From Thermococcus henrietii (GTDB lineage: Archaea > Methanobacteriota_B > Thermococci > Thermococcales > Thermococcaceae), in contig NZ_LT900021.1 of the NCBI RefSeq assembly GCF_900198835.1, positions 868,001-932,000 of the forward strand: 64,000 bases of DNA, read 5' to 3'. Both the position numbers and the translations under genes were made by a program. How positions within the stretch are numbered: the stretch's first letter is position 1; the number at the start of each line of letters is the position of its first letter. The notes under the pieces were generated by a model. That model was not told where the DNA came from and ran no database searches. It saw only the letters and a program-made list of their open reading frames with translations. Positions 1 to 64,000 of this stretch are shown piece by piece.

Positions 1-81
1 AAGGTTGAGCACCGCAGTATAACGGCAGTTTTAAGCAGGAGTTGCTCCCTTCCAAAGTGGGTAAAAGAGCTGGAGGGCTAA
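1..81 (+). CDS. C-terminal tail of a CDS that begins upstream of the window (tentative)
   Basis: Frame 1 is open from base 1 and ends at TAA 79-81, giving a 26-residue tail that finishes ...LPKWVKELEG. No domain can be named from so little. The main support is positional. Its stop shares four bases (CTAA, 78-81) with the stop of the minus-strand gene ending at 78, and four other convergent gene pairs in this window have exactly this kind of stop-stop overlap. It could still be a chance open frame. Confidence 0.4.
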   Translation, partial: KVEHRSITAVLSRSCSLPKWVKELEG

Positions 82-422
82 GCCCCCCTCGTCGCCACTA
101 TTTTTATTCCTTCCCACTCCGCAACCGTTTCTCCGACCTTCACCGGTGCTTTGAGCCTGAGCTTCGCCAGAAACTTCATGAGCTCCGGTATCTTCTCCTT
201 CGGCACCGGCTCGGCCGTCTTGACGCTCACCGTGGGCAGGGCTCCCCCTTCAACGGGCACGACGCTCATCACGACCCTCTTTGGGTTCGTGACCTCCTGA
301 ATAGCCCACTCCTCACCGCGCGGGCAGGTGCATCCCCTGACCTCTTTGACCTTTCCGTCCTCCACCTCAACCTCGATTGAACATCCAAGGGGGCAGACAA
401 TGCATGTGAAGCGGTATATCAT
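78..422 (-). CDS. DUF1667 protein, third gene of the glycerol-3-phosphate dehydrogenase operon
   Basis: This 114-residue protein starts with ATG at 422, overlapping the preceding stop (ATGA), behind a GGAGGTGGTGAAGG Shine-Dalgarno. It carries a Cys pair near the N-terminus (CIVCPLGC) and further cysteines in RGCTCPRG, a pattern expected for a small Fe-S or metal-binding protein. DUF1667 proteins are commonly encoded beside GlpA-like dehydrogenases and FAD oxidoreductases, as here. It probably acts as a small electron-transfer or cofactor subunit of the three-gene complex. That role is inferred from context, because the family has no firmly established reaction. Confidence 0.85.
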   Translation of the reverse strand: MIYRFTCIVCPLGCSIEVEVEDGKVKEVRGCTCPRGEEWAIQEVTNPKRVVMSVVPVEGGALPTVSVKTAEPVPKEKIPELMKFLAKLRLKAPVKVGETVAEWEGIKIVATRGA

Positions 423-1675
423 GCCTTCACCACCTCCACGGTGAGCTTCTCGGCCTTCCTGATTTCCCCTGCCTTCAGTTTTATCCTCAGCATCTCGGCA
501 GGCTTGACCACCGGGAGCTTCATTCTCTTACTTATCTCCGGAATTCTGAGCTCAACGTCCTCCATCGGCTTAGACACGCGCAGGTATAGGTAGACGTCCC
601 GCTCGCCGCTGAGGTAGTGCGGGACCAGCAGACGGACGTTTTCGCCCTTCTCCACCTTAACCCACTTCCTGCTCTCGATTCCCCCGTTCTCGATGAACTC
701 CTTAGCCCCTTCCGCGGCTAACTCACCCTGCTCCGCGACGTAGTCAACGAGGTCGTTTATCAGAAGCGAGTTCCCGGCAACGAATATTCCCGGGACACTG
801 GTTTCCAGCCTGTCGTTCACGACTGGTCCGCCCGTCGCCGGGTCAATCTCAACGCCTATGGCCTTCAATTTTTTAACGCTCGGAACGAGGCCGGCCGATA
901 TTATCAACGTATCCGCCTCAATCCAGAACTCGCTTCCAGGGATTTCGTTGAGGTTTTCGTCGACCCTGACGACCTTTACCCGCTCGACGCGACCCTTTCC
1001 GCGGACTTCCACGACTTTGTGACTGAGGTAGAGGGGTATGTCAAAGTCCCTGAGAATCATCACGTTTCTCGCCAGTCCCCCGGGATAGGGCATCAGCTCG
1101 ACGACTGCCTTGACCTTCGCGCCTTCAAGGGCAAAGCGACGCGCCATTATCAAGCCAACGTCGCCGGAACCCACGATGACTATCTCCTTACCGGGCATTA
1201 TCCCGTAGATGTCCATCAGCGTTTGGGCCTCTCCTGCCGTGTAGATTCCAGAAACCCTGTCGCCGACGATTCCAATCTCGAAGGCGTGCCTCTCCCTCGC
1301 TCCCGCGGCGTAGATTACCGCCTTTGCCCATGCCTGATAAGCCCCGCTCGGCGAGGTGAAGATTACGACCTTCTCGAGGTCGGAGTAGTTTTTAATCTCA
1401 AGAACCCTCGCGGCCGTTCTGTACTCCACCCCAAGCTCGACCAGCCTCTTCGCAAGCCTTGCCGCAAACTCGGGCCCGGTCAGCTCTTCTCTGTAATAGT
1501 GCAGGCCGAAGCCGGGGTGAATGCACTGGGGCAAAATACCTCCGAGGTAGTCGTTCTCGTCGAGGAGCAAAACCTTCAGTCCGAGTTCTTTGGCCCTAAT
1601 AGCGGCCGCCATTCCCGCAGGACCGCCACCGACCACAACGACGTCGTAGCTCAGCATCGGAATCCTCGGGAACAT
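419..1675 (-). CDS. FAD/NAD(P)-binding oxidoreductase, partner of the GlpA-like dehydrogenase
   Basis: A 418-residue flavoprotein of the pyridine nucleotide-disulfide reductase fold. The N-terminal dinucleotide site is VVVGGGPAGMAAAIRAKELG, a second Rossmann site is IVIVGSGDVGLIMARRFA, and the late FAD motif TSVPGIFVAGNSL follows. The start ATG 1675 overlaps the glpA stop (TGATG) and is preceded by GGGGGGAT. In bacteria and archaea such proteins sit between GlpA-like and DUF1667 genes and probably pass electrons from glycerol 3-phosphate oxidation to NAD(P) or another acceptor. The natural acceptor cannot be read from sequence. It has no visible membrane anchor. Confidence 0.85.
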   Translation of the reverse strand: MFPRIPMLSYDVVVVGGGPAGMAAAIRAKELGLKVLLLDENDYLGGILPQCIHPGFGLHYYREELTGPEFAARLAKRLVELGVEYRTAARVLEIKNYSDLEKVVIFTSPSGAYQAWAKAVIYAAGARERHAFEIGIVGDRVSGIYTAGEAQTLMDIYGIMPGKEIVIVGSGDVGLIMARRFALEGAKVKAVVELMPYPGGLARNVMILRDFDIPLYLSHKVVEVRGKGRVERVKVVRVDENLNEIPGSEFWIEADTLIISAGLVPSVKKLKAIGVEIDPATGGPVVNDRLETSVPGIFVAGNSLLINDLVDYVAEQGELAAEGAKEFIENGGIESRKWVKVEKGENVRLLVPHYLSGERDVYLYLRVSKPMEDVELRIPEISKRMKLPVVKPAEMLRIKLKAGEIRKAEKLTVEVVKA

Positions 1676-3162
1676 CAGGCATCCCCCCTGAGGAGAACCT
1701 TGACGTCTCCTATTCCAATCTCGCTTCCCTTACCCTTCAGCGTGACCTTCCAGGGCTCTATTCCGTATTCCTTAGCAAGAAGCTGGAGGATCTTCGGCCT
1801 GCAGAAGCTTCCCTGGCAGGTTCCGGTTGTGGCTTTGGTTCTGAACTTGACGGAATCAACGCTCGGCGTTTTAACACCTATGAACTTCATCCTCTCTATG
1901 GCCTCAAGGATGTCGCCCTCGCTGACGGAGTTGCAGCGGCACACTATCTTTCCGTAGGCGGGGTTCTTCTTCACGGCTTCGTTCACCTGCTCGGGCGTCA
2001 TCATGAAGAAGTGGCTGATTTCCTTCCTGTAGGGGTTCCACTTCTCCTTTTCCTTCAGCTCGATTCCAAGGTCGCGCTCGATTATACCCGCTACCTCGTA
2101 GGCTATCGCGGGGGCGCTCGTCAGGCCGGGTGAGCGTATTCCAGCGACGTTGATGAAGCCCCAGACTTCTTCTTCTGCCTTGATTATGAAGTCTCCTCCC
2201 GTCGGCTCGGGCCTTAGACCGGCGAAGGTTCTGATTACCTTGCTCCTTGGAGGCAGTTGTGGCCATAGCTTCTTGGCCCCTTCCCAGACCTGCTCAAGGC
2301 CCTCCCTCGTGGTGGCGAGGTTTTCTTTCTCCTCTGGCGGTAAATCCTGGGCGTTCGGCCCTATCATCAGATGGCCGGAAATCTCGGTGGTTACAACTAT
2401 TCCCTTGCTTATCGGCGTCGGCGTCGGGAAGAGGACGCGCTTCGGCCCGGGAACGTCGTCGTCAAAAATCCAGTACTCACCTTTCCTCGGGTGGATTTCG
2501 AAGTAGTCTATGCCTGCCATTCTCGCTATTTTGTCCGCGTAAAGACCCGCTGCATTGATAACGATGTCCGCCTCGATGAAGCCGTCCTTTGTCTCAACAC
2601 CCTTAACCTCACCGTTCTCGACCTTTATCCCCGTAACTTCCGTCTCGAGGTGCGTCTTCACACCGTTCGCAACGGCGTTCTCGGTTATCGCGATAACGGC
2701 CGGAATCGGTCCAATCTGGCCCACTATTGGAACCCACAGCGCTCCAATCGCTTCCCTCGTGAGGTTGGGCTCAAGGTGGAAGAGCTCTTCCTTATCAACG
2801 AGCCTCATCTCGGGAACGCCGTTCTTCCTTCCGCGCTCCAAGAGTCTCTCGAGCTCGTCAAAGTCCTCCTCCTTCGTTGCGACTATCAATGCCCCGTTCC
2901 AGACGTGCGGAATCTCAAGCTCCTTGACCCACTGGTGCCAGAGGCGGTTTCCCCTTATGCACAGCCTGGCCCTCGTTGGGTACTTCTCGGGGTCGTCGTC
3001 GTAGCCACCGTGAATCAGAGCCGTGTTGGCCTTGCTCACCCCCCAGCCAACATCAGGAGCTTTTTCTATCAGGTGGACTTCGAGGTTCTCGTACCTGCTG
3101 AGAACCCTCGCTATGCTCGCCCCGCTAATTCCTGCCCCTATTATGGCCACCTTCGTCTTCAT
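1675..3162 (-). CDS. glpA: Glycerol-3-phosphate dehydrogenase (GlpA-like) with C-terminal BFD [2Fe-2S] domain
   Basis: A 495-residue DAO-family flavoenzyme expected to oxidise sn-glycerol 3-phosphate to dihydroxyacetone phosphate. The N-terminal FAD site is VAIIGAGISGASIARVLSRY. The C-terminal quarter is a bacterioferritin-associated-ferredoxin-type domain with Cys408 and Cys410 (CRC) and Cys449 and Cys454 (CQGSFC), four likely [2Fe-2S] ligands. ATG 3162 was chosen over GTG 3171 because the GTG lies inside the Shine-Dalgarno GAGGTG. It is the first gene of the operon with the FAD partner and the DUF1667 protein. With the glycerol kinase downstream it completes entry of glycerol into triose phosphates. 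Confidence 0.9.
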   Translation of the reverse strand: MKTKVAIIGAGISGASIARVLSRYENLEVHLIEKAPDVGWGVSKANTALIHGGYDDDPEKYPTRARLCIRGNRLWHQWVKELEIPHVWNGALIVATKEEDFDELERLLERGRKNGVPEMRLVDKEELFHLEPNLTREAIGALWVPIVGQIGPIPAVIAITENAVANGVKTHLETEVTGIKVENGEVKGVETKDGFIEADIVINAAGLYADKIARMAGIDYFEIHPRKGEYWIFDDDVPGPKRVLFPTPTPISKGIVVTTEISGHLMIGPNAQDLPPEEKENLATTREGLEQVWEGAKKLWPQLPPRSKVIRTFAGLRPEPTGGDFIIKAEEEVWGFINVAGIRSPGLTSAPAIAYEVAGIIERDLGIELKEKEKWNPYRKEISHFFMMTPEQVNEAVKKNPAYGKIVCRCNSVSEGDILEAIERMKFIGVKTPSVDSVKFRTKATTGTCQGSFCRPKILQLLAKEYGIEPWKVTLKGKGSEIGIGDVKVLLRGDA

Positions 3163-3204
3163 AACCTTCACCTCGATTTAATTAACTTGAGAAAGGGTTT
3201 TGGA

Positions 3205-3215
3205 GGTTTTAAAGC
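3205..3215 (-). promoter_or_regulatory. TATA box of the glpA operon
   Basis: The minus strand reads GCTTTAAAACC here, about 26 nt before a predicted transcription start near 3184 and 43-53 nt before the glpA ATG. The gap 3163-3321 holds this promoter and A/T-rich DNA following the PIN gene. No clear operator palindrome was seen. Confidence 0.6.
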
Positions 3216-3321
3216 TTTCCTTAACCTTTAGTTTGGCGAAAAGGCGAGGAAAGAACTCTTTGGGGCATTAGAAAAAAGGACAGGGCAGGACAGGGTTTGA
3301 ATGGACGGAGATGTTCATTTA

Positions 3322-3786
3322 TCATGGCAGGGTCTCAATGTTTGGGACCTTCTTAAAATCAGAGTCGAAGGTGGCAATCCTCTTAATCCCGTACTGAATA
3401 CATGAGGCGAGAATCATAGCGTCGTTGGGAAGCAGGTTGTGTTCCTCAATTAATCTCCGTGCAATTTCCACGGTTCTTTCCGTTATCTCAACCACTTCAA
3501 GCTCTGGAAGTGCACTAAAGAACTCATCGGCCACGTTGATGGCCTCTTTAATTTCTCCAACTTTTTCTCTTATGCCGTAGGTTGAGTACTTTCCATGCTT
3601 TTTTACGTACTCGTTAGCCATGAGCTGAAACCAGACCTCACCGATGACTGTTGGGTTGATGTAGAACCTCGTTCCTTCGTCAATCATTTTTTCAAGCGCG
3701 ACCACAGCCCTCTCGTCTCCGAAAAGGAAATTCAAGATGAAAGAGGTATCAAGGAAGACCCTTTCCCCTGTGGAGAACGTACTCAT
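3322..3786 (-). CDS. PIN-domain ribonuclease toxin (VapC-like)
   Basis: A 154-residue PIN-domain protein. It begins VFLDTSFILNFL, with the first conserved acidic residue in the LDTS motif, and retains the later NDAMILASC and ATFDSDF motifs that supply the remaining metal-binding acids. Family members cleave RNA, often initiator tRNA or rRNA, and are held in check by a cognate antitoxin. ATG 3786 was preferred to an upstream in-frame start because it follows the antitoxin by a short overlap and begins directly before the fold. It is paired with the DUF104-like gene just upstream and sits between glpA and glpK, to which it is probably unrelated. Confidence 0.85.
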   Translation of the reverse strand: MSTFSTGERVFLDTSFILNFLFGDERAVVALEKMIDEGTRFYINPTVIGEVWFQLMANEYVKKHGKYSTYGIREKVGEIKEAINVADEFFSALPELEVVEITERTVEIARRLIEEHNLLPNDAMILASCIQYGIKRIATFDSDFKKVPNIETLP

Positions 3787-3952
3787 GATAAGCCTCCTCC
3801 AGCTCCTCAACGCTAACGGCTCTCTTAACACTTCCTGCAAGCTTCAGGACGTCCCGCTTTATGACAACGGTTACTTTCTCACCTTCCTTGAGATTCACCC
3901 GTTTTAGGGGTTTTAGAACACCGTTCTCGTAGACGGCCTCGACTGTCTCCAT
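3749..3952 (-). CDS. DUF104/AF2212-like antitoxin
   Basis: A 67-residue protein whose N-terminal half (EAVYENGVLKPLKRVNLKEG) is the signature of the AF2212-like DUF104 family, a short beta-rich domain that usually precedes a PIN toxin gene. The C-terminal half is charged and probably wraps the toxin. The last 38 bases overlap the toxin start, so the pair is translationally coupled. A very similar protein with its own PIN partner lies at 44722-44916, so this module has at least one relative in the window. Confidence 0.85.
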   Translation of the reverse strand: METVEAVYENGVLKPLKRVNLKEGEKVTVVIKRDVLKLAGSVKRAVSVEELEEAYHEYVLHRGKGLP

Positions 3953-3997
3953 ACTCCCACCTGAAAATAATTGGGGGAAACAGTAATAACCCTTTCG

Positions 3998-5479
3998 TCA
4001 GACCCCAACGACCTTCGCCCAGCCCATGGCCCTCTTCACTGCCTCCTTCCAGCCGTGGTAGAGCTTTCTCCTCGTTTCCTCGTCCATCTCCGGCTCGAAC
4101 ACCCTCTCCGCTCTCCAGAGGCTCTCTATCTCCTCAAGGCTCTCCCAGTAATCGACGGCCAGTCCGGCCAGATACGCCGCGCCGAGCGCGGTGGTTTCCT
4201 TGACGACGGGCCTGACGACGCGCCTGTTCAGTATGTCCGCCTGGAACTGCATCAGGAAGTCGTTCGCCGTTGCCCCGCCGTCAACGCGAAGCTCCTTTAT
4301 CCCGACGAGCTTCTCCATCTCCTCTATGACGTCGCGCGTAAGGTACGCTATCGCCTCCAGAGTTGCCCTCGCGAGGTGCTCCCTGCCGGTTCCGCGCGTT
4401 ATGCCGATTATCAGCCCCCTCGCGAACTGGTCCCAGTACGGTGCTCCAAGGCCGACGAAGGCCGGGACGAAGTAGACTCCTTCGTTGCTCTCGAGCTTCC
4501 TCGCGAGTTCCTCGGTTTCGGAGGCGTGTTTGATAATCTTTATTCCGTCGCGGAGCCACTGAACCGCTGCTCCCGTTATGAAGATGCTCCCCTCAAGGGC
4601 GTAGCTGACCTTTCCGTTGAGTCCCCAGGCTATCGTCGTGAGCAGGTTGTTTGAGTAGCGGACGGTCTTTCCGGTGTTGGCGAGGATAAAGCTTCCCGTT
4701 CCGTAAGTGGCCTTCACCATTCCCGTCTCGAACCCTGCCTGCCCGAACAGCGCCGCCTGCTGGTCACCGGCGTCACCGCTCACCGGAATCTCTGCCCCAA
4801 GGAGTTCCTTCTTTGTGTAACCGTAGACCTCGCTCGACTCCTTCACCTCCGGAAGGACCTCCTCCGGAATCCCGAAGATTTCGAGCAACTCGTCGTCCCA
4901 GTCGAGCCTCTTTATGTTGAAGAGCATCGTCCTTGAGGCGTTGGAGTAATCGGTCACGTGCTCTCCGGTGAGGCGGTAGATTAGGAACGTATCGACGGTT
5001 CCGAAGAGGACTTCGCCTTTCTCCGCCTTCTCCCTCAGCCCGGGGACGTTGTCGAGGAGCCATTTGAGCTTGCTCGCGGAGAAGTAGGCATCGGGGACGA
5101 GGCCGGTCTTCTGCTTTATCATATCCCCGTATTCGCGCTTTATCTCCTCCACCATCTCGGCCGTTCTCCTGCACTGCCAGACTATCGCGTTGTAGAGAGG
5201 TTTTCCGTCACGGTCAAAGACTATCGTAGTTTCTCTCTGATTCGTAACGCCTATCGCCGCTATCTGGTTCGGCTCCACCTTCGCCCTCTCAAGGGCGGTT
5301 TTGATGGCCCTGAACTGTGCGTCCCAGATTTCCTCCGGATTGTGCTCCACCCAGCCGGGCTTGGGATAGTGCTGGGGGAACTCGTACTGGCCGAGACCTA
5401 TGATGTTGCTCTCCCTGTCGAAGATTATCGCCCTGGCTGAGGTAGTTCCCTCGTCGAGCGATAGTACGAACCTCTCCAT
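3998..5479 (-). CDS. glpK: Glycerol kinase
   Basis: A 493-residue FGGY-family kinase of normal family length that phosphorylates glycerol to sn-glycerol 3-phosphate with ATP. Visible signatures are the N-terminal phosphate loop [12 protein letters not shown], the sugar-binding [10 protein letters not shown] region, and the C-terminal ATP-site motif [15 protein letters not shown]. The product is the substrate of the GlpA-like dehydrogenase encoded about 0.8 kb downstream. The Shine-Dalgarno is GGTGGTGG right before ATG 5479. No glycerol facilitator gene is seen next to it. Confidence 0.95.
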
Positions 5480-5490
5480 ACCACCACCAG

Positions 5491-5518
5491 AATTAAAAAT
5501 GTTTTAAGGGGTATTAAC
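5491..5518 (-). promoter_or_regulatory. Promoter region of glpK
   Basis: On the minus strand this A/T-rich stretch reads through TTAATAC, CCTTAAAAC and TTTTTAATT, any of which could be the TATA box. The first (about 5511-5518) places the transcription start near 5489 and leaves room for the GGTGGTGG leader. The promoter overlaps the stop codon of the upstream membrane-protein gene. Confidence 0.45.
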
Positions 5519-6860
5519 GGTTTCGCTCGTCCCCTGTAATGCTGGTGAGTATGCAACCGAGGCCGAGAAAAACACCGACGAATGCCAGCTTTGAGGAGAG
5601 GTCATGGTAGGCCTCTGGTGAGGCAGTATATGGAAGCGAAACCAAGATTATCAGCTGGGCCCGGTCGTACATGGCTAGTCTTAGGTTTTTAATGGTCTGC
5701 TGGTTTTCTCTAATGACCTCCCTTAGCACTTCCCTGCTTTCAGGGGATACCTCGTTTAGGTGCTCTTCAATTATTTTGTTCTCAAGCTCGTATTTCCTTA
5801 TGAACTCCTCATAAGTGGGGCTGTTGTTGTGGATAAATAACGAGCCCACTCCTCGAGAGGCGTTTTTAAACGTCTCCAGCTCTCCAAGTGGCAGTATTCC
5901 GTCGAGCCTGAGGGTTTTGGGTCCGTCCCAGCTAACCCGGACGCTAACGTTGAACTCTTTGAGAAGTCCCGCGAGTTTCCTTGCCTTTTCGGGGCCGTCG
6001 AGTGTGACGTAGAGAACGGCAAAGTTACTCGCGTCCTTAATGGTGGCGTTGCTCTCGTTGAGTGCTTCGATTATTGAAACCGCCTTCTCTGAATTCCACT
6101 GAACCCACGAATCGTGGACGTAGGTGCCAACGAAAATTATCGAGAGGGCCATGAGGGCACCGAAGACAAGTTTCTTGTCCATCCTCCGGCTCAGTATGGC
6201 TCCGGCAAGGGCTGAAATCCCGGCACCAGTCCAGAGGAGGGCCATGAACGGAACGTTGCTCTCGGGCTTTGGGTAGTCTATATTGACGGTGACGAGGGTG
6301 ATGTTGCAGGGTTTGCCCTTGCTCCGCAGGCCGAGGGCATACTCCAGGGTAACGGTGAGGTCAACGGTTTTGTTGTGGATAACTGCCCTTTCTTCCGGGT
6401 CTTGAATAACGCTCTCAAGCTCCTTGAACGCTTGGAGTTCCCTCCTAAGTTTTTCCTGCTCCTCCCTGCTGAAGACGACTCTCGTTTCCTTGTGGTCGGT
6501 GATGTCGCAATTTCCGGGAAGCTGTTTCTCAAATTCGGTTTCGTTTGTGGGTATGACGTTGAACGAGCCCCCATCCCCGGCGTACAGGACGATGTTATTG
6601 TGGGGGAGGCTCTCGAAGAACGACAGCGTCCCATTGACCTCACTATCGGTATGGGCCCTGCACTCGACGACAACCAAGGCTTTTGGGGTGCAGTTCCAGA
6701 GGCTCGTGGCGTTGAACGAGCGGAGGATTTCTTTGAATTCACCGTTGGTAGGGATGAAACGGTCGCCTGGGCCTGAGTATCTCTCCGGTGGAATGGCTGT
6801 CGCGAGCACCATAAACAGAAGGGCAACGATGCAGATGAAGATGGTTTTATCGCGTTCCAT
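5514..6860 (-). CDS. Thermococcales-type membrane protein with two extracytoplasmic domains (paralogue of 6847-8097)
   Basis: A 448-residue protein of unknown function. It has an N-terminal hydrophobic segment (IFICIVALLFMVLATAIP), a long extracytoplasmic stretch rich in Asn-Xaa-Ser/Thr, two central membrane segments (about residues 215-265), a second extracytoplasmic stretch with a predicted helical region, and a C-terminal membrane segment before a short basic tail. Length, topology and the tail match the adjacent upstream gene, so the two arose by tandem duplication. ATG 6860 overlaps the end of that gene by 14 bases and replaces a longer unsupported start. No enzyme motif is visible. Position beside glpK suggests, but does not show, a link to glycerol or lipids. 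Confidence 0.75.
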   Translation of the reverse strand: MERDKTIFICIVALLFMVLATAIPPERYSGPGDRFIPTNGEFKEILRSFNATSLWNCTPKALVVVECRAHTDSEVNGTLSFFESLPHNNIVLYAGDGGSFNVIPTNETEFEKQLPGNCDITDHKETRVVFSREEQEKLRRELQAFKELESVIQDPEERAVIHNKTVDLTVTLEYALGLRSKGKPCNITLVTVNIDYPKPESNVPFMALLWTGAGISALAGAILSRRMDKKLVFGALMALSIIFVGTYVHDSWVQWNSEKAVSIIEALNESNATIKDASNFAVLYVTLDGPEKARKLAGLLKEFNVSVRVSWDGPKTLRLDGILPLGELETFKNASRGVGSLFIHNNSPTYEEFIRKYELENKIIEEHLNEVSPESREVLREVIRENQQTIKNLRLAMYDRAQLIILVSLPYTASPEAYHDLSSKLAFVGVFLGLGCILTSITGDERNR

Positions 6861-8097
6861 CGTCCCGGCGCCTCCCCAGCGCGAGCCCCACGAACACGGC
6901 AACGAGGGCGAATTTGGCCAGGAAATCGGAGTAGCCCCCGTAGTCTGGAATTATCGCCTCGGGGCTGGTGGCAAAAACGGCTATGCATAAGTTCTTCTGG
7001 TCTCTATCTTGGTGAAGTGTCTCTTTTAGGTCGTCCATATAATCCTCGACGGCTTTCCTCTCGTCAGGGGTTAGGTACGGCAGATATTTTTCAAGCGTCG
7101 TTAATGTCTCATTTATCTCCTGTGTATCGTTTGTCTCGTTCAAGAGGGCGGTGAGATACTCGGGATTAATCACCGAGGTCTCCCAGCCCCTTTCTTTAAA
7201 CGCCCCAATGATTCTCATGTAATTGTTCCTATTCACCTTAACGTGGATTCTCAGAACCGTGTCCTCCCATCTGACCGAACTCACCGTTGCATTATTCCTC
7301 CTAATGGTTTTGAGGAACCACTCGACGTCGCTATGAGAATAGAACCTTCCTTGGACTCCTCCTACCTCGATGCATGACTGATTCGTGGCGTTTAGGGAGA
7401 GGAGCTCGTTGAATGCCCCGGATGCCCTTGAGGTTTTCTCCCTAGTCTCAACGTAGTTCCAGAGAAACAATGAACCAATGAGAACCACCGCAAGGAACAC
7501 AATCAACATCGTTTTTCTTTTCCTGCAGAAAGCCGCTCCCATAAGGCTGGCAGAGATGACACCGAGCCACGTTATAAGGAAAGGCAACTTAACCGGCTCC
7601 TTCATTGCGTTTGTAACAACTGTGACGTGAACCAGCGTGAGATTCAGTGGCTCCTTCGGGGACCCTGCGAATAGAAAGAGTGGTTTTAGTTTTTCGTAAT
7701 CCGTGGTTCCCCGGGTCATGTTTTTGAGCCTTTCCACGGCCAGCTGGAGGCTGTTATTGTGGAGAATTTCATTTCGTCCAAGGACATCGCAGGTGATGGG
7801 CATTCCCGCCAGGAACCTGCTCCAGTTCTTCACGAGAATCGTCGTTTTGAACGTTCCCTCCCTAGAGAGGCCGTAGTCATGGGGATATTCGAGCGTCCAG
7901 TTTACGACGTGTTGGTAGTAGGACGTTGTGCCTGCCGTGCACTCTACGTAGGCGGCCCACTTGGCTGGCTTCTGATAGGTCCAGACCTCCCTGTTGACGA
8001 ATTTTTCTGGCGGTGAAGAGTATCTGTAGTGAGGAACCGAGAGGGAAAGGAGCAGAACAACGGCAATCATGAGGAGAAGGTACTCGGCCTTCTTCAC
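6847..8097 (-). CDS. Membrane protein with two extracytoplasmic domains (paralogue of 5514-6860)
   Basis: A 416-residue protein of unknown function with the same plan as its downstream neighbour: N-terminal membrane segment, Asn-glycosylation-rich outer domain, paired central membrane segments (LPFLITWLGVISASLMGA and a second after RKRKT), second outer domain and a C-terminal segment ending in RRRDDGTR. GTG 8097 was chosen because it follows the Shine-Dalgarno GGTGGAG by about five bases. The TTG and GTG codons further upstream fall inside that site. The two genes form a bicistron read from a TATA box at 8127-8141. Function cannot be assigned. Confidence 0.7.
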   Translation of the reverse strand: MKKAEYLLLMIAVVLLLSLSVPHYRYSSPPEKFVNREVWTYQKPAKWAAYVECTAGTTSYYQHVVNWTLEYPHDYGLSREGTFKTTILVKNWSRFLAGMPITCDVLGRNEILHNNSLQLAVERLKNMTRGTTDYEKLKPLFLFAGSPKEPLNLTLVHVTVVTNAMKEPVKLPFLITWLGVISASLMGAAFCRKRKTMLIVFLAVVLIGSLFLWNYVETREKTSRASGAFNELLSLNATNQSCIEVGGVQGRFYSHSDVEWFLKTIRRNNATVSSVRWEDTVLRIHVKVNRNNYMRIIGAFKERGWETSVINPEYLTALLNETNDTQEINETLTTLEKYLPYLTPDERKAVEDYMDDLKETLHQDRDQKNLCIAVFATSPEAIIPDYGGYSDFLAKFALVAVFVGLALGRRRDDGTR

Positions 8098-8126
8098 TCT
8101 CTCCACCAAAGGAAGTAAAATAGAAA

Positions 8127-8141
8127 ACCTTAAAAAGTTTA
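8127..8141 (-). promoter_or_regulatory. TATA box of the tandem 4-TM membrane protein pair
   Basis: The minus strand reads AACTTTTTAAGG here, about 26 nt before a predicted start near 8108-8110, immediately ahead of the Shine-Dalgarno for GTG 8097. It overlaps the last codon of the phosphodiesterase gene upstream. Confidence 0.55.
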
Positions 8142-8885
8142 TCTAAGTCCAGCGTTCTTGAGGTAGAAGAGCATCCTCTCGACGTCGTTCGCTATCACGA
8201 CCTCGAAGAGTCCCCTGAGCTTCAGCAGGTTGTCGTCTTTATAGAAGAGCTCGTCGTTCGCCGTCCAGAGGGCGACCTTGAGCCCGAGGGAGCGAGCCCA
8301 GCCTATTGCCTGAACGGTCTTCTCGAAGCCAAGCAGGGGTATTGCTTCCATCGGAATGTTAATTGACCAGAGGTTGAGCTCCTCCTTGAGCTTTGGAACC
8401 ATCTGGAGGACGTCTTCCCTATCAATCAAAAGCCCCATTCTAGTTTCCTCATCGAACCTGCGGTATCCTCTGAGGGCTTCAACGTCAAAGGACGATATTA
8501 ACACCCTCTCCGGGTTGTTCTCCTTCACGATTTTAGCGACTTCCTTAACCGCATCCCCATCCTTGAGCTCAACGTTGATGAGGGCATCACCGGGAAGGAC
8601 TTCAAAAACCTCCTCCAGCGTTGGAATTCTCTCGCCGAGCCCTATGTCGGCCCTCTTGAGCTCCTCCAAGGTCATGTCCTTCTGCCTTCCGCTCATGTCG
8701 CTGGTCCTGTCTATGGTCTCGTCGTGCATAACGATGACCTTACCGTCCTTGGTCAGCCACACATCGAGCTCGACGCCGTCTGCCCCGGCCTCGACGGCCT
8801 TCTTAAAGGCAAGCAGGCTGTTTTCAGGGAGCTTCCCCATGCAGCCCCTATGGCCAAGGACGATAACCCTATCGCTTTCCCACAT
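8139..8885 (-). CDS. Glycerophosphodiester phosphodiesterase (copy 1)
   Basis: A 248-residue GDPD-family TIM barrel that hydrolyses glycerophosphodiesters to glycerol 3-phosphate and an alcohol. Family residues are visible in order: the GHRG start motif, [10 protein letters not shown], the [18 protein letters not shown] metal-binding segment and INVELKD. It has no signal peptide, so it probably works in the cytosol. Its start overlaps the end of a second, more divergent GDPD gene by 17 bases. Product glycerol 3-phosphate would feed the glpA-type dehydrogenase of the same locus. Confidence 0.9.
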
Positions 8886-9624
8886 TCTGACCGCCTCCGG
8901 TGTTGCCCCGGTTGAACTTTAACGATAAAAACCTTTTCAGCCTTCCTGGGTCGTCGGAAATAACCGCATCCGCAAGGGGGACAAAGCGTGGAATCCATCC
9001 CAGCTCGTTCATTCTGTAGTTCCAGAGCCAGACCCTTAGACCTTTCCTGTGATAAAGCCGAAGGAGGATTTCAAGCCCCCGGGCTCCAATGTATCGGGCG
9101 ACGTCTATGGGAACATGGACCGAGTAGAGGCCCGTTTTAGTCAGGACCCTCACTGGGCTCGTCGGGGTCGTGATAGATAGGCCAATCCTGCAGTTCGGGC
9201 ATTCTCTAACTGCTCTCATGGCGAGTTTCGGGTCGTCCGTTGAGATAATGACCCTTCCCAGGAGGTTTTTCCGCTCAAGCTCCTCGAGCAGGGGTGGAAG
9301 CGCGTTCGGGTCCTTAAGGTCGGCGTTCATGACCTTCGGTGAGAGCTCCAAAACTCTGTTGAGGGTTGGGACGAGCTTTCCGAGGGGGTGCAGGCGTAGG
9401 AGTTCCCTGTATGTTACCGTTTCCACCCTGTAGTTTCTCCCGTCTGCCTTGAACTCCCCGTCGTGAAGCACCACGAGTCTTCCGTCCGCGGTCACCCTGA
9501 CGTCGAACTCTATTCCATCTGCGTATTTTAACGCCCTTTTAAAAGCCGGTAGTGTGTTTTCTAAGTGTCCCCTAAATCCCCTGTGCCCTAGGATGAGTTG
9601 AAACTCATTGTTCGGGGATGTCAT
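8869..9624 (-). CDS. Glycerophosphodiester phosphodiesterase (copy 2)
   Basis: A 251-residue GDPD-family protein with [20 protein letters not shown], the [18 protein letters not shown] segment and the NADLKD motif. It is clearly homologous to copy 1 but distant enough to suggest an old duplication or a different lipid head-group preference. In copy 2 the usual HD-E triad at the end of the second motif reads HDGE. The gene is the first of a two-gene operon and is divergent from the MFS carrier, with a shared TATA-like element between them. Confidence 0.88.
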
Positions 9625-9654
9625 CTTTACTACCGCCCAGAAATGAACTCACAA

Positions 9655-9665
9655 GGCTTAAAAGT
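9655..9665. promoter_or_regulatory. TATA-like element usable on both strands between gdpD copy 2 and the MFS gene
   Basis: The plus strand reads GGCTTAAAAGT, and the complement reads ACTTTTAAGCC, so a TATA-like octamer exists in both directions. It lies about 26 nt before predicted starts near 9686 (plus, MFS gene) and 9635 (minus, phosphodiesterase). Orientation in archaea depends on the flanking BRE, which I cannot score reliably here. Confidence 0.5.
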
Positions 9666-9710
9666 TTCCGGAGGGTACAAAGGGATATCGAGCTAAACCG
9701 GGGGATGCAG

Positions 9711-11021
9711 ATGGTGGAAGGAAAGGAGAGGTTGAGCCTCGGGACGGTTCTCGGCCTTGCCCTTCTGGGCTTCAGCATGAGCACTGGATGGGGCTTAAAC
9801 AAGGGAATATCCTTTAAACTGCTTCAAAACGGCTACACCAACTCGGCCTTTGTAATAGGCGCCGTCCTCTCACTTCAGGGTTTAATGGGAATCTTCGTGC
9901 CCATCTTAATGGGCTACTACAGTGACCTCAGGCGTTCCGGCAGGGGGAGGAGGACACCCTTCATTCTCGCCGGAGGTATCTTCGCGGGTCTTGTCATACT
10001 TGGGGTGTATCTGAGTTACGTAGCCGGTGCACCGTTGCTTGCCTTTGCAACTATGCTGGCCCTGTTTTACTTCGCTATGTACTTCTACGTGGCCCAGTAC
10101 CGTTCCCTTATGCCTGACGTTGTCCCCAGCGGGGAGCGAGGAAGGGCAAGCGGAATAATAACGCTGTTCGAGTGGGCCGGCAACCTGTTCATCTTCGGAA
10201 TACTCGCCCTTTTGATAGTTAGGGCCTCAAAGCTAACGGGGCTTGATAACGAGATTAACGCCCTCATAAAAGCCGGCTACATGTGGATTCCATTCACGCT
10301 GGTTGCGGGTCTTCTAATGGTCTCGGCGCTTGTCGTGTACTTCAAGGTTAGGGAGCCTGACTTTCCTGAGGAACTGCCTGAGGAGGGTCTCACCGACTAC
10401 CTGCGCTCCATCGTCGCCGACAGGGACTTTCTCAAGTTCTACTCCGCCCAAATACTTTGGTGGATGAGCTTCGAGTTCGTTGCCGTCTTCATGTTCGGAA
10501 TTCTGGAGTCGGTCCTTGGAACCAAGGACGTCACCGCCCTCGGGAACGCGATAATGGCCCTCTTCAACGTCACGGTGCTCGTGGGAGCGGTCGTAGGAGG
10601 TCCTCTCTACGACAGAATGGGGAGGAGGAAGTCGATAGTCCTCGGCGGCGTGATATTCCTTCTGCCCTTCCTCGCCGGCTGGTTCATTCACACCAAACTT
10701 CAGATAACGGCCCTCATTGGCTTTGCGGGCATTGGATGGGGAATGCTGATGGCAACGTCTTGGCCCGTTATCGGCGACCTGCTCACCAAATACGAGCGTG
10801 AAGCCTTCAACGGCCGCTATTACGGCTTCTTTGAGGCCACCAAGGCGTTTCCCGTTCTCGTTGCTGGGCTGTTGGGTGGAGGCATAGTCCAGCTCGCGGG
10901 GGGCAACTACAAGGTTCTGTTTCCGGTGGGTGCGATATTTATTTTAATAGCCCTCCCGCTGATATGGGGAATGAAGAACCTCGATGAACTGTCTGGAGGA
11001 AGCCCAAAGTCGAGGCAATAG
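9711..11021 (+). CDS. Major facilitator superfamily transporter
   Basis: A 436-residue, about 12-TM carrier. The loop between helices 2 and 3 has the MFS signature region MGYYSDLRRSGRGRRTPFI, and the half-way loop repeats the theme as YDRMGRRKSIVLGG. The overall feel is that of the sugar or disaccharide branch (GPH/SLC45-like), but the substrate is not readable. ATG 9711 was chosen because the GGGGG block sits about six bases before it. ATG 9705 would abut that block. It is divergent from the phosphodiesterase operon, so a role in uptake of a glycerol-containing compound is possible. Confidence 0.8.
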   Translation: MVEGKERLSLGTVLGLALLGFSMSTGWGLNKGISFKLLQNGYTNSAFVIGAVLSLQGLMGIFVPILMGYYSDLRRSGRGRRTPFILAGGIFAGLVILGVYLSYVAGAPLLAFATMLALFYFAMYFYVAQYRSLMPDVVPSGERGRASGIITLFEWAGNLFIFGILALLIVRASKLTGLDNEINALIKAGYMWIPFTLVAGLLMVSALVVYFKVREPDFPEELPEEGLTDYLRSIVADRDFLKFYSAQILWWMSFEFVAVFMFGILESVLGTKDVTALGNAIMALFNVTVLVGAVVGGPLYDRMGRRKSIVLGGVIFLLPFLAGWFIHTKLQITALIGFAGIGWGMLMATSWPVIGDLLTKYEREAFNGRYYGFFEATKAFPVLVAGLLGGGIVQLAGGNYKVLFPVGAIFILIALPLIWGMKNLDELSGGSPKSRQ

Positions 11022-11047
11022 AAGAAACAGAGGTGGGGGTATGAGGT

Positions 11048-11908
11048 GTGCTCTGGGCCGTTTTGATTTTTCTCCTCGTTCTGTTCCTGGCTTTTTCAGC
11101 ATTCGTCGCATACAAGATGGTAAAACCGCCCCGCTTCATCGGAGACTGGACGCCGAAGGACCTCGGCTACGATTACGAGGACGTCACCATCGAGACAAGG
11201 GACGGTTTGAAGCTCAGCGCCTGGTGGGTTCCCAATGGTGAAAAAACGGTTATTCCCCTCCACGGCTACACGAGGAGCAGGTGGGACAAAGTTTACATGA
11301 AGCAGACCACTGAGTTCCTGCTCAACGAGGGCTACAGCGTCCTAGTCTTCGATTTCAGGGCCCACGGAAAGAGCGAGGGGAAGTTCACCACCGTCGGCGA
11401 CAGGGAACTGGTGGATGTCCTCTCGGCAGTTGACTGGCTTAAGAAGAACCACCCCGAGAAGGCCGAGAAGATAGGTCTCATCGGCTTCTCAATGGGTGCG
11501 GTCGTCACCATAAGGGCACTCGCCGAGGACGATAGGGTCACCTGCGGCGTCGCGGATTCGCCTCCGATTTACCTCGACAAGACCGGCGCGAGAGGCCTGA
11601 AGTACTTCGCGAACCTCCCGGAGTGGCTCTACACCTTCGTCAAGCCGTTTACCGTTCTCTTCAGCGGGGCCAAGGAGCTCAACATGTTAGAGTACGCGGA
11701 TAAAGTTAGAAAGCCGCTCCTCCTTATAGCCGGCGAGAAGGACCCCCTCGTAAGGCCTGAGGAAGTGAGGGAGTTCTACGAGCGGAACAAGAAGGTAAAC
11801 CCGAACGTTGAGCTGTGGGTCACGGATGCACCGCACGTCAGGACGCTGAAGTTCCACCCTGAGGCGTGGAAGGCCAGGGTAAAGGGGTTCCTTGAGAGAT
11901 ACCTCTAG
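11048..11908 (+). CDS. Membrane-anchored alpha/beta hydrolase
   Basis: A 286-residue protein with one N-terminal membrane helix (AVLIFLLVLFLAFSAFVAY) followed by an alpha/beta hydrolase fold. The nucleophile elbow is GFSMGA, the oxyanion region is LHGYTRSRWD, the acid lies in AGEKDPLV, and a late His is in DAPHVRTLKFHP. It resembles Thermococcales esterases or peptidases of the same length. GTG 11048 follows a GAGGTGGGGG Shine-Dalgarno. It lies 26 bases downstream of the MFS gene and may share its transcript. The substrate is unknown. Confidence 0.85.
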   Translation: MLWAVLIFLLVLFLAFSAFVAYKMVKPPRFIGDWTPKDLGYDYEDVTIETRDGLKLSAWWVPNGEKTVIPLHGYTRSRWDKVYMKQTTEFLLNEGYSVLVFDFRAHGKSEGKFTTVGDRELVDVLSAVDWLKKNHPEKAEKIGLIGFSMGAVVTIRALAEDDRVTCGVADSPPIYLDKTGARGLKYFANLPEWLYTFVKPFTVLFSGAKELNMLEYADKVRKPLLLIAGEKDPLVRPEEVREFYERNKKVNPNVELWVTDAPHVRTLKFHPEAWKARVKGFLERYL

Positions 11909-11942
11909 AAAGGTTTTTACATCCCCTTTCCTTCTACCTCTG

Positions 11943-12695
11943 ATGAAGAGACGGTTCACGTTTGCGGTAACTGTGGGTGTCCTGTTTCTAGTTCTGCTCT
12001 CCTCCAGTTCCCTCTCTAGACCCGCCTATCTTCTCGAATTCGGGCGCTTCGCAATCCTCCTCCACGACGTCAGTCCCGGCTACCTTCCCCAGTTGAGACA
12101 GATAACGGCCGTTATCGATGAGTACGGCTTCCAGAACGAGACTTACCTTTTCGTAATTCCTGACCACGGCGGGAAGATGCCGATGTGGAGGTATAAGGGC
12201 TTCATAGCGTTTCTTGAGGAGCTTAAGCGCGAGGGCTACCACATCGAGCTCCACGGCTACACCCACATCGGCGACGAGTTCAACTGCAACGCGACTGTCG
12301 CCGAGAGAAAGCTTGAGTTGGGTCTGAGGGCGCTCTCCTACCTTAACGTCACGCCGAAATACTTCATCGCCCCCCGCTACACCCTCTCAAATGCCGCGCT
12401 GGAGGTTCTACTCAGGCACAACATAACTGTCATCGGTGAGGACTTCATCTACTTCCCGAACGGGACCGTTGAGCCGATTTACAACAGGGAGTACACGTGG
12501 TACTTGCCCTCTTTTCTGCTCCCATACGAGCTCGTTAGTGCAGAGAGCGCCTACGCAAACATCAATGGGACGTTCTTCCTCTCAATCCACCCGAAGGCCG
12601 TTAACAACAGAGCCGGAATGGAGTTTCTGAGGGGGTTTCTCGCCTTCGTGAAAAAGGAAAGGGTTCATTCGAGCCGTTTAACGGCCCAGCCGTAA
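11943..12695 (+). CDS. DUF2334 polysaccharide-deacetylase-like secreted protein
   Basis: A 250-residue protein starting MKRRFTFAVTVGVLFLVLLSSS, a signal peptide or membrane anchor. The mature part has the DUF2334 marks of the NodB-like deacetylase fold: LLHDVSPGY (metal-site Asp), IELHGYTH (His metal ligands) and a late SIHPKA. Several Asn-Xaa-Ser/Thr sites fit an outside location. ATG 11943 was preferred to an upstream in-frame start that overlaps the hydrolase gene. No good Shine-Dalgarno precedes it, so the message may be leaderless. The 3' end overlaps the convergent ABC permease gene by 31 bases. Confidence 0.8.
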   Translation: MKRRFTFAVTVGVLFLVLLSSSSLSRPAYLLEFGRFAILLHDVSPGYLPQLRQITAVIDEYGFQNETYLFVIPDHGGKMPMWRYKGFIAFLEELKREGYHIELHGYTHIGDEFNCNATVAERKLELGLRALSYLNVTPKYFIAPRYTLSNAALEVLLRHNITVIGEDFIYFPNGTVEPIYNREYTWYLPSFLLPYELVSAESAYANINGTFFLSIHPKAVNNRAGMEFLRGFLAFVKKERVHSSRLTAQP

Positions 12696-13861
12696 ACCGC
12701 GACCGCAACCGCGAGGGTGCCTATGCTGACGGCGGCTAGGGGAAGCAGGTCCCCGACAACGTTGCCCGGGGAGACGTGGTAGATTTCCAGCAGGCGGAAG
12801 TCCTTTAGGGCCCTTCCAATTGGGAAGTAGTCCACGAAGGGCCTTGCCCAGTTCGGGAGCGTGCTCGGCGGAACCACTATTCCAGCTAAAAACATCATCG
12901 GCCACGAGACGAGGTTTATGGCCGCGCTGGTCGCCCTTATGCTCCTCGTGAGCATCGCTATCGCCAGACCAAGCCCCATTGAAAACGCCCCTGCCGTCAG
13001 CAATAGCGCCCATCCGAGCGGACTTGGAATTATCGTCGCCCCGAAGGCAACCCGGGAAAAGATTATCAGCGCAACTATGCTCCCGAAAATCACGACCGTC
13101 GTCGAGAGAAGCTTTCCAAGGAGAAAGTCCCATGCCGTCGCCGGGGAAGCCGCGATGCGCCTGAGCGTTCCCTTTTCAATCTCCCTGAGCGTGCCGTTGC
13201 CGATTAGGCTCATCGTCGCGAAGAGGAACTGGATTCCCATGACCCCCGCGAGGAAGAAGAGCACCGGTTTGGGCTTCTCTCCGTTTACCTCTTTTTCCTC
13301 AACCGTTAAAGGGTTCGCCGTCCCCCAGATGAGCGGGGTGAGCCTCTCGGAGGTGTTCCTGGGGAGCAGTCTCTCGACTACGGCCGTCAGGTGGCCGGCC
13401 CTCCGAACCGCGAGCTCCCTTGAAAAGCCCGAGAAGAAGCCCTCAATTGCACCTTTCGCTATCTGATACTCCTGCGGGTCGCTCTCGTCGTAGTAGACGA
13501 GGACCTTTGCGGGCAGGCCAGAGCTGACGTTCTCACCGAAGCCCCGGGGGAAGACGATTACCGCGTCGAGCTTCCCGGACTTGAGGGCGCTCAGGGCTTT
13601 CCCAGCGCTCCCGAATTCCTCGACTTTAAAGAGGTGCCTTCCGTCAATTGTTACGTTCGACATGTACGCGACGACCCTCCCGGCGTCCCCTCCAACAACG
13701 CCGACCTTCACCGTCACCGGGGGGCTTGTGTGACCCCAGATTCCGCCCATGACGAGGAGCCACATCATGGGGAAGACGATAATCCAGAAGACCGTCATCT
13801 TCTCCCTGCCTATCTCGCGCAAATCCTTGACGAGGATTCCCTTGACTGCCCGGACTTTCAT
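12665..13861 (-). CDS. ABC-2 type transporter permease
   Basis: A 398-residue membrane protein with the ABC-2/DrrB-like plan: an N-terminal helix (MTVFWIIVFPMMWLLVMGGIWG), a large extracytoplasmic domain of about 170 residues, then five membrane helices. It is coupled to the ATPase gene upstream by a 4-base overlap, giving one exporter. Such systems export drugs, lipids or other small hydrophobic compounds, but the cargo here is unknown. Confidence 0.88.
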   Translation of the reverse strand: MKVRAVKGILVKDLREIGREKMTVFWIIVFPMMWLLVMGGIWGHTSPPVTVKVGVVGGDAGRVVAYMSNVTIDGRHLFKVEEFGSAGKALSALKSGKLDAVIVFPRGFGENVSSGLPAKVLVYYDESDPQEYQIAKGAIEGFFSGFSRELAVRRAGHLTAVVERLLPRNTSERLTPLIWGTANPLTVEEKEVNGEKPKPVLFFLAGVMGIQFLFATMSLIGNGTLREIEKGTLRRIAASPATAWDFLLGKLLSTTVVIFGSIVALIIFSRVAFGATIIPSPLGWALLLTAGAFSMGLGLAIAMLTRSIRATSAAINLVSWPMMFLAGIVVPPSTLPNWARPFVDYFPIGRALKDFRLLEIYHVSPGNVVGDLLPLAAVSIGTLAVAVAVYGWAVKRLE

Positions 13862-14739
13862 TCCAGCCCCCTCCCGGTCAGCTTTATGAAGACGTCTTCG
13901 AGCGTCGGCTCCTCGACCTTAACGAGCCTGATTTCACTTCCAGCCCTCACGAGGGCCTCGATGATTCTCGGTAGTTCCCTCCTCGGGTTCTCAACCTTGA
14001 GTCTGAGCGGGTTTTCGCCGAGAACCTCAACGCCCTCGGGGAGTCCCTCAACGCTCAGCTCGCCCTCTATGTGGACGACGCTCCCCTCACCGACGAGACG
14101 CTTCAGCTCGTCAACCGTTCCGACCGCGATTACTTTACCTTCGTTGATTATCGCCACTCTGTCGGCCAGCTTCTCCGCCTCCTCCATGTAGTGGGTCGCT
14201 ATGATTACGGTCTTTCCCTCCCGCCTGAAGCGCCTGATTATTTCCCAGAGCTCCCTCCTTGCCGGAACATCAAGACCGTTCGAGGGTTCGTCGAGTATCA
14301 GGATTTTCGGCTCGTGGAGGAGGGCTATCGCCAGGTTCAGCTTCTTCCTCTGTCCCCCGCTCAGTTCCTTGGTCTTTTTGTCCGCGGGGAGGCTGAACTC
14401 CTCGATTAGTTCATCAATTCTCCCCATTGGCGCGTCGTAGAGGTCGGCGTAGAAGCTCATGTTCTCCCTCACCGTCAGGATGTCGTAGGCTATGCTCTCC
14501 TGCGGAACGTAACCAATCAGCCGGGCCGTTTCCTTTGAGAGGGGCTTTCCGAAGACGAGAACTTCCCCTGAGTCGTAGTGGAGCCCTTCCACTAAAATTC
14601 TTATCAGCGTCGTCTTTCCGGCACCGTTGGGTCCGAGCAGTGCGAAGACCTCACCCTCCTCTACCTCTAAGTTTATCCCCCTGAGGGCAAGGAAGTTTCC
14701 GTAACTCTTCCTGAGGTTTCTAACATTTAACGCCCTCAT
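13858..14739 (-). CDS. ABC transporter ATP-binding protein
   Basis: A 293-residue ATPase with Walker A GPNGAGKTT, Q-loop VPQESIAYD, signature LSGGQRKKLNLA, Walker B ILILDEPSNGLD and the switch His in IIATHYMEEAE. The C-terminal extension after residue 230 is usual for DrrA-type exporters. It energises the permease encoded immediately downstream. The start codon and Shine-Dalgarno lie inside one arm of an inverted repeat (14739-14771), described separately. Confidence 0.92.
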   Translation of the reverse strand: MRALNVRNLRKSYGNFLALRGINLEVEEGEVFALLGPNGAGKTTLIRILVEGLHYDSGEVLVFGKPLSKETARLIGYVPQESIAYDILTVRENMSFYADLYDAPMGRIDELIEEFSLPADKKTKELSGGQRKKLNLAIALLHEPKILILDEPSNGLDVPARRELWEIIRRFRREGKTVIIATHYMEEAEKLADRVAIINEGKVIAVGTVDELKRLVGEGSVVHIEGELSVEGLPEGVEVLGENPLRLKVENPRRELPRIIEALVRAGSEIRLVKVEEPTLEDVFIKLTGRGLE

Positions 14740-14771
14740 TCTCCCACCGGTTTAAGAAAAGGTGGGGAGAA
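14739..14771. repeat. Inverted repeat spanning the start of the ABC exporter operon
   Basis: The arms TTCTCCCACC (14739-14748) and GGTGGGGAGAA (14761-14771) are nearly complementary. The segment lies between the minus-strand TATA box (about 14771-14780, TTTTAAATT) and the ATG. Only one arm would be in the transcript, so an operator is more likely than an RNA hairpin. One arm is also the Shine-Dalgarno, which lowers its significance. Confidence 0.4.
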
Positions 14772-14772
14772 T

Positions 14773-15570
14773 TTAAAACCCCCCGAAACTCTGGAATTCA
14801 GAGTAAACCTCGCCGGCGATTCTTTTGTTAGGGCGGCTGAATACGAGAACCTCGGAAACCCCGGCAACGCCGTGTTCCCCGGGCGTTATCAGCTCCGCTT
14901 TTCTGAAGAAAATCCTCCCCAGTGTGAGCTGCGATGCCAAATCCCATGGCCTTAACTTCATCTCCGCTATCCTCTCGAACCCCGGCAGCTTGTAGTAGCC
15001 CCTCTCCTCCATTCCCCTCATGACGTCGTAGCCCTCGTGGAGGGAAACCACCGCGTAATCGCGGGCCTTCTGCTCCACCAGAAAATCCCTGTACGCGGAG
15101 CCGTAGAGGAACAGCTTTATCCGGTCAGTTTCTTCGACGAGGAAAACTCCGTCCTCACCCAGAACCAAGGCGACTCCGGAGAAGAGCCTGGCCGCCTGGA
15201 ACGGGTCGAAGTGCGGCATCGTGTGCCCCCAGAGAACTGCCACATCGTGTTCCTCCACCAGCGAAGGAAGCTCCAGCGCGTTCCCGGTGACGAGCCTGAG
15301 CTCCGGATTTATGCCCGCGAGTTCAAGCCACTTCTTAGCCTTCCCCAAGTCCTCCCCTCTCGCCTCCACCAGCGTCAGCCTCGAGGCGGAGAGGGCCTTC
15401 GCGGCCGCTACACCAGCGATACCCGTTCCGGCGCAGACGTCGAGGACGCTTGACGCATCAACTTCCTGCCCCTCGAAAAAGCGGACCATTGCTTCGAATC
15501 TCCTCAGGGCCCTTCCATCCTCCGGGTCCATCCACCATCTGAGATGGCGGTAGAACTCCTCGAGGGACAT
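14773..15570 (-). CDS. Class I SAM-dependent methyltransferase
   Basis: A 265-residue protein with the Rossmann-like SAM site LDVCAGTGIAGVAAAKA followed by an acidic LVEARGEDL strand end and the motif IV region DVAVLWGHTMPHFDP. It starts MSLEEFYRHLRWWMDPEDGRAL, with a helical cap typical of small-molecule methyltransferases. The methyl acceptor cannot be predicted. It is transcribed in the same direction as the ABC exporter operon but has its own 33-base gap and is probably separate. Confidence 0.85.
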   Translation of the reverse strand: MSLEEFYRHLRWWMDPEDGRALRRFEAMVRFFEGQEVDASSVLDVCAGTGIAGVAAAKALSASRLTLVEARGEDLGKAKKWLELAGINPELRLVTGNALELPSLVEEHDVAVLWGHTMPHFDPFQAARLFSGVALVLGEDGVFLVEETDRIKLFLYGSAYRDFLVEQKARDYAVVSLHEGYDVMRGMEERGYYKLPGFERIAEMKLRPWDLASQLTLGRIFFRKAELITPGEHGVAGVSEVLVFSRPNKRIAGEVYSEFQSFGGF

Positions 15571-15688
15571 CAGACCACCGGGGCACTACGGCACGGGTCT
15601 TAAAACGCTTGGGCCTCGGCTAACCCTCTTCTCATCACCGTCAGCGTGGCTAACGCTCGTCATCGGCCGTCATAGGTTGTCCACAGGG

Positions 15689-15698
15689 TTTAAAAAGG
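15689..15698 (+). promoter_or_regulatory. TATA box for the candidate C/D box sRNA
   Basis: The sequence TTTAAAAAGG centred near 15693 places a start at about 15719, two bases before the proposed C box. This spacing is what an independently transcribed sRNA needs. Confidence 0.5.
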
Positions 15699-15716
15699 CA
15701 CTGGAGAATTGAACCG

Positions 15717-15779
15717 GGGGATGACGAGCGTTTACCGGTCTGAGTGCTACCGGATGATGAGACTGGCACTGGCCGACCC
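15717..15779 (+). ncRNA. Candidate C/D box sRNA (2'-O-methylation guide) 1
   Basis: The order of elements fits an archaeal C/D box guide: GGG stem, C box ATGACGA 15721-15727, 12-nt guide 15728-15739, D' box CTGA 15740-15743, 10-nt spacer, perfect C' box ATGATGA 15754-15760, 12-nt guide 15761-15772, D box CCGA 15773-15776, CCC stem. Both guides are exactly 12 nt. The D guide can pair with an rRNA-like CTGGTGCCAGCC segment (universal 16S 515 region) allowing two G-U pairs and one A-C mismatch. The C and D boxes each differ from consensus at one base. The surrounding gap 15571-15820 has no gene otherwise. Confidence 0.6.
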
Positions 15780-15820
15780 AACCGAAAGACGTAAAAACTA
15801 TTTTCCTTAGAATTTAACCG

Positions 15821-16030
15821 GTGGTGAACGTGGATTTCGCTCTGTTCATGGAGCGATATGGGTACAAGATTCTCCTCGTGGTTTTGTTTGGCGGAGCCTT
15901 TGCCTTTGTCCTCGGTGCATTGGGCTACGGCCTCCACAGGATGGGGCACTACTCACTGGGCGAGACTGGATTTTTCATAGGTCTACTCGTGATTGCCTCT
16001 GTAATCGTTGCCATCACCCGGGGAAGATAG
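15821..16030 (+). CDS. Small two-helix membrane protein
   Basis: A 69-residue hydrophobic protein with two predicted membrane helices (ILLVVLFGGAFAFVLGALGYGL and GFFIGLLVIASVIVAI) joined by a short HRMGHYSLGE loop and ending in RGR. No family is recognised. The start is uncertain: GTG 15821, GTG 15824 and GTG 15830 are in frame, and the GGTGGTGA block is either the Shine-Dalgarno or the start itself. A TATA-like AAAAACTA about 25 nt upstream would make the message nearly leaderless. Confidence 0.6.
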   Translation: MVNVDFALFMERYGYKILLVVLFGGAFAFVLGALGYGLHRMGHYSLGETGFFIGLLVIASVIVAITRGR

Positions 16031-16046
16031 TAAAAACCAGAGGGGT

Positions 16047-16715
16047 TCAGGGGACCTTCACAGGCTCCCCAAAGGCCCTATCCCCTGCGTCTCCGAGGCC
16101 TGGCAGGATGTAGCCCTTGTCGTTCAGCTCCCTGTCGACCTTGGCAACGAACACCTCGACCTCAGGGTGCCTCTCCTTTATCCGCTCTATTCCTTCGGGG
16201 GCCGCGAGGACGCCCACGACAACTAGGCGCTTCGGCCTTCCGTAGCGCTTGACCTCGTCGAGGACCTTAATCAGCGTCGAGCCGGTTGCTATCATCGGGT
16301 CGGCGACTATAACGGTATCCTCGGGCCTTATCTCCGGAATCTTGACGTAGTTCATCTCAATCTCGAACTTTGGGGCCTTTCCACGCGATGCCGAGACAAT
16401 GCCGACGCGCGCGTGGTCGAGCACCTTGATGAGGCCCTCCATCAGCGGAATTGCCGCGCGGAGAACTGTTATTATGACCACGTTGCGCCTGTCTCTGACG
16501 ATTACACCCTCTGTCTCTTCGAGCGGGGTCTTGACCGGAACCCTCTCGGTTTCCATCGTTTTCGTCAGCTCGTAGGCCATGTAGCGGCCGAGCTTAACGA
16601 GGCCCTTCCTAAAGGCTATCGGCCCTGTTCTCTCATCACGAAGCTCCGTCAGAATCTCCATCAAAAACGGGCTGTCCTCGAAGGAGTAAACGCCTTCCCA
16701 CCTTTCGGCCTTCAT
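16047..16715 (-). CDS. upp: Uracil phosphoribosyltransferase
   Basis: A 222-residue type I phosphoribosyltransferase that converts uracil and PRPP to UMP in pyrimidine salvage. The PRPP loop reads [19 protein letters not shown], the flexible arm has the [19 protein letters not shown] segment of the family, and the uracil site [16 protein letters not shown] is near the C-terminus. ATG 16715 follows a GGCGGTGA Shine-Dalgarno. A longer in-frame start lacks support. It is followed by the tandem MATE genes on the same strand upstream. Confidence 0.93.
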
Positions 16716-16749
16716 GCTCTCACCGCCCGCCACTCGGGGCGAGCCTTTA

Positions 16750-18222
16750 TTAGCCTTCCGGATGTTTAACCAGGCCGGACTTTCCACGCTCTTTGGGCGT
16801 CTTTTCGATTATTGCCTTCATCCAGCTACCGCGGAGGAACCAGGCGAGGGCTATCAGCGCGCCGATAAAGTTGCTCAGACCCATGCCGAAGAAAACGCCT
16901 CTACTCGTGAAGTCGAACAGCTCTGCCAGCGGAATCGTCAGTCCGAGGAGCGTTATCGCACCGACGTAGCCGAAGGCGTAGCTCAGCGGAATCCTGAGAC
17001 CCCACAGGCGGATTATGCCGAGCAACATCGTCTTCTTCGTGTGCCCCGCCGAGCTGAAGGTCCTGTTGACGACTATGAAGATTCCGTTGAAGAAGGGCAC
17101 CGAGATTAGGAAGTACTCGAGGACGATTTTGCTCTCCGCTATAACCTTTGGGTCGTCGAGGAAGACCTTGAAGATTGGGACGCGGAAGATTCCAATGATT
17201 AGAACCGCCAAGCTCGCTATCGTGAAGTTGACGAGCATCGTTCTCTCCGCTATCCTCTTGGCCCTCTCGAACCTGCCAGCCCCGACGTTCTGGGCTATCA
17301 TCGTTCCCATCGCCATGCTTATACCGCGTGAGATGCTCGTCAGGAAGTTGACGAGGCGGGTCGTTATGACGTAAGCCGCGTAAGTGACATCGCCGAAGCC
17401 CATTATAATCCTTGTGAGAATAACGAAGCCGAAGCTGTTCGCTGACTGACCGATGCTCGAGGGGAGACCGACGCGGAAGAGTCTCTTGTAGAACTCAAAG
17501 TCAGGCTTAAGGCTTTCAAAGCTGAGCTTTAACGCCACCCTGCCGGAGAACATCAGATAGGCCCCGGTAATCGCTCCAACGGCGTTCGCTATGACCGTAG
17601 CAAGAGCGGCCCCAGCCACACCAAGCTTTGGAAACGGTCCGACTCCAAAAATGAAGAGCGGGTCGAGGACTATGTTTACAAGCACCGTCACGAGGGTTAT
17701 CTTCATCGGTGTTTTGGTGTCACCGCTTGCCCTCATGAGGGCCGAGAATGCCATGTACGCGAAGGACAGGGGCAAGCCAGCGAAAACTATGCTCGCGTAG
17801 GTTTTGGCGTAGGGGTAAAGGCCCGGCGTTACCTTCATGAAGTGGAGCGCCTGGGGGAGGATTGCAAGGCTTATCAAGGCAGTGGCCGTTGAGAAGAACA
17901 GCATCAGGGAGTAGAGTGCCCCAGCGGAGCGGTAGGCCTTTTTGAATTCCCCCGCCCCGATGTACTGGCCGACGAAGGCAAAGCCCGCCATGGTAAAGCC
18001 CATGCCGAGGCTCATCAGCGTTCCGATGATTGGCCACACCACTCCTGGAGCGGACAGAGCTTCCCTCCCGAGCTTTCCGAGCCAGAACGTGTCGGTTATG
18101 TTGTAAACGACCTGAACGAGGTTGTTGACTATGAGGGGTCCCGCTAACTTAAGGAGGGTCCTTTCAATCGGCCCGTTGAGTATCTCCTCGCGCATCTCCT
18201 GGAGTCTTCGATTCCCCCTCAT
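16750..18222 (-). CDS. MATE family efflux transporter (copy 1)
   Basis: A 490-residue, 12-helix multidrug/oligosaccharidyl-lipid/polysaccharide-superfamily exporter. Typical MATE elements include the N-terminal [41 protein letters not shown] in helix 2-3 and the mirrored [22 protein letters not shown] after helix 7. It should extrude cationic compounds using a Na+ or H+ gradient. It is 18 bases downstream of a close paralogue, so the two probably share a transcript. Confidence 0.9.
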
Positions 18223-18240
18223 TGGCAGAACTTCCCCTCA

Positions 18241-19599
18241 TCAGTCTATAATCCTTTCCATCCATCCTCCCCTGAGGAACCAGGCGAGCGCTATTACTGC
18301 TGAAAGGACATTGCTCAGCCCCATACCGAGGTAGACTCCCCAGCTCGCACCGACGGCCAGTCCCAAAAGATAACTCAGTGGAATCCTTAAGCCCCAGAGT
18401 CTTATCAGGCCGAGCACCATGCTCGTTTTAGTCTTCCCAGCCGTCTGGAAGACACCCGTGGCTACGGAGAATATGCCGAAGAACGGGAGGGAGGTCAGGA
18501 AGTACTTGGCAACGAGCGAGGCCTCGTGGAGGACCTCAGGGTCGTTTATGAACGCCTTGAAGACGGGCTGGTTGAAGATTACTATGAAAGCCGTTCCCGC
18601 CGTCAGAACACCGAAGTTTATGAGCATCGTCCTCTCTGCTATCCTCTTCGCCCTCTCAAAGTTCTTGGCCCCTATGTTCTGGCCGACCATCGTTCCCATC
18701 GCCTGCGCTATGCCGTTGGCTATCGCGAACATGAAGTTGGTGAGCCTGTTGGCTATGGCGTATGCCGCGAACGCCACCGTCCCGTACTGGAAGATTATTC
18801 TCGTCAAAATCATGAAGCCGAAGGAGTTGAGGGATTGACCAACCGCAGATGGGAGGCCGACCCTGAAAATCCTTCTGTAAAAGTCCCAGTCCGGCTTCAG
18901 GTCGTCGATGGTGAACTTTATACCCTTCCTGCCCGTTACCAAGTAGTAGGCCCCTATGACCGAACCAACGCTGTTGGAGAACATCGTCGCTATCGCCGCT
19001 CCCACGACGCCGAGTTCTGGAAACGGCCCGAGGCCGAAGATTAAGACGGGGTCGAGGGCCATGTTGAGGCCAACCGTGAAGAAGCTAATAACCATCGGCG
19101 TCTTCGTGTCCCCGACTGCCCTCAGGAGGAACGTGAAGGCGTAGTAGGTGAAGGCGAAGGGGATTCCAATGAATATGACGAGGGTGTATTTAATCGCGTA
19201 CGGATAAACCGAGCTCGAGACGTCCATCAGCTTGAGGATGTAGGGAGTGGAGATTGCCCCGATTATGGCAACGCCAATCGAGAACAGCAGGCTCAGCGAG
19301 TAAAGAGCACCCGCCGAGCGGTTCGCCCTCTTGAAGTCCCTCGCCCCTATGTACTGCGTCACGAAGGCGAAGCCCGCAACCGCGAAGCCCATTCCAAGGC
19401 TCATGAGGGTCGCTATGAAGGGCCAGCTGGCGCCCGGTGCCGAGAGCTGGTTCCTGCCGAGTTTCCCGAGCCAGAAGGTATCTGCTAGGTTGTAGAGAAC
19501 CTGAACCATGTTGCTGACTATCAGAGGGCCCGCTAACCTGAAGAGCGTTCTCTCAATCGGCCCGTTCAGAATCTCCTCCCTGGCTCGCTCGACGGACAT
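18241..19599 (-). CDS. MATE family efflux transporter (copy 2)
   Basis: A 452-residue 12-helix MATE exporter. The N-terminus [22 protein letters not shown] and the helix 7-8 segment [22 protein letters not shown] are nearly the same as in copy 1, showing an in-place duplication. A strong TATA box lies just upstream. The short untranslated stretch before ATG 19599 has no good Shine-Dalgarno, which suggests a leaderless or near-leaderless message. Substrate is unknown. Confidence 0.9.
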   Translation of the reverse strand: MSVERAREEILNGPIERTLFRLAGPLIVSNMVQVLYNLADTFWLGKLGRNQLSAPGASWPFIATLMSLGMGFAVAGFAFVTQYIGARDFKRANRSAGALYSLSLLFSIGVAIIGAISTPYILKLMDVSSSVYPYAIKYTLVIFIGIPFAFTYYAFTFLLRAVGDTKTPMVISFFTVGLNMALDPVLIFGLGPFPELGVVGAAIATMFSNSVGSVIGAYYLVTGRKGIKFTIDDLKPDWDFYRRIFRVGLPSAVGQSLNSFGFMILTRIIFQYGTVAFAAYAIANRLTNFMFAIANGIAQAMGTMVGQNIGAKNFERAKRIAERTMLINFGVLTAGTAFIVIFNQPVFKAFINDPEVLHEASLVAKYFLTSLPFFGIFSVATGVFQTAGKTKTSMVLGLIRLWGLRIPLSYLLGLAVGASWGVYLGMGLSNVLSAVIALAWFLRGGWMERIID

Positions 19600-19626
19600 G
19601 ACAATCAGATTCCTATCGAAACGTTA

Positions 19627-19636
19627 GTATAAAAAC
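19627..19636 (-). promoter_or_regulatory. TATA box of the MATE operon
   Basis: The minus strand reads GTTTTTATAC, 28-37 nt before ATG 19599. This predicts a transcription start within a few bases of the start codon. Confidence 0.6.
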
Positions 19637-19697
19637 TTTAGGGTGGATAAAAGGGCCACACCTCAAGAACGACCTGCTCTAGAATTATAACAGAAAT

Positions 19698-19724
19698 CAG
19701 GAGAATAGAAAAGGGGAGAAAACC
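19698..19724 (-). terminator. T-rich terminator after ppsA
   Basis: Directly after the stop codon the minus strand has runs TTTTC and CCCCTTTTC followed by more pyrimidines, the usual archaeal oligo-T termination signal without a hairpin. Confidence 0.45.
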
Positions 19725-22172
19725 TCACTCGAGGGCCTTCCTCGCGGCCTCGAGCTTGATTCTCTGCTCCTCGCGGTAGACGGTCTTCCTGATGAGCTCG
19801 ACCGCGTCGGGGTTCGCTGAGACGCTGTCGATGCCCATCCTGACGAGGAGCCTGACCATCTTCGGGTCGCTTCCGGCCTGTCCGCAGATGCTGGTCTCGA
19901 CGCCGTACTTCTTGCAGACCTTGATGACGTTCTCGATGAGCTTGAGAACGGCCGGGTGCTTCTCGTCGTAGAGCTTGAAGACCCTCTCGTTGTCCCTGTC
20001 GATAGCGAGGGTGTACTGGGTGAGGTCGTTGGTTCCGAAGCTGACGAAGTCGATGCCCTCCTTGATGAGGTCCTCGATGATGAGCGCGCTGGCCGGGGTC
20101 TCAATCATGACGCCCCACTCGACGTCCTTGTGCGGCTCAAGGCCAACGCTCCTGGCTATCTCCTTGGCCTTCCTTATCTGCTCGGGGTGGCTGACGAGCG
20201 GGAGCATGACGCCGATGTTGTCGTATCCCTCGTCGACGAGCTTCTTGATGGCCTTGAACTCGGCCCTGAGGAGCTCCGGCTGGTCGAGACCGCGCCTGAT
20301 TCCGCGCCAGCCGAGCATCGGGTTCCTCTCGACAGGCTCGTCCTCTCCGCCCGGAAGCTCGCGGAACTCGTTGGTCGGGGCGTCGAGGGTCCTGTACCAG
20401 ACGCGCCTCGGGTAGAAGGCCTCGACGACCTTCCTGATGCCCTCGGCAAGCTTCTCGACGAGCTCCTCCTCCTTGCCCTCCTTGATGAACTTGACCGGGT
20501 GGGCGCCGATTCCGAGTATCATGTGCTCGGCCCTGAGGAGTCCAACGCCGTCGGCACCGGTGGCGGCGGCCCTCTCGGCGACCTCGGGCATCGAGACGTT
20601 GACCTTGACCTCGGTAGCGGTTATGAGCGGGGCACCGGCGACGACGACCTTGCCGCCCTCGGCCTTCTCCTCCTTCTCCTTCTTGACGAGGCTCTTGACT
20701 ATGCCCTTGTAGACGACACCCCTGGTTCCGTCGACGGTGACGAGCATGCCGTCCTTGAGCTTCTTGGTGGCCTCCTTGGTACCGACGACGGTCGGGATAC
20801 CAAGTTCCCTACCAACGATGGCCGCGTGGCAGGTCCTTCCACCCTCGTCGGTGACGATGGCGGAGGCCCTCTTCATGGCCGGAACCATGTCCGGGTTGGT
20901 CATGGTGGTGACGAGGACGTCGCCCTCCTTGACCTTGTCGATGTCCTTGACGTCGAGGACTATGACGACCTTACCGGCACCGACGCCCGGAGAGGCTCCG
21001 AGACCCTTGAGGATAACCTCCATCTCCTCGGTCTCCTCGAGCTCCTCGCCCTCGGCCGGGGCCTCCTTGAGGGTGGTTATCGGCCTGCTCTGGACGATGT
21101 AGAGCTTGCCGTCGTCGGCGTCGTAGGCCCACTCGATGTCCTGCGGGTACTGGTAGTGCTCCTCAATCTTGGCGCCCATCTTGGCGACCTCGATTATCTG
21201 CTCCTCGGTGAGAACCTGCTTCTCAACGTACTCGGGTCCGAGGTAGTCGGCAACCTTGACGAGAACGGTTCCCTTGCCGGTCTCCGGGTTCCTGACGTAC
21301 ATAACTTCTTTCTTGGCGATGTACTTCTCCTTTATCTTCCAGGTGCCCTTCTCAACGATGTACTCGTCCGGGGTAACGGCACCGCTGACGACGGCCTCAC
21401 CGAGGCCCCAGGCGGCGTTAATCATTATCTCGTTCCTGTTGTTAGTGACCGGGTTGGCGGTGAACATGACGCCGCTGGTCTTGCTGTTGACCATCTTCTG
21501 GACGACGGCGCTGAGGTAGACCTTCCTGTGGTCGAAGCCCTGCTTGGCCCTGTAGAAGGTAGCCCTCGCGGTCCAGAGTGAAGCCCAGCACTTCCTGACG
21601 TTCTCGAGGAGGTCCTCGTCGCCGATGACGTCGAGGTAGGTCTCCTGCTGGCCGGCGAAGGAAGCCTCAGGAAGGTCCTCGGCGGTAGCGGAGGAGCGGA
21701 CGGCGACGTAAACGAACTCGCCCTTCTCCGGGTCCTTGTTGAAGCGCTTGCAGAGCTTGTGGTAGGCGTTGAGAACCTCATCCGCTATCTCCTTGGGCAT
21801 TGGCATGGCAAGAATGAGCTCCCTGATGACCGCGGTGTTGTCCATAAGCTCCCTGCTGTCGTCAACGTTGGTCCTCTCAACGATGTCCATAATCCAGTCC
21901 TGGAGTGGTCTAGCCTCGTCCGGGGCGTTGGCAAGAACCTCGGCAAGAACGCCCTTCTCGGCCTTCTCGCCCATGACCTTCTTTATGTCCTCCTTAGAAA
22001 CCTTGACGTTGTTCACGAAGTACTTGTAGGCCTCAGCGGTAACACAGAATCCGGGCGGAACGGGTATTCCGGCGTTGGTAAGCTCACCGAGGTTGGCACC
22101 CTTGCCTCCAACGAGGGGGACGTCCTCCCTTCCGAGCTCCTCGAACCACCTTATAAACTTGTATTCGCTCAT
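19725..22172 (-). CDS. ppsA: Phosphoenolpyruvate synthase
   Basis: An 815-residue enzyme that makes phosphoenolpyruvate from pyruvate and ATP (with AMP and phosphate), the gluconeogenic entry step in Thermococcales, with a possible role in glycolysis as well. The order of domains is the N-terminal ATP-grasp (GGKGANLGELTNAGIPVPPGFC), the swivelling phosphohistidine domain (GGRTCHAAIVGRELGIP, His449) and the C-terminal TIM barrel with FGTNDLTQYTLAIDRD and the active-site CGQAGSDP segment. The length is normal. The start ATG 22172 follows GGAGGG. Codon use is strongly biased, as expected for a highly expressed gene. Confidence 0.96.
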   Translation of the reverse strand: MSEYKFIRWFEELGREDVPLVGGKGANLGELTNAGIPVPPGFCVTAEAYKYFVNNVKVSKEDIKKVMGEKAEKGVLAEVLANAPDEARPLQDWIMDIVERTNVDDSRELMDNTAVIRELILAMPMPKEIADEVLNAYHKLCKRFNKDPEKGEFVYVAVRSSATAEDLPEASFAGQQETYLDVIGDEDLLENVRKCWASLWTARATFYRAKQGFDHRKVYLSAVVQKMVNSKTSGVMFTANPVTNNRNEIMINAAWGLGEAVVSGAVTPDEYIVEKGTWKIKEKYIAKKEVMYVRNPETGKGTVLVKVADYLGPEYVEKQVLTEEQIIEVAKMGAKIEEHYQYPQDIEWAYDADDGKLYIVQSRPITTLKEAPAEGEELEETEEMEVILKGLGASPGVGAGKVVIVLDVKDIDKVKEGDVLVTTMTNPDMVPAMKRASAIVTDEGGRTCHAAIVGRELGIPTVVGTKEATKKLKDGMLVTVDGTRGVVYKGIVKSLVKKEKEEKAEGGKVVVAGAPLITATEVKVNVSMPEVAERAAATGADGVGLLRAEHMILGIGAHPVKFIKEGKEEELVEKLAEGIRKVVEAFYPRRVWYRTLDAPTNEFRELPGGEDEPVERNPMLGWRGIRRGLDQPELLRAEFKAIKKLVDEGYDNIGVMLPLVSHPEQIRKAKEIARSVGLEPHKDVEWGVMIETPASALIIEDLIKEGIDFVSFGTNDLTQYTLAIDRDNERVFKLYDEKHPAVLKLIENVIKVCKKYGVETSICGQAGSDPKMVRLLVRMGIDSVSANPDAVELIRKTVYREEQRIKLEAARKALE

Positions 22173-22189
22173 GGCAATTCCCTCCGTTT

Positions 22190-22228
22190 AATTACTGCGG
22201 GTGATATATCGAGCGGCCGCTTTTAAAA
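22190..22228 (-). promoter_or_regulatory. ppsA promoter with a degenerate TGM-like palindrome
   Basis: The minus-strand TATA box TTTTAAAA (22221-22228) predicts a start near 22198. Over that start the plus strand reads AATTAC-N5-GTGATA (22190-22206), matching 10 of 12 positions of the Thermococcales glycolytic motif TATCAC-N5-GTGATA bound by Tgr/TrmBL1. A further half site GTGATA lies at 22292-22297. The rest of the gap to 22325 shows nothing else. Confidence 0.4.
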
Positions 22229-22325
22229 TTAACTATCCAAGACTGTTCCTCAGTGTATAAGGTTGAAAAAGAGAGGAAATGTGTTCATTTGGTGATAGGG
22301 CGCCCTAATTTCATTTTTGACAACT

Positions 22326-23729
22326 CTAACGCCTTATAAAGATTTTGAACAGTCCGTCGTAGAACTCCCTCACCAGCTTGTACCTCCCACTAGTGAGTAC
22401 GTTGAGGTACTCTTTGGAGTTCTTGATGATGATTACGTCGTAGTAGCCCCCGCTTATCTTCCATTCAACGCTCTTACGGTTGAGCATCATATCAACCTTG
22501 GCGCCCGGATAATAGAAGCCCGCTTTAGTGTACAGGGAGGGGGATACAAGAAGTGCCCTGGCAGGATAGTGCTCGCTCGCGTACCTGAGAACGTGGGAGT
22601 CGTAGGTTCCCGTAACGTTCCACCTCTCCTTTAGAACGAACGCGTTTCCGCCCACTGGGATGAGGAGGAGCAGGGCGAGACCTATTGTGATGGCCTTCTT
22701 CCACGGTTTTATCGGCCTTCCAGCGAGTTCAAGGGCGTTTTCAATCCCGTCCACGATTAGGGAGACTCCCTCAACGGCCAAGATTCCCATCACAGGGGCG
22801 AGGAACGTTATGAAGCGGGTCTCCTTGTGGGTCACCGTCATTATCATTATGAACCCCAGGAAGACCCAGCTGATTAAGAGCCAGCCCCTCTCGTCCTGCT
22901 TCTGCCTCACGAGCCCGAGAACTGCAAGTGCCGGGAGAACTCGTCCCATGTCCTTCTGGAGCCAATTGATGAACGTCGAAACCGAAACCGGCCTGTCGAG
23001 AGTCACAACACGGCTGGCTATCTTGAAGGGCCTCAGAGCGCCTCCGTAATGAAGGTGCCCCAGGTAGAGCCAGGGGCCCAGCGTGAGGAACAGAAGTGTG
23101 AAACCAATGAGGTACTCCCTCTTTTTGACCCAGTCCCAGTACTCCGTAAGCCACAGGTAGGCTATGAAGATGGCTATTATCGAGAGCCCTGTGTAGCGCG
23201 TTAGTATAGCCAGGCCCGCGGAGACGAAGGCGAGGTAAATCCTCACCGCACTGCCCCTCTTTCTCCCGGTGTAGAGTAAATAAACGGCTAGGGTGTAGAA
23301 GAGGGTGAACTCGCTGTGAACGAGTTCCCTCGTCCCCATCGTGAAGGCTAGCGCGTTGAAGATGAAGAACGCCGAGGCGAGGACCCCCTTGACGGCCCTT
23401 TCAAAGAGCTCCACCGTGAGCAGGTACACGAGCACCGCCGTCAGGGCGAACGAGACCGCCGAAACAAGCCTTGCGACCGTCAGCTGGCTTAGGGGGTTGT
23501 GGACGAAGTGGTAAAATAACGACAGCGTGTAGGGGTAGAGCGGTGGGCGGTACATCATGTAAACTCCCTGATAAGTGAAACTCGTCGGGTTCATTGCTAG
23601 GTTCCTCGCTATGTCGATGTACAAAGCACCGTCGTAGGTTAGGGTGTCCCACGGGGGAAACGTGGCCAGCTGAATTCCAAGTGCGAACAGAAAAACCGCT
23701 ACGGGGATTGCCTTTTTGATGCGCTCCAT
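22326..23729 (-). CDS. GT39/PMT-like membrane glycosyltransferase
   Basis: A 467-residue multi-helix protein of the ArnT/PMT_2 type. After the first helix comes the extracytoplasmic loop DGALYIDIARNL with the conserved acidic residue expected to bind the lipid-linked sugar, followed by YRPPLYPY. A C-terminal soluble domain of about 90 residues follows the last helix. Enzymes of this fold move sugars from polyprenyl phosphate donors to proteins, lipids or glycans outside the membrane. ATG 23729 follows GGAGGGAT and replaces a longer start inside the preceding gene. It is the last gene of a four-gene membrane cluster. Confidence 0.78.
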   Translation of the reverse strand: MERIKKAIPVAVFLFALGIQLATFPPWDTLTYDGALYIDIARNLAMNPTSFTYQGVYMMYRPPLYPYTLSLFYHFVHNPLSQLTVARLVSAVSFALTAVLVYLLTVELFERAVKGVLASAFFIFNALAFTMGTRELVHSEFTLFYTLAVYLLYTGRKRGSAVRIYLAFVSAGLAILTRYTGLSIIAIFIAYLWLTEYWDWVKKREYLIGFTLLFLTLGPWLYLGHLHYGGALRPFKIASRVVTLDRPVSVSTFINWLQKDMGRVLPALAVLGLVRQKQDERGWLLISWVFLGFIMIMTVTHKETRFITFLAPVMGILAVEGVSLIVDGIENALELAGRPIKPWKKAITIGLALLLLIPVGGNAFVLKERWNVTGTYDSHVLRYASEHYPARALLVSPSLYTKAGFYYPGAKVDMMLNRKSVEWKISGGYYDVIIIKNSKEYLNVLTSGRYKLVREFYDGLFKIFIRR

Positions 23730-24793
23730 ATCCCTCCCTCCGTACACTGTGCGAGGCATGCGAGGTACAGGATTGCAGCCAGGAACGTTCCCTCGATGCC
23801 TATGTCCATCATCAGGATTGCAACCGTGAACGCGAACGTCCCCGTGAACTCGTTCTTGGAGGCCGTTCTCAGGGCCATGCCGAGGATGATTGCCTCAATC
23901 AGACCGAGGACCCCGAAGTCGTAGACCGGCTGACCGAAGAGCGTGTACGTGTAGCCGACCTTTTTCCCGAAGAGCCTCCCGACGTAGCCCGTTGGGTCCG
24001 GGTTGAACAGGAGCTCGTGATTCCCGAGTGGCATTCCCATGTGGAAGAGTCGCTCGTAGACTGTGTACGAGGATGCCGGCCTGTAAATCAGCGTCCCGAA
24101 GAAACCAAGCCTCCAGCCGGGGTACTCCTTGACGGTGACGTGGTACCTTGCCGCGAAGACGGCGAGGGTCAGCAGGACCACCGTTAGAATTACGTACTTT
24201 CTCCTCCTGGCCTCTTCCACCGTTAGCTTGCCGTCATACGCCAGTCTGAGCAGGTACGCAACCGCGACACCGAGCCCAACCGTCCTTGAGGCCCCCACCA
24301 TGGCTATTGCTTCCCCGACTAAGAGAAATCCCAGCGAGGGCCTGGCGGCGATGACGCCAATCATTATGTCTCCTGCCACGAGGAAAGGAACGCTCGCACT
24401 GGTGTACCTGAGGGACGGCTTCAACAGGGGAATCCCCCAATGAAGCGAGGCAGCTACCACGAGGCCAATCGAGACGACCGTTGCCGGGACCGTTCCCCGA
24501 ATGAGCTTGTCCCTCGACATAAGGTGTCTTAGAATCCCGAGGGCAATCAAACCCCCAAGGACGTACTGAACGCCCAGGGGGATTAGAAGGAGCATGGCGC
24601 CGAGCCCAAAGGCCCAGGCGGGGATTCCTGCGTCGATGCGGTACGAGAGGTATAGAATGACCAAAAACAAGACGGCGTAGGCGGCAGGGGCTATCTCTAG
24701 GTGCCCGAGGGTTGATGAGTAGAGCACCTTGCCGAGCCAGGCCGTTCCAACGTAGGCCCCCACGAGCAGGGCGAAGAACTCACCGGGCTTCAC
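23699..24793 (-). CDS. Polytopic membrane protein, possible polysaccharide polymerase
   Basis: A 364-residue protein with about ten hydrophobic segments and no catalytic motif that I can name. A region near the C-terminus (residues about 265-320) has a long outer loop followed by YDFGVLGLIEAIILGMA. The neighbouring gene repeats this plan as DFGVFAIVEGFLLGL, so the two are paralogues. The plan of many helices with one big outer loop resembles Wzy-type O-antigen/oligosaccharide-repeat polymerases. GTG 24793 with GGTGAGGAG was chosen. The polymerase call is an inference. Confidence 0.6.
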   Translation of the reverse strand: MKPGEFFALLVGAYVGTAWLGKVLYSSTLGHLEIAPAAYAVLFLVILYLSYRIDAGIPAWAFGLGAMLLLIPLGVQYVLGGLIALGILRHLMSRDKLIRGTVPATVVSIGLVVAASLHWGIPLLKPSLRYTSASVPFLVAGDIMIGVIAARPSLGFLLVGEAIAMVGASRTVGLGVAVAYLLRLAYDGKLTVEEARRRKYVILTVVLLTLAVFAARYHVTVKEYPGWRLGFFGTLIYRPASSYTVYERLFHMGMPLGNHELLFNPDPTGYVGRLFGKKVGYTYTLFGQPVYDFGVLGLIEAIILGMALRTASKNEFTGTFAFTVAILMMDIGIEGTFLAAILYLACLAQCTEGGIWSASKRQSP

Positions 24794-25772
24794 TTCGTCT
24801 CCTCACCTTCCATCCCTTGTACAGGATGTACGCCCCAAGCAGGAACAGCGCGTAGACGGGCAGGTCGAGGATTCCGGTCTCAACCCCAACTATCCCGTAG
24901 GCGAGTGTCGAGTAGTAGAGGGTCTTCGTCGTCGGGTGCTTCGCGTTCATTATCATGCCGTAGTAGAGGCCCAGGAGGAAGCCCTCGACTATCGCGAAGA
25001 CTCCGAAATCGAGGTACATTCCGCCAAGGAGCGTCGCCGTTATCGTTGCACCCGTGTGGACGTAGAGGAACTTGGCTATTAGCCCTCTAGGGGAGTAGCC
25101 GCCGTGGATGTACGAGACGACGCCCGCCCACTGCAAATGGCCTCCGTACGTCCCGCTCCAGTCACCACGCCAGACTATGACATCGAGGGCGGAGACCGTG
25201 CTCTGAAAGCGAACCCAAAGGCTCGAGAGGGCGTTTCCGCGGAGGAAAGTTATCATGAGGAAGAGGAGCGCTCCACCACCAAGGATTCCGCCGAGCTTTT
25301 TGATGTCAATCCCTCTCCCTCTCGTCCCTTCGTAGTAGGCGATTGCTATCGCCAGCACGGAAACGAGCACGGGGGTTCTGTAAGCGTACAGCGACACTAC
25401 CGCCGGGTAGAGCAATGAGTACTTCTTCCCCCGTATGAACAGGTAAACGCTCGACGGAACTCCCAGGAAATAGGTGAGTGCGGTTAGCCTCGGGTTCAGA
25501 TGGATCCTTATCGCGGGGTGGAGAAGGGGGACGTTCCCGAGTCGTATGATTTGGTAGACTATAATTGCGAGCGCCAGCCAGAACGCCCAGTTTATGTACT
25601 TCTCTTCTATTTTGAGTCCCCCGTCGCTCCACTCCACACTCTTACCCCTCCTGATTCCCAGGAGTATTGCAACCGCGAAGGCGAGGCTCACGGCTATCGT
25701 CTTTGGCTCGGCCAGTCCAACGGCAACGTAGGCCATGAAGAGGATTGGTATTAGGACCGGAAGGTCCCTCAT
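24780..25772 (-). CDS. Polytopic membrane protein, paralogue of 23699-24793
   Basis: A 330-residue protein with about ten membrane helices and a late outer loop (GGYSPRGLIAKFLYVHTGAT then TLLGGMYLDFGVFAIVEGF). It shares this architecture with the next gene in the operon. As with that gene, the best guess is an oligosaccharide repeat-unit polymerase or related surface-glycan enzyme, supported only by topology and by the glycosyltransferase in the same operon. Its start overlaps the stop of the preceding gene as ATGA. Confidence 0.6.
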   Translation of the reverse strand: MRDLPVLIPILFMAYVAVGLAEPKTIAVSLAFAVAILLGIRRGKSVEWSDGGLKIEEKYINWAFWLALAIIVYQIIRLGNVPLLHPAIRIHLNPRLTALTYFLGVPSSVYLFIRGKKYSLLYPAVVSLYAYRTPVLVSVLAIAIAYYEGTRGRGIDIKKLGGILGGGALLFLMITFLRGNALSSLWVRFQSTVSALDVIVWRGDWSGTYGGHLQWAGVVSYIHGGYSPRGLIAKFLYVHTGATITATLLGGMYLDFGVFAIVEGFLLGLYYGMIMNAKHPTTKTLYYSTLAYGIVGVETGILDLPVYALFLLGAYILYKGWKVRRRSEAR

Positions 25773-26431
25773 GGACTTCTCACCTCAATGAGCTTCAGGG
25801 GCAGGTTTCTCTCGTCCGAGTTCACGTAGAGGAGCCCATAAGTGTAGACGGTGTAGTTGCCGAGGTACTCAAGGAGGTACTGGACGGGAACCATGTTGGC
25901 GGTTATTATGGCTCCATTGGGTCCCAGATGGTTGATTGTTATCGAACCGTAGGTCTTGTAGTCGGCCTGGTACTTCAGCTTGCCTATTTGGATGGGGGTT
26001 ATGGCGTCGCCGATGTAGATTTTACCGGAGTAGCGAACGGAGTAGTATTGCTTTGGCAGGAGCTTGGAGAAGACCTCTTTGCCCTTCCCCTCCATCGGAG
26101 AAACCTCGTAGAGGTAGACCTTCCCGTGGTAGATGACCCTTATCATCTTGGCCTTTATGTCCTCCCTCGTTGCTTCAGGGCCGCCGACAGTGTACGTCGT
26201 TCCGTTGGTCACGATTGAGATTGTTGAGCCCCTCACGCTCAGGAGGGTTCCGTTCACGGTTCGTCCATCGACGGTCTTCACGACGATTGTGACGTTGAAG
26301 CCCCTCACGAGAAGGCCGTAGGCGTGGTTCGCGGCCTCGTAGATTTCCCCTCCCTGGTAGTGCTGAACATGTGAGTTGAGGACGAGGCCCACGATGGCGA
26401 GGGCTATTATTATGATTAGGTACTTCCTCAT
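25769..26431 (-). CDS. Single-helix anchored extracytoplasmic protein, first gene of the membrane cluster
   Basis: A 220-residue protein with an N-terminal anchor (YLIIIIALAIVGLVLNSHVQ) and an outer domain with several Asn-Xaa-Ser/Thr sites (NVT, NGT, NYT). No family is recognised. The outer part has two beta-rich stretches (TVVIKTVDGR-like and YHGKVYLYEVSPMEG). It is coupled by a 4-base overlap to the polymerase-like genes and could be an accessory or regulatory subunit of that pathway. The Shine-Dalgarno is GGGGGG, and a minus-strand TATA-like GACATAAAAG lies at 26462-26472. Confidence 0.65.
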   Translation of the reverse strand: MRKYLIIIIALAIVGLVLNSHVQHYQGGEIYEAANHAYGLLVRGFNVTIVVKTVDGRTVNGTLLSVRGSTISIVTNGTTYTVGGPEATREDIKAKMIRVIYHGKVYLYEVSPMEGKGKEVFSKLLPKQYYSVRYSGKIYIGDAITPIQIGKLKYQADYKTYGSITINHLGPNGAIITANMVPVQYLLEYLGNYTVYTYGLLYVNSDERNLPLKLIEVRSP

Positions 26432-26627
26432 GATTTCCCCCCATTGTAGTAGGGGCCTCCACTTTTATGTCTTTCTGAGGAGGCTCTCTCCTGTTCACAA
26501 TAGCCTGTTTTGTTTTATGATTTTCCGGGTTAGTTCCTGATACTTCAAATGGTGCAACGGCTGGTTACATTTTTTCCATTCAAATCCATGCCAACATCTT
26601 CATGTCTTGACCTGTCCATTTGCGAAC

Positions 26628-26641
26628 GAAATATTTATATC
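26628..26641 (+). promoter_or_regulatory. TATA box of the secreted protease gene
   Basis: GAAATATTTATATC is a strong BRE/TATA combination, placing a start near 26660 and a leader of about 28 nt containing GGAGGTG (26677-26683). The divergent gap 26432-26627 is A/T-rich, with no gene or RNA signature seen on either strand. Confidence 0.6.
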
Positions 26642-26688
26642 ACGGCACTAACTAAAGGGTGGATGACTACATAATCGGAGGTGTTTGG

Positions 26689-29600
26689 ATGAATCGAAAG
26701 GCGTTGAGCCTTTTAATCGTGGTAGCGATGGTGCTTGCAGTAGTGCCTGCAGGGCTCGCAACGGGCATCTCAGCGAAAGTCGCATTGTCAAATCCCTTTA
26801 GGGAGCAAGTTCCTTTGGTATCACCAACGGATGTTCCAGGATTCCATAAAACGGGGATGATATGGGTACCCCCAGAGGAATATGCAAAAGTTACAGGAGT
26901 CCACTTTGCACCACTGAACGCTAAGGCCTTTGAGGAGGCCCTAAGAAGTGCTCCCTTCTACCCGGGCAGGACAACTCCAATATCAAACACGTACAAGGCT
27001 CCCTCCACATTGCTTCCACCTCTGGTTTTCAACACAATGTATCTACCCCCTATTGGTGACCAGGGGATGGTCGGTTCATGCAACGCGTGGAGTTCTACTT
27101 ACTACGTCTGGACCTACATGCTCAACTGGTGGAGAAACCACCCGTATCCCTCCAACCCCAGCGATATAATGAACCCAACATTTACATACAATCTCATCAA
27201 CGGTGGAGAGGACCAAGGTAGCATCCCTGAGGACGCTATGAATCTGATATCCACAATAGGTGCTGTACCACTTGACAAGTTCCCAGTCTATACGTACAAC
27301 CTTCCAAGCGATTATGCATGGGTCTGGCCAAACCTAACCCAGTGGATGCTTGCACCCCACAACAGTGCTGACTACCTGACATACCTTGGAGGATATGACC
27401 TCAATGTACCCGGTGAGTGGCACGTAATAGACCTCTCAAATGACACCCAGTGGAACTATCTCCTCCAGCTCTTGGCCCAGGGATACATTGTCCAGTTTGC
27501 CTATCCTGTAAACCTCGTATTCTTCGTAGCAACGGACATGGATGCGTCCTCGTTCCTTAGGTGGCTTGACACATTGGCTGAGAGGACTAAGAATCAGACT
27601 TTCATAAACTATGTAAAGGAGCATTTCACCGAAAACAAGACTTTCATCCAAGAGGCCAACTACTACTTCACCTACGACAGGTATACCATCACGAATTCCA
27701 TGGTTAACTGGACTTTTAGGACCTGGTGGAAGGTTTGGAGCACTTACTATCAGCTGTACCACCACAGTAAAGCTCCATTTGTCTTCGGAGGACATGCGGT
27801 TACCATAGTTGGTTACGACATGAACAGAGAGACAACTGATGGCAAGGGCGTTCTTATAATCGCTAACTCATGGGGTTCCGACTGGGGTGACCACGGATAC
27901 TTCTACATAAGCTTTGATGCGGCAAGGTTTGGGGCAGCATATGAGAACTCAGACCAAACCGCTTGGGTGTATGTTCCGAAGGCTGCTAACTACACTCCAG
28001 AGCTCATGGCAGTTGTTGGCATAAAGCACCCAATTAGGGGAGAGACATTCAGTGGTATTGTAATCTTCAACTACACCCCACCCTACCCAGTTCTTGCTAC
28101 TCCCGTTAAAGGAGGGCTTGATGTAGGAGTTATCCCCGGAGGCAGCAATAAGCCATACTACACGCCGTTCTTCAACTTCCAGATAAACTATCTCTGGTGG
28201 CCGATTCAGTGGATACCACCCACCGTGGATATTCACAATGCCACACAGCTTGAGAAGTACATTGTTGATTACGCCAAGGCCATTGCGAGAAAATACAATA
28301 TGACGTACGAGCAGGTACTTGAGAACTACCTTTACTTCCCACAGGTTCATCCGTATCCAAAGAGCCCCATGGCGTTCGATATCAGCGACGACATTGAATA
28401 CTTAATTGAATACATAGAGGAGACAAACACTACCCCCTTAAATGCCACCTTCTATGTGACTGCCAGGGACATCCTGCCTGACAATGTGACGGGTCAGGTG
28501 TACAACTTCACGATACTTTTGAACCTGAACGGACACTACGTTCCACTGGCGGCAGTAGACAAGAACGTGACAATACCCGATGGGGGAAGTGTGAACGTCT
28601 CTGTAACTGTCCCGCTGGTCAAGTACGAGAACGCCCCGAACAACGTGAGCCTTAACTTCGGTACCTTCAACGTCAGCATCTTCAGCCTCATTCCGCTCAA
28701 GGGCGCGGAGATTATCATCGGTGGCAAGAGCTACCAGCTCAGCGCCGAGGAGGGAGGTTACTACTACTACGCAACTGCTATCGCCCAGAAGCTCAACCTC
28801 CCCGCTGGAACATACAACTATACAGTTGTCGTCACGTACCCGAACGGCAAGGAAGTTAAGCTCCCAACTAGGACCGTTACCATCAAAGAGCCGGTAGTTT
28901 ACATAAAGTCCCCAGAACCAAAGGTTTACAACACCAGTGAAATAGAGCTGGCCGTCAAAGTCGTTGATGTCCTAAACGTTACCAACGTCACGGCCAAAGT
29001 TGGGGGTAAGGAGTACGCCCTCACCTACAACGCCACCACCGGTCTCTACACCGCCGAGCTCAACCTCACCAACGGCAAGTACACCCTAACGGTTACCGCA
29101 GTTGACGAGAAGAACGCCACCGGAAAGGCCACCGTTAACTTCGTTGTCAGCACGGAGGCCAAGGTCAAGACCGTCAAGGTTAACAACGAGACCAACGTTA
29201 CCGTTGGTGTCGTTGGAGGAAGCGCCAACGTTACGGCCGAGAACAACACCGTCGTTGCCAACGTCAGCACCTCAAAGGGAACCGTCACCGTAGAGGTGCC
29301 CGTGGTTAACAACGTCCAGAGCGTCGTCGTCAACGCAAGCGCAATCAACTCCGTTGTCACCGGCAAGAGCAACGCCAGCCTCGCCGCAGGATGGAACGCC
29401 AGCGTCAGCGTCACGACCACTGCCAAGTACGTTAAGACCGAGAACTACAAGAAGCTCTACTCAGTTACAATAAGGGCCAACGTCACCCTCGGTGAGAACG
29501 GCGTTGCCGTGGTCGCCCTCAGGGACATTAACATAAGCAAGATATACGTCTGGAAGAACGGCCAGAAGATACCGCTTACGACCGACAAGAGCAACCCGCT

Positions 29601-30021
29601 CGGATACTACTACAAGGAGGGCAACATCATCTTCGTCGTCCTCAAGGAAGACCCGGTCATAGAGGCCGACGGATACTTCGAGGTTCCAGTCCAGGTCAGC
29701 AGGAGCCACGGCGTGTCCTTAACGGCTCTCAACTTCCTCGCCTACCGCTGGTACAACATGTACCTCCAGGAGTTCAACGAGCTCTACCAGAAGGCTCTCC
29801 AGATGAACGTTAGCAACGAGACCCTTAAGCTCGCCCTCCAGTATAACGAGACCGCCGCTACGTACTACCAGAAGGCCCTCGAGCTCTCGAACAACAACAT
29901 AATCCTCCACCTCGGTGACCTCCAGTTACTGGTGCCTCTCAGGAAGGCCTACCTTAACGAGGTCAAGGCTGTGGAGATACTCAAGGAGGCCCTGGAGAAG
30001 CTTGAGTCCCAGGGTAGCTAA
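26689..30021 (+). CDS. Secreted papain-like (C1A) cysteine protease with Ig-like and helical C-terminal domains
   Basis: An 1110-residue secreted protein. A signal peptide (SLLIVVAMVLAVVPAGLA) is followed by a papain-fold domain with the catalytic Cys131 in QGMVGSCNAWSS, His369 in GGHAVTIVGYD and Asn393 in IANSWGSDWGDHGYF. The 238-residue spacing between Cys and His is long because of an insertion. Residues about 610-880 form beta-rich, Ig-like modules crowded with Asn-Xaa-Ser/Thr, and the last 110 residues are helical (two YxKALxM/L-type repeats). ATG 26689 follows GGAGGTG. The first two thirds are clearly richer in A/T than the last third. The protein probably degrades external peptides or remodels the cell surface. 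Confidence 0.85.
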   Translation: MNRKALSLLIVVAMVLAVVPAGLATGISAKVALSNPFREQVPLVSPTDVPGFHKTGMIWVPPEEYAKVTGVHFAPLNAKAFEEALRSAPFYPGRTTPISNTYKAPSTLLPPLVFNTMYLPPIGDQGMVGSCNAWSSTYYVWTYMLNWWRNHPYPSNPSDIMNPTFTYNLINGGEDQGSIPEDAMNLISTIGAVPLDKFPVYTYNLPSDYAWVWPNLTQWMLAPHNSADYLTYLGGYDLNVPGEWHVIDLSNDTQWNYLLQLLAQGYIVQFAYPVNLVFFVATDMDASSFLRWLDTLAERTKNQTFINYVKEHFTENKTFIQEANYYFTYDRYTITNSMVNWTFRTWWKVWSTYYQLYHHSKAPFVFGGHAVTIVGYDMNRETTDGKGVLIIANSWGSDWGDHGYFYISFDAARFGAAYENSDQTAWVYVPKAANYTPELMAVVGIKHPIRGETFSGIVIFNYTPPYPVLATPVKGGLDVGVIPGGSNKPYYTPFFNFQINYLWWPIQWIPPTVDIHNATQLEKYIVDYAKAIARKYNMTYEQVLENYLYFPQVHPYPKSPMAFDISDDIEYLIEYIEETNTTPLNATFYVTARDILPDNVTGQVYNFTILLNLNGHYVPLAAVDKNVTIPDGGSVNVSVTVPLVKYENAPNNVSLNFGTFNVSIFSLIPLKGAEIIIGGKSYQLSAEEGGYYYYATAIAQKLNLPAGTYNYTVVVTYPNGKEVKLPTRTVTIKEPVVYIKSPEPKVYNTSEIELAVKVVDVLNVTNVTAKVGGKEYALTYNATTGLYTAELNLTNGKYTLTVTAVDEKNATGKATVNFVVSTEAKVKTVKVNNETNVTVGVVGGSANVTAENNTVVANVSTSKGTVTVEVPVVNNVQSVVVNASAINSVVTGKSNASLAAGWNASVSVTTTAKYVKTENYKKLYSVTIRANVTLGENGVAVVALRDINISKIYVWKNGQKIPLTTDKSNPLGYYYKEGNIIFVVLKEDPVIEADGYFEVPVQVSRSHGVSLTALNFLAYRWYNMYLQEFNELYQKALQMNVSNETLKLALQYNETAATYYQKALELSNNNIILHLGDLQLLVPLRKAYLNEVKAVEILKEALEKLESQGS

Positions 30022-30056
30022 ACCCTTTTAACCTCTTTTCTCCCTTTTCCCCCGGT
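30022..30056 (+). terminator. T-rich terminator after the protease gene
   Basis: Runs CCCTTTTAACC, CTCTTTTCTCC and CCCTTTTCCCC follow the stop codon and precede the next gene by a few bases. This is an oligo-T archaeal stop signal, and the same stretch may hold part of the next promoter. Confidence 0.4.
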
Positions 30057-30062
30057 GGTGGA

Positions 30063-30362
30063 ATGATATACGTCAAGGTTTACCGCGTTCAGGGAGAGGT
30101 TCTCCTCGCGGCGTGCGACGAGGAACTAATCGGAAAGACCTTCCGCGAGGGCGAGCTCAAGCTCGAGGTCAAGGAGCGCTTTTACAAGGGCGAACTCGTT
30201 GAGGAGGAAAGGCTTGAGGAGCTCCTCGACGAGGCAACGATAGCGAACTTAACCGGGGAGCGCTGTGTCGCCAAGGCAATCGAACTCGGCTACGTCGACC
30301 CGGACAGGGTTCTCAGGATTCAGGGCGTCCCCCACGCGCAGATGGCGAAGCTCCTCTTCTGA
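30063..30362 (+). CDS. DUF424 family protein
   Basis: A 99-residue conserved archaeal protein beginning MIYVKVYRVQGEVLLAACDE and ending RIQGVPHAQMAKLLF, which fit the DUF424 family. It is a small alpha/beta domain without a membrane segment. The family is widespread in archaea and often next to translation or RNA-processing genes. Here it precedes nmd3 by 42 bases and is probably co-transcribed with it. Biochemical function is not established. The Shine-Dalgarno is GGTGGTGG. Confidence 0.85.
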   Translation: MIYVKVYRVQGEVLLAACDEELIGKTFREGELKLEVKERFYKGELVEEERLEELLDEATIANLTGERCVAKAIELGYVDPDRVLRIQGVPHAQMAKLLF

Positions 30363-30404
30363 GACTTTTTAAACCCTCAACCCAACTCGAAACGGGTGAG
30401 AGAG

Positions 30405-31562
30405 ATGAGGTTCTGCTACCGCTGTGGGATAAGCGAGGAGGAAGGCGGTCCGCTCATCGAGGGCCTCTGCCAGGTCTGCTACCGCAAGGAGAACCCGGTC
30501 CTGCTCATGGGGGAAGAGGTGAACACCGAGCTCTGCCAGAACTGCGGGAGCTATAAGAAGAGAGGCGTGTGGGTTGACCCGAGGAGCTACGAGCTTGAGG
30601 AGCTCATCTTCGAGGTCGCCGAAAATGCCCTCCTTGAAGAGCTTGAGGATTCCTTCAGCGAGAAAATCAGGGAGTACGAGGTCGTTTCACCCGAGGAGCT
30701 GGAGGATATTGAGGATTTACCCGTCGGCAGGGCCGTGGTTTCCTTCGAGCCCCTGGACTTCCACATCGAGCACTTTCCGGCGATAATCGTCTACGAGGTC
30801 CGCGTTAAGGCCAGGACCCACGAGCTGCAGAGGGAGCTCCACGAGGAGAGGAAAAAGGCCACCGTCTACGTCCGCCAGACAGTCTGCCCCCGCTGTCAGA
30901 AGTTCCTCGGCGGCTACTTCGAGGCGATTCTGCAGGTCCGCGCCGAGGGGAGACCCCTGAGCGAGGAGGAACGGAAGGCCATAGGAAAGCTCGTCGAGGA
31001 AAAAGTTGACGAGATAATGCGGAAGGACAGGATGGGCTTCATCCAGGATACTATAGAGAAGGAAGAGGGCCTCGACTTCTACATGGGCTCCACCAGTTCG
31101 GCGAGGAAGATAGCGCAGGCAATCCGCGAGAGGTTCGGGGGAACGATAAGCGAGGCCTATGAACTGGTGGGCCTCGACAGACAGACGAGCAGGGAAGTTT
31201 ACAGGACGAGCGTGAGCGTGAGGATTCCGAAGTTCAGGAAGGGGGACATCGTGGCCGACAGGAGGGGCAACGTCTACGAGGTCGAGCGCGTTGACGGCAA
31301 GGGCTTAACGCTCAAAAACCTTGAGAACTGGGAGAGCGAGCACCTTGACTGGAAGACCGCCAAGAGGGAGAAAGTTGACACCGTCGAGCACGAGGAGAGC
31401 GAGGCGATGGTGACGAGCGTTACTCCCGGTGAGGTTCAGCTGATGGACATGGAGAGCTACGAAACTTATGAGCTCAACAGACCGCCCTTCGAGGTTGGCG
31501 AGGGAGAAGTTTACCGGATGGTGCGCGTTGGAAAGAGGAAGTACTTCAGGGGCAAGAAGTGA
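30405..31562 (+). CDS. nmd3: NMD3-family ribosomal large-subunit factor
   Basis: A 385-residue archaeal homologue of the eukaryotic 60S export and maturation adaptor NMD3. The N-terminal zinc-binding region has Cys pairs CYRCG, CQVCY, CQNCG and later CPRCQ. The middle eIF5A-like part and the C-terminal SH3-like part (KGDIVADRRGNVYEVERVDG) follow. In archaea it is thought to act in late assembly of the large subunit. ATG 30405 follows GGTGAGAG, and the GTG at 30396 lies inside that site. It follows the DUF424 gene. Confidence 0.92.
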   Translation: MRFCYRCGISEEEGGPLIEGLCQVCYRKENPVLLMGEEVNTELCQNCGSYKKRGVWVDPRSYELEELIFEVAENALLEELEDSFSEKIREYEVVSPEELEDIEDLPVGRAVVSFEPLDFHIEHFPAIIVYEVRVKARTHELQRELHEERKKATVYVRQTVCPRCQKFLGGYFEAILQVRAEGRPLSEEERKAIGKLVEEKVDEIMRKDRMGFIQDTIEKEEGLDFYMGSTSSARKIAQAIRERFGGTISEAYELVGLDRQTSREVYRTSVSVRIPKFRKGDIVADRRGNVYEVERVDGKGLTLKNLENWESEHLDWKTAKREKVDTVEHEESEAMVTSVTPGEVQLMDMESYETYELNRPPFEVGEGEVYRMVRVGKRKYFRGKK

Positions 31563-31578
31563 CGCTTCTGCCCACCAA

Positions 31579-31590
31579 CCTTTTTAACCG
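31579..31590 (+). promoter_or_regulatory. TATA box of the NAD(P)H sulfur reductase gene
   Basis: CCTTTTTAACCG centred at about 31584 predicts a start near 31610, next to the GGTGAT Shine-Dalgarno. Its last bases overlap the SurR-type motif that begins at 31586. Confidence 0.6.
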
Positions 31591-31602
31591 AAGGTTTTGA
31601 AC
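31586..31602 (-). promoter_or_regulatory. Extended SurR-type motif in the sulfur reductase promoter
   Basis: The plus strand reads AAC-N5-GTT-N3-AAC, so the minus strand is an exact GTTn3AACn5GTT match. It overlaps the downstream edge of the TATA box and lies before the predicted start, a position that would block initiation. This fits the published role of SurR as repressor of sulfur-response genes in Pyrococcus. Confidence 0.75.
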
Positions 31603-31619
31603 CCTTCTCGGTGATGCCG

Positions 31620-32942
31620 ATGAAGAGGGTCGTTATCATCGGTGGCGGAGCGGCCGGAATGAGTACCGCCTCGCGCGTCAAGAGGCTCAAGCCCGAGTGG
31701 GATGTCAAGGTCTTCGAGGCAACTGAATGGGTCAGCCACGCCCCCTGCGGAATCCCGTACGTCGTTGAGGGAATCTCACCGACTGAAAAGCTCATGCACT
31801 ATCCGCCCGAGGTCTTCATCAAGAAGCGTGGTATTGACCTCCACCTCAAGGCAGAGGTCATCGAGGTCGGCCAGGGCTACGTTCGCGTTAGGGAAGAGGA
31901 CGGCGAGCACACCTACGAGTGGGACCATTTGGTTTTCGCCAACGGCGCCTCGCCCAGGGTTCCCGCCGTTGAGGGGGTAGACCTCCCGGGCGTCTTCAAG
32001 GCGGACCTCCCGCCCGATGCCGTCGCCATCAGGGAGTACATGGAGAAGAACCGCGTGGAGGACGTTGTAATCATCGGCGGTGGCTACATAGGGGTTGAAA
32101 TGGCCGAGGCTTTCTCCGCCCAGGGCAAGAAGGTCACCCTCATCGAGCGCGGGGAGAGGGTTATGAAGAAGGCCTTCGACAAGGAAATCACCGATATACT
32201 TGAGGAGGAGATGAGGAAGCGGATAAACCTCCGCACCGAGGAAATTCTCATGCGCATTGAGGGCAGGGAGAGGGTTGAGAAGGTAATCACCGACGCCGGC
32301 GAGTACAAAGCCGACCTCGTGATTCTCGCCACCGGAATAAAGCCCAACGTCGAGCTGGCCAAGGAGATAGGCGTCAGGATAGGCGAGACCGGGGCGATAT
32401 GGACTAACGAGAGGATGCAGACGAGCGTTGAGAACGTCTATGCAGCGGGAGACGTCGCCGAGACGAAGCACCTCATAACCGGAAGGCGCGTCTGGATTCC
32501 GCTCGCTCCGGCAGGAAACAAGATGGGCTACGTCGCGGGAAGCAACATCGCCGGTAAAGAGCTCCACTTCCCCGGTGTGCTGGGAACGAGCGTCACCAAG
32601 TTCTTCGAGGTCGAGATAGGCAAGACCGGCCTGACCGAGGCCGAGGCGATAAGGGAAGGCTATGACGTCAGGACTGCCTTCATAAAGGCGAGCACAAGGC
32701 CCCACTACTATCCGGGGGCGAGGCCGATATGGCTGAAGGGCGTTGTGGACAACGAGACCAACAGACTGCTCGGCGTTCAGGCTGTGGGTGCTGAAATCCT
32801 CCCAAGGATTGACACGGCGGCGGCGATGCTCACCGCTGGATTTACCACGAAGGATGCTTTCTTCACTGACCTTGCTTACGCACCGCCCTTCGTGCCGGTC
32901 TGGGACCCGCTGATAGTCCTTGCGAGGGTTTTAAAGTTCTGA
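31620..32942 (+). CDS. CoA-dependent NAD(P)H sulfur oxidoreductase / CoA-disulfide reductase
   Basis: A 440-residue flavoprotein of the NSR/CoADR/Nox family. It starts [20 protein letters not shown], has the redox cysteine Cys43 in [10 protein letters not shown], the NAD(P) site [17 protein letters not shown] and the late FAD motif [10 protein letters not shown], and ends with the dimerisation domain. In Pyrococcus and Thermococcus close homologues reduce elemental sulfur to sulfide with NADPH and CoA. The neighbourhood (DUF424, nmd3) and the SurR-type operator favour the sulfur reductase assignment over simple NADH oxidase. ATG 31620 follows GGTGAT. It overlaps the convergent BtpA-like gene by 12 bases. 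Confidence 0.88.
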
Positions 32943-33719
32943 ACCTCTTCTCATTTTTTCTGCCAGCTCAACGAGCTTTTTAGCTCTCTCAATGGAAACT
33001 TCGTTCTCGACCTTTCCATCGCGCTTGAGCCACGTGCCGACGATGAAGGCATCCGCATACCTCCACAGCTCCGGAAGGTTGTCATAGGTCGTTCCGGAGC
33101 CGACGACGACTGGAACTGGCGAGATTCTCTTCGCGAGGGCGAGCTTTTCAAGGTCAACCGGTTTTCCGGTGGCTTTTCCGCTCACCACTATTGCATCGGC
33201 CAGACCGCGCTCGACGGTGTCCCTTATGGCATCTTCAAAGTCGAAGAAGTGAACCGCGTGCTTGACGTGAACGTCGGCGAAAACCTTGATTCCGCTCGGG
33301 AGAAGCTTCCTCAGCCTTGCAAGCTCGTGGGCGATGCCCTCGATGATTCCCTGGTCGGTGAAGGCAACTCCGCTCAGCACGTTCACCCTTATGAAGTCCG
33401 CTTTAATCGCGTAGGCTATTGAATAGGCCGATATCCCGTCGTTCCTGAGGACGTTAATCCCGACCGGAACGCTCACCTCGTCCCTGACTGCCTTTGCTAC
33501 GGCGGTGAAGGAAGCGACCGTCACCTTGTCAACGGTCTTTGGGAACGGGACGTCGCCGAAGTTCTCAATCATTATCGCGTCGAAGCCCGCATCTTCAAGG
33601 GTCTTCGCATCCTTTAGGGCGAGCTCAGTAACGGTCTCAAGGGTGCCGTCGTAGAGGTACGAGCCGGGGAGGGGCTTGAGGTGGACCATCCCGATGAGCG
33701 GTTTCCTCTCGAAGTCCAT
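32931..33719 (-). CDS. BtpA/SgcQ family TIM-barrel protein
   Basis: A 262-residue protein starting with the family signature [15 protein letters not shown] and containing [37 protein letters not shown] and late [12 protein letters not shown], a phosphate-binding-type barrel motif. BtpA was first linked to photosystem I stability in cyanobacteria. In archaea the barrel is believed to act on a nucleoside- or sugar-type compound, but no reaction is certain. Cytosolic. The divergent gap 33720-33810 holds A/T-rich promoter sequences only. Confidence 0.85.
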
Positions 33720-33810
33720 ACCAACACCTCCCCAACCGTAGGGGGCTTCTCCTTAAACGGTTTCCGGCAGGTTAATATATTCCACCGCCAAATTAGGTTA
33801 GGTGTTGTCC

Positions 33811-34383
33811 ATGGGAGAGCCCGAACTTCCGAAGGCCCTCGGGAAGGTTATTGAACCCGGGGAGCGCGTCCTCTACTCGGTCAAGAAGAAGGTAAGCCTC
33901 GAAAAGCCCAAGTGGCTTCTCGTTACGGACAGGAGGATTATCTACCTTGATGAGAAGATTCTCGGGAGGTACGACGTCAGGGCGTTGCCCTACCAGAAGC
34001 TCGAGAGGGTCACGGTCAAGCTGGGCATAATGAGCTCCGAGTTCATAATAGAAGGGGAGGAGAGCATAACGCTGAAGCTCGGCTGGATGGACAAGGAGGA
34101 GGCTCGGAAGACCATAAACGCCATCAAAGAGGCCCTCAACGCGATAGCGGTCGAGCCCGTGAGCATAGCTGTCAAGAAGGGCTTCACCAGCGAGGAATGG
34201 GTCCTCAACAAGCCGAAGGAGCTCGTCACGAGAACGGCCCCAATCTCGCACACTGCACCGGTTCAGGAGAAGAAGGAAGACCCGATGGACAGGCTGAAGA
34301 AGCTGAAGGAGCTCTACGATATGGGCGTCATAAGCCAGGAGGAGTACGAGGAAAAGCGGAAGAAGCTACTGGAGGAGATTTAG
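33811..34383 (+). CDS. PH-like domain protein with C-terminal SHOCT-like segment
   Basis: A 190-residue protein. Residues about 10-110 resemble bacterial PH (bPH) domains: GERVLYSVKKK, KWLLVTDRRIIYLDEK, YQKLERVTVKLG, ITLKLGWMDKEEARK. After a flexible linker the last 30 residues (DRLKKLKELYDMGVISQEEYEEKRKKLL) have the SHOCT pattern. Such proteins may sense membranes or oligomerise, and no enzyme activity is expected. ATG 33811 has GGTG six bases upstream. Its stop overlaps that of the convergent DUF257-like gene as TTAG. Confidence 0.78.
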   Translation: MGEPELPKALGKVIEPGERVLYSVKKKVSLEKPKWLLVTDRRIIYLDEKILGRYDVRALPYQKLERVTVKLGIMSSEFIIEGEESITLKLGWMDKEEARKTINAIKEALNAIAVEPVSIAVKKGFTSEEWVLNKPKELVTRTAPISHTAPVQEKKEDPMDRLKKLKELYDMGVISQEEYEEKRKKLLEEI

Positions 34384-35018
34384 AGGATTACGGCTTCCTT
34401 CCCGAGGAGTTCTCTCCTCGATGTTTTCACAACACCTAGGAGGTATCCCCTCTCCGTGGGGTAGAGCCCCAGGACGGTAGTCGCTATTTCCCTGAGGAGT
34501 GCTCCAAAACCCCCCGGCCTGGACTCAACGACGTCAGAGTTCATAAGGTAGAGTGCTATCCTGTCTTCCTTGCCGACGAAGCCTGCAACGTTTCTTATGA
34601 GCCTAAAGAGTTCCCTATCTGTAAGAACCATGAACAGCTTGTGAAAACCGATGACGGGGTTTATCATTACACCGTCCCTCACCTTGGAGTATACCATCTC
34701 ATAGTACTTGAAATCTATAGAATGTCTGTCAACGTCCACGGTTCCTATCACGTTTCCAACGTTTTTGGAGCCCCCTATCTTTACCACTGGCAAATCCAAA
34801 AGGTTGGACACGTCAAAACCCAAAGTTCTAAGTCTTGCTATGAACTCAGGGTACGTGTCGAGAACGTCATCCACCAGTATTGGTTTTCCTGCAGACGTTG
34901 CCCACTCAGCGATTAAGAGCAACAACAGCTCCACGGGAGAATCTGGGGAGTACTCGACGAGCACGGTCTCGCCGGGTCTAAGGAGCGATAGAAGCCCCTC
35001 AACACTGTTTGGCTCCAT
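34380..35018 (-). CDS. DUF257 family protein
   Basis: A 212-residue protein that looks like the Thermococcales-specific DUF257 family, a degenerate RecA/KaiC-like fold: LLRPGETVLVEYSPDSPVEL takes the place of a Walker A strand-loop, and PILVDDVLDTYPEF follows. No intact P-loop is visible, so ATP hydrolysis is doubtful. Several copies usually exist per genome, and function is unknown. It has a short divergent-free promoter gap to the tldE gene on the same strand (35019-35063). Confidence 0.7.
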   Translation of the reverse strand: MEPNSVEGLLSLLRPGETVLVEYSPDSPVELLLLLIAEWATSAGKPILVDDVLDTYPEFIARLRTLGFDVSNLLDLPVVKIGGSKNVGNVIGTVDVDRHSIDFKYYEMVYSKVRDGVMINPVIGFHKLFMVLTDRELFRLIRNVAGFVGKEDRIALYLMNSDVVESRPGGFGALLREIATTVLGLYPTERGYLLGVVKTSRRELLGKEAVIL

Positions 35019-35063
35019 GGGTCATCCCCTACCAAAATTCGGCATGAAAGTATAAAAACGTTG

Positions 35064-36347
35064 TCAAACGAGCCTTCCCTCGACGATTGCCCTCGGTGAA
35101 AGAAAACTTGAAATTCTCTCAACCTCTTTTCCGGGTTTCAGTGTTCTGAGAAGCTCGAAGACGTTGCCGACGAGCATGTTGTCCTTGAACGGCCTGAGCT
35201 CACCGTTCTCAACCACGTAGCCGAGCTCGACCGTTAGCGAGAAGTCACCGCTTACGGGGTTGGCCGTGTGCTCACCGAAGACCTTCCTGACGATGACACC
35301 CTCGTAGTCCTCAAGGCTCTCCTCCCCGGGCTCGAGGATTAGGTTGCTCGTTCCGATGTACGGGACACTCCTAAAGGTTCTCAGCGCGTTTCCCGTGCTC
35401 TCCATGACGAGGAAAGAGGCGTAGGTGTTGTCGAGGAGGAAGTTTCTAACTATTCCGTCCCCGACGAGAACCGTTCTCTGGCCCGGACTTCCCTCGCCGT
35501 CGAAGGAGTAGCTTCCAGGGAGAGCCGGTAGGGTCGAGTCGTCCACGAGCGTGAAGGAACCTACCTCGTCGCCGGGCTTCGAGAACCTGCTCCTGCCGTG
35601 GTAAACTTCATCGCCGTAGAGGTTGCTCAGGAAGACCTCTACGATTGACGCCAGAGCGTTGGGTTCCAGAACGAGCTCCCCCGAGTAGGGTTCGAGCTTC
35701 CTCGCCCTCGCGCTCAGCCTCGCCTCGTCAATGGCCTTCTCAACTGCGCGCTCAAGCTCCTCAACCGGCTGGAGGGAGGTGAAGCTCTGCCTGTAGGAGC
35801 CCGTCCCAGGGGGCTCGCTGAGCACCGCATAGGCCGAAACTCCCATGTAGGTGGAGCGCTCTTCAAGCTCGATTCCGTTGGAGTTGACGACCCCGCTCGT
35901 CCCGACCGCGAGGGAGAGCGAACCCGATAGCGTCTCCTCTCCTTTCTTCTCCCGCATCAGCTCAGCGTATTCGAGGGCGAGCCTGTGGGCATCCTCGAAG
36001 GGAATCTCGTCAATCTCCCTGTCGTAGATTCCCCTGACGCGGTTCACCCTTCCACTGGTCGGAAAGCCCCTGAAGGGAACCTCGCTTATCTTCGTCAGCT
36101 TTATTGCCCTCTCCACCAGCTTCTTGAGTTCCTCCTCGCCCGGGTGGAGGCCCGTTATGTACGAGAAGCCGAGCCTGCCCTTTAACCCAACCCTGAGGCC
36201 TATTCCCGAGTAGAACTTCCTCTGGGAGCGCTCAAGGGTTTCCCTCTCGATTCTGAACGAGCCCGAGCGCCCGAACTGGTAGAATACTTCCCACTCGACG
36301 TTTTCGCTTTCAAGGAGCTTCACGAGCCTTTCAACTGCCTCAATCAT
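35064..36347 (-). CDS. tldE: TldE/PmbA-like subunit of the TldD/TldE protease
   Basis: A 427-residue protein of the modulator-of-gyrase (U62) family lacking the HExxxH motif, which matches the non-catalytic TldE subunit. The C-terminal half has the family segments PGSYSFDGEGSPGQRTVLV and VNGDFSLTVELGYVVENGE-like (here NPVSGDFSLTVE). With TldD it forms a heterodimeric metalloprotease that shuts substrates into a closed cavity and removes short peptides. Its ATG overlaps the tldD stop (ATGA), so the pair is translationally coupled. Confidence 0.92.
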   Translation of the reverse strand: MIEAVERLVKLLESENVEWEVFYQFGRSGSFRIERETLERSQRKFYSGIGLRVGLKGRLGFSYITGLHPGEEELKKLVERAIKLTKISEVPFRGFPTSGRVNRVRGIYDREIDEIPFEDAHRLALEYAELMREKKGEETLSGSLSLAVGTSGVVNSNGIELEERSTYMGVSAYAVLSEPPGTGSYRQSFTSLQPVEELERAVEKAIDEARLSARARKLEPYSGELVLEPNALASIVEVFLSNLYGDEVYHGRSRFSKPGDEVGSFTLVDDSTLPALPGSYSFDGEGSPGQRTVLVGDGIVRNFLLDNTYASFLVMESTGNALRTFRSVPYIGTSNLILEPGEESLEDYEGVIVRKVFGEHTANPVSGDFSLTVELGYVVENGELRPFKDNMLVGNVFELLRTLKPGKEVERISSFLSPRAIVEGRLV

Positions 36348-37705
36348 CTCAATCCCCCCACGAGGGCCCTCGTGAGTATATGTGGCCCGCCGTCGTCAAC
36401 CGGGACCCACTGGCCCTTTCCGCAGTAGCCCGGGAACTCAACGCGCGTGTCGTTTCCGATGGCCCTTATGTTCTTCAAAACGTCGAGGATTTTGCCCGAA
36501 AGCGCGACGTCGCGGACCGGTTCCTTAATCTCCCCGTTCTCCACGATGTAGCCGAGCTTCGCTCCGAAGGTGAACGTCCCGTTGGCGGTGTCAACTTCGC
36601 CACCCTTGTCGCCGAGCATGTAGAGGCCGTTCTTAACCTCCTCAAGGATTTCCTCGAAGGACCAGTCGCCGGGCTCGACGTAGGTGTTGCCCATCCTCAC
36701 GAGGGGCTGATGGGAGTAGCTTTCAGCCCTCGCGTGGCCGTTGGGTTCGAGGTCGAAATACTCGGCCGTCTCCCTGTCGTTAAGGTAGCTGACGAGAACG
36801 CCGTCCTTGATAATCTCAACGCGCCTCGCTTTAATCCCCTCGTCGTCGTACGGGTAGCTCCCGAACTTGCCCGGCAAAGTAGGGTCGTCAACGACGTTCA
36901 AACCATCAACTGCTATCTTCTCTCCGAGCCTTCCAGCCAAGATGCTGTCGCCGTTCTTGACGGAGTCCGCCTCGACGGCGTGGCCCAAAGCCTCGTGGAT
37001 GAAAACCCCCGTCAGCTCTGGGTCGGCTATGACGTCCATCTCTCCAGAGGGCGGTGAAGATGCCCTCAGAAGCTCAAGGGCCTTCTCCTTTACGTGGGCC
37101 GTCCAGTAGTGGAGGTCAATCCCATCGACCAGCTCCCAGCCGAGGGTCCCGCCGAAGCTCTTCCAGAAGTCCTGCATCTCGCCGTTTTCCTTGGCCGTTA
37201 CCGAGAAGCCGAGCCTTATCCTTGGCACGACGGTTCTTATCTCGCTCCCGAGGGAGTTGAAGTAGAAGGTCTCGACGATTGAGTCGCCGTAGTTGACGGT
37301 CCTGCTGACGATTTTTTCGCCCCTGAGGAGGCCGTCGATTTCCTTGACGAGCGAGAGCTTCTCCTCGATGTCAACTTCCGTGAAGGGCTTCTTGACCTTG
37401 AGCTCAACCTCGTCTTGCAGGGGCTCGCCGAAGTAAATTCTCGCGTTCCCTCGGGAGAGCTTCGCTATCTTCATCGCCGTTTCTATTGCCTTCTCAAACC
37501 TCTCGCGGTCGTTGGCGCTCGAAAAGCCCCAGGTCCCGTTGAAGGCCCGCGCGCCGATGCCGAGCTCGGAGTTGCTCGAGAGCTCCCTCAGCTGGCCGTT
37601 GCTCATGACGAGCCTCCTTGAGGTGACCTTGACGAGCCTGATTTCATAGTAATCAAGGCCGTGTTTTCTTGCAAGCGCCTCAGCCTTTTTAACCAACCAT
37701 TCCAT
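36344..37705 (-). CDS. tldD: TldD metalloprotease subunit
   Basis: A 453-residue U62 peptidase with the zinc motif FIHEALGHAVEAD (HExxxH) in the middle and the glycine-rich GKFGSYPYDDEGIKARR segment after it. A C-terminal Cys and His (GYCGKGQWVPVDDGGPH) are usual for the family. ATG 37705 follows GCGGTGGGAGT. A 63-residue longer frame has no Shine-Dalgarno and crosses the divergent promoter. The archaeal substrate is not known. It is divergent from the winged-helix regulator. Confidence 0.93.
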   Translation of the reverse strand: MEWLVKKAEALARKHGLDYYEIRLVKVTSRRLVMSNGQLRELSSNSELGIGARAFNGTWGFSSANDRERFEKAIETAMKIAKLSRGNARIYFGEPLQDEVELKVKKPFTEVDIEEKLSLVKEIDGLLRGEKIVSRTVNYGDSIVETFYFNSLGSEIRTVVPRIRLGFSVTAKENGEMQDFWKSFGGTLGWELVDGIDLHYWTAHVKEKALELLRASSPPSGEMDVIADPELTGVFIHEALGHAVEADSVKNGDSILAGRLGEKIAVDGLNVVDDPTLPGKFGSYPYDDEGIKARRVEIIKDGVLVSYLNDRETAEYFDLEPNGHARAESYSHQPLVRMGNTYVEPGDWSFEEILEEVKNGLYMLGDKGGEVDTANGTFTFGAKLGYIVENGEIKEPVRDVALSGKILDVLKNIRAIGNDTRVEFPGYCGKGQWVPVDDGGPHILTRALVGGLR

Positions 37706-37786
37706 ACTCCCACCGCAGGGCATAAAAGGGAAGACCTTATATTCCTTGCCATAGATGGATGAACCACAGGGTTTAAGGGTTGAGAG

Positions 37787-38296
37787 ATGGAGCGGAGGAA
37801 CGAGATACTGAACTACATCCGCAACAGGCCCGGTGTGACGTTCCGAGAGCTGGCAAGGGAGTTGGGACTGGGCATCGGCGACCTGCAGTACCACCTCGGA
37901 AAGCTCGAAAAGGAGGGTAAGGTGTTTTCACGGAAGGTTGGCAGGAGGCGCTACATCTTTCCGGCCGGCTTCGAGGAAGAGGCTCAGCGGCTGCTAATGG
38001 CCATCTCCACGGAAACCCGAAGGAGAATCCTGCTCCTGCTCATGGAAGGTTCAATGAGTCAGGGGGAACTCGCCAGGGAACTCGGAGTCAGTCAGCCAAC
38101 AGTGAGCTACCACATGCGGGAACTCGAGAAACTCGGGGTCGTTCGAGCTAAAAGAGCTGGGAAGAGCGTCCTCTATGAGATAACCTACGACCCATCAACG
38201 CTGGCGCGTCTAATCAGGGAGTACCGGCCGAGTCTGTGGGAGAGGCTGGCAGATAGCCTTATAGACATCCTGACCGGAATGGGTGAGGGTGAATGA
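37787..38296 (+). CDS. Tandem winged-helix (ArsR/MarR-like) transcription regulator
   Basis: A 169-residue protein with two helix-turn-helix domains: residues about 3-60 (FRELARELGLGIGDLQYHLGKLEKEGKVF) and about 68-135 (MSQGELARELGVSQPTVSYHMRELEKLGVV), followed by a C-terminal helix. This layout occurs in archaeal regulators that bind as dimers to palindromes. The stop overlaps the start of the small membrane protein (ATGA), which suggests that the membrane protein is its sensor or anchor. Target genes may include the secreted Lon-like protease downstream. Confidence 0.85.
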   Translation: MERRNEILNYIRNRPGVTFRELARELGLGIGDLQYHLGKLEKEGKVFSRKVGRRRYIFPAGFEEEAQRLLMAISTETRRRILLLLMEGSMSQGELARELGVSQPTVSYHMRELEKLGVVRAKRAGKSVLYEITYDPSTLARLIREYRPSLWERLADSLIDILTGMGEGE

Positions 38297-38547
38297 TAGA
38301 GATGCTCCTGGGTTTGATAGCAATGGTGCTCGCAATGGGGCTGGTGGTGGTTTCATACATAGCCTACAGGAAGAGCCACCTGCGGGCGGCGCTTTACCTT
38401 ACACTGGCGTTCCTGCTCTTTGCGTTCAAGAAGGTTGTCGAGCTCTCTGCTGAGAGCAGGGCCATAAGACACGACATAAGCCTGATTGTTGATTCCTTGG
38501 AGGTTTTGGTTCTCCTGCTGTTCTTCCTGGCCCTGTGGAGGCGTTAA
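38293..38547 (+). CDS. Small three-helix membrane protein
   Basis: An 84-residue protein of almost purely membrane segments: MLLGLIAMVLAMGLVVVSYIA, LRAALYLTLAFLLFAF and a C-terminal SLEVLVLLLFFLALWRR, with charged loops RKSH and ESRAIRHD. It is translationally coupled to the regulator gene. Pairs of a winged-helix regulator with a short membrane protein are frequent in archaea and probably form a membrane-linked sensing unit. No homologous family is named here. Confidence 0.7.
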   Translation: MIEMLLGLIAMVLAMGLVVVSYIAYRKSHLRAALYLTLAFLLFAFKKVVELSAESRAIRHDISLIVDSLEVLVLLLFFLALWRR

Positions 38548-38603
38548 ACTCTTGAACCACAAACGCTTTATTTGGCCTCTCTAATCCCTCCACGGGTGAA
38601 AGG

Positions 38604-40529
38604 ATGAAGCGAGTGATGGCTTTAGTGGTGGCAATTTTCCTCCTGCTTCCTTTAGCGACCCCAGTGGGTGCCCAGTGTCTCAGCGAGGGACACACGGTTG
38701 TGATACACGCACCCGCGGTTGCCAAGACCGCCACCGGCGGCTTGAAGGGTGTAGTCACGGAGTTCGTCATAACCGTAACCCCGGGTCACGGGCACGTCTA
38801 CATAGAGACGTGGCCGCTGGCGCAGGTTGACATGCAGGCCAGCGCAAGGCTTGCAGCCCAAGTTGCGGGGCGGGTCCTTGGGGTCAACATGAGCCGCTAC
38901 GACGTTTTTATCCAAGTTCGCGCGAACACCTCAATCATCGGAGGTCCCTCCGCTGGGGGAACCATGACCGTCGGTATAATAGCGGCCCTAAAGGGATGGA
39001 AAATTAACCCCAACGTTATGATGACTGGAATGATTAACCCGGACGGCAGTATCGGCCCGGTCGGCGGAATCCTTGAGAAGGCGGCCGCCGCGCACCAGGC
39101 CGGGGTTAAGCTCTTCCTTATCCCGGAGGGTCAGAGGATTCAGTACGTCCAGGAGACCCAGAAGAAAGAAGTGGGGGGAGTTATCGAAATCAACAGTGAA
39201 ACCAAGCCCGTGGATGTTGTCAAATACGCCGAGCAAAGGTGGGGGCTCAAAGTCGTTGAGGTCAAGGACATCTATCAAGCGGTTTACTACTTCACAGGCC
39301 ACAGGCTTCCGAGGCCAAAGCCCCCCGAGAACGTTAAGATTGACACCTCGTTCCTCAAGAACGATGCCCTGAGCGACTACAAGAACACCACGGAGTACTA
39401 CCAGAAGGTCATGAAGGAACTCAAGGAGAGCAACGTTGGCTACGAAACCTACGAGACGCTCCTCGCGGCCCTTCAGAACGTCGGTCAGATTCTCAACCAG
39501 TCTAAAAGGTACATCGACGAGGGAATGTACTACACCGCCCTGAGCAAGGACTTCCAGGCTAGGATAGTGATAAGGCACGTGGACTGGTACCTCCAGACGA
39601 ACACACCACAGCAGGTTGAGGGGCTCCTAAAGAACACGAGCAAGGAGATAAAGCGCGTTGAGGCCTTTGTGGATAACCAGAGTATACGGGGAGTGACCAT
39701 GCTTCAGGCCGTTGCCGCGGCTCAGGAGCGCGTTGAAGACGCCAAGAGCAGTCTTGACCAGGCGTGGAAGTACTACTACTCCGGCGACTACTGGGACGCC
39801 ATAGGAAAGGCGGCCTACGCCTACGAAAGGGCCCAAACGGCCGTGCTCTGGACGAACCTCGGAAAGCGCTTTGCGAAGGGCAATCCCATAAGCAAGGACG
39901 TTATAAAGACGACGGCGAGGGACTACATAGATGAGTCCGACCTGATAGTTGCCTACATCGAATCCATGTACGGCGACGTGATAGGAAACAGTCTAACGAA
40001 CACGATAGAGAAGGCCCAGGAGTACTACGAGGATGGAAAGTACTCCGCGGCGCTGTTCACGGCCATGCAGGCGCGCGTTCAGGGCGAGGTCTTCCTCGAC
40101 ACCCTTGCAATAACTAACTGGTCCGTCCTGATGGACAAGCTCAACATGATTAAAGGGGACGCCAAAACCGCCATAGGCATCGCCGAGGAGAAGGGGATAA
40201 CGCCGATACTGGCAATAGCCTACTACGAGTTTGCCCAGAGCTTCGAGGAACTCGCCAAGAAGAACCAAAGCGTCGACGACCTCCAGACCGCAATGACCTT
40301 CTACATGTACGCCAAGGAAACCGCAAACCTGTTCCTATCAACTCCGCTCAACCCGGTTCCGAGCGTCCCGGCCGAGAACGCTACGGTCCCCAACGTCACC
40401 CTTCCAAGCCAGACCACCACCTCCAACCCGGTAAAGACCGGCACCACCGGCGAGGCTGACTACGGACTCATGGGGCTCTTCGCGATAGTTGCCTTCGTCG
40501 TCGGTCTGGCCGTCGGAAGGAAGCTTTAG
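38604..40529 (+). CDS. Secreted membrane-anchored S16 (Lon-like) serine protease
   Basis: A 641-residue protein with a signal peptide (LVVAIFLLLPLATPVGA), an S16 protease domain and a long helical domain ending in a single C-terminal membrane helix (YGLMGLFAIVAFVVGLAVGRKL). The Ser-Lys dyad is visible: Ser116 in GGPSAGGT and Lys159 in GGILEKAAAA. Their spacing of 43 residues equals that in E. coli Lon. There is no AAA+ module. Residues about 230-580 are rich in aromatic-Tyr helices with repeated YYxxG...A segments, like a TPR or coiled array. It may degrade extracellular or periplasmic-like proteins without ATP. Confidence 0.88.
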   Translation: MKRVMALVVAIFLLLPLATPVGAQCLSEGHTVVIHAPAVAKTATGGLKGVVTEFVITVTPGHGHVYIETWPLAQVDMQASARLAAQVAGRVLGVNMSRYDVFIQVRANTSIIGGPSAGGTMTVGIIAALKGWKINPNVMMTGMINPDGSIGPVGGILEKAAAAHQAGVKLFLIPEGQRIQYVQETQKKEVGGVIEINSETKPVDVVKYAEQRWGLKVVEVKDIYQAVYYFTGHRLPRPKPPENVKIDTSFLKNDALSDYKNTTEYYQKVMKELKESNVGYETYETLLAALQNVGQILNQSKRYIDEGMYYTALSKDFQARIVIRHVDWYLQTNTPQQVEGLLKNTSKEIKRVEAFVDNQSIRGVTMLQAVAAAQERVEDAKSSLDQAWKYYYSGDYWDAIGKAAYAYERAQTAVLWTNLGKRFAKGNPISKDVIKTTARDYIDESDLIVAYIESMYGDVIGNSLTNTIEKAQEYYEDGKYSAALFTAMQARVQGEVFLDTLAITNWSVLMDKLNMIKGDAKTAIGIAEEKGITPILAIAYYEFAQSFEELAKKNQSVDDLQTAMTFYMYAKETANLFLSTPLNPVPSVPAENATVPNVTLPSQTTTSNPVKTGTTGEADYGLMGLFAIVAFVVGLAVGRKL

Positions 40530-41791
40530 CCCGGAAGGGCCTTCACTCCCTTCTTCTTTAACAGCTCGACCTCCCATTCCGCCAAGCTTGGGCAAACGGT
40601 ACAGCCGAGACGGTAGAAGCCCTCGTAGTAGAGCGGGTGAAGCTTAAAGCCCCTCATGAGTATGAAGAGCTGGACCATGAACCCGCTCCAGAACTTTATC
40701 GGCATGACCTCGAGGATTCTTCCGAAGTCCGTCTTCCTCTCAACGACCGGTGGCTTGAGCCTTCTCCTCGCGCTCTCACCATCCCTGTCGCCGACGAGGA
40801 GAACGGGCTTCTCGAACTCCGAAACGACCGAATAGAGAGCTTCAACCTTCTTTCTCGTGCACCAGCGGTTCCGATGGGTCGGCATGCCGTACTCCTCGAT
40901 GGGCATCGGAACGTCGACGCGGACGAGGTTAACGCCAAGCTTTTCTGCGAGCCCCTCGACGTATTCATCCGTTCCGGGCATCTCGTATTCCATCCTGACG
41001 TAGACAGCGGTAACCTCGTCGAAGACCTCCTTTGCTAAAATCAGCGTGGCCGTCGAGTCCTTTCCCCCGCTCCACGGAACCACGATGTCGTAGTCCCCAA
41101 AAGCCCTGAGGAAAGCCTTTGATGCTCTGGCAAAGGCCTCTATGTATTCCCGGTTGGCGGAGATGAGCGAGTCGAGCGAGACGTCCTCGGTGCAGGGGCA
41201 CTTCCAGAGGACCTCGGTCGGAAAGCCTAGCTTTTTGCTCACCTCGGCCACCTTGTTCGGGCCGGAGTAATAGACCTCCTGGTTCATAGTCTTCCTCAGG
41301 ACGAGCGAGTTCTCGCCGAGCTCGACGTCGAGGAGCGAGCGCATGGCCCTTCTGAAACCGTCGCCAAGGGCGAGGTAAATGTCGTAGTCCGGGTTAATTT
41401 CGAGGCCGAAGGGGTTCTCAGGGTTGAGGGCGTAGGTTCCCCTCCACTCGATGCCGAGGCGAAAGCGGGCTTTTATATCCTCGATGTGGGAGTAGAGCTC
41501 GTCAACGCGCATGTTTCTGACGCGCTTCGTCCTCAGAACCCTCGCGTAGAAGGGTTTTCTCGACTCCCTCAGAACCGGGAGGAGTTCCTCCATGAGGTCT
41601 TTCTCCTTCTCGCCGAGGAGGAGAAGGGGAATGTAGGGACCCTCAAGGACTCTCTCAAGGTTCTCGAGGACCTCCTCCTTGGTTCTCCCCCCGCCGAGGC
41701 TCTCAACCCTCAGGAAGCCCCCATAGTTCCTCTCGTTTATGTAGCTTAGAGCCTTCGCGTCCTTCCTTGCCCTCGCTATGAGCGCGAACAT
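40526..41791 (-). CDS. PP-loop (PAPS reductase-like) ATP pyrophosphatase
   Basis: A 421-residue protein. The N-terminal 110 residues are unassigned, followed by a middle domain that resembles a PUA/pre-PUA RNA-binding region (LRKTMNQEVYYSGPNKVAEV). The C-terminal half is a PAPS reductase-type PP-loop (VPWSGGKDSTATL) with later CTRKKVEALY and the cysteine-bearing GCTVCPSLAEWE. CPCTED in the linker may add Fe-S or zinc ligands. The combination suggests RNA thiolation or another modification rather than sulfate reduction. No tRNA target can be named. The stop overlaps that of the protease gene as TTAG. Confidence 0.75.
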   Translation of the reverse strand: MFALIARARKDAKALSYINERNYGGFLRVESLGGGRTKEEVLENLERVLEGPYIPLLLLGEKEKDLMEELLPVLRESRKPFYARVLRTKRVRNMRVDELYSHIEDIKARFRLGIEWRGTYALNPENPFGLEINPDYDIYLALGDGFRRAMRSLLDVELGENSLVLRKTMNQEVYYSGPNKVAEVSKKLGFPTEVLWKCPCTEDVSLDSLISANREYIEAFARASKAFLRAFGDYDIVVPWSGGKDSTATLILAKEVFDEVTAVYVRMEYEMPGTDEYVEGLAEKLGVNLVRVDVPMPIEEYGMPTHRNRWCTRKKVEALYSVVSEFEKPVLLVGDRDGESARRRLKPPVVERKTDFGRILEVMPIKFWSGFMVQLFILMRGFKLHPLYYEGFYRLGCTVCPSLAEWEVELLKKKGVKALPG

Positions 41792-41797
41792 GGAAGG

Positions 41798-41808
41798 GGT
41801 TAAAAGGG
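41798..41808 (+). promoter_or_regulatory. TATA-like element for candidate C/D box sRNA 2
   Basis: GGGTTAAAAGG centred near 41804 predicts a start at about 41828-41830, immediately before the C box at 41832. A second A/T element at 41813-41822 reads ACTTTTAAGC on the minus strand and is the likely TATA box of the PP-loop gene. Confidence 0.45.
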
Positions 41809-41828
41809 GAGGCTTAAAAGTCTTCGTG

Positions 41829-41882
41829 CCGATGACGATAACTCCCTGCCCTGAGCTGTGATGAGACCGGCTTTCCCGAGGC
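41829..41882 (+). ncRNA. Candidate C/D box sRNA (2'-O-methylation guide) 2
   Basis: Elements in order: GCC stem, C box ATGACGA 41832-41838, 12-nt guide 41839-41850, D' box CTGA 41851-41854, 3-nt spacer, perfect C' box GTGATGA 41858-41864, 11-nt guide 41865-41875, D box CCGA 41876-41879, GGC stem. The total length is normal for an archaeal C/D sRNA. Its C and D boxes carry the same two deviations from consensus as candidate 1 (ATGACGA and CCGA), and the two changed bases face each other in the kink-turn. It sits in the 143-base divergent gap between the PP-loop gene and glmM. Confidence 0.6.
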
Positions 41883-41891
41883 TCAACAAAC

Positions 41892-41901
41892 GTTTATATT
41901 A
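41892..41901 (+). promoter_or_regulatory. TATA box of glmM
   Basis: CGTTTATATT precedes the glmM ATG by about 40 bases and predicts a start near 41922. This separates the glmM transcript from the candidate sRNA upstream. Confidence 0.55.
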
Positions 41902-41934
41902 GCTTGCTTATTTTATTTAGCCAGGGTGATGCTC

Positions 41935-43284
41935 ATGGGCAGGTACTTCGGCACGAGCGGAATCAGGGGTTTGTTCAACGAGTGCGTTACCCCCGAGCTG
42001 GCGTTGAGGGTTGGAAAGGCAGTCGGGACTTACCTCGGCGGGGGGAGAGTCGTCGTCGGGATGGACACGAGAACGAGCAGTGAGACCCTTAAAAGCGCCC
42101 TCGTGAGCGGGCTTCTGAGCACGGGCGTTGAGGTGATAGACATCGGCCTTGCCCCTACACCACTCACGGGCTTTGCAATAAAGCTTTATGAAGCTGATGC
42201 GGGCGTTACGATAACCGCCTCTCACAATCCGCCGGAATACAACGGAATAAAGGTGTGGCAGTCCAACGGGATGGCCTACACCCCTGACATGGAAACCGAG
42301 CTTGAGAGAATCCTCGAATCCGGGAACTTTAGAAAGGTCCCCTGGAACGAGATTGGGACGCTCAGGAGGGCCGACCCAAAGGAGGAATACATAAGGAAGG
42401 CCCTCGAGATGGTGAAGCTCAATGACTCCTATACGGTTGTCGTCGATTCCGGCAACGGCGCCGGCTCAATCCTCAGCCCTTACCTCCAGCGCGAGCTTGG
42501 AAACAGGGTTATTTCGCTCAACTCTCACCCGAGCGGTTTCTTTGTAAGGGAGCTCGAGCCGAACGCGAAGAGCCTTTCAGGACTGGCGAAAACCGTTAGG
42601 GTCATGAAGGCCGACGTTGGAATAGCGCACGACGGGGACGCCGACAGGATTGGGGTCGTTGACGACGAGGGTAACTTCGTCGAGTACGAGGTCATGCTCT
42701 CGCTCATAGCGGGCTACATGCTCAGGAAGTTCGGGAAGGGCAAAATAGTCACCACCGTTGATGCCGGCTTCGCTCTGGACGACTACGTCAGGCCCTTAGG
42801 CGGGGAAGTGATAAGGACGCGCGTTGGCGATGTAGCGGTAGCCGATGAACTGGCTAAACACGGGGGAATTTTCGGTGGCGAGCCGAGCGGGACGTGGATA
42901 ATCCCCCAGTGGAACTTAACTCCGGACGGGATATTCGCGGGGGCGCTCGTCCTCGAGATGATTGACAGGCTCGAGCCGATAAGCGAGCTCGCAAAGGAGG
43001 TCCCGCGCTACGTAACTTTGAGGGCTAAGATACCCTGCCCCAACGAGAAGAAAGCTAAGGCGATGGAGATTATAGCACGCGAGGCGCTCAAGAGCTTCGA
43101 CTACGAGAGGCTCATCGACATCGACGGAATAAGGATTGAAAATGGGGACTGGTGGGTTCTCTTCAGGCCGAGCGGAACCGAGCCTATAATGCGCATAACC
43201 CTTGAGGCCCACACCGAAGAGAAGGCGAAGGAGCTGATGGAGAAGGCTGAGAAGCTCGTCAGGAGTGCGGTGGAGCGGGCTTGA
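41935..43284 (+). CDS. glmM: Phosphoglucosamine mutase / phosphohexomutase
   Basis: A 449-residue alpha-D-phosphohexomutase. It begins [14 protein letters not shown], has the catalytic phosphoserine loop [11 protein letters not shown], the metal loop DGDADRIG, the sugar-binding loop GGEPSGTWI and the C-terminal phosphate site [12 protein letters not shown]. Archaeal members interconvert glucosamine 6- and 1-phosphate, and some also act on mannose or glucose phosphates. GEPSGT with the following residues favours glucosamine. ATG 41935 was chosen with GGTGAT just upstream, although ATG 41929 is possible. It is followed after one base by a DMT-type transporter. Confidence 0.88.
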
Positions 43285-43285
43285 A

Positions 43286-43699
43286 ATGAAAACTTACCTT
43301 CTTTACGCCCTCCTTGCGGCCTTCTTCGCTTCCCTCGTTCCAATCTTTGGAAAAATCGGCCTCAGGGACGTCAACCCAACGCTCGCGACCGCTGTGAGGG
43401 CCGTCATAATGGCGGTCTTCCTCGTCGGCGTCGCCCTCGTGAGCGGTGTAACTCGGGAACCGCTGGGCGGAAAGGCGCTGCTCTTCATAGCGCTCTCGGG
43501 GATAGCGGGCGCGCTCTCGTGGCTCTTCTACTTCATGGCTGTTAAAGCCGGTCGTGTTCCCGCTGTAGTTGCGATAGACAAGACGAGCGTCGCGCTGGCA
43601 ATCTTCCTCTCGTGGCTCATCCTCGGGAGCAGGATGGACGTGAAAACAGCGGTTGGCGCGCTCCTCATAGTTCTCGGCGCGATTCTGGTAGCCCTTTAG
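43286..43699 (+). CDS. EamA/DMT-family membrane protein (single EamA unit)
   Basis: A 137-residue protein with five membrane helices, the size of a single EamA unit: LLYALLAAFFASLVPIFGKIGL, then LATAVRAVIMAVFLVGVAL, and a last helix GALLIVLGAILVAL. Single-unit members probably form dimers and transport small molecules. The family contains amino-acid, nucleotide-sugar and drug exporters, and the substrate is unknown. ATG 43286 lies one base after the glmM stop, and the TTAG stop is shared with the convergent gene. Confidence 0.8.
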   Translation: MKTYLLYALLAAFFASLVPIFGKIGLRDVNPTLATAVRAVIMAVFLVGVALVSGVTREPLGGKALLFIALSGIAGALSWLFYFMAVKAGRVPAVVAIDKTSVALAIFLSWLILGSRMDVKTAVGALLIVLGAILVAL

Positions 43700-44280
43700 G
43701 ATTTTAAAGCTTTTTCAAGCCTTTTAACACTCTCTTCAACGTCGTCCTTGTCGAACTCTAAAAACTCTCCCTCTGGGAAGCGTTCCATGAGCTCCTCGAA
43801 GAGCAGTCCCGGCCCTTCCTTAACTTCAAATCCGAATTTCTCAACGACTTTCCTGCTATCCTCAAGCCTCTTCTCCTTGTCCATGTAGAAGAACGCTGGA
43901 ATCAGGCCGTAATCGAAGGAATCTGGGTCGTTCGAGGTCGTGTGGAAGACACCGCAGGTTGGGGAGCCTTTAACGCCGACGAAGACCACCCGCTCCGGCT
44001 TCTCTTCAGTCAAAATTCTTCCTATGAAGTCCGCTATGACCTGAACCCTCTCGCGCATGCCGAGTCTCTCAAAGCTCTCCCTTCCCATCGGGGGCCTCGG
44101 CCAGCCGATTAGCTCGAACTCGGGGCAGGGGTATGCAAGAACCTGCCATTCCTCGCCGAGTTCGCCAATCAGCTTTCTCAGCTCTCCTGCCGTCCAGTAT
44201 TCCTTCTCCTTGGGGCCTCTGTAAACGTAGAACGGGCTCAACAGGCAGGGAGCTACTATTAGGAGGTTCACGGTAATCAC
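43696..44280 (-). CDS. DUF523-like protein (possible 2-thiouracil desulfurase family)
   Basis: A 194-residue protein with an N-terminal Cys in VAPCLLSPF, a second Cys in YPCPEFELIGWPRPP and a third in VKGSPTCGVFHT. The arrangement (APC...PCPE...GSPTCG) is that of DUF523-type proteins, some of which have been reported to be 2-thiouracil desulfurases with an Fe-S cluster. The GTG start overlaps the preceding PIN gene stop. Whether this protein binds a cluster or what it acts on cannot be told from sequence. Confidence 0.65.
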   Translation of the reverse strand: MITVNLLIVAPCLLSPFYVYRGPKEKEYWTAGELRKLIGELGEEWQVLAYPCPEFELIGWPRPPMGRESFERLGMRERVQVIADFIGRILTEEKPERVVFVGVKGSPTCGVFHTTSNDPDSFDYGLIPAFFYMDKEKRLEDSRKVVEKFGFEVKEGPGLLFEELMERFPEGEFLEFDKDDVEESVKRLEKALKS

Positions 44281-44735
44281 CCGATAACTTTTATCAGAGG
44301 AACCTTCTCGAAATCCGAGTCAAAGGTTAGAACGCGCTCAATTTCGTGTTCCGCGCAGGTTGCAACGATGAGGGCATCGTTGGGAAGCAGTTGATACTTC
44401 TCCCCAATCTCGGAGGCGAGTTCTATCGTCTTTTCGCTGATGGGCAGGATTCTGAGGAAACCGGCATCTCTCAGCTTTTTGAGGGACTCGCCCACCTTTT
44501 TATACACAAAGAGGTACTCGCTCAGGTGTTTCTTCAAGTCGCGGGGTCCTTTCAGGCCGTCCTGAATTGCGAGGGTAAACATGACCTTGTACACGGTCTC
44601 CGAAAACACAACGGGATTTATGACAAGAATATTTCCCTGATTTATGGTCTCTCTGACAAGATCTCTGGCCTTAGGGTCTCCGAGATGGAGGCCGACCAGA
44701 ACGGAGGAATCGACGAAGACCTCAGAGCGACTCAT
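44277..44735 (-). CDS. PIN-domain ribonuclease toxin (VapC-like)
   Basis: A 152-residue PIN protein: VFVDSSVLVGLHLGD at the start (first acid), VFSETVYKVMF in the middle, and NDALIVATCAEHEIERVLTFDSDF near the end. The ATG at 44735 overlaps the antitoxin gene by 14 bases, as in the 3322-3952 pair. It shares the pattern of residues and the antitoxin type with that pair, so both are probably copies of one mobile or duplicated module. Likely RNase activity is inferred from the family. Confidence 0.85.
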   Translation of the reverse strand: MSRSEVFVDSSVLVGLHLGDPKARDLVRETINQGNILVINPVVFSETVYKVMFTLAIQDGLKGPRDLKKHLSEYLFVYKKVGESLKKLRDAGFLRILPISEKTIELASEIGEKYQLLPNDALIVATCAEHEIERVLTFDSDFEKVPLIKVIG

Positions 44736-44916
44736 AGTATGCCTCCTTGAGGCGCTTGTAGTCGATTTTTTCGACCTTTCTGATGAGCATGGAGTCAAGT
44801 ATCTCGTCAATGTCGGGAGTTACTACTATCCTCACCCTCGCGTGCTCCGGCAGGTTGAGCTTCTTCAGGGGCTTCAGCACGCCGTTCTCGTAAACCGCCT
44901 CTATAATCTCCGCCAT
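44722..44916 (-). CDS. DUF104/AF2212-like antitoxin
   Basis: A 64-residue protein whose first 27 residues (EIIEAVYENGVLKPLKKLNL) match the DUF104 antitoxin at 3749-3952 closely. The rest is a charged helical tail. ATG 44916 was preferred over an upstream frame extension. It overlaps the toxin gene and should neutralise it. Confidence 0.85.
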   Translation of the reverse strand: MAEIIEAVYENGVLKPLKKLNLPEHARVRIVVTPDIDEILDSMLIRKVEKIDYKRLKEAYYESL

Positions 44917-44966
44917 TCCAGTTCCCAATAGTTCCTGATTCCGTGGTCCTTTAATATTTTTCGTGA

Positions 44967-45397
44967 TTACTCACCCAGCACGATTTTTGCGAGGTCGTTG
45001 GGCGTTAGTACTTGAACCTCGCTTCCTTTTAGTCCTTCCCTCAGTGCTTTGTCCCCCGTTGCAAGTGGAACGTTGAAAGCCAAAGCAAGCGCTACGTAGG
45101 GCACATCCTTTGGGTCGGGCGTTATCTCCCTTGCCCGAGGCAAATAAGGCCTCAGCTCCTCTTTAGGGACGTTACGGTCTGACTTCGGATAATCTCGAGC
45201 ATCTCAAGGAGTTCATCTTCTTTGAGTTTTGTGAGACTGAGAATTCTGTCCCATTTCTCGTCGATTTCTCTCCAGAAGAACTCGGGAACGAGAAACCTCA
45301 CTTTCCTCACCACATAATTCCACGCGAAAATCAAGTGTATCTTGCCCCTGCTGTGGAGTGCCGAGAAGACGAGGTTGAAGTCGAGAACTGACTCCAT
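44967..45397 (-). pseudogene. Frameshifted PIN-domain toxin gene
   Basis: Reading from ATG 45397 gives MESVLDFNLVFSALHSRGK..., a PIN-type start, and ends in a stop at 45152. The C-terminal half of the same protein is intact in another minus-strand frame from about 45175 down to TAA 44967-44969. It contains TPDPKDVPYVALALAFNVPLATGDKAL and ends NDLAKIVLGE, the normal end of this PIN family. A single-base deletion (or two-base insertion) near 45170-45180 explains both parts. The antitoxin-like gene upstream is intact. It could be a sequencing error or programmed frameshift, but decay is simplest. Confidence 0.8.
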
Positions 45398-45402
45398 CTA
45401 AA

Positions 45403-45621
45403 CTACCTATACCTCTTTGCGAGGTCTCGCTTGAGCTCCTCGGCGAGCTTCTCGGCGTCCTCCTCACGTAACTCACTCTTTTCTGCCAGTTTGATGAACC
45501 TGCTGGCCTTTCGTATTCTTTCCTCGATTTCCTTGATGGCCTCGAGCTCTATCCTCTTCCTGAGGGCTGGGGTTAGGTATTTCTCAATCTCGTCGGGTAT
45601 CCTCACAACTATCTCGCCCAT
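45403..45621 (-). CDS. Small antitoxin-like protein upstream of the broken PIN gene
   Basis: A 72-residue, mostly helical and charged protein starting GEIVVRIPDEIEKYL, which fits a DNA-binding or toxin-binding antitoxin (CopG/RHH-like strand and helices). It is five bases upstream of the PIN gene, as an antitoxin would be. Because the toxin is frameshifted, it may be a free remnant antitoxin. Confidence 0.6.
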   Translation of the reverse strand: MGEIVVRIPDEIEKYLTPALRKRIELEAIKEIEERIRKASRFIKLAEKSELREEDAEKLAEELKRDLAKRYR

Positions 45622-45654
45622 TTTCTCACCAACTTCCCTTACTCCCGACTCCCT

Positions 45655-46230
45655 TTAAGCCTTGCTCAGCTCCTCGATAATCCGCTCCACCTTCTCCCTC
45701 AGCTCCTCTAAGGTTCCCTCGTTGACTATGACGTAGTCAGCCAGACCCTTGAGTTTGCTCGTGTGATACAGGCGCTCCTCGGCGTCGTCCATAGCTTTGA
45801 AGTCTTCGAATGTCTTGATTCCCCTGTCCTTGCTGGCCTTCCTTCTCATCAGGCGCTCGAACCTTACCTCCGGCCTCGCCTCGATGTAGATGACCTTTCC
45901 GCCGAGCCTCTTTATTGCCTCGATTTCCTCCCGCGAGCGGACGCCGTCTATGACGACCTTCTTGCAGTTCCTCTTCTTGTCAACGGTGAGTCGAATTAAT
46001 ATGTCCCCGCCGTATTTGTCCTTCAGGTACTTTCCGAACTCTATGAGTTTCTCGCGCGTCGGCTCTGCCTTCTCTGGCAGTTCCGGAATCCAGGAGTAGT
46101 CTGAAACGTTGTGGGTCAGCAGGTCAATCAGCGGCTCACTGCAGGAAACCCTGCAGAAGCCCTTCTCCTCGAAGAACTTGGCAACGGTAGTTTTTCCAGC
46201 GGCTATCTTTCCAACGACCCCGATTATCAT
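45655..46230 (-). CDS. UPF0200-type P-loop kinase
   Basis: A 191-residue P-loop protein starting MIIGVVGKIAAGKTTVAKFFEE (Walker A) with the acidic strand VVIDGVRSREEIE and a late RKASKDRGIK segment. It is very like the archaeal UPF0200 family, which has been related to dephospho-CoA or nucleotide kinases. ATG 46230 follows CTGGAGGCGAAG and overlaps the upstream stop (ATGA). Substrate is unproven. Confidence 0.8.
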   Translation of the reverse strand: MIIGVVGKIAAGKTTVAKFFEEKGFCRVSCSEPLIDLLTHNVSDYSWIPELPEKAEPTREKLIEFGKYLKDKYGGDILIRLTVDKKRNCKKVVIDGVRSREEIEAIKRLGGKVIYIEARPEVRFERLMRRKASKDRGIKTFEDFKAMDDAEERLYHTSKLKGLADYVIVNEGTLEELREKVERIIEELSKA

Positions 46231-47030
46231 CTTCTTCGCCTCCAGTATCGCCATACAACCTTGGCCCCATCTGTTGACTCCATGAGGCCGTCGTAGGTGA
46301 GTTTGGCGACGAACTCAAGGAGGGCCTTCTCATCGACCATCGTGGGGAACTCGAAGCCAAAAAGGTACTTCAGCTCGAAGAAGCCGATGTGGAGAAGCCT
46401 GAAGGGGTTGAGGAGGTAAACCCCATCCCTCTCGTCCAGCGGGAATGGAAAATCCGCTAAGACGAGCTTTGCACCCCTTTCCCTGGCGATTCTCACAAGC
46501 TTGTCCTCGTCGGGGAAGAACAGCTCCGTAAGGTCCCCTTCAACGGCTTCGTACTCGAGCCTTGGAAAGATATACCTCAGCCCGATTGCCTCGTAGGGGA
46601 GCTTGAGGGCTTTAGCAAAGCCGAGGAGCGGTTTGGCGGAGAAGCTCAGGAAGACGAGCGTTTTCAGGTTTCCCGTAACTTCGGGCCACTCCCTCGGCGG
46701 GAACCTACGCTCCGCTTCGATTATCGGCGTTAGGAACTCGAGCTCTTTGGGAAGGAGCCTTTCAGCCTCGTCCAGCTTTTTCCGCTTTATTTCAAGGTCG
46801 AGGTTTGAATAGACCGTAACCTGCCTGACTCCAAGCCTCTCACGGAGCTTCCCGATGACGAGACTGTTGCCGATGACGACGCTCTTGTCCGTTCTATCGT
46901 GGGCTATGATAAAGAGCTTGTCCCCCTTTGGGTCGTAGCGAACCTCGTCTATTCTGAAGGGGCTCTCTGGAAGGCCGTGCTCAAGCCTTATTTCCCGAAC
47001 GAGCTCTTCCAGCCTTTCCCTGCTCCACAT
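46227..47030 (-). CDS. Conserved Thermococcales protein of unknown function
   Basis: A 267-residue cytosolic protein. The N-terminal region (DKLFIIAHDRTDKSVVIGNSLVIGKLRERLGVRQVTVYSNLD, given here by its ends only: residues about 36-78) resembles a small KH-like or nucleotide-binding fold. The C-terminal part has PFPLDERDGVYLLNPFRLLHIGFF. No motif identifies a reaction. It is coupled to the UPF0200-like kinase gene, so the two may act in one pathway. Confidence 0.6.
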   Translation of the reverse strand: MWSRERLEELVREIRLEHGLPESPFRIDEVRYDPKGDKLFIIAHDRTDKSVVIGNSLVIGKLRERLGVRQVTVYSNLDLEIKRKKLDEAERLLPKELEFLTPIIEAERRFPPREWPEVTGNLKTLVFLSFSAKPLLGFAKALKLPYEAIGLRYIFPRLEYEAVEGDLTELFFPDEDKLVRIARERGAKLVLADFPFPLDERDGVYLLNPFRLLHIGFFELKYLFGFEFPTMVDEKALLEFVAKLTYDGLMESTDGAKVVWRYWRRRR

Positions 47031-47108
47031 TCGTATCCCATCAAACTACCCAGGACGGTTTTTGAACCTTCCGGGGTACTAATTGGGAAACAATCAAAGT
47101 GCACCTGC

Positions 47109-48305
47109 TCACTTGAGTCCCTTAACCAGCTCCTCAAGAACGCCGAGGAACGTCTCAACCTCCTCAAGGCTGTTGTAGACGTGGAACGAAGCCCTCACCG
47201 TCCCGTTTATTCCTAACTTCTTCATCACCGGCAGGGCGCAGTGGTGGCCGGAGCGAACCATTATGTTGTTCTCGTCGAGTATTGCCGCGACATCGTGCGG
47301 GTGGAGCGGTGGGACGTTGAAGCTAACGACTCCAGCGTGCTTGTCGAGGTTCCTCGGCCCGTACCAGGGAATTTCGAGCTCATCAAGGCCTTCCGTAGTT
47401 CTCTTAACGAGCTTCCTCTCCTGCCTCTCGATTCTGTCTAACCCAATTCTCTCGATGTACCTTATTCCTGCAGCCAATCCTATCGCACCGCCTATGTTCG
47501 GCGTTCCGGCCTCGAACCGCTCCGGTGGCTCGGTCAGCTTGTAGGAATCCAAATCAACGTCCTCAATCGTCCCACCGCCGATTAGCGGCGGCTCGAAGAC
47601 GTCAAAGAACTCCTCGTTAATGTAAAGGACGCCTATCCCAGTCGGCCCCATCGGCCCCTTGTGGCCGGAAAAGGCCAGAAAGTCCGCGTGGAGCTTCTTA
47701 ACGTCAACCTCCATATGCCCGGCGCTCTGTGCCGCATCGACGACGAATATCGCTCCTTCCTCCTTCGCCATCTTTCCGAGCTCCTCGACCTCGTGGATAA
47801 CACCGAGCGCATTTGAAACGTGCTGAACCGCGACGAGCTTGGCTCCCTTAATCTTCTTTTCGGCGTCCGCCAAATCGAGGTTGCCCTCGTTGTCCCCGTC
47901 GATGAACTCGAGCCTAAGGTTGAGCTTTTTAGCTAATCTCTGCCAGGGAAGTAAATCCGAGTGGTGCTCGTACGGGGTCGTGACTATCTTGTCCCCCTGC
48001 TTGAAGATGCCCTCAAGGCCGAGGGCAACAAGGTTGAGGCTCTCGCTCGTGTTCTTGGTGAACGCTATCTCCTCGAACTTCGCGTTGATGAAGTCCGCGA
48101 CCACCTTCCTGCTCTCCTCGTACTTGTGCGTCGCCATCTGGGAGAGCCTGTGCACACCGCGATGGACGTTGGCCCTGTACTTAAGGTAGTACTCGTCCAT
48201 GGCCTCTACAACCGGCTTCGGCGTGAGCGAGGTTGCCGTGTTGTCGAAGTAGATAACCTCGCTCGTCAGCGGTATGTCCTTCCTAACATCTTCCGGAATC
48301 CTCAC
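47109..48305 (-). CDS. SufS/CsdA-type cysteine desulfurase
   Basis: A 398-residue class V aminotransferase. It begins IPEDVRKDIPLTSEVIYFDNTATSLTP, has the Schiff-base lysine context AFSGHKGPMGPTGIGVLY, SAGHMEVDVKKL and the active-site loop with Cys in RSGHHCALPVMKKLG. It removes sulfur from cysteine for Fe-S clusters or thio-modification. GTG 48305 follows GGAGGTGGTAGC and overlaps the stop of the 97-residue gene. A much longer frame has no translational support. It lies in the same direction as that small gene from a promoter shared with cooC. Confidence 0.88.
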   Translation of the reverse strand: MRIPEDVRKDIPLTSEVIYFDNTATSLTPKPVVEAMDEYYLKYRANVHRGVHRLSQMATHKYEESRKVVADFINAKFEEIAFTKNTSESLNLVALGLEGIFKQGDKIVTTPYEHHSDLLPWQRLAKKLNLRLEFIDGDNEGNLDLADAEKKIKGAKLVAVQHVSNALGVIHEVEELGKMAKEEGAIFVVDAAQSAGHMEVDVKKLHADFLAFSGHKGPMGPTGIGVLYINEEFFDVFEPPLIGGGTIEDVDLDSYKLTEPPERFEAGTPNIGGAIGLAAGIRYIERIGLDRIERQERKLVKRTTEGLDELEIPWYGPRNLDKHAGVVSFNVPPLHPHDVAAILDENNIMVRSGHHCALPVMKKLGINGTVRASFHVYNSLEEVETFLGVLEELVKGLK

Positions 48306-48595
48306 GCTACCACCTCCAGAACCCCGGCGCAGTCGTAAACAATCCTCGCGATTTCCTCTCCTTTCTTTGCATCCTCTAAGAGTTTGACGATTATCTTCCC
48401 GCTCGGGTAAACGCTGACCTCGTAGCCCTCCATCTCCAGGATTAGCATCATCCCGGACAGGAGCTTCTTGACGGTGTAGCCCCTCTCCTTCAAACACTGG
48501 GCTGTCTTGGTTAGATCGAGCTTTATCCTCTTCTCCCACGAGTAGGCCCCTATAACGACGCCCTTCATCGTGACGCAGGGTTTCGAGATAATCAC
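48302..48595 (-). CDS. Small conserved Thermococcales protein coupled to the cysteine desulfurase
   Basis: A 97-residue protein starting MIISKPCVTMKGVVIGAYSWEKRIK, with Cys7, Cys34 and Cys89. The stretch YEVSVYPSGKIIVKLLED is beta-rich. It may be an Fe-S or sulfur-carrier helper because it is coupled by GTGA to the desulfurase. No family is recognised. GTG 48595 follows GGTGGTGAAGG, and the alternative ATG 48568 has no Shine-Dalgarno. Confidence 0.65.
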   Translation of the reverse strand: MIISKPCVTMKGVVIGAYSWEKRIKLDLTKTAQCLKERGYTVKKLLSGMMLILEMEGYEVSVYPSGKIIVKLLEDAKKGEEIARIVYDCAGVLEVVA

Positions 48596-48626
48596 CCTTC
48601 ACCACCGCTTTTATCTTCGCGGGAGC

Positions 48627-48637
48627 ATTTATACCGC
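48627..48637 (-). promoter_or_regulatory. TATA box of the desulfurase operon
   Basis: The minus strand reads GCGGTATAAATGC, a good archaeal TATA box, about 32-42 nt before GTG 48595. It lies 8 bases from the SurR-type motif at 48645-48661. Confidence 0.55.
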
Positions 48638-48644
48638 TTTCCTG

Positions 48645-48661
48645 AACCTGAGGTTGGAAAC
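48645..48661 (-). promoter_or_regulatory. Extended SurR-type motif between the desulfurase operon and cooC
   Basis: The minus strand is an exact GTTn3AACn5GTT match. It lies upstream of both TATA boxes: 8 bases from the minus-strand box and about 15 bases from the plus-strand box (48677-48687). Upstream position is that of an activator site, so either or both transcription units may be stimulated in the absence of sulfur. Confidence 0.6.
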
Positions 48662-48676
48662 AAGAATGAACCAAAT

Positions 48677-48687
48677 CATTTATAAGG
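48677..48687 (+). promoter_or_regulatory. TATA box of cooC
   Basis: CATTTATAAGG precedes ATG 48719 by about 35 nt and predicts a start near 48708. Confidence 0.55.
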
Positions 48688-48718
48688 CGTGTTACTTTTT
48701 TGCCCAATGGTGATACGA

Positions 48719-49447
48719 ATGAAGGTTCTCGTGAGCGGTAAGGGCGGCTGTGGAAAGAGCACGATAAGCGCGATGCTCGGCAAGTATCTGGCCGGAAAAG
48801 GCTACCGCGTGCTGATAATAGATGCCGACGAGTCAAACCCGGGTCTCTACAGGATGCTCGGCCTCCCGAAGGTGAAAACTCTCGCCGAGCACCTCGGAGG
48901 GAAGAAGCGGGCCAAAATCCTCATGGCGGCTGAGGGACAGGGCGAACTCGACGAGGAGCTCTTCAACTGGACGCTCGACGAGATTCCTGAGGAGATTCTG
49001 GCCAGGAAGGGCAACCTCGCCGTTCTGACAATAGGAAAGATTGAAGAAGCTGAAGAGGGCTGTGCCTGCCCCTACGGATTCCTTGCCCGAAAGCTCCTCG
49101 AGGGCATAAAGCTGAAGGAGGACGAGGTCATCATCGTCGACACCGAGGCGGGCATAGAGCACTTCGGAAGGGGCGTTGACAAGTACGTTGACGTCGTTAT
49201 CGACGTCGCAGAGCCATCGGCCGAGTCCATAGAGCTTTCGAAGAAGATAAAAGCGCTGAGCGAGAGCCTCGGCCTGAAGCACGTCTTCGTTCTCAACAAG
49301 GCTCTGCCCGGCGTCGAGGAGGAACTGCCGGTCAAGCCCGACGTGGTGATTCCCTTCGACCAGAACTTCATACTCGACAGCCTGAAGGGCAAGGAAGTTG
49401 AGCCGATAGAGCAGATAGAGGAACTGTGGAGGATAATCAACGGATGA
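48719..49447 (+). CDS. cooC: CooC-like P-loop ATPase (metal-cluster maturation)
   Basis: A 242-residue MinD/ParA-type ATPase with the deviant Walker A KVLVSGKGGCGKSTISAML, switch Asp in IIDADESNPGLYRML and the CooC-type CxC motif CACPYGFLARKLL. CooC proteins insert nickel into CO dehydrogenase. No CODH gene is in this window, so it may serve another Ni enzyme, for example a hydrogenase, or a CODH elsewhere. ATG 48719 was chosen for GGTGAT four bases upstream. A SurR-type site before its promoter strengthens a link with hydrogenase metabolism. Confidence 0.8.
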   Translation: MKVLVSGKGGCGKSTISAMLGKYLAGKGYRVLIIDADESNPGLYRMLGLPKVKTLAEHLGGKKRAKILMAAEGQGELDEELFNWTLDEIPEEILARKGNLAVLTIGKIEEAEEGCACPYGFLARKLLEGIKLKEDEVIIVDTEAGIEHFGRGVDKYVDVVIDVAEPSAESIELSKKIKALSESLGLKHVFVLNKALPGVEEELPVKPDVVIPFDQNFILDSLKGKEVEPIEQIEELWRIING

Positions 49448-49722
49448 ACACATTCGGAGAGCTTTTGGCAGTCTGACGTTGCCTTCTTGTGTTTTTACAC
49501 ATTTCTGTAAACATTTGCGGGATTTTTTCGGAATCTTTCGGCGGTTCTTTGTCAATTGGGGCTCCTCACACCCTTGTTTCGACGAACGGCTATTCTGATT
49601 TCGGCATTCGGCTAATTAGACTTTCCTAATTCTTTTTCGACTTTTGTCGTTTATCACTTTGACAATCAACGAAAGAATTTTAAGGTTTCCTAATTCTCAT
49701 TTCTGAGAAGCGAGGTGGTGTT
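49448..49722 (+). promoter_or_regulatory. 275-base A/T-rich gap with promoter of the acetyl-CoA synthetase and a 12-bp direct repeat
   Basis: The gap between cooC and the acetyl-CoA synthetase holds no gene. A TATA box (GAATTTTAAGG, 49675-49685) predicts a start near 49706. TTTCCTAATTCT occurs twice, at 49622-49633 and 49686-49697. The second copy covers the TATA-to-start region, so the pair may be operator half-sites. Small hairpins TTTAC/GTAAA (49494-49511) and CGAC/GTCG (about 49638-49649) are also present. Confidence 0.5.
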
Positions 49723-51663
49723 ATGCAGATAGGCGAAGGGTTCCTCAAGGAGAGGTACCTGCCATTGGAGGCCTTCAGGGAAGAGCACAGGAAGTCCATC
49801 GAGAACATCGAGGATTTCTGGGCCGAGCAGGCGAAGGTTCTCGACTGGTTCAAGACCTGGGAGAAGGTCCTCGATGACTCAAAGGCACCCTTCTTCCGCT
49901 GGTTCGTTGGGGGTCAGCTCAACGCGAGCTACAACGCTCTGGACAGGCACGTTAAGGCAGGAAAGAGAAACCGCGCCGCGATAATCTGGGAGAGCGAGCG
50001 CGGTGAGACGAGAACGTTAACCTACTACGAGCTCTACCGCGAGGTGAACCTCTTTGCTTCAGCGCTGAAAAACCTCGGTGTCGAGAAGGGTGATAGGGTC
50101 GTCATCTACATGCCCCTCGTTCCAGAAGTGGTCATAGCAATGCTCGCCAGTGCGAGAATAGGGGCGATTCACAGCGTCGTCTTCTCCGGCTTCTCGGCGG
50201 AAGCATTAGCAACGAGAATCAACGACGCCAAAGCCAAGGTTGTCATCACCGCCGACTACCTCTACAGGCGCGGTAAGAAGCTCAACCTCAAGGGGATAGT
50301 GGACAAGGCCCTCCTCGAAACGCCGAGCGTCGAAAGCATCGTCGTCCTCAGGAGGGAAGAGAACGGCGTTAACATGGTTGAGGGCAGGGACTACGACTGG
50401 AACGAACTCCTCGACGGGGCCGAGCGCTACGTTGAGCCCGTTCCGGTCGAGAGCAACCACCCGCTGTTCATCCTCTACACGAGCGGAACCACCGGAAGGC
50501 CCAAGGGAATCGTCCACTCCACCGGGGGTTACCTCGTCTACGTGGCCAAAACGATGGAGTGGGCGTGGGGAATAACCGAGGGCGACCTCTTCTGGAACAC
50601 CGCAGATGTTGGCTGGATAACGGGCCACAGCTACCTCGTTTACGGACCCTTAACGCTCGGCCTTACGGTGATGATGTACGAAGGTGCCTTGAACTATCCA
50701 AAGCCTGACAGGCCCTGGGAGCTGGTGGAGAAGCACGGGGTAACGATATTCTACACCGCCCCAACGGCAATCAGAATGCTCATGCGCTACGGCGACGAGT
50801 GGGTGAAGAAGCACGACCTCTCAAGTTTAAGGCTCCTCGGTTCGGTCGGCGAGCCGATAAACCCGAGGGCCTGGAAGTGGTACTACGAGGTCGTTGGCGG
50901 TGGAAGGTGCCCGATAATCGACACCTGGTGGCAGACCGAGACCGGTGGCTACATGATTTATCCCTCGGCAGGAATACAGCTGCCCCCACTGAAGCCCGGC
51001 TCGGCTACTTTTCCGGGTCTCGGCGTCGATGCAGACGTTCTCAGGGCCGACGGAAGCCCGGCGGAGCCGAACGAGCGCGGCTACCTCGTGATAAAGAAGC
51101 CCTGGCCGGGAATGCTCCTCGGAATCTGGGGCGACGACGAGCGCTACATCCGGACCTACTGGCAGAGGTTCAGCAGGCCCGACGAGGGAATCTGGATTTA
51201 CTACCCTGCTGACTACGCTATGAAGGACGACGAGGGCTACTTCTGGATATTCGGCAGGGCCGACGAGGTGCTGAACGTTTCGGGCCACAGGATTGGGACG
51301 GCCGAGATAGAGCATGCTCTGGTCCTCCACCCGGCAGTTGCCGAGGCCGCTGTGATAGGAAGGCCCGACGAGATTAAGGGCGAGGTGCCCGTTGCCTTCG
51401 TAATCCTCAAGGAGAACTGCGTCCCGAGGGAGGGCCTGAAGAAGGAACTCATAGACTACGTCAGGGAAACCCTCGGCCCGATAGCGGCCCCGGCAGAGGT
51501 CTTCTTCGTCAACAAACTGCCGAAGACGAGGAGCGGGAAGATAATGCGCCGCGTTCTAAAGGCCCTCGCCAGCGGAAAGGGCCTCGGCGACCTCTCAACG
51601 CTGGAAGACGAGGCGAGCGTGGAAGAAGTGAAAAAAGCTTTGGAAGGCTTCGAGATGCGTTAG
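49723..51663 (+). CDS. Acetate-CoA ligase (AMP-forming)
   Basis: A 646-residue ANL-superfamily enzyme of the usual acetyl-CoA synthetase length. The N-terminal ACAS_N region is followed by the adenylation motif [31 protein letters not shown], the hinge [14 protein letters not shown] and the C-terminal catalytic lysine loop [14 protein letters not shown]. It forms acyl-CoA from acetate or propionate with ATP. The thermococcal norm is ADP-forming ACD, so this AMP-forming enzyme probably serves uptake of acetate or another short acid. GAGGTGG precedes ATG 49723. Confidence 0.9.
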
Positions 51664-52676
51664 CATATCCTCGGCACGGGGTCTCCGGCAGGGGGCTCCA
51701 TGAAGCGCTTTCCGCCGATTCCGGTTTCGAGGAGGACCTTCCCTCTGTATTCTTCTATTACCTCGCCGACTATCGCCGCGTCTTTTCCCCTCTTCGTCTT
51801 CCTCATCGCCTCAAGGGCTTCTTCCGCGTGCTCCCTGGCAACGACCATAACCACTTTCCCCTCGTTCGCCACGTCGTAGGGACTGATTCCCAACATCTCG
51901 CTCGCGGCCCTTACCTCGGGCTTCACGGGTATTGCATCCTCCCTGACGAGGATTCCGACGTTGCTCTTCCTCGCTATCTCGTTGAGGGCGTTGCTCAGCC
52001 CGGCCCTCGTGGGGTCCTTCATCGCGTGTATATTTTCCCAGCCGATGGCTTTTGCAACCGCTTCAACGACCTCCCACACCGGCGCGACGTCGCTCTTCAG
52101 CTCGGTTTCGAAGGCTATGCCCTCCCTGTGGCTCATCAGCGCTATTCCGTGGTCTCCTATCGTCCCGCTGACGAGGACTATGTCTCCTACCTTCGCCCCG
52201 GCGTCGCTTACCGGCTTTTCCGCGATTCCAACTCCCGCGGTAATCACGAACATCTCTATGGGCTCTTCAACGACCTTCGTGTCGCCGGTGACGATTGGAA
52301 CGGGGACTTCCTTAGACGTCTCGTCCATCGAGCGGAGAACCCTCTCAAGGACTTGCATGTCAAGGCCTTCCCCGATAATCATCGAGTTTGCTAAGGCTAA
52401 AGGCTTCGCGCCCATCACCGCCAAATCGTTGACCGTTCCGCTTATCGCGAGCCTGCCTATGTCACCGCCGGGGAAGAAGAGTGGCTTGACGGTGTGGCCG
52501 TCTATCGTAAAGACTATGTGCTCATCGCCGATGGGTATCGTCGCCCCGTCGTCGAGCTGGTCGAGTCCTATTCCCCCGGCGCTCTTGAGGGTCAGGGTCT
52601 TCAGTATAACGTCCCTCAGGAGCTCCTCCATTATTTCTCCGCCCGCACCGTGTTCGAGCTTTATCTTTTCACCCAT
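51660..52676 (-). CDS. hypE: Hydrogenase maturation protein HypE
   Basis: A 338-residue PurM-type protein that dehydrates the carbamoyl group from HypF on its C-terminal cysteine to a thiocyanate, the CN source for [NiFe] hydrogenase. The N-terminal [11 protein letters not shown] and the C-terminal VPRIC end with the acceptor Cys are present, as is the ATP-binding [12 protein letters not shown] 52676 follows GGAGGGTTG. A TTG six bases upstream is not favoured. The stop overlaps the convergent acetate-CoA ligase stop as TTAG. It is last in the operon MNT-HEPN-hypE. Confidence 0.93.
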
Positions 52677-52678
52677 CT

Positions 52679-53071
52679 TCAACCCTCCAGAAAGCCTTTC
52701 GAAGTTAGATAGCGCCTCGTAAATTCGAGGAACTCTTCGGCGCGCCGTATGTTTTCGCGCGCCTCTTCCTCGGTTATATCAACCACGAAGGAGTAATCCG
52801 CGGTCTGCCTGAGATTAAACGCGGTTCGAAGGTGTGTGAAAAACTTGTGGGAAACTTCTCCAGTCTTCACGAACTCCCTGCCGAGGAGCGCTATGACTGC
52901 GGAATGCTTCGAAACCCTTATCCCCTTCGTCAGCAAAATAGCCTCTGCGCAGTAGAACATTGTGTAGTACGCCCTTGAGAGCGCGAAGGCATAAAACCCC
53001 TTCTCCAGCAACGTCTTTGATGCCTCAAGGCTCCTCTCTGCTTTTTTCAGGATCTCCTCGTACCCGCTCAT
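52679..53071 (-). CDS. HEPN-domain protein of a HEPN/MNT pair
   Basis: A 130-residue all-helical HEPN protein: YEEILKKAERSLEASKTLLE, then the core ALSRAYYTMFYCAEAILL and FVKTGEVSHKFFTHLRTAFNLRQTADY. The HEPN partner of HEPN/MNT pairs is often an RNase toxin, though the usual Rx4-6H is not clearly formed here. It is coupled to the MNT gene by ATGA and inserted between hypF and hypE. It might be an independent toxin-antitoxin cassette. Confidence 0.8.
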   Translation of the reverse strand: MSGYEEILKKAERSLEASKTLLEKGFYAFALSRAYYTMFYCAEAILLTKGIRVSKHSAVIALLGREFVKTGEVSHKFFTHLRTAFNLRQTADYSFVVDITEEEARENIRRAEEFLEFTRRYLTSKGFLEG

Positions 53072-53394
53072 ACCTTGACACCTTCCGCGTAAACGTTCTG
53101 AATCAGCGGGTCGTGCTCCATTCTGGGATTAATCGGGTAAACGATGAGCGAGACAACTAACCCTTTCTCCAGAACGTATTCCTCTGTGATTTCACTGAGT
53201 TGGTCGTGCTCTTCGAGCGTTAGCCTTCTCCTTACCATGACAATCACGTCAACGTCGCTGTCTTCTTTAGCTTCGCCCCTCGCGTACGAGCCGAAGAGGA
53301 TAACCTCGACTAAGTCGTCGCCGAGGATTTCGATGAGCTTTTCCTTCACCTCGCGCAGGATTTCGAGGAGCTCTTCCCTCGGGATTACGGGCAT
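53068..53394 (-). CDS. Minimal nucleotidyltransferase (MNT) of a HEPN/MNT pair
   Basis: A 108-residue nucleotidyltransferase with the core VILFGSYARGEAKEDSDVDVIV, containing GSxxRGxxxxxSDxD. The family acts as antitoxin in HEPN/MNT systems, in some cases by adding AMP to the HEPN protein. It is the first gene of MNT-HEPN-hypE, so its promoter (about 53400-53436) may drive hypE too. Confidence 0.85.
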   Translation of the reverse strand: MPVIPREELLEILREVKEKLIEILGDDLVEVILFGSYARGEAKEDSDVDVIVMVRRRLTLEEHDQLSEITEEYVLEKGLVVSLIVYPINPRMEHDPLIQNVYAEGVKV

Positions 53395-53436
53395 CGTTTT
53401 TCCCTCAGATAACTTTCCATCTTTCCACTTAAACCT

Positions 53437-55755
53437 TCACAGCATCAAATCCTCCCTCGTCAGGTAGCCCTCCAGGTACAGCCCGCCGAGGAAGGCCTGG
53501 CCGACGTTTATCCCGTTGTCCCCGCGCGGGACCTCCGTTGTAACGTGGAACTTAAGGCCCGACGCCTCAACAGCTTTCCTCACGGTCTTGACCATGGGCT
53601 CGTTGTAAGCGACACCACCGCTCATTACGACGTCCTTCACGCCGAACTCCTTAGCTTTCTCGATGGCAACCCCCGCAAAGACCCTGGCGAGGGCCAGGTG
53701 AACCGAGTAAGCGATGTCCGCCGGCGAGGCCTTTTCGAGGAGATCCAGCGCCTGCACGAACAGCTCCTCGACCTTTAGGAGTTCCCCCTCCACAGGCACC
53801 TCGAACTTGAGGTCGTTCTTGCCCTTCATCGCGAAGCTCTCGAGCTTCATCGCCGGCTCGCCCTCGTAGTGCCTTCTGTAGGCCACGTTGAGCAGAACCG
53901 ACAGGGCGTCGAGAACCCTTCCGGCTGATGAAGCGTAGGCGAGGTTTATCCCCTTGGCGAGCTGGTTCAGGGCGACTGAGAACTCCACCTCGCCGTACTT
54001 TAAGCTCCCTATCGCCTTCGGACAGCACTTCCTTATGACCCCTTCAAGCTCCTCAACGCTGTAGACCTTGCTCAGGATTCCCATCAGAGCCCTGAGAGGG
54101 TAGTAACTCGCCAGGTCTCCGCCGGGAAGCGGGTAGTAGTCTATATGAGCCAGCCTCTCCACGTCCTCGTAGCCGAGGTAGAGCACCTCACCGCCCCACG
54201 TGTTGCCATCGGTTCCGTAGCCCACTCCGTCAACGGCTATTCCTACAGCTGATTCGAGGTTCTTCTCGGCTAAGACACTCGCTATGTGGGCGTAGTGGTG
54301 CTGAACCTGGAGCAACTCGACGTTCAGCTCGTTCGCTAGCTCCATAGCGAGCTTTGTCGTGTTGTAGGTTGGGTGGAGGTCGGCAACGATTAAATCGAAC
54401 TCCTTAACCCTTAGGATTCTCTTGAAGTGCCCTATCGCTTCCCTCATGAACTCAAGAACCTCGACCTTTCCGGTGTTGCCGATGTACTGGCTCGGGTAGA
54501 CCTTTCCGTTTTTAGCAACTCCAAAGGCGTTCATCAGCTCCGCACCGACCGCCAAACCGCGGTAGCTGAAGGGAATCTCTATCGGGAGGGGCACAAAACC
54601 TCTGCTTCTCCTAATAACGGCCCTCCTTCCGTCAACGAAGCGAACCACGCTGTCGTCCGCGCGGTTGAGTATCTTCCTGTTGTGGAGCAGGAAGTAGTCG
54701 GCCACCCCTTTCAGCTCCTCGAAGGCCCTGTCGTTGTCCTTGACCATCGGCATTCCCGGGTAGTTCGCCGAGGTCATCACGTAGACCTTCGTCTTGCTCC
54801 AGTGGAAGAGTATGTAGTGCGTTCCCGCGTAGGGGAGCATGACGCCGATTGTATGCAAGCCGGGCGCGAGGTTCTCGGGCAGGGGGAAGGGTTCCCTCTT
54901 GCGGAGCGTCACGATGGGTCTTCTATAGCTGGTCAGCTCCTCCTCTTCAGCGTTGCTAACGTAGGCGAAGCTCTTGACCGTCTCAAGGCTATCTGCCATT
55001 ATCGCGAAGGGCTTCTGGGGCCTGAAGGTTCTCTTCCTCAGCTCGGCAACGACGTCTTCCCTTGTCGCGTCGCACGCCAGATGGATTCCGCCGATTCCCT
55101 TGATGGCCACTATGTAGCCCTTATCAATCAGCTCCGCCGCCTTCCTCAGCGGGTCGCCCGTGATTTCCTCCCCGTCGCTCGTGTAGAGACGGTAGCTCGG
55201 CCCGCAAACGGGACAGCAGACGGGTTCAGCATGGTAGCGCCTGTTCAGGGGGTCTTTATACTCGCTCTCGCAGAAGTCGCACATCGGAAATTCCTTCATC
55301 GTCGTGTTCTCGCGGTCGTAGGGCAAGTCCTCGATGATTGTGAACCTCGGCCCGCAGTTGGTGCAGACGATGAATGGGTACATGTAGCGCTTGTTCGTCG
55401 GGTCGAAAAGTTCTCTCAGGCAGTCCTCGCAGATGGCTATGTCGGGCGGAATTATCGAGTCCCCACCGCTTCCGCCCTTCGAGCTTTTCTCGATGTAGAA
55501 GCGGTCGAAGCCCTGGGGCGGGATTTCCTTCTTCTCGAGCCTGTCAACCCTCGCGAGGGGAGGTTTTTTCCGGTAGATGTCCTTGATGAATGCCTCTATG
55601 TCCTCTTCCCGGCCCTCTACGACTATCTCGACTCCGGCATCGCCGAGGTTCTTGACGTAGCCCCTCAGGTTGTGCTCGTGCGCTATGCGGTAAATGAACG
55701 GCCTGAATCCAACGGCCTGAACGATGCCCTGAACGTGAATACGGTAAGCCTTCAT
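53437..55755 (-). CDS. hypF: Carbamoyltransferase HypF
   Basis: A 772-residue protein that moves carbamoyl from carbamoyl phosphate to HypE for [NiFe]-hydrogenase CN ligands. Domains in order are acylphosphatase (HVQGIVQAVGFRPFIYRIA), two zinc fingers (CEDC...CTNC and CDFC...CPVC), a YrdC-like domain, and the Kae1-like carbamoyltransferase with HHYAHIASVLAE. Length and order match the family. ATG 55755 follows GGTGGGTGGGC. It has its own promoter with a SurR-type activator site 7-8 bases before the TATA box. Confidence 0.94.
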   Translation of the reverse strand: MKAYRIHVQGIVQAVGFRPFIYRIAHEHNLRGYVKNLGDAGVEIVVEGREEDIEAFIKDIYRKKPPLARVDRLEKKEIPPQGFDRFYIEKSSKGGSGGDSIIPPDIAICEDCLRELFDPTNKRYMYPFIVCTNCGPRFTIIEDLPYDRENTTMKEFPMCDFCESEYKDPLNRRYHAEPVCCPVCGPSYRLYTSDGEEITGDPLRKAAELIDKGYIVAIKGIGGIHLACDATREDVVAELRKRTFRPQKPFAIMADSLETVKSFAYVSNAEEEELTSYRRPIVTLRKREPFPLPENLAPGLHTIGVMLPYAGTHYILFHWSKTKVYVMTSANYPGMPMVKDNDRAFEELKGVADYFLLHNRKILNRADDSVVRFVDGRRAVIRRSRGFVPLPIEIPFSYRGLAVGAELMNAFGVAKNGKVYPSQYIGNTGKVEVLEFMREAIGHFKRILRVKEFDLIVADLHPTYNTTKLAMELANELNVELLQVQHHYAHIASVLAEKNLESAVGIAVDGVGYGTDGNTWGGEVLYLGYEDVERLAHIDYYPLPGGDLASYYPLRALMGILSKVYSVEELEGVIRKCCPKAIGSLKYGEVEFSVALNQLAKGINLAYASSAGRVLDALSVLLNVAYRRHYEGEPAMKLESFAMKGKNDLKFEVPVEGELLKVEELFVQALDLLEKASPADIAYSVHLALARVFAGVAIEKAKEFGVKDVVMSGGVAYNEPMVKTVRKAVEASGLKFHVTTEVPRGDNGINVGQAFLGGLYLEGYLTREDLML

Positions 55756-55786
55756 GCCCACCCACCGGTTTTCTTTCCACTTTTAG

Positions 55787-55799
55787 GGCCTTTATAGGT
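55787..55799 (-). promoter_or_regulatory. TATA box of hypF
   Basis: The minus strand reads AACCTATAAAGGC, predicting a start near 55767 and a short leader. Confidence 0.6.
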
Positions 55800-55805
55800 T
55801 TCCAA

Positions 55806-55822
55806 AACCAAAAGTTGAAAAC
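55806..55822 (-). promoter_or_regulatory. Extended SurR-type motif upstream of the hypF TATA box
   Basis: The minus strand reads GTTTTCAACTTTTGGTT, an exact GTTn3AACn5GTT. It ends about 7 bases upstream of the TATA box, an activator position. A further GTTT-N3-AAAC element overlaps (GTTTTGGAAAC, 55798-55808). Confidence 0.75.
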
Positions 55823-55848
55823 GAGAGTGGAGTTTTGAACCTTTGGTG

Positions 55849-56958
55849 TTAGAACAACGCCCCGTACTTGTAGAATATCGAGCACGTTCCCTCGTAGGAC
55901 ACCATGCACGGCCCTATCGGGTGCCTCGGCGTGCAGGTCTTTCCGAAGTGCGGGCACTGTGGTGGTAGGGCCAGTCCCCTGAGGATTGCCCCGCAGAGAC
56001 AGCCCTTTTCGAGGTCGGGGAGCTTCGGGACTTCGGGGTCGTAGTAGGTCCTTATCTCGAGCTCCTTCCACTCCTTCCTCAGTTCGAGACCGCTCTTGGG
56101 CATGACCCCGAGGGCGCGCCACCTCGCGTCCTTGACCTCGAAGAACCCCTCTATGAGCTTCTGGGCAACGACGTTGCCCTCGTATTTAACGGAGCGGGTG
56201 TACTCGTTGATTATCTTCGCCTCTCCGGCCTTCACCATTCTGATGAGGTAGAGTATCGCGAGGAGCATGTCAACCGGCTCGAAACCGGCTATAACCTGCG
56301 GGACGCCGTACTTCTCGGTTATCGGCTCCCAGCCCTTGACGCCTATTATAACCGAGACGTGGCCGGGGTCAATGAGCCCGTGGAAGCGCGTTCCCTGCTT
56401 TATAAGGACCTCAACCGCCGGTGGCGTGAGCCTGTGAACCGAGTAAATCTTGAAGTTCTCCAGCTCCTCCTGGGCAACGACGTTGAGCATTCCCGCGGCC
56501 GGGGCTGTGGTCGTCTCGAAGCCCGGAGAGAAGTGAACCACCGTCCTGTCGGGGTTCTCCTTGGCTATGCGGTAGGTGTCGTAGATTGAGTACACGACCC
56601 TGATGTCGTAGCCCTCGCTCTTCAAATCGGCGAAGCTTCCCCTCGGCGTCGGAATCTTGTACATGTCGCCGAAGGTCGTCATGATTATTCTGTCGCCCTC
56701 CTCGTAGGCCTGGCGCATTATCTCCATCATCTTGACGATGTCCTCGACCGGGGTTATACAGACCGGACAGCCCGGCCCGCTGAGTATCTTGACGTTCTCC
56801 GGGAGAAGAGAGCGGATTCCGGTTCTCGTTACGGTGTCCTCGTGGGTTCCGCAGACGTGCATGAAGCGGACCTCGTCGAGGCCCTTCGCCTCCTCGTGGA
56901 TTTTCTTCACTATCTTCTGAGCGAGCTCCCTGTCCCTGAATTTATCCAGCGTCCCCAT
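55849..56958 (-). CDS. hypD: Hydrogenase maturation protein HypD
   Basis: A 369-residue Fe-S protein that, with HypC, assembles the Fe(CN)2CO unit. The CGTHE motif is near the N-terminus, GPGCPVCITP follows, and the cluster ligands are in LCGAILRGLALPPQCPHFGK and CTPRHPIGPCMVSYEG. ATG 56958 was selected, with GGGTGAT overlapping the hypC stop as Shine-Dalgarno. The gene follows hypC by one base, and the downstream hypF is under a separate promoter. Confidence 0.94.
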   Translation of the reverse strand: MGTLDKFRDRELAQKIVKKIHEEAKGLDEVRFMHVCGTHEDTVTRTGIRSLLPENVKILSGPGCPVCITPVEDIVKMMEIMRQAYEEGDRIIMTTFGDMYKIPTPRGSFADLKSEGYDIRVVYSIYDTYRIAKENPDRTVVHFSPGFETTTAPAAGMLNVVAQEELENFKIYSVHRLTPPAVEVLIKQGTRFHGLIDPGHVSVIIGVKGWEPITEKYGVPQVIAGFEPVDMLLAILYLIRMVKAGEAKIINEYTRSVKYEGNVVAQKLIEGFFEVKDARWRALGVMPKSGLELRKEWKELEIRTYYDPEVPKLPDLEKGCLCGAILRGLALPPQCPHFGKTCTPRHPIGPCMVSYEGTCSIFYKYGALF

Positions 56959-56959
56959 T

Positions 56960-57220
56960 TCAATCACCCGGGTAGTAGTAGCCGCCTATCGCGTCCTTTT
57001 CGAGCTTGAAGACCTCGTCCCAGGCGTTGAGTATTTCCTTCGCGGTCTCTTCATCAACGCGCTCGATGATGAAGCCGGTGTGAATCAGCACGTATTCACC
57101 GGGCTTGACGTCGGGCATCAAATCAATCCTGGCCTCTCTCTTGACGCCTCCGAAGTCCACCCACGCGGTTCCCTTCTCCCTGTCAACCTCCAAAACCTTC
57201 GCAACGGTCGCCAGACACAT
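56960..57220 (-). CDS. hypC: Hydrogenase maturation chaperone HypC
   Basis: An 86-residue HupF/HypC protein beginning MCLATVAKVLEV, with the conserved Cys2 needed to hold the Fe(CN)2CO unit, and PDVKPGEYVLIHTGF in the middle. ATG 57220 was chosen to expose Cys2, with GGTGAAGCTC just before it. It forms an operon with hypD and the hypC-like gene upstream. Confidence 0.93.
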   Translation of the reverse strand: MCLATVAKVLEVDREKGTAWVDFGGVKREARIDLMPDVKPGEYVLIHTGFIIERVDEETAKEILNAWDEVFKLEKDAIGGYYYPGD

Positions 57221-57264
57221 GAGCTTCACCTACCTCGGGTTGTCCTGCCCGTTATTTAGCCTTT

Positions 57265-57519
57265 CTAAAACCTCCGGTTTGAAACCGTGAAGGTCAGCTC
57301 GAGCTTTCTTGAGCGGTGGTATGAGCACCTCGCGAGGGTCTCCTCGGCCTCGCTCCTGCTGACCTTCTCAAGAACTATGCCGTAGTAAATCTTCACGTAG
57401 TCCCCGGGTTTCACGTCCTTTACGAAGTCCAGCCTCGCTTCCTTGAGCTGGCCGTCCACGTCGACTATCGCCCTTCCGTTCCTTACCTCGAGGACCCTCC
57501 CCGCGAGCATCAGGGCCAT
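57265..57519 (-). CDS. HypC-like protein lacking the N-terminal cysteine
   Basis: An 84-residue protein with the HypC beta-barrel pattern (LAGRVLEVRNGRAIVDVDGQ, KDVKPGDYVKIYYGIVLEKV). It begins MALMLAG instead of MCLA, so the Fe-binding Cys2 is replaced by Ala. A later Cys (residue about 69) and a basic tail are unusual. It may be an inactive scaffold or a partner for another complex. It is first in the operon with hypC and hypD, with GGTTGAT before ATG 57519. Confidence 0.75.
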   Translation of the reverse strand: MALMLAGRVLEVRNGRAIVDVDGQLKEARLDFVKDVKPGDYVKIYYGIVLEKVSRSEAEETLARCSYHRSRKLELTFTVSNRRF

Positions 57520-57520
57520 G

Positions 57521-57529
57521 GTTATCAAC
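57521..57529. promoter_or_regulatory. Basic SurR-type half motif before the hypC-like gene
   Basis: GTTATCAAC fits the short GTTn3AAC core, but the third GTT is GTG (one mismatch in the extended motif). It lies directly before ATG 57519. An overlapping near-palindrome TATCAA-N6-GTGATA spans 57523-57540. The basic motif alone is expected often by chance. Confidence 0.3.
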
Positions 57530-57544
57530 CAAAGGTGATAGAAA

Positions 57545-57557
57545 ACGATTTATAGAC
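57545..57557. promoter_or_regulatory. Shared divergent TATA region of the hypC-like operon and the DUF302 gene
   Basis: The plus strand reads ACGATTTATAGACC and the complement GGTCTATAAATCGT, a TATA box in both directions. It predicts starts at about 57577 (plus, DUF302) and 57526 (minus, hyp operon). Confidence 0.5.
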
Positions 57558-57562
57558 CTTTT

Positions 57563-57580
57563 CCTGACCAGTCAGTCAGG
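57563..57580 (+). promoter_or_regulatory. TetR operator candidate A (upstream of DUF302)
   Basis: CCTGAC-N6-GTCAGG is a perfect inverted repeat with 6-bp arms. It overlaps the predicted start near 57577. It shares TGAC-N6-GTCA and part of the centre with sites B and C around the TetR gene. Confidence 0.7.
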
Positions 57581-57588
57581 TGATTCGG

Positions 57589-57966
57589 ATGGACATGGGA
57601 CAGATGATTAACGCCGGAAAGAGCAAGTACCCCTACGAGGAGACCATAGAGAAGATTAAGGCCAAGGTTGAGGAGATTGGATGGAGCGTTGTTGCCGAGC
57701 ACGACATGGAGAAGAAAGTCGGTGTTAGGGTTTACATCATCGAGGTCTGCAACAAGGACTTCGCTAAAAAGGCCCTTGAGAAGCCCGAGAACCGCTGGAT
57801 TTCTGCCTTTATGCCGTGCCGTCTGGCGGTTGCAGACAACCCCGATGGGGTTTACGTTTACGGTATGAACATGAGTGCCTTTGCGGGAATGGCCCCGGGC
57901 GAGCTTGCCGAGATTCTCAAGAAAGTTTCGGAGGTTGACGAGGCCATTCTCAGTTCGGTTCTTTGA
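57589..57966 (+). CDS. DUF302 protein
   Basis: A 125-residue DUF302-type protein (KYPYEETIEKIKAKVEEIGW, EVCNKDFAKKALEKPENRWI, MPCRLAVADNPDGVYVYGMN). Two cysteines (in EVCNK and MPCRL) might be functional. The family is widespread in bacteria and archaea, with unknown role, often near metal or redox genes. ATG 57589 is supported by GGTGATT; ATG 57595 is possible. It is divergent from the hyp genes and has an operator-like site in its promoter. Confidence 0.8.
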   Translation: MDMGQMINAGKSKYPYEETIEKIKAKVEEIGWSVVAEHDMEKKVGVRVYIIEVCNKDFAKKALEKPENRWISAFMPCRLAVADNPDGVYVYGMNMSAFAGMAPGELAEILKKVSEVDEAILSSVL

Positions 57967-57970
57967 GTGC

Positions 57971-57985
57971 CTCTTTTTCCATCCT
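57971..57985 (+). terminator. T-rich terminator after the DUF302 gene
   Basis: CTCTTTTTCCATCC follows the DUF302 stop and lies before the TetR promoter. Confidence 0.35.
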
Positions 57986-57996
57986 CTCCGGCGGAA

Positions 57997-58007
57997 AGTT
58001 TAAATTC
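57997..58007 (+). promoter_or_regulatory. TATA box of the TetR gene
   Basis: AGTTTAAATTC centred near 58002 predicts a start near 58029, about 9 bases before operator site B. Confidence 0.55.
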
Positions 58008-58037
58008 TCCTCCTGCACATAATTGTCCATAACGTTA

Positions 58038-58055
58038 AATGACCAAATGGTCAGA
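58038..58055 (+). promoter_or_regulatory. TetR operator candidate B (in the TetR leader)
   Basis: TGACCA-AA-TGGTCA (58040-58053) is a perfect inverted repeat with a 2-bp centre and shares TGAC-N6-GTCA with sites A and C. It lies 9 or so bases after the predicted start and 13 bases before ATG 58066, as expected for autoregulation. Confidence 0.75.
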
Positions 58056-58065
58056 AGTGGTGGGC

Positions 58066-58659
58066 ATGGCTACGAAGTCTCCCGGTAAAACCCGTGAGAA
58101 ACTCGTATCGTCTGCAATGGAACTCTTCGCGAAAAAGGGTTTCGATAAGACCACGGTAGACGAGATAGTCGCCAGGGCCGGAGTTGCTAAGGGCACCTTC
58201 TACCTCTACTTCAAGAGCAAAGACGACCTCATAAAGGAGCTCGCCTTTGAGGTAATGCCCATAATGGCCATGCCCTCCCTCAACGACCCCTACATAACGG
58301 TCTCGTTCCCAACCCTGGAGAGCTACCTCCTCCAGCTTGGGGAAGAGTTCCTCGAGTTCTACTCGGAGAGCTATCGGGCGGAAATCTTCTTCCACATGCT
58401 CTCGGTCCGGGAAAGAATGAAGAGCATAGATGAAATCTACCGTCAGTCCTGCTCCGAGCTCCTGAGAGAGGGAGCGAGGAGGATTACTGCATACGTCAAG
58501 GTTGGTTTTGAGGACGCGCTTATAGCGTTTCAGGTCTTCATAGCCTCTCTCATGCACTACCTTCACGCCAAGGAGTGCATAGGTCTCTCCGGGGAGCACT
58601 ACCTGAGGAGGATTGTTAAGGTGGTGTTGAACCACCTCCGCCTCTCCGCGAGCGTGTGA
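58066..58659 (+). CDS. TetR-family transcription regulator, candidate regulator of the formate module
   Basis: A 197-residue TetR protein with the N-terminal HTH (FDKTTVDEIVARAGVAKGTFYLYFKSKDDL) and a helical ligand-binding domain containing two Cys. ATG 58066 has GTGGTGGG before it. The earlier in-frame ATG 58039 is inside the operator palindrome and is rejected. Regulators of this type release DNA on ligand binding. Three palindromes of the same form (57563, 58038 and 58744) flank it, so it probably controls itself, DUF302 and the formate dehydrogenase operon. Ligand is unknown; formate or a derivative is an obvious guess. Confidence 0.85.
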   Translation: MATKSPGKTREKLVSSAMELFAKKGFDKTTVDEIVARAGVAKGTFYLYFKSKDDLIKELAFEVMPIMAMPSLNDPYITVSFPTLESYLLQLGEEFLEFYSESYRAEIFFHMLSVRERMKSIDEIYRQSCSELLREGARRITAYVKVGFEDALIAFQVFIASLMHYLHAKECIGLSGEHYLRRIVKVVLNHLRLSASV

Positions 58660-58715
58660 TTCTGTTTAACGTTTCTTTATTGGTAAAATTCTTTTGTTTT
58701 CCATCATATCAGAAA

Positions 58716-58726
58716 ACTATTTAAGG
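58716..58726 (+). promoter_or_regulatory. TATA box of the formate dehydrogenase operon
   Basis: ACTATTTAAGG centred near 58721 predicts a start near 58747, directly inside operator site C. Confidence 0.6.
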
Positions 58727-58743
58727 TTTTGACGACGAGCCTA

Positions 58744-58761
58744 AATGACTGGTCAGTCATT
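58744..58761 (+). promoter_or_regulatory. TetR operator candidate C (formate dehydrogenase operon)
   Basis: AATGAC-N6-GTCATT is a perfect inverted repeat with 6-bp arms that covers the predicted start. It contains TGACTGGTCA, the reverse complement of TGACCAGTCA in site A. The position fits repression. Confidence 0.75.
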
Positions 58762-58776
58762 AGAAGGGTGATAGCC

Positions 58777-60834
58777 ATGGCCGAGAAACTCGTGCCCGTA
58801 GTGTGTCCCTGGTGTTCAGTCGGCTGTCGCTTTTACGCGGTCAGCGTGAACGGCTACATCAGGAAGATTGAATTCGACTACGACCACCCCACCGTCAACC
58901 GCGGAAAGCTCTGCCCGAAGGGCGTTGCCTCCTACCAGTTCATCAACAGCCCCAAGAGACTTAAGAAGCCCCTCAAGCGCGTTGGTGAGAAGGGAGAAGG
59001 AAAGTTCGAGGAGATAAACTGGAGCGAAGCTTACAAGATAATCGCCGAGAAGATTAAGGAAATCAAGGAAACCTACGGTCCCGAGGCTATAGCATTCCTC
59101 GCTAGCGAGAAGATAACCTTCGAGGAGAACTACCTCGTCCACAAGCTGTCGAAGGCGATAGGGACCAACCACCTCGACTTCCCGGGAAGGTACTGCCAGT
59201 ACTCCAACAGCCCCGCGAGAACGGCTGTCTTCGGTAGCTCGGCCGCGACCAATCCATTCGAGGACGTTGCCAAAGCCGAGTTTATTCTGATTTGGGGCCA
59301 CAACCCCGCTGAGACGGCACCTGTTTTCTTCGGTCAGTACATTGAGAAGGCCGTCCTCGACAACGGCGCCGAGATGGTCGTCATAGACCCGCGCGCGACG
59401 AGGGGCCACAAGTACGCGAGCATGCACCTCAAGCCTTACCCTGGAACCGACCTCGCGATAGCCCTGGCCATGCTCAACGTCGTCATAAGCGAGGAGCTCT
59501 ACGACAAGGAGTTCGTCAACGAGAGGACGACCGGCTTCGAGGAGCTCAAGGAGGCCGTCAAGGAGTACACACCGGAGTGGGCTGAGAAGATAAGCGGCGT
59601 TCCCGCAGAGGACATAAGGAAGGTTGCGAGGCTCTTCGCCACCAAGAGAACTGCCCTCTTCGTCAACGAGGGCATGAACCAGCACGTCAACGGTTTTGAG
59701 ATGGCGGTGGCCCTCGCTGACCTCGTGGCCATCACCGGCAACATAGGCAAAGAGGGCGTCTGGAGCGGTGTCTTCCCAGGTGCCCAGTGCGGGTTCTGTG
59801 CCGCAATGACCGGCATCGCTCCGAACAAGCTCCCGACCGGCAAGCTCGTCACCGACGAGGCCGCGAGGGCTGAAGTCGAGAGGCTCTGGGGCTTCAATAT
59901 ACCCGACTGGGTCGGCCTCGACTTAACCAACATGATACGCGAGATGGGCAACAAGATTAGGATGATGTACATCGTCGGCGGCAACATCGCCAAGTCGGCC
60001 CCGAACAGCAAGTGGGTCAGGGAACAACTCAAGAAGCTCGACTTCCTGGTTGTGCAGGACATATTCCTCACCGAGACGGCTAAATACGCTGACATAGTTC
60101 TCCCTGCCGCGGCCTGGTTTGAGAAGACTGGAACGGCAATAAGCGCCGAGAGAAGGGTCCAGAGGAGCTACAAGGCTGCGAACCCGCCCGGAGAGGCTAA
60201 GCCCGACTGGCTTATCCTAGTTGAGCTCGCCAAGGAGCTCGGCCTCGGCGAGTACTTCAAGTACGAGCACCCGGATGAGATTCTCAGGGAGATAAACAGC
60301 GTTATTCCGCTCTTCAAGGGAGCAACTCCGGAATATCTCGCGGAGCACCCCGAGGGATGCTTCTTCCCGTGCATCGAGCCCGGTGAGGGAACGAAGGTCC
60401 TCTTCAAGAAGGGCTTCAAGACGAGTGATGGAAAGGCCCACCTCCAGCCCGTTGGCTGGCGTGAGCCGCCGGAGAAGCCCGACGAGGAGTATCCGCTCTG
60501 GCTCACCAACTTCAGGTTCGTCGGCCACTGGCACACGGGAACCATGTCCTTCGAGAGTCCGAGCCTTGAGAAGCGCTGGCCAGAGGAGTACGTCATGATT
60601 AACCCGAAGGACGCCGAGAAGTACGGCATAAGGAACGGGGACCTCGTCAAGGTCGAGACCAGGCGCGGAAGCGTTCTCGTCAGGGCAGAGGTTACTGACC
60701 ACGTCAGGGAGGGCGTTATCGCGATGCCGAACCACTGGAACATCAACGTTCTGACCCTTGAGACCATCCACGAGAAGACCAAGATGGCCGAGCTCAAGGC
60801 CGTCGCGGCCAGGATTAGGAAGGTGGAGGAGTGA
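58777..60834 (+). CDS. fdhA: Formate dehydrogenase catalytic subunit (molybdopterin/tungstopterin)
   Basis: A 685-residue FdhF-type oxidoreductase that takes electrons from formate. The N-terminal [4Fe-4S] ligands are Cys10, Cys13, Cys17 and Cys46. The probable metal ligand is Cys140 in PGRYCQYSNS, so the enzyme uses Cys, not selenocysteine. The bis-MGD domains follow, including the C-terminal GDLVKVETRRGSVLVRA region. ATG 58777 follows GGGTGATAGCC. Downstream genes for an Fe-S protein and antiporter-type subunits fit a formate hydrogenlyase. Tungsten is likely the metal in Thermococcales but is not visible in sequence. Confidence 0.92.
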   Translation: MAEKLVPVVCPWCSVGCRFYAVSVNGYIRKIEFDYDHPTVNRGKLCPKGVASYQFINSPKRLKKPLKRVGEKGEGKFEEINWSEAYKIIAEKIKEIKETYGPEAIAFLASEKITFEENYLVHKLSKAIGTNHLDFPGRYCQYSNSPARTAVFGSSAATNPFEDVAKAEFILIWGHNPAETAPVFFGQYIEKAVLDNGAEMVVIDPRATRGHKYASMHLKPYPGTDLAIALAMLNVVISEELYDKEFVNERTTGFEELKEAVKEYTPEWAEKISGVPAEDIRKVARLFATKRTALFVNEGMNQHVNGFEMAVALADLVAITGNIGKEGVWSGVFPGAQCGFCAAMTGIAPNKLPTGKLVTDEAARAEVERLWGFNIPDWVGLDLTNMIREMGNKIRMMYIVGGNIAKSAPNSKWVREQLKKLDFLVVQDIFLTETAKYADIVLPAAAWFEKTGTAISAERRVQRSYKAANPPGEAKPDWLILVELAKELGLGEYFKYEHPDEILREINSVIPLFKGATPEYLAEHPEGCFFPCIEPGEGTKVLFKKGFKTSDGKAHLQPVGWREPPEKPDEEYPLWLTNFRFVGHWHTGTMSFESPSLEKRWPEEYVMINPKDAEKYGIRNGDLVKVETRRGSVLVRAEVTDHVREGVIAMPNHWNINVLTLETIHEKTKMAELKAVAARIRKVEE

Positions 60835-60844
60835 GGTGGTTGGA

Positions 60845-61342
60845 ATGAGCAAGAAGATTTTCCTCGACTATAAGCGCTGTATCGGCTGTAAGGCCTGTGA
60901 AGTGGCCTGTGAAATGACTCACGGCGAGGCAAGGATACGGGTCTTCGAGTTCCCCGACCTCTTCACCGTTCCCTTCAACTGCCGCCACTGTGAAAAGGCT
61001 CCATGCGAAAACGTCTGTCCGACTGGGGCGCTCTTCAGGGACGAGGACGGCGCGGTTGCCTTTGACCCGCTCAAGTGTATCGGTTGTCTCATGTGTGCCG
61101 TTGCCTGTCCATTTGGAATTCCAAAGCTCGACGAGGAGAACAAGATTATGGATAAGTGCGACCTCTGTTCCGACAGAAGAGCGGAAGGAAAGCTTCCAGC
61201 GTGTGTCTCGGCCTGTCCAACGGAGGCCCTGCTCTACGGTGACATGAACGAGGTGCTTTGGAACAGGGAAGGAAAGATAGTGGCCAACTTGAAGAGCTCC
61301 GCCGAGAAGGGGGAGGGAGAAAAGGCCTACATCGTCCTCTGA
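60845..61342 (+). CDS. fdhB: Four-cluster ferredoxin-type subunit of formate dehydrogenase
   Basis: A 165-residue iron-sulfur protein of the HycB/FdhB/DMSO-reductase-beta type, with Cys motifs CIGCKACEVAC, CRHCEKAPCENVCP, CIGCLMCAVACP and CDLCSDRR...CVSACP for four [4Fe-4S] clusters. It should wire electrons from FdhA to the hydrogenase module. ATG 60845 follows GGAGTGAGGTGG and lies 10 bases after fdhA. Confidence 0.92.
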   Translation: MSKKIFLDYKRCIGCKACEVACEMTHGEARIRVFEFPDLFTVPFNCRHCEKAPCENVCPTGALFRDEDGAVAFDPLKCIGCLMCAVACPFGIPKLDEENKIMDKCDLCSDRRAEGKLPACVSACPTEALLYGDMNEVLWNREGKIVANLKSSAEKGEGEKAYIVL

Positions 61343-61361
61343 CATTATTTTTTGCGAAGGA

Positions 61362-61378
61362 AACCAAGGGTTAAAAAC
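61362..61378 (-). promoter_or_regulatory. Extended SurR-type motif before the antiporter subunit gene
   Basis: The minus strand is an exact GTTn3AACn5GTT. It lies between fdhB and the antiporter gene, right before the GAGGTGAT Shine-Dalgarno. An A/T-rich TATA-like CATTATTTTTT at 61343-61353 would put an internal start near 61374, within the site. Confidence 0.5.
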
Positions 61379-61392
61379 GAGAGGTGATGGGA

Positions 61393-62835
61393 GTGTACTA
61401 TGTTCCGTTCCTGGTCTCAATGTTCCTCCCCTTTGTGCTACTCGTGGTTTGGAAGAGCGAGAGCAGGGGTACAGGGGTCTTTGCGGCAGTAATTTTTGGA
61501 ATCTCTCTGGCGTTCAACGCCTGGGGAGCCTACCAGTATCTGACGAACGACTTAGGCAAGACGCTTCACGTTGCTTACATAACCTACGGAAACGCTGGGG
61601 AAATATTTGGTATTATTGTCGATGAGGTCTCGGTACTGATGGGCCTCGTGACCATGGTAGTGGCCTTCCTTGTAAGCTTGTATGCCATTGACTACATGAG
61701 CGAAAAGCACTCAGCAAATCCCTTTAAGGAGGGTAAAGGGAAATTCTTCGCCCTTCTTGGAGTTCTCGTTGCTTCTACGATGGTCTTCATCTACGGAACA
61801 AATCTCATCCAGTTCATAGTGTTCCTTGAGATAATCGCCCTTGCCCTTGACGACCTGATAAATACCTACGGAAACGCATCGCTCGACTCCCTCAAAGCAT
61901 ACCTCGTCTTGAACCTAGCGGTAGTCCTAATGATAATATCTTTCTTTGTACTCGGAAGCGGACAGGCGCTCTACAAGCTCGGTTCGGTAAGTGAATCCGC
62001 CAAACACACCGCCTTAGTGCTCATAGCCTTTGCGGCATTTGCAATGAGCTCACAGTTCTTCTTTTACTCCTGGCTTCCGAAGTCCACGAAGGGTCCAGTC
62101 CCAGTCTCGGCGTTAATCCACAGCGTTTCAGTCGTCTCACTTGGAATACTCCTCATGCTTAGGTTCATACAGTTTGGCGGGAAGTACGAGGGGCTGTTCT
62201 ACATACTGGCAATTTTCTCAGTCTTCATGGTCGTTCTGATGATGTTTTACTACCCGATTCAGAGTGATCTCAAGACCCTCATAGCTTACTCGACGATAGG
62301 ACAGGCGGCCATTGGCTTCATGACCTTGGCTTACGCTGCTTACGGTAGTTCCATAGGACTTCAAGTGGCGACGTATCAGGTCATCAACCATGCCTTCATC
62401 AAGTCGCTGGCGTTTCTCACGGCGGGAGCAATGGGATACTCCCTTGGAACAACCAACATGGCAAGGATAAAAGGCTTCGCAAAAAGCCTGCCTGCAGTAA
62501 GCGTTAGCTGGTTCTTGGCGATGTTCGGTCTGGCGGGGGTTCTGCCTATGGGAATGTTCTTCAGTAAGGCATACGAGACAATGACGAACGCTCACGCCCC
62601 GGGTGTGTTCTCTTGGCTCCTGCCAGTGCTGATACTCTTCGAGGCGGCGATACTCCTCGTCGTTGTGATGGTGTGGTTTAGGAGAATATTCTTTGGCTCA
62701 GAGATTTCACCGCAGCCCTCCGTTAGTCCAACAAAGCTCATGTACTTCGCAATGCTTGTGCTGATAATAGCCGGCACCGTTTCGCCGTGGGTGACCCTGA
62801 GTATCGTCAGCAAAATAGGATTCATAGCGGGGTGA
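61393..62835 (+). CDS. Proton/sodium-conducting membrane subunit (MrpD/NuoN-like) of the formate hydrogenlyase module
   Basis: A 480-residue, about 14-helix protein of the Mrp/NuoL-M-N family. Conserved charge positions are visible: Glu in QFIVFLEIIALALDD, Lys in the SWLPKSTKGPVPVSALIHS loop and a second Lys in VINHAFIKSLAFLTAGA. It moves ions as electrons pass to protons. GTG 61393 was chosen because GAGGTGAT is 4 bases upstream, although ATG 61387 is possible. It is preceded by a SurR-type motif. Confidence 0.85.
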   Translation: MYYVPFLVSMFLPFVLLVVWKSESRGTGVFAAVIFGISLAFNAWGAYQYLTNDLGKTLHVAYITYGNAGEIFGIIVDEVSVLMGLVTMVVAFLVSLYAIDYMSEKHSANPFKEGKGKFFALLGVLVASTMVFIYGTNLIQFIVFLEIIALALDDLINTYGNASLDSLKAYLVLNLAVVLMIISFFVLGSGQALYKLGSVSESAKHTALVLIAFAAFAMSSQFFFYSWLPKSTKGPVPVSALIHSVSVVSLGILLMLRFIQFGGKYEGLFYILAIFSVFMVVLMMFYYPIQSDLKTLIAYSTIGQAAIGFMTLAYAAYGSSIGLQVATYQVINHAFIKSLAFLTAGAMGYSLGTTNMARIKGFAKSLPAVSVSWFLAMFGLAGVLPMGMFFSKAYETMTNAHAPGVFSWLLPVLILFEAAILLVVVMVWFRRIFFGSEISPQPSVSPTKLMYFAMLVLIIAGTVSPWVTLSIVSKIGFIAG

Positions 62836-62839
62836 TATT

Positions 62840-64000
62840 ATGCTGCCGTTGGAATACGCGATAATTGCCTTTATCATTGGTGCCTTTGCGGGTATCCTTA
62901 GGGATTATAGAGCCACCACTAAGGCCTCAAGCTTCATGGCGTTCCTCGGAGCACTGGCCCTGCTCTACCAAGTGTACTACGTCTACACCAACGGCCCGGT
63001 CAGCGGCAGTGTCTTCGGCCTTCCCGTTCACATAGACGGACTCTCCGCGATATTCCTGTTCATAGTGGGCATAGTGAGCCTTGGCTCGGCAATATTCGCA
63101 ATAGGCTACATGGATCACCATGAGAAGAGGGGCAAGGGCTGGGTCTATGCGGTGGCCTACAACACTTTCATAGGCTCGATGGCCCTCGTCGTTACGGTCA
63201 GCAACCTCGAGTGGTTCGTGTTTTCCTGGGAGCTCATGACCCTCAGCTCGTTCGTGCTGATATTCTGGAAGGAGGAGAAGAAGGACCTCGACGCGAGCTT
63301 CAAGTACTACCTGACCATGCACTTCTTTGACACCATCCCGCTGTTCCTGCTCCTCGGTCTCGCGAGCGTCCTAACTGGCAGCATTCACAACCTCAGTTAT
63401 TCGGCGATTCAGCAGGCCCTCGCAACGGCCTCACCCCTTCAGAGGGGACTGTTCTACGGCCTGTTCCTCATCGTGTTCATGACTAAAGCCGGTATAGTCC
63501 CGCTCCACTACTGGCTTCCAGACGCTCACCCTGCCGCTCCAAGCAACGTCTCAGCGCTCCTCAGTGGTATAATGATAAAGACCGCGGTCTACGGGCTTCT
63601 CCGCTTTGACTGGGGCATGGCCGGCTACAACACACTCCTCGGCTACATCGTTGCCGGACTTGGAATAGCAACCCTTACAGTGGGAACTCTCTACGCCCTC
63701 AGGGAAACGAACTCCAAGAGGCTATTGGCCTACCACAGCGTAGGTCAGATGGGGTACATCTGGCTCGGCATTGGAATAGGCATGGTTCTCATACCTCATG
63801 GGGGGACCCTCGCCGCTATCGGTGCCCTTGGAATGTTCGCGGGCCTCTTCCACGCGATAAACCACGCAATCTTCAAGGGTGCCCTCTTCCTTGAGGCAGG
63901 TGCGGTCGAGTACGCAACTGGAACCGTTGAGCTGAACGAGCTGGGTGGCCTTGGACCGCTCATGAAGAGCACTGCCCTTGCGACGTTCTTCGCTTCGATG
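62840..64000 (+). CDS. Hydrogenase-4 component B/NuoL-like antiporter subunit (truncated by the window end)
   Basis: The frame opens at ATG 62840 (GGTGAT upstream) and stays open to base 64000, giving at least 387 residues. The Glu in FSWELMTLSSFVL, the HYWLPDAHPAAPSNVSALLSG loop and Lys in HAIFKGALFLEAGA are signatures of the HyfB/MbhH-like antiporter subunits. It starts five bases after the preceding gene and is the fourth gene of the formate operon. Confidence 0.88.
   Translation, partial: MLPLEYAIIAFIIGAFAGILRDYRATTKASSFMAFLGALALLYQVYYVYTNGPVSGSVFGLPVHIDGLSAIFLFIVGIVSLGSAIFAIGYMDHHEKRGKGWVYAVAYNTFIGSMALVVTVSNLEWFVFSWELMTLSSFVLIFWKEEKKDLDASFKYYLTMHFFDTIPLFLLLGLASVLTGSIHNLSYSAIQQALATASPLQRGLFYGLFLIVFMTKAGIVPLHYWLPDAHPAAPSNVSALLSGIMIKTAVYGLLRFDWGMAGYNTLLGYIVAGLGIATLTVGTLYALRETNSKRLLAYHSVGQMGYIWLGIGIGMVLIPHGGTLAAIGALGMFAGLFHAINHAIFKGALFLEAGAVEYATGTVELNELGGLGPLMKSTALATFFASM

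Follow-up and report, generated by a model that had tools for sequence, protein, structure and literature searches.

The question raised by this locus is which sites and which genes a TetR/AcrR-family regulator may control from its place beside a formate hydrogenlyase operon. According to a 2023 study (PMC10025317), all but one of the Group 4 fhl operons are preceded, at ~350 nt, by a gene of this family, whose mechanism was called unknown, and the regulation of the Group 2-5 formate operons of Thermococcales was described there as unknown too. The window analysed here, that is, the whole stretch of 64,000 nucleotides of Thermococcus henrietii DNA from a genome of 2,155,760 bases (G000), carries the same gene and operon: the operon content and the TetR gene directly upstream identify it as the Group 4 formate hydrogenlyase described for Thermococci in that text, and it corresponds to Mhy1 of T. 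gammatolerans, near which hyp genes are also found (PMC2718504). A sequence-only reading of the window had proposed that three TGAC-N6-GTCA palindromes of uniform geometry, at the predicted starts of a DUF302 gene, of tetR and of an fdh operon, define the regulon of an autoregulated repressor of formate use. The analysis favours, with a probability of roughly 0.86, a dedicated local regulator of formate hydrogenlyase, which as a dimer would bind the refined consensus TGACYRNNYRGTCA, repress the operon and its own gene, probably co-regulate the hyp genes and leave the DNA upon binding of an effector.

Table 1. Genes, core promoter elements and candidate operators of the locus (window coordinates).
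Feature	Position	Strand	Basis or context
hypE	51660-52682	-	TIGR02124
hypF	53437-55761	-	TIGR00143
hypD	55849-56967	-	TIGR00075
hypC1, canonical HypC	56960-57229	-	TIGR00074
hypC2, HypC-family paralogue without N-terminal Cys	57265-57519	-	PF01455
BRE + TATA box (ATTTATAG, 57548-57555)	57540-57555		probably common to DUF302 (+) and hypC2 (-, read as CTATAAAT); conserved in orthologues
candidate operator 1, TGACCAGTCAGTCA (18-bp dyad CCTGACCAGTCAGTCAGG, 57563-57580)	57565-57578		divergent promoter DUF302 (+) / hypC2 (-)
DUF302 protein, 125 aa	57589-57966	+	PF03625
tetR TATA box, TTTAAATT	57999-58006	+	sequence
candidate operator 2, TGACCAAATGGTCA	58040-58053		tetR leader
tetR, TetR/AcrR-family regulator, 197 aa	58066-58659	+	PF00440
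fdhA operon BRE + TATA box (TATTTAAG, 58718-58725)	58710-58725	+	sequence
candidate operator 3, TGACTGGTCAGTCA (18-bp dyad AATGACTGGTCAGTCATT, 58744-58761)	58746-58759		predicted transcription start, formate hydrogenlyase operon
fdhA, formate dehydrogenase catalytic subunit (Group 4 type)	58777-60834	+	TIGR01591 above cut-off
fdhB-like 4Fe-4S protein	60845-61342	+	sequence/profile
antiporter-like membrane subunits of formate hydrogenlyase	61384-64000	+	operon runs past window

The three palindromes are indeed present, each of them at a core promoter (Table 1). The window holds four copies of TGAC-N6-GTCA against 0.73 expected, and none of 100 shuffles reached four; the additional copy, at 53238, was set aside as a chance match because it lies within an ORF and misfits the refined consensus. 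The latter, obtained from the comparison of orthologous loci, is expected 0.0002 times in the three intergenic regions pooled, as calculated from base composition and for a consensus partly built from these same sites. Beyond the shared TGAC-N6-GTCA, two classes can be told apart: the sites at fdhA and between DUF302 and hypC2 have the strong core TGACYRGTCAGTCA in common, whereas the tetR site is a plain dyad, TGACYR-NN-YRGTCA. Across the orthologous sites, conservation within the dyad extends to its inner Y/R positions (0.7-2.0 bits), most flanking columns staying below 0.7 bits. The loose motif occurs 40 times in the whole genome (13 times for the control), and matches this common are weak evidence on their own. 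In the genome-wide search that the sequence-only reading had proposed, the refined TGACYRNNYRGTCA, by contrast, was found only four times in 2.16 Mb, at the three window sites and at genome position 149729, ahead of cooF.

The location of the sites suggests how they may act. Ribosome-binding sites and the ends of orthologues point to start codons at ATG 57589 (DUF302), ATG 58066 (tetR) and ATG 58777 (fdhA), so that the dyads, which had been placed at predicted gene starts, fall on transcription starts or in leaders and not on codons. All three sites lie downstream of a TATA box and start 10-34 bp after it ends. In Thermococcus onnurineus, TATA boxes lie 20-30 nt ahead of the transcription start (PMC5316973). 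With this spacing, transcription would start near 57578 for DUF302, 58030 for tetR and 58748 for fdhA, and the dyads would span about -13 to +1, +11 to +24 and -2 to +12, respectively. A dimer bound on or just past the start of tetR and fdhA, and on that of DUF302, should block either the recruitment or the escape of RNA polymerase. Some TetR proteins, such as FasR, activate, and the same protein could instead be an activator or a dual regulator, a rather unlikely alternative for sites at or after the predicted starts of fdhA, tetR and DUF302, which is the usual place of archaeal repressor action. Repression would thus be the preferred mode, with activation possible as well at hypC2, for which the site is upstream of the BRE. 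In the fdhA promoters of three genomes (G048, G059 and G067), the asymmetric core TGACYRGTCAGTCA was found in reverse orientation, as expected if a symmetric dimer is indifferent to it. The dyads, being inverted repeats within or close to 5′ leaders, could also be RNA hairpins or terminator-like elements, but this seems hardly credible for sites that often start at or ahead of the predicted transcript start, carry an asymmetric core in either orientation across genomes without a T-run after it, and track the occurrence of a DNA-binding protein.

This last point speaks for the TetR protein itself as the binder of the sites. Among 94 Thermococcaceae genomes, TGACYRGTCAGTCA was found in 39, which are exactly the 39 with an orthologue of the regulator (E below 1e-30), and in none of the 55 others. 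Fisher's test gives p 2e-27 when genomes are counted as independent and phylogeny is left uncorrected, a value that overstates the case because the genomes share ancestry and the gene and its sites are inherited together. Similarly, the strict consensus TGACYRNNYRGTCA occurs at 56 sites in 17 genomes with TetR, against 18 for a reversed control, and at 9 against 8 in 17 genomes without it. Adjacency is not the mere reason for the conservation of the sites, as in one genome (G004) ~15 kb separates tetR from fdhA, the two being on opposite strands, with sites kept at both promoters. Moreover, the protein of the window is the sole TetR_N protein of its genome, and the dyads resemble usual TetR operators in length and form. 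A different transcription factor with tetR as a bystander would have in its favour the similar dyads of an unrelated gene in two genomes without TetR, as well as a site ahead of cooF in a further genome lacking the orthologue (G030); set against the perfect match of presence and absence in 94 genomes and a site in most tetR promoters, this explanation is very improbable, and one TetR protein as the binder of the three sites, as originally proposed, is the supported reading.

The unrelated gene just mentioned was found when 15 stretches with other genomic sites of the consensus were examined. Ten lie within unrelated ORFs and one between unrelated genes, without recurrence, and these were discarded as chance matches; the remaining four, all at one gene for a secreted protein, were not counted in the regulon. 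At this gene, TGACCA-like dyads stand right at the start of the orthologues of four genomes (L170:1983, L171:2006, L175:2024 and L180:2038), two of which lack TetR. As they are present both with and without the regulator, they were excluded, and probably reflect another regulator or a feature of the translation start; the looser consensus is thus not exclusive to TetR.

The protein has the features of a regulator of this family, with a match to PF00440 (TetR_N) of 70.7 bits (cut-off 24) and an AlphaFold model (mean pLDDT 92.5) of the all-helical fold that includes a C-terminal ligand/dimer domain, whose best PDB matches are TetR regulators; no hint of a ligand was taken from these matches, which are broad and unspecific. 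The recognition helix contains a segment, AKGTFY, that does not vary among 30 aligned orthologues, in keeping with a constant operator. In the effector domain, Cys129 is also invariant in these 30 sequences, down to 32% identity, and could possibly be a redox or metal switch. Autoregulation, another of the initial proposals, is predicted from the site in the tetR promoter; of the 38 loci examined, 32 have a TGAC-N6-GTCA no more than 70 bp from tetR. It would not be universal, since no site was found at tetR itself in three Pyrococcus-like loci (L031-L033).

In nearly all orthologous loci, whose TetR proteins are from 33 to 100% identical, the site of the fdhA promoter keeps its place 30-35 bp ahead of the ATG. 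An FdhA at 59% identity or above shares the genome distribution of TetR apart from two mismatches, one with the fdhA contig cut ahead of the promoter (G061) and one with a contig that ends within fdhA (G051). Control of the operon by TetR is very likely. The sequence-only reading had named it an fdh operon; its content is that of a complete formate hydrogenlyase. The fdhA gene is followed by those for the Fe-S protein, two antiporter-like subunits and subunits resembling NuoH, NuoC/D and NuoB; a short ORF closes the operon, which ends beyond the window at about genome position 937343. No formate transporter was seen in the operon from fdhA to the NuoB-like subunit.

The site next to DUF302 calls for a wider reading. 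It covers the predicted start of this gene, which TetR would control as first suggested, but the same site is shared with a divergent hypC-like gene, hypC2, 46 bp away and absent from the sequence-only reading, and forms the upstream flank of the BRE/TATA element that would serve hypC2, hypC1, hypD and hypF, genes that follow each other in this order, with hypE further along. The TATA box at 57548-57555 has purine-rich flanks on either side when read on the respective strands, and can also serve hypC2 leftward (start codon at 57519), an arrangement through which hydrogenase maturation would probably be co-regulated. HypC2 matches PF01455 (53.5 bits) and stays below the cut-off of TIGR00074 (46.5 versus 48); it begins MALMLAGR and lacks the N-terminal Cys (MC motif) of the HypC/HupF family. 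It also shows a conserved CSY near the C-terminus and coexists with a canonical HypC. At 63% identity or more it is found in exactly 26 genomes, all of them with TetR, the HypC matches of the other genomes being more distant.

DUF302 of this type is present in 20 of the 94 genomes, which are 20 of the 26 with hypC2, and always beside this tetR. Across orthologues, the site lies ~24 bp ahead of the DUF302 start and mostly 46 bp ahead of that of hypC2, and is kept in 25 of the 26 genomes when a transition is allowed at either outermost base. A site serving DUF302 alone, with the hyp genes uncontrolled, would agree with its place over the predicted DUF302 start and with the constant company of DUF302 and tetR. 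However, six TetR-containing genomes carry hypC2 without an adjacent DUF302 and all keep the site 46-52 bp from hypC2, four in strict form (G018, G020, G021 and G046) and two with a single outer mismatch (G051 and G064). Since the site persists where DUF302 is missing, and hypC2 is itself restricted to the 26 genomes with TetR, exclusive control of DUF302 is improbable. The more conserved neighbour of the site is hypC2, not DUF302, and a shared control of hydrogenase maturation and of the hydrogen-evolving enzyme makes sense. In one of these genomes (G020), DUF302 is an internal-deletion remnant (L016:1221-1513, with AAEIDEEIISAVL ahead of the stop), the operator being intact. Between hypF and hypE (52679-53394, minus strand), two small genes resemble, from their sequence only, a nucleotidyltransferase/HEPN toxin-antitoxin pair.

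The DUF302 protein itself matches PF03625 with 30 bits (cut-off 23), has the fold of 1q9u (TM 0.8) and contains two invariant cysteines. A link of the whole DUF302 family to formate metabolism, as had been suggested, fails, because bacterial relatives (23-35% identity) lie in other contexts, among cytochrome oxidase, sugar and other genes; in 11 of their neighbourhoods, translated ORFs inspected by eye without profile search, no formate or hydrogenase neighbours were recognised. The link would hold for this subfamily only.

A further question is the nature of the signal. The site positions are typical of repression, but formate induction, implied by the idea of a repressor of formate use, is contradicted by published expression data of two relatives. 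According to PMC10025317, the Group 4 fhl operon of T. paralvinellae is lower on formate than on maltose or peptides. The Hyg4-I cluster of T. onnurineus is called a homologue of Mhy1 in PMC2718504, and was taken here, from its gene numbers and its place in the genome, as the TetR-linked cluster; its expression is lower on formate or CO, compared with rich medium. As such operons are lower on formate in two species, formate is unlikely to be the effector that would free TetR from DNA. The fdh-mhy operon of T. litoralis, possibly one that carries this TetR, is highest on peptides. A signal from peptide metabolism or redox state seems a better guess.

Some known regulators resemble this system in part. 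RutR of Escherichia coli combines a palindromic operator of ~16 bp with autoregulation. The core of the RutR consensus, TTGACCANNTGGTCAA, agrees with the tetR site of the window. Unlike the present protein, RutR acts in pyrimidine metabolism; only the TetR_N part matches, and the RutR equivalog profile TIGR03613 scores 29.1 bits, far below its cut-off of 368. FadR-Sa of Sulfolobus acidocaldarius is likewise an archaeal TetR-family repressor; it regulates its own locus and recognises a 16-bp semi-palindrome at few genomic sites (PMC6449355), but it controls fatty-acid genes, its kinship with the TetR protein being assessed by TetR-fold and profile matches. SurR also regulates hydrogen and formate operons of Thermococcales, but differs both as a protein and in its site (GTTn3AAC), which PMC10025317 reports to be missing from Group 2-4 promoters. 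EnfR (TON_1525) of the related T. onnurineus represses a cluster for CO dehydrogenase and hydrogen, but it has a novel fold, and its published site, 36 bp and AT-rich, is unlike the dyads, which led to its rejection as their binder.

The regulator gene was already noted in 2023. The main text of that study (PMC10025317) contains no operators, hyp/DUF302 link, autoregulation or co-occurrence test, and no description of the operators, the autoregulation, the hypC2/DUF302 promoter or a CO-dehydrogenase link was found in the main texts of the open-licence PMC literature; within this literature the operators and the regulon appear to be new. With a concrete operator, a small and closed set of targets and one candidate protein, the proposal is directly testable in genetically tractable hyperthermophiles used for hydrogen production, and the regulon places two uncharacterised proteins, the HypC paralogue without the Cys and the DUF302 subfamily, in a functional context.

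A last question concerns the fourth dyad of the genome (L003:1501, L055:1366), which lies ~135 bp before cooF, a gene in one operon with cooS, and ~100 bp upstream of the TATA box of cooF. This dyad occupies the same alignment place in 8 of the 10 TetR-containing genomes with this cooF, versus 3 of the 8 with no identified TetR; of these three, one is a fragmented genome whose Group 4 fdhA sits on a contig that is cut, and another carries an imperfect site. The association gives p 0.14, or 0.013 if the cut genome is reassigned and the strict consensus applied, a choice made post hoc. The site in G030, a complete genome without the orthologue, may be used by another binder or be a relic. Because the test of presence and absence is weak, the CO-dehydrogenase operon is kept as a suggestive further target of TetR, proposed from the site. 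That one TetR protein coordinates a dedicated C1/hydrogen module of formate hydrogenlyase, the Cys-less HypC with the hyp genes, DUF302 and, where present, CO dehydrogenase is a tentative and somewhat doubtful extension, under which HypC2 and DUF302 would be accessory factors specific to formate hydrogenlyase. The regulon hints at a link between the control of formate hydrogenlyase and that of CO dehydrogenase. The cooF dyad is adjoined by a sequence block, ttcacacttttggataat, which is conserved even in genomes without the dyad.
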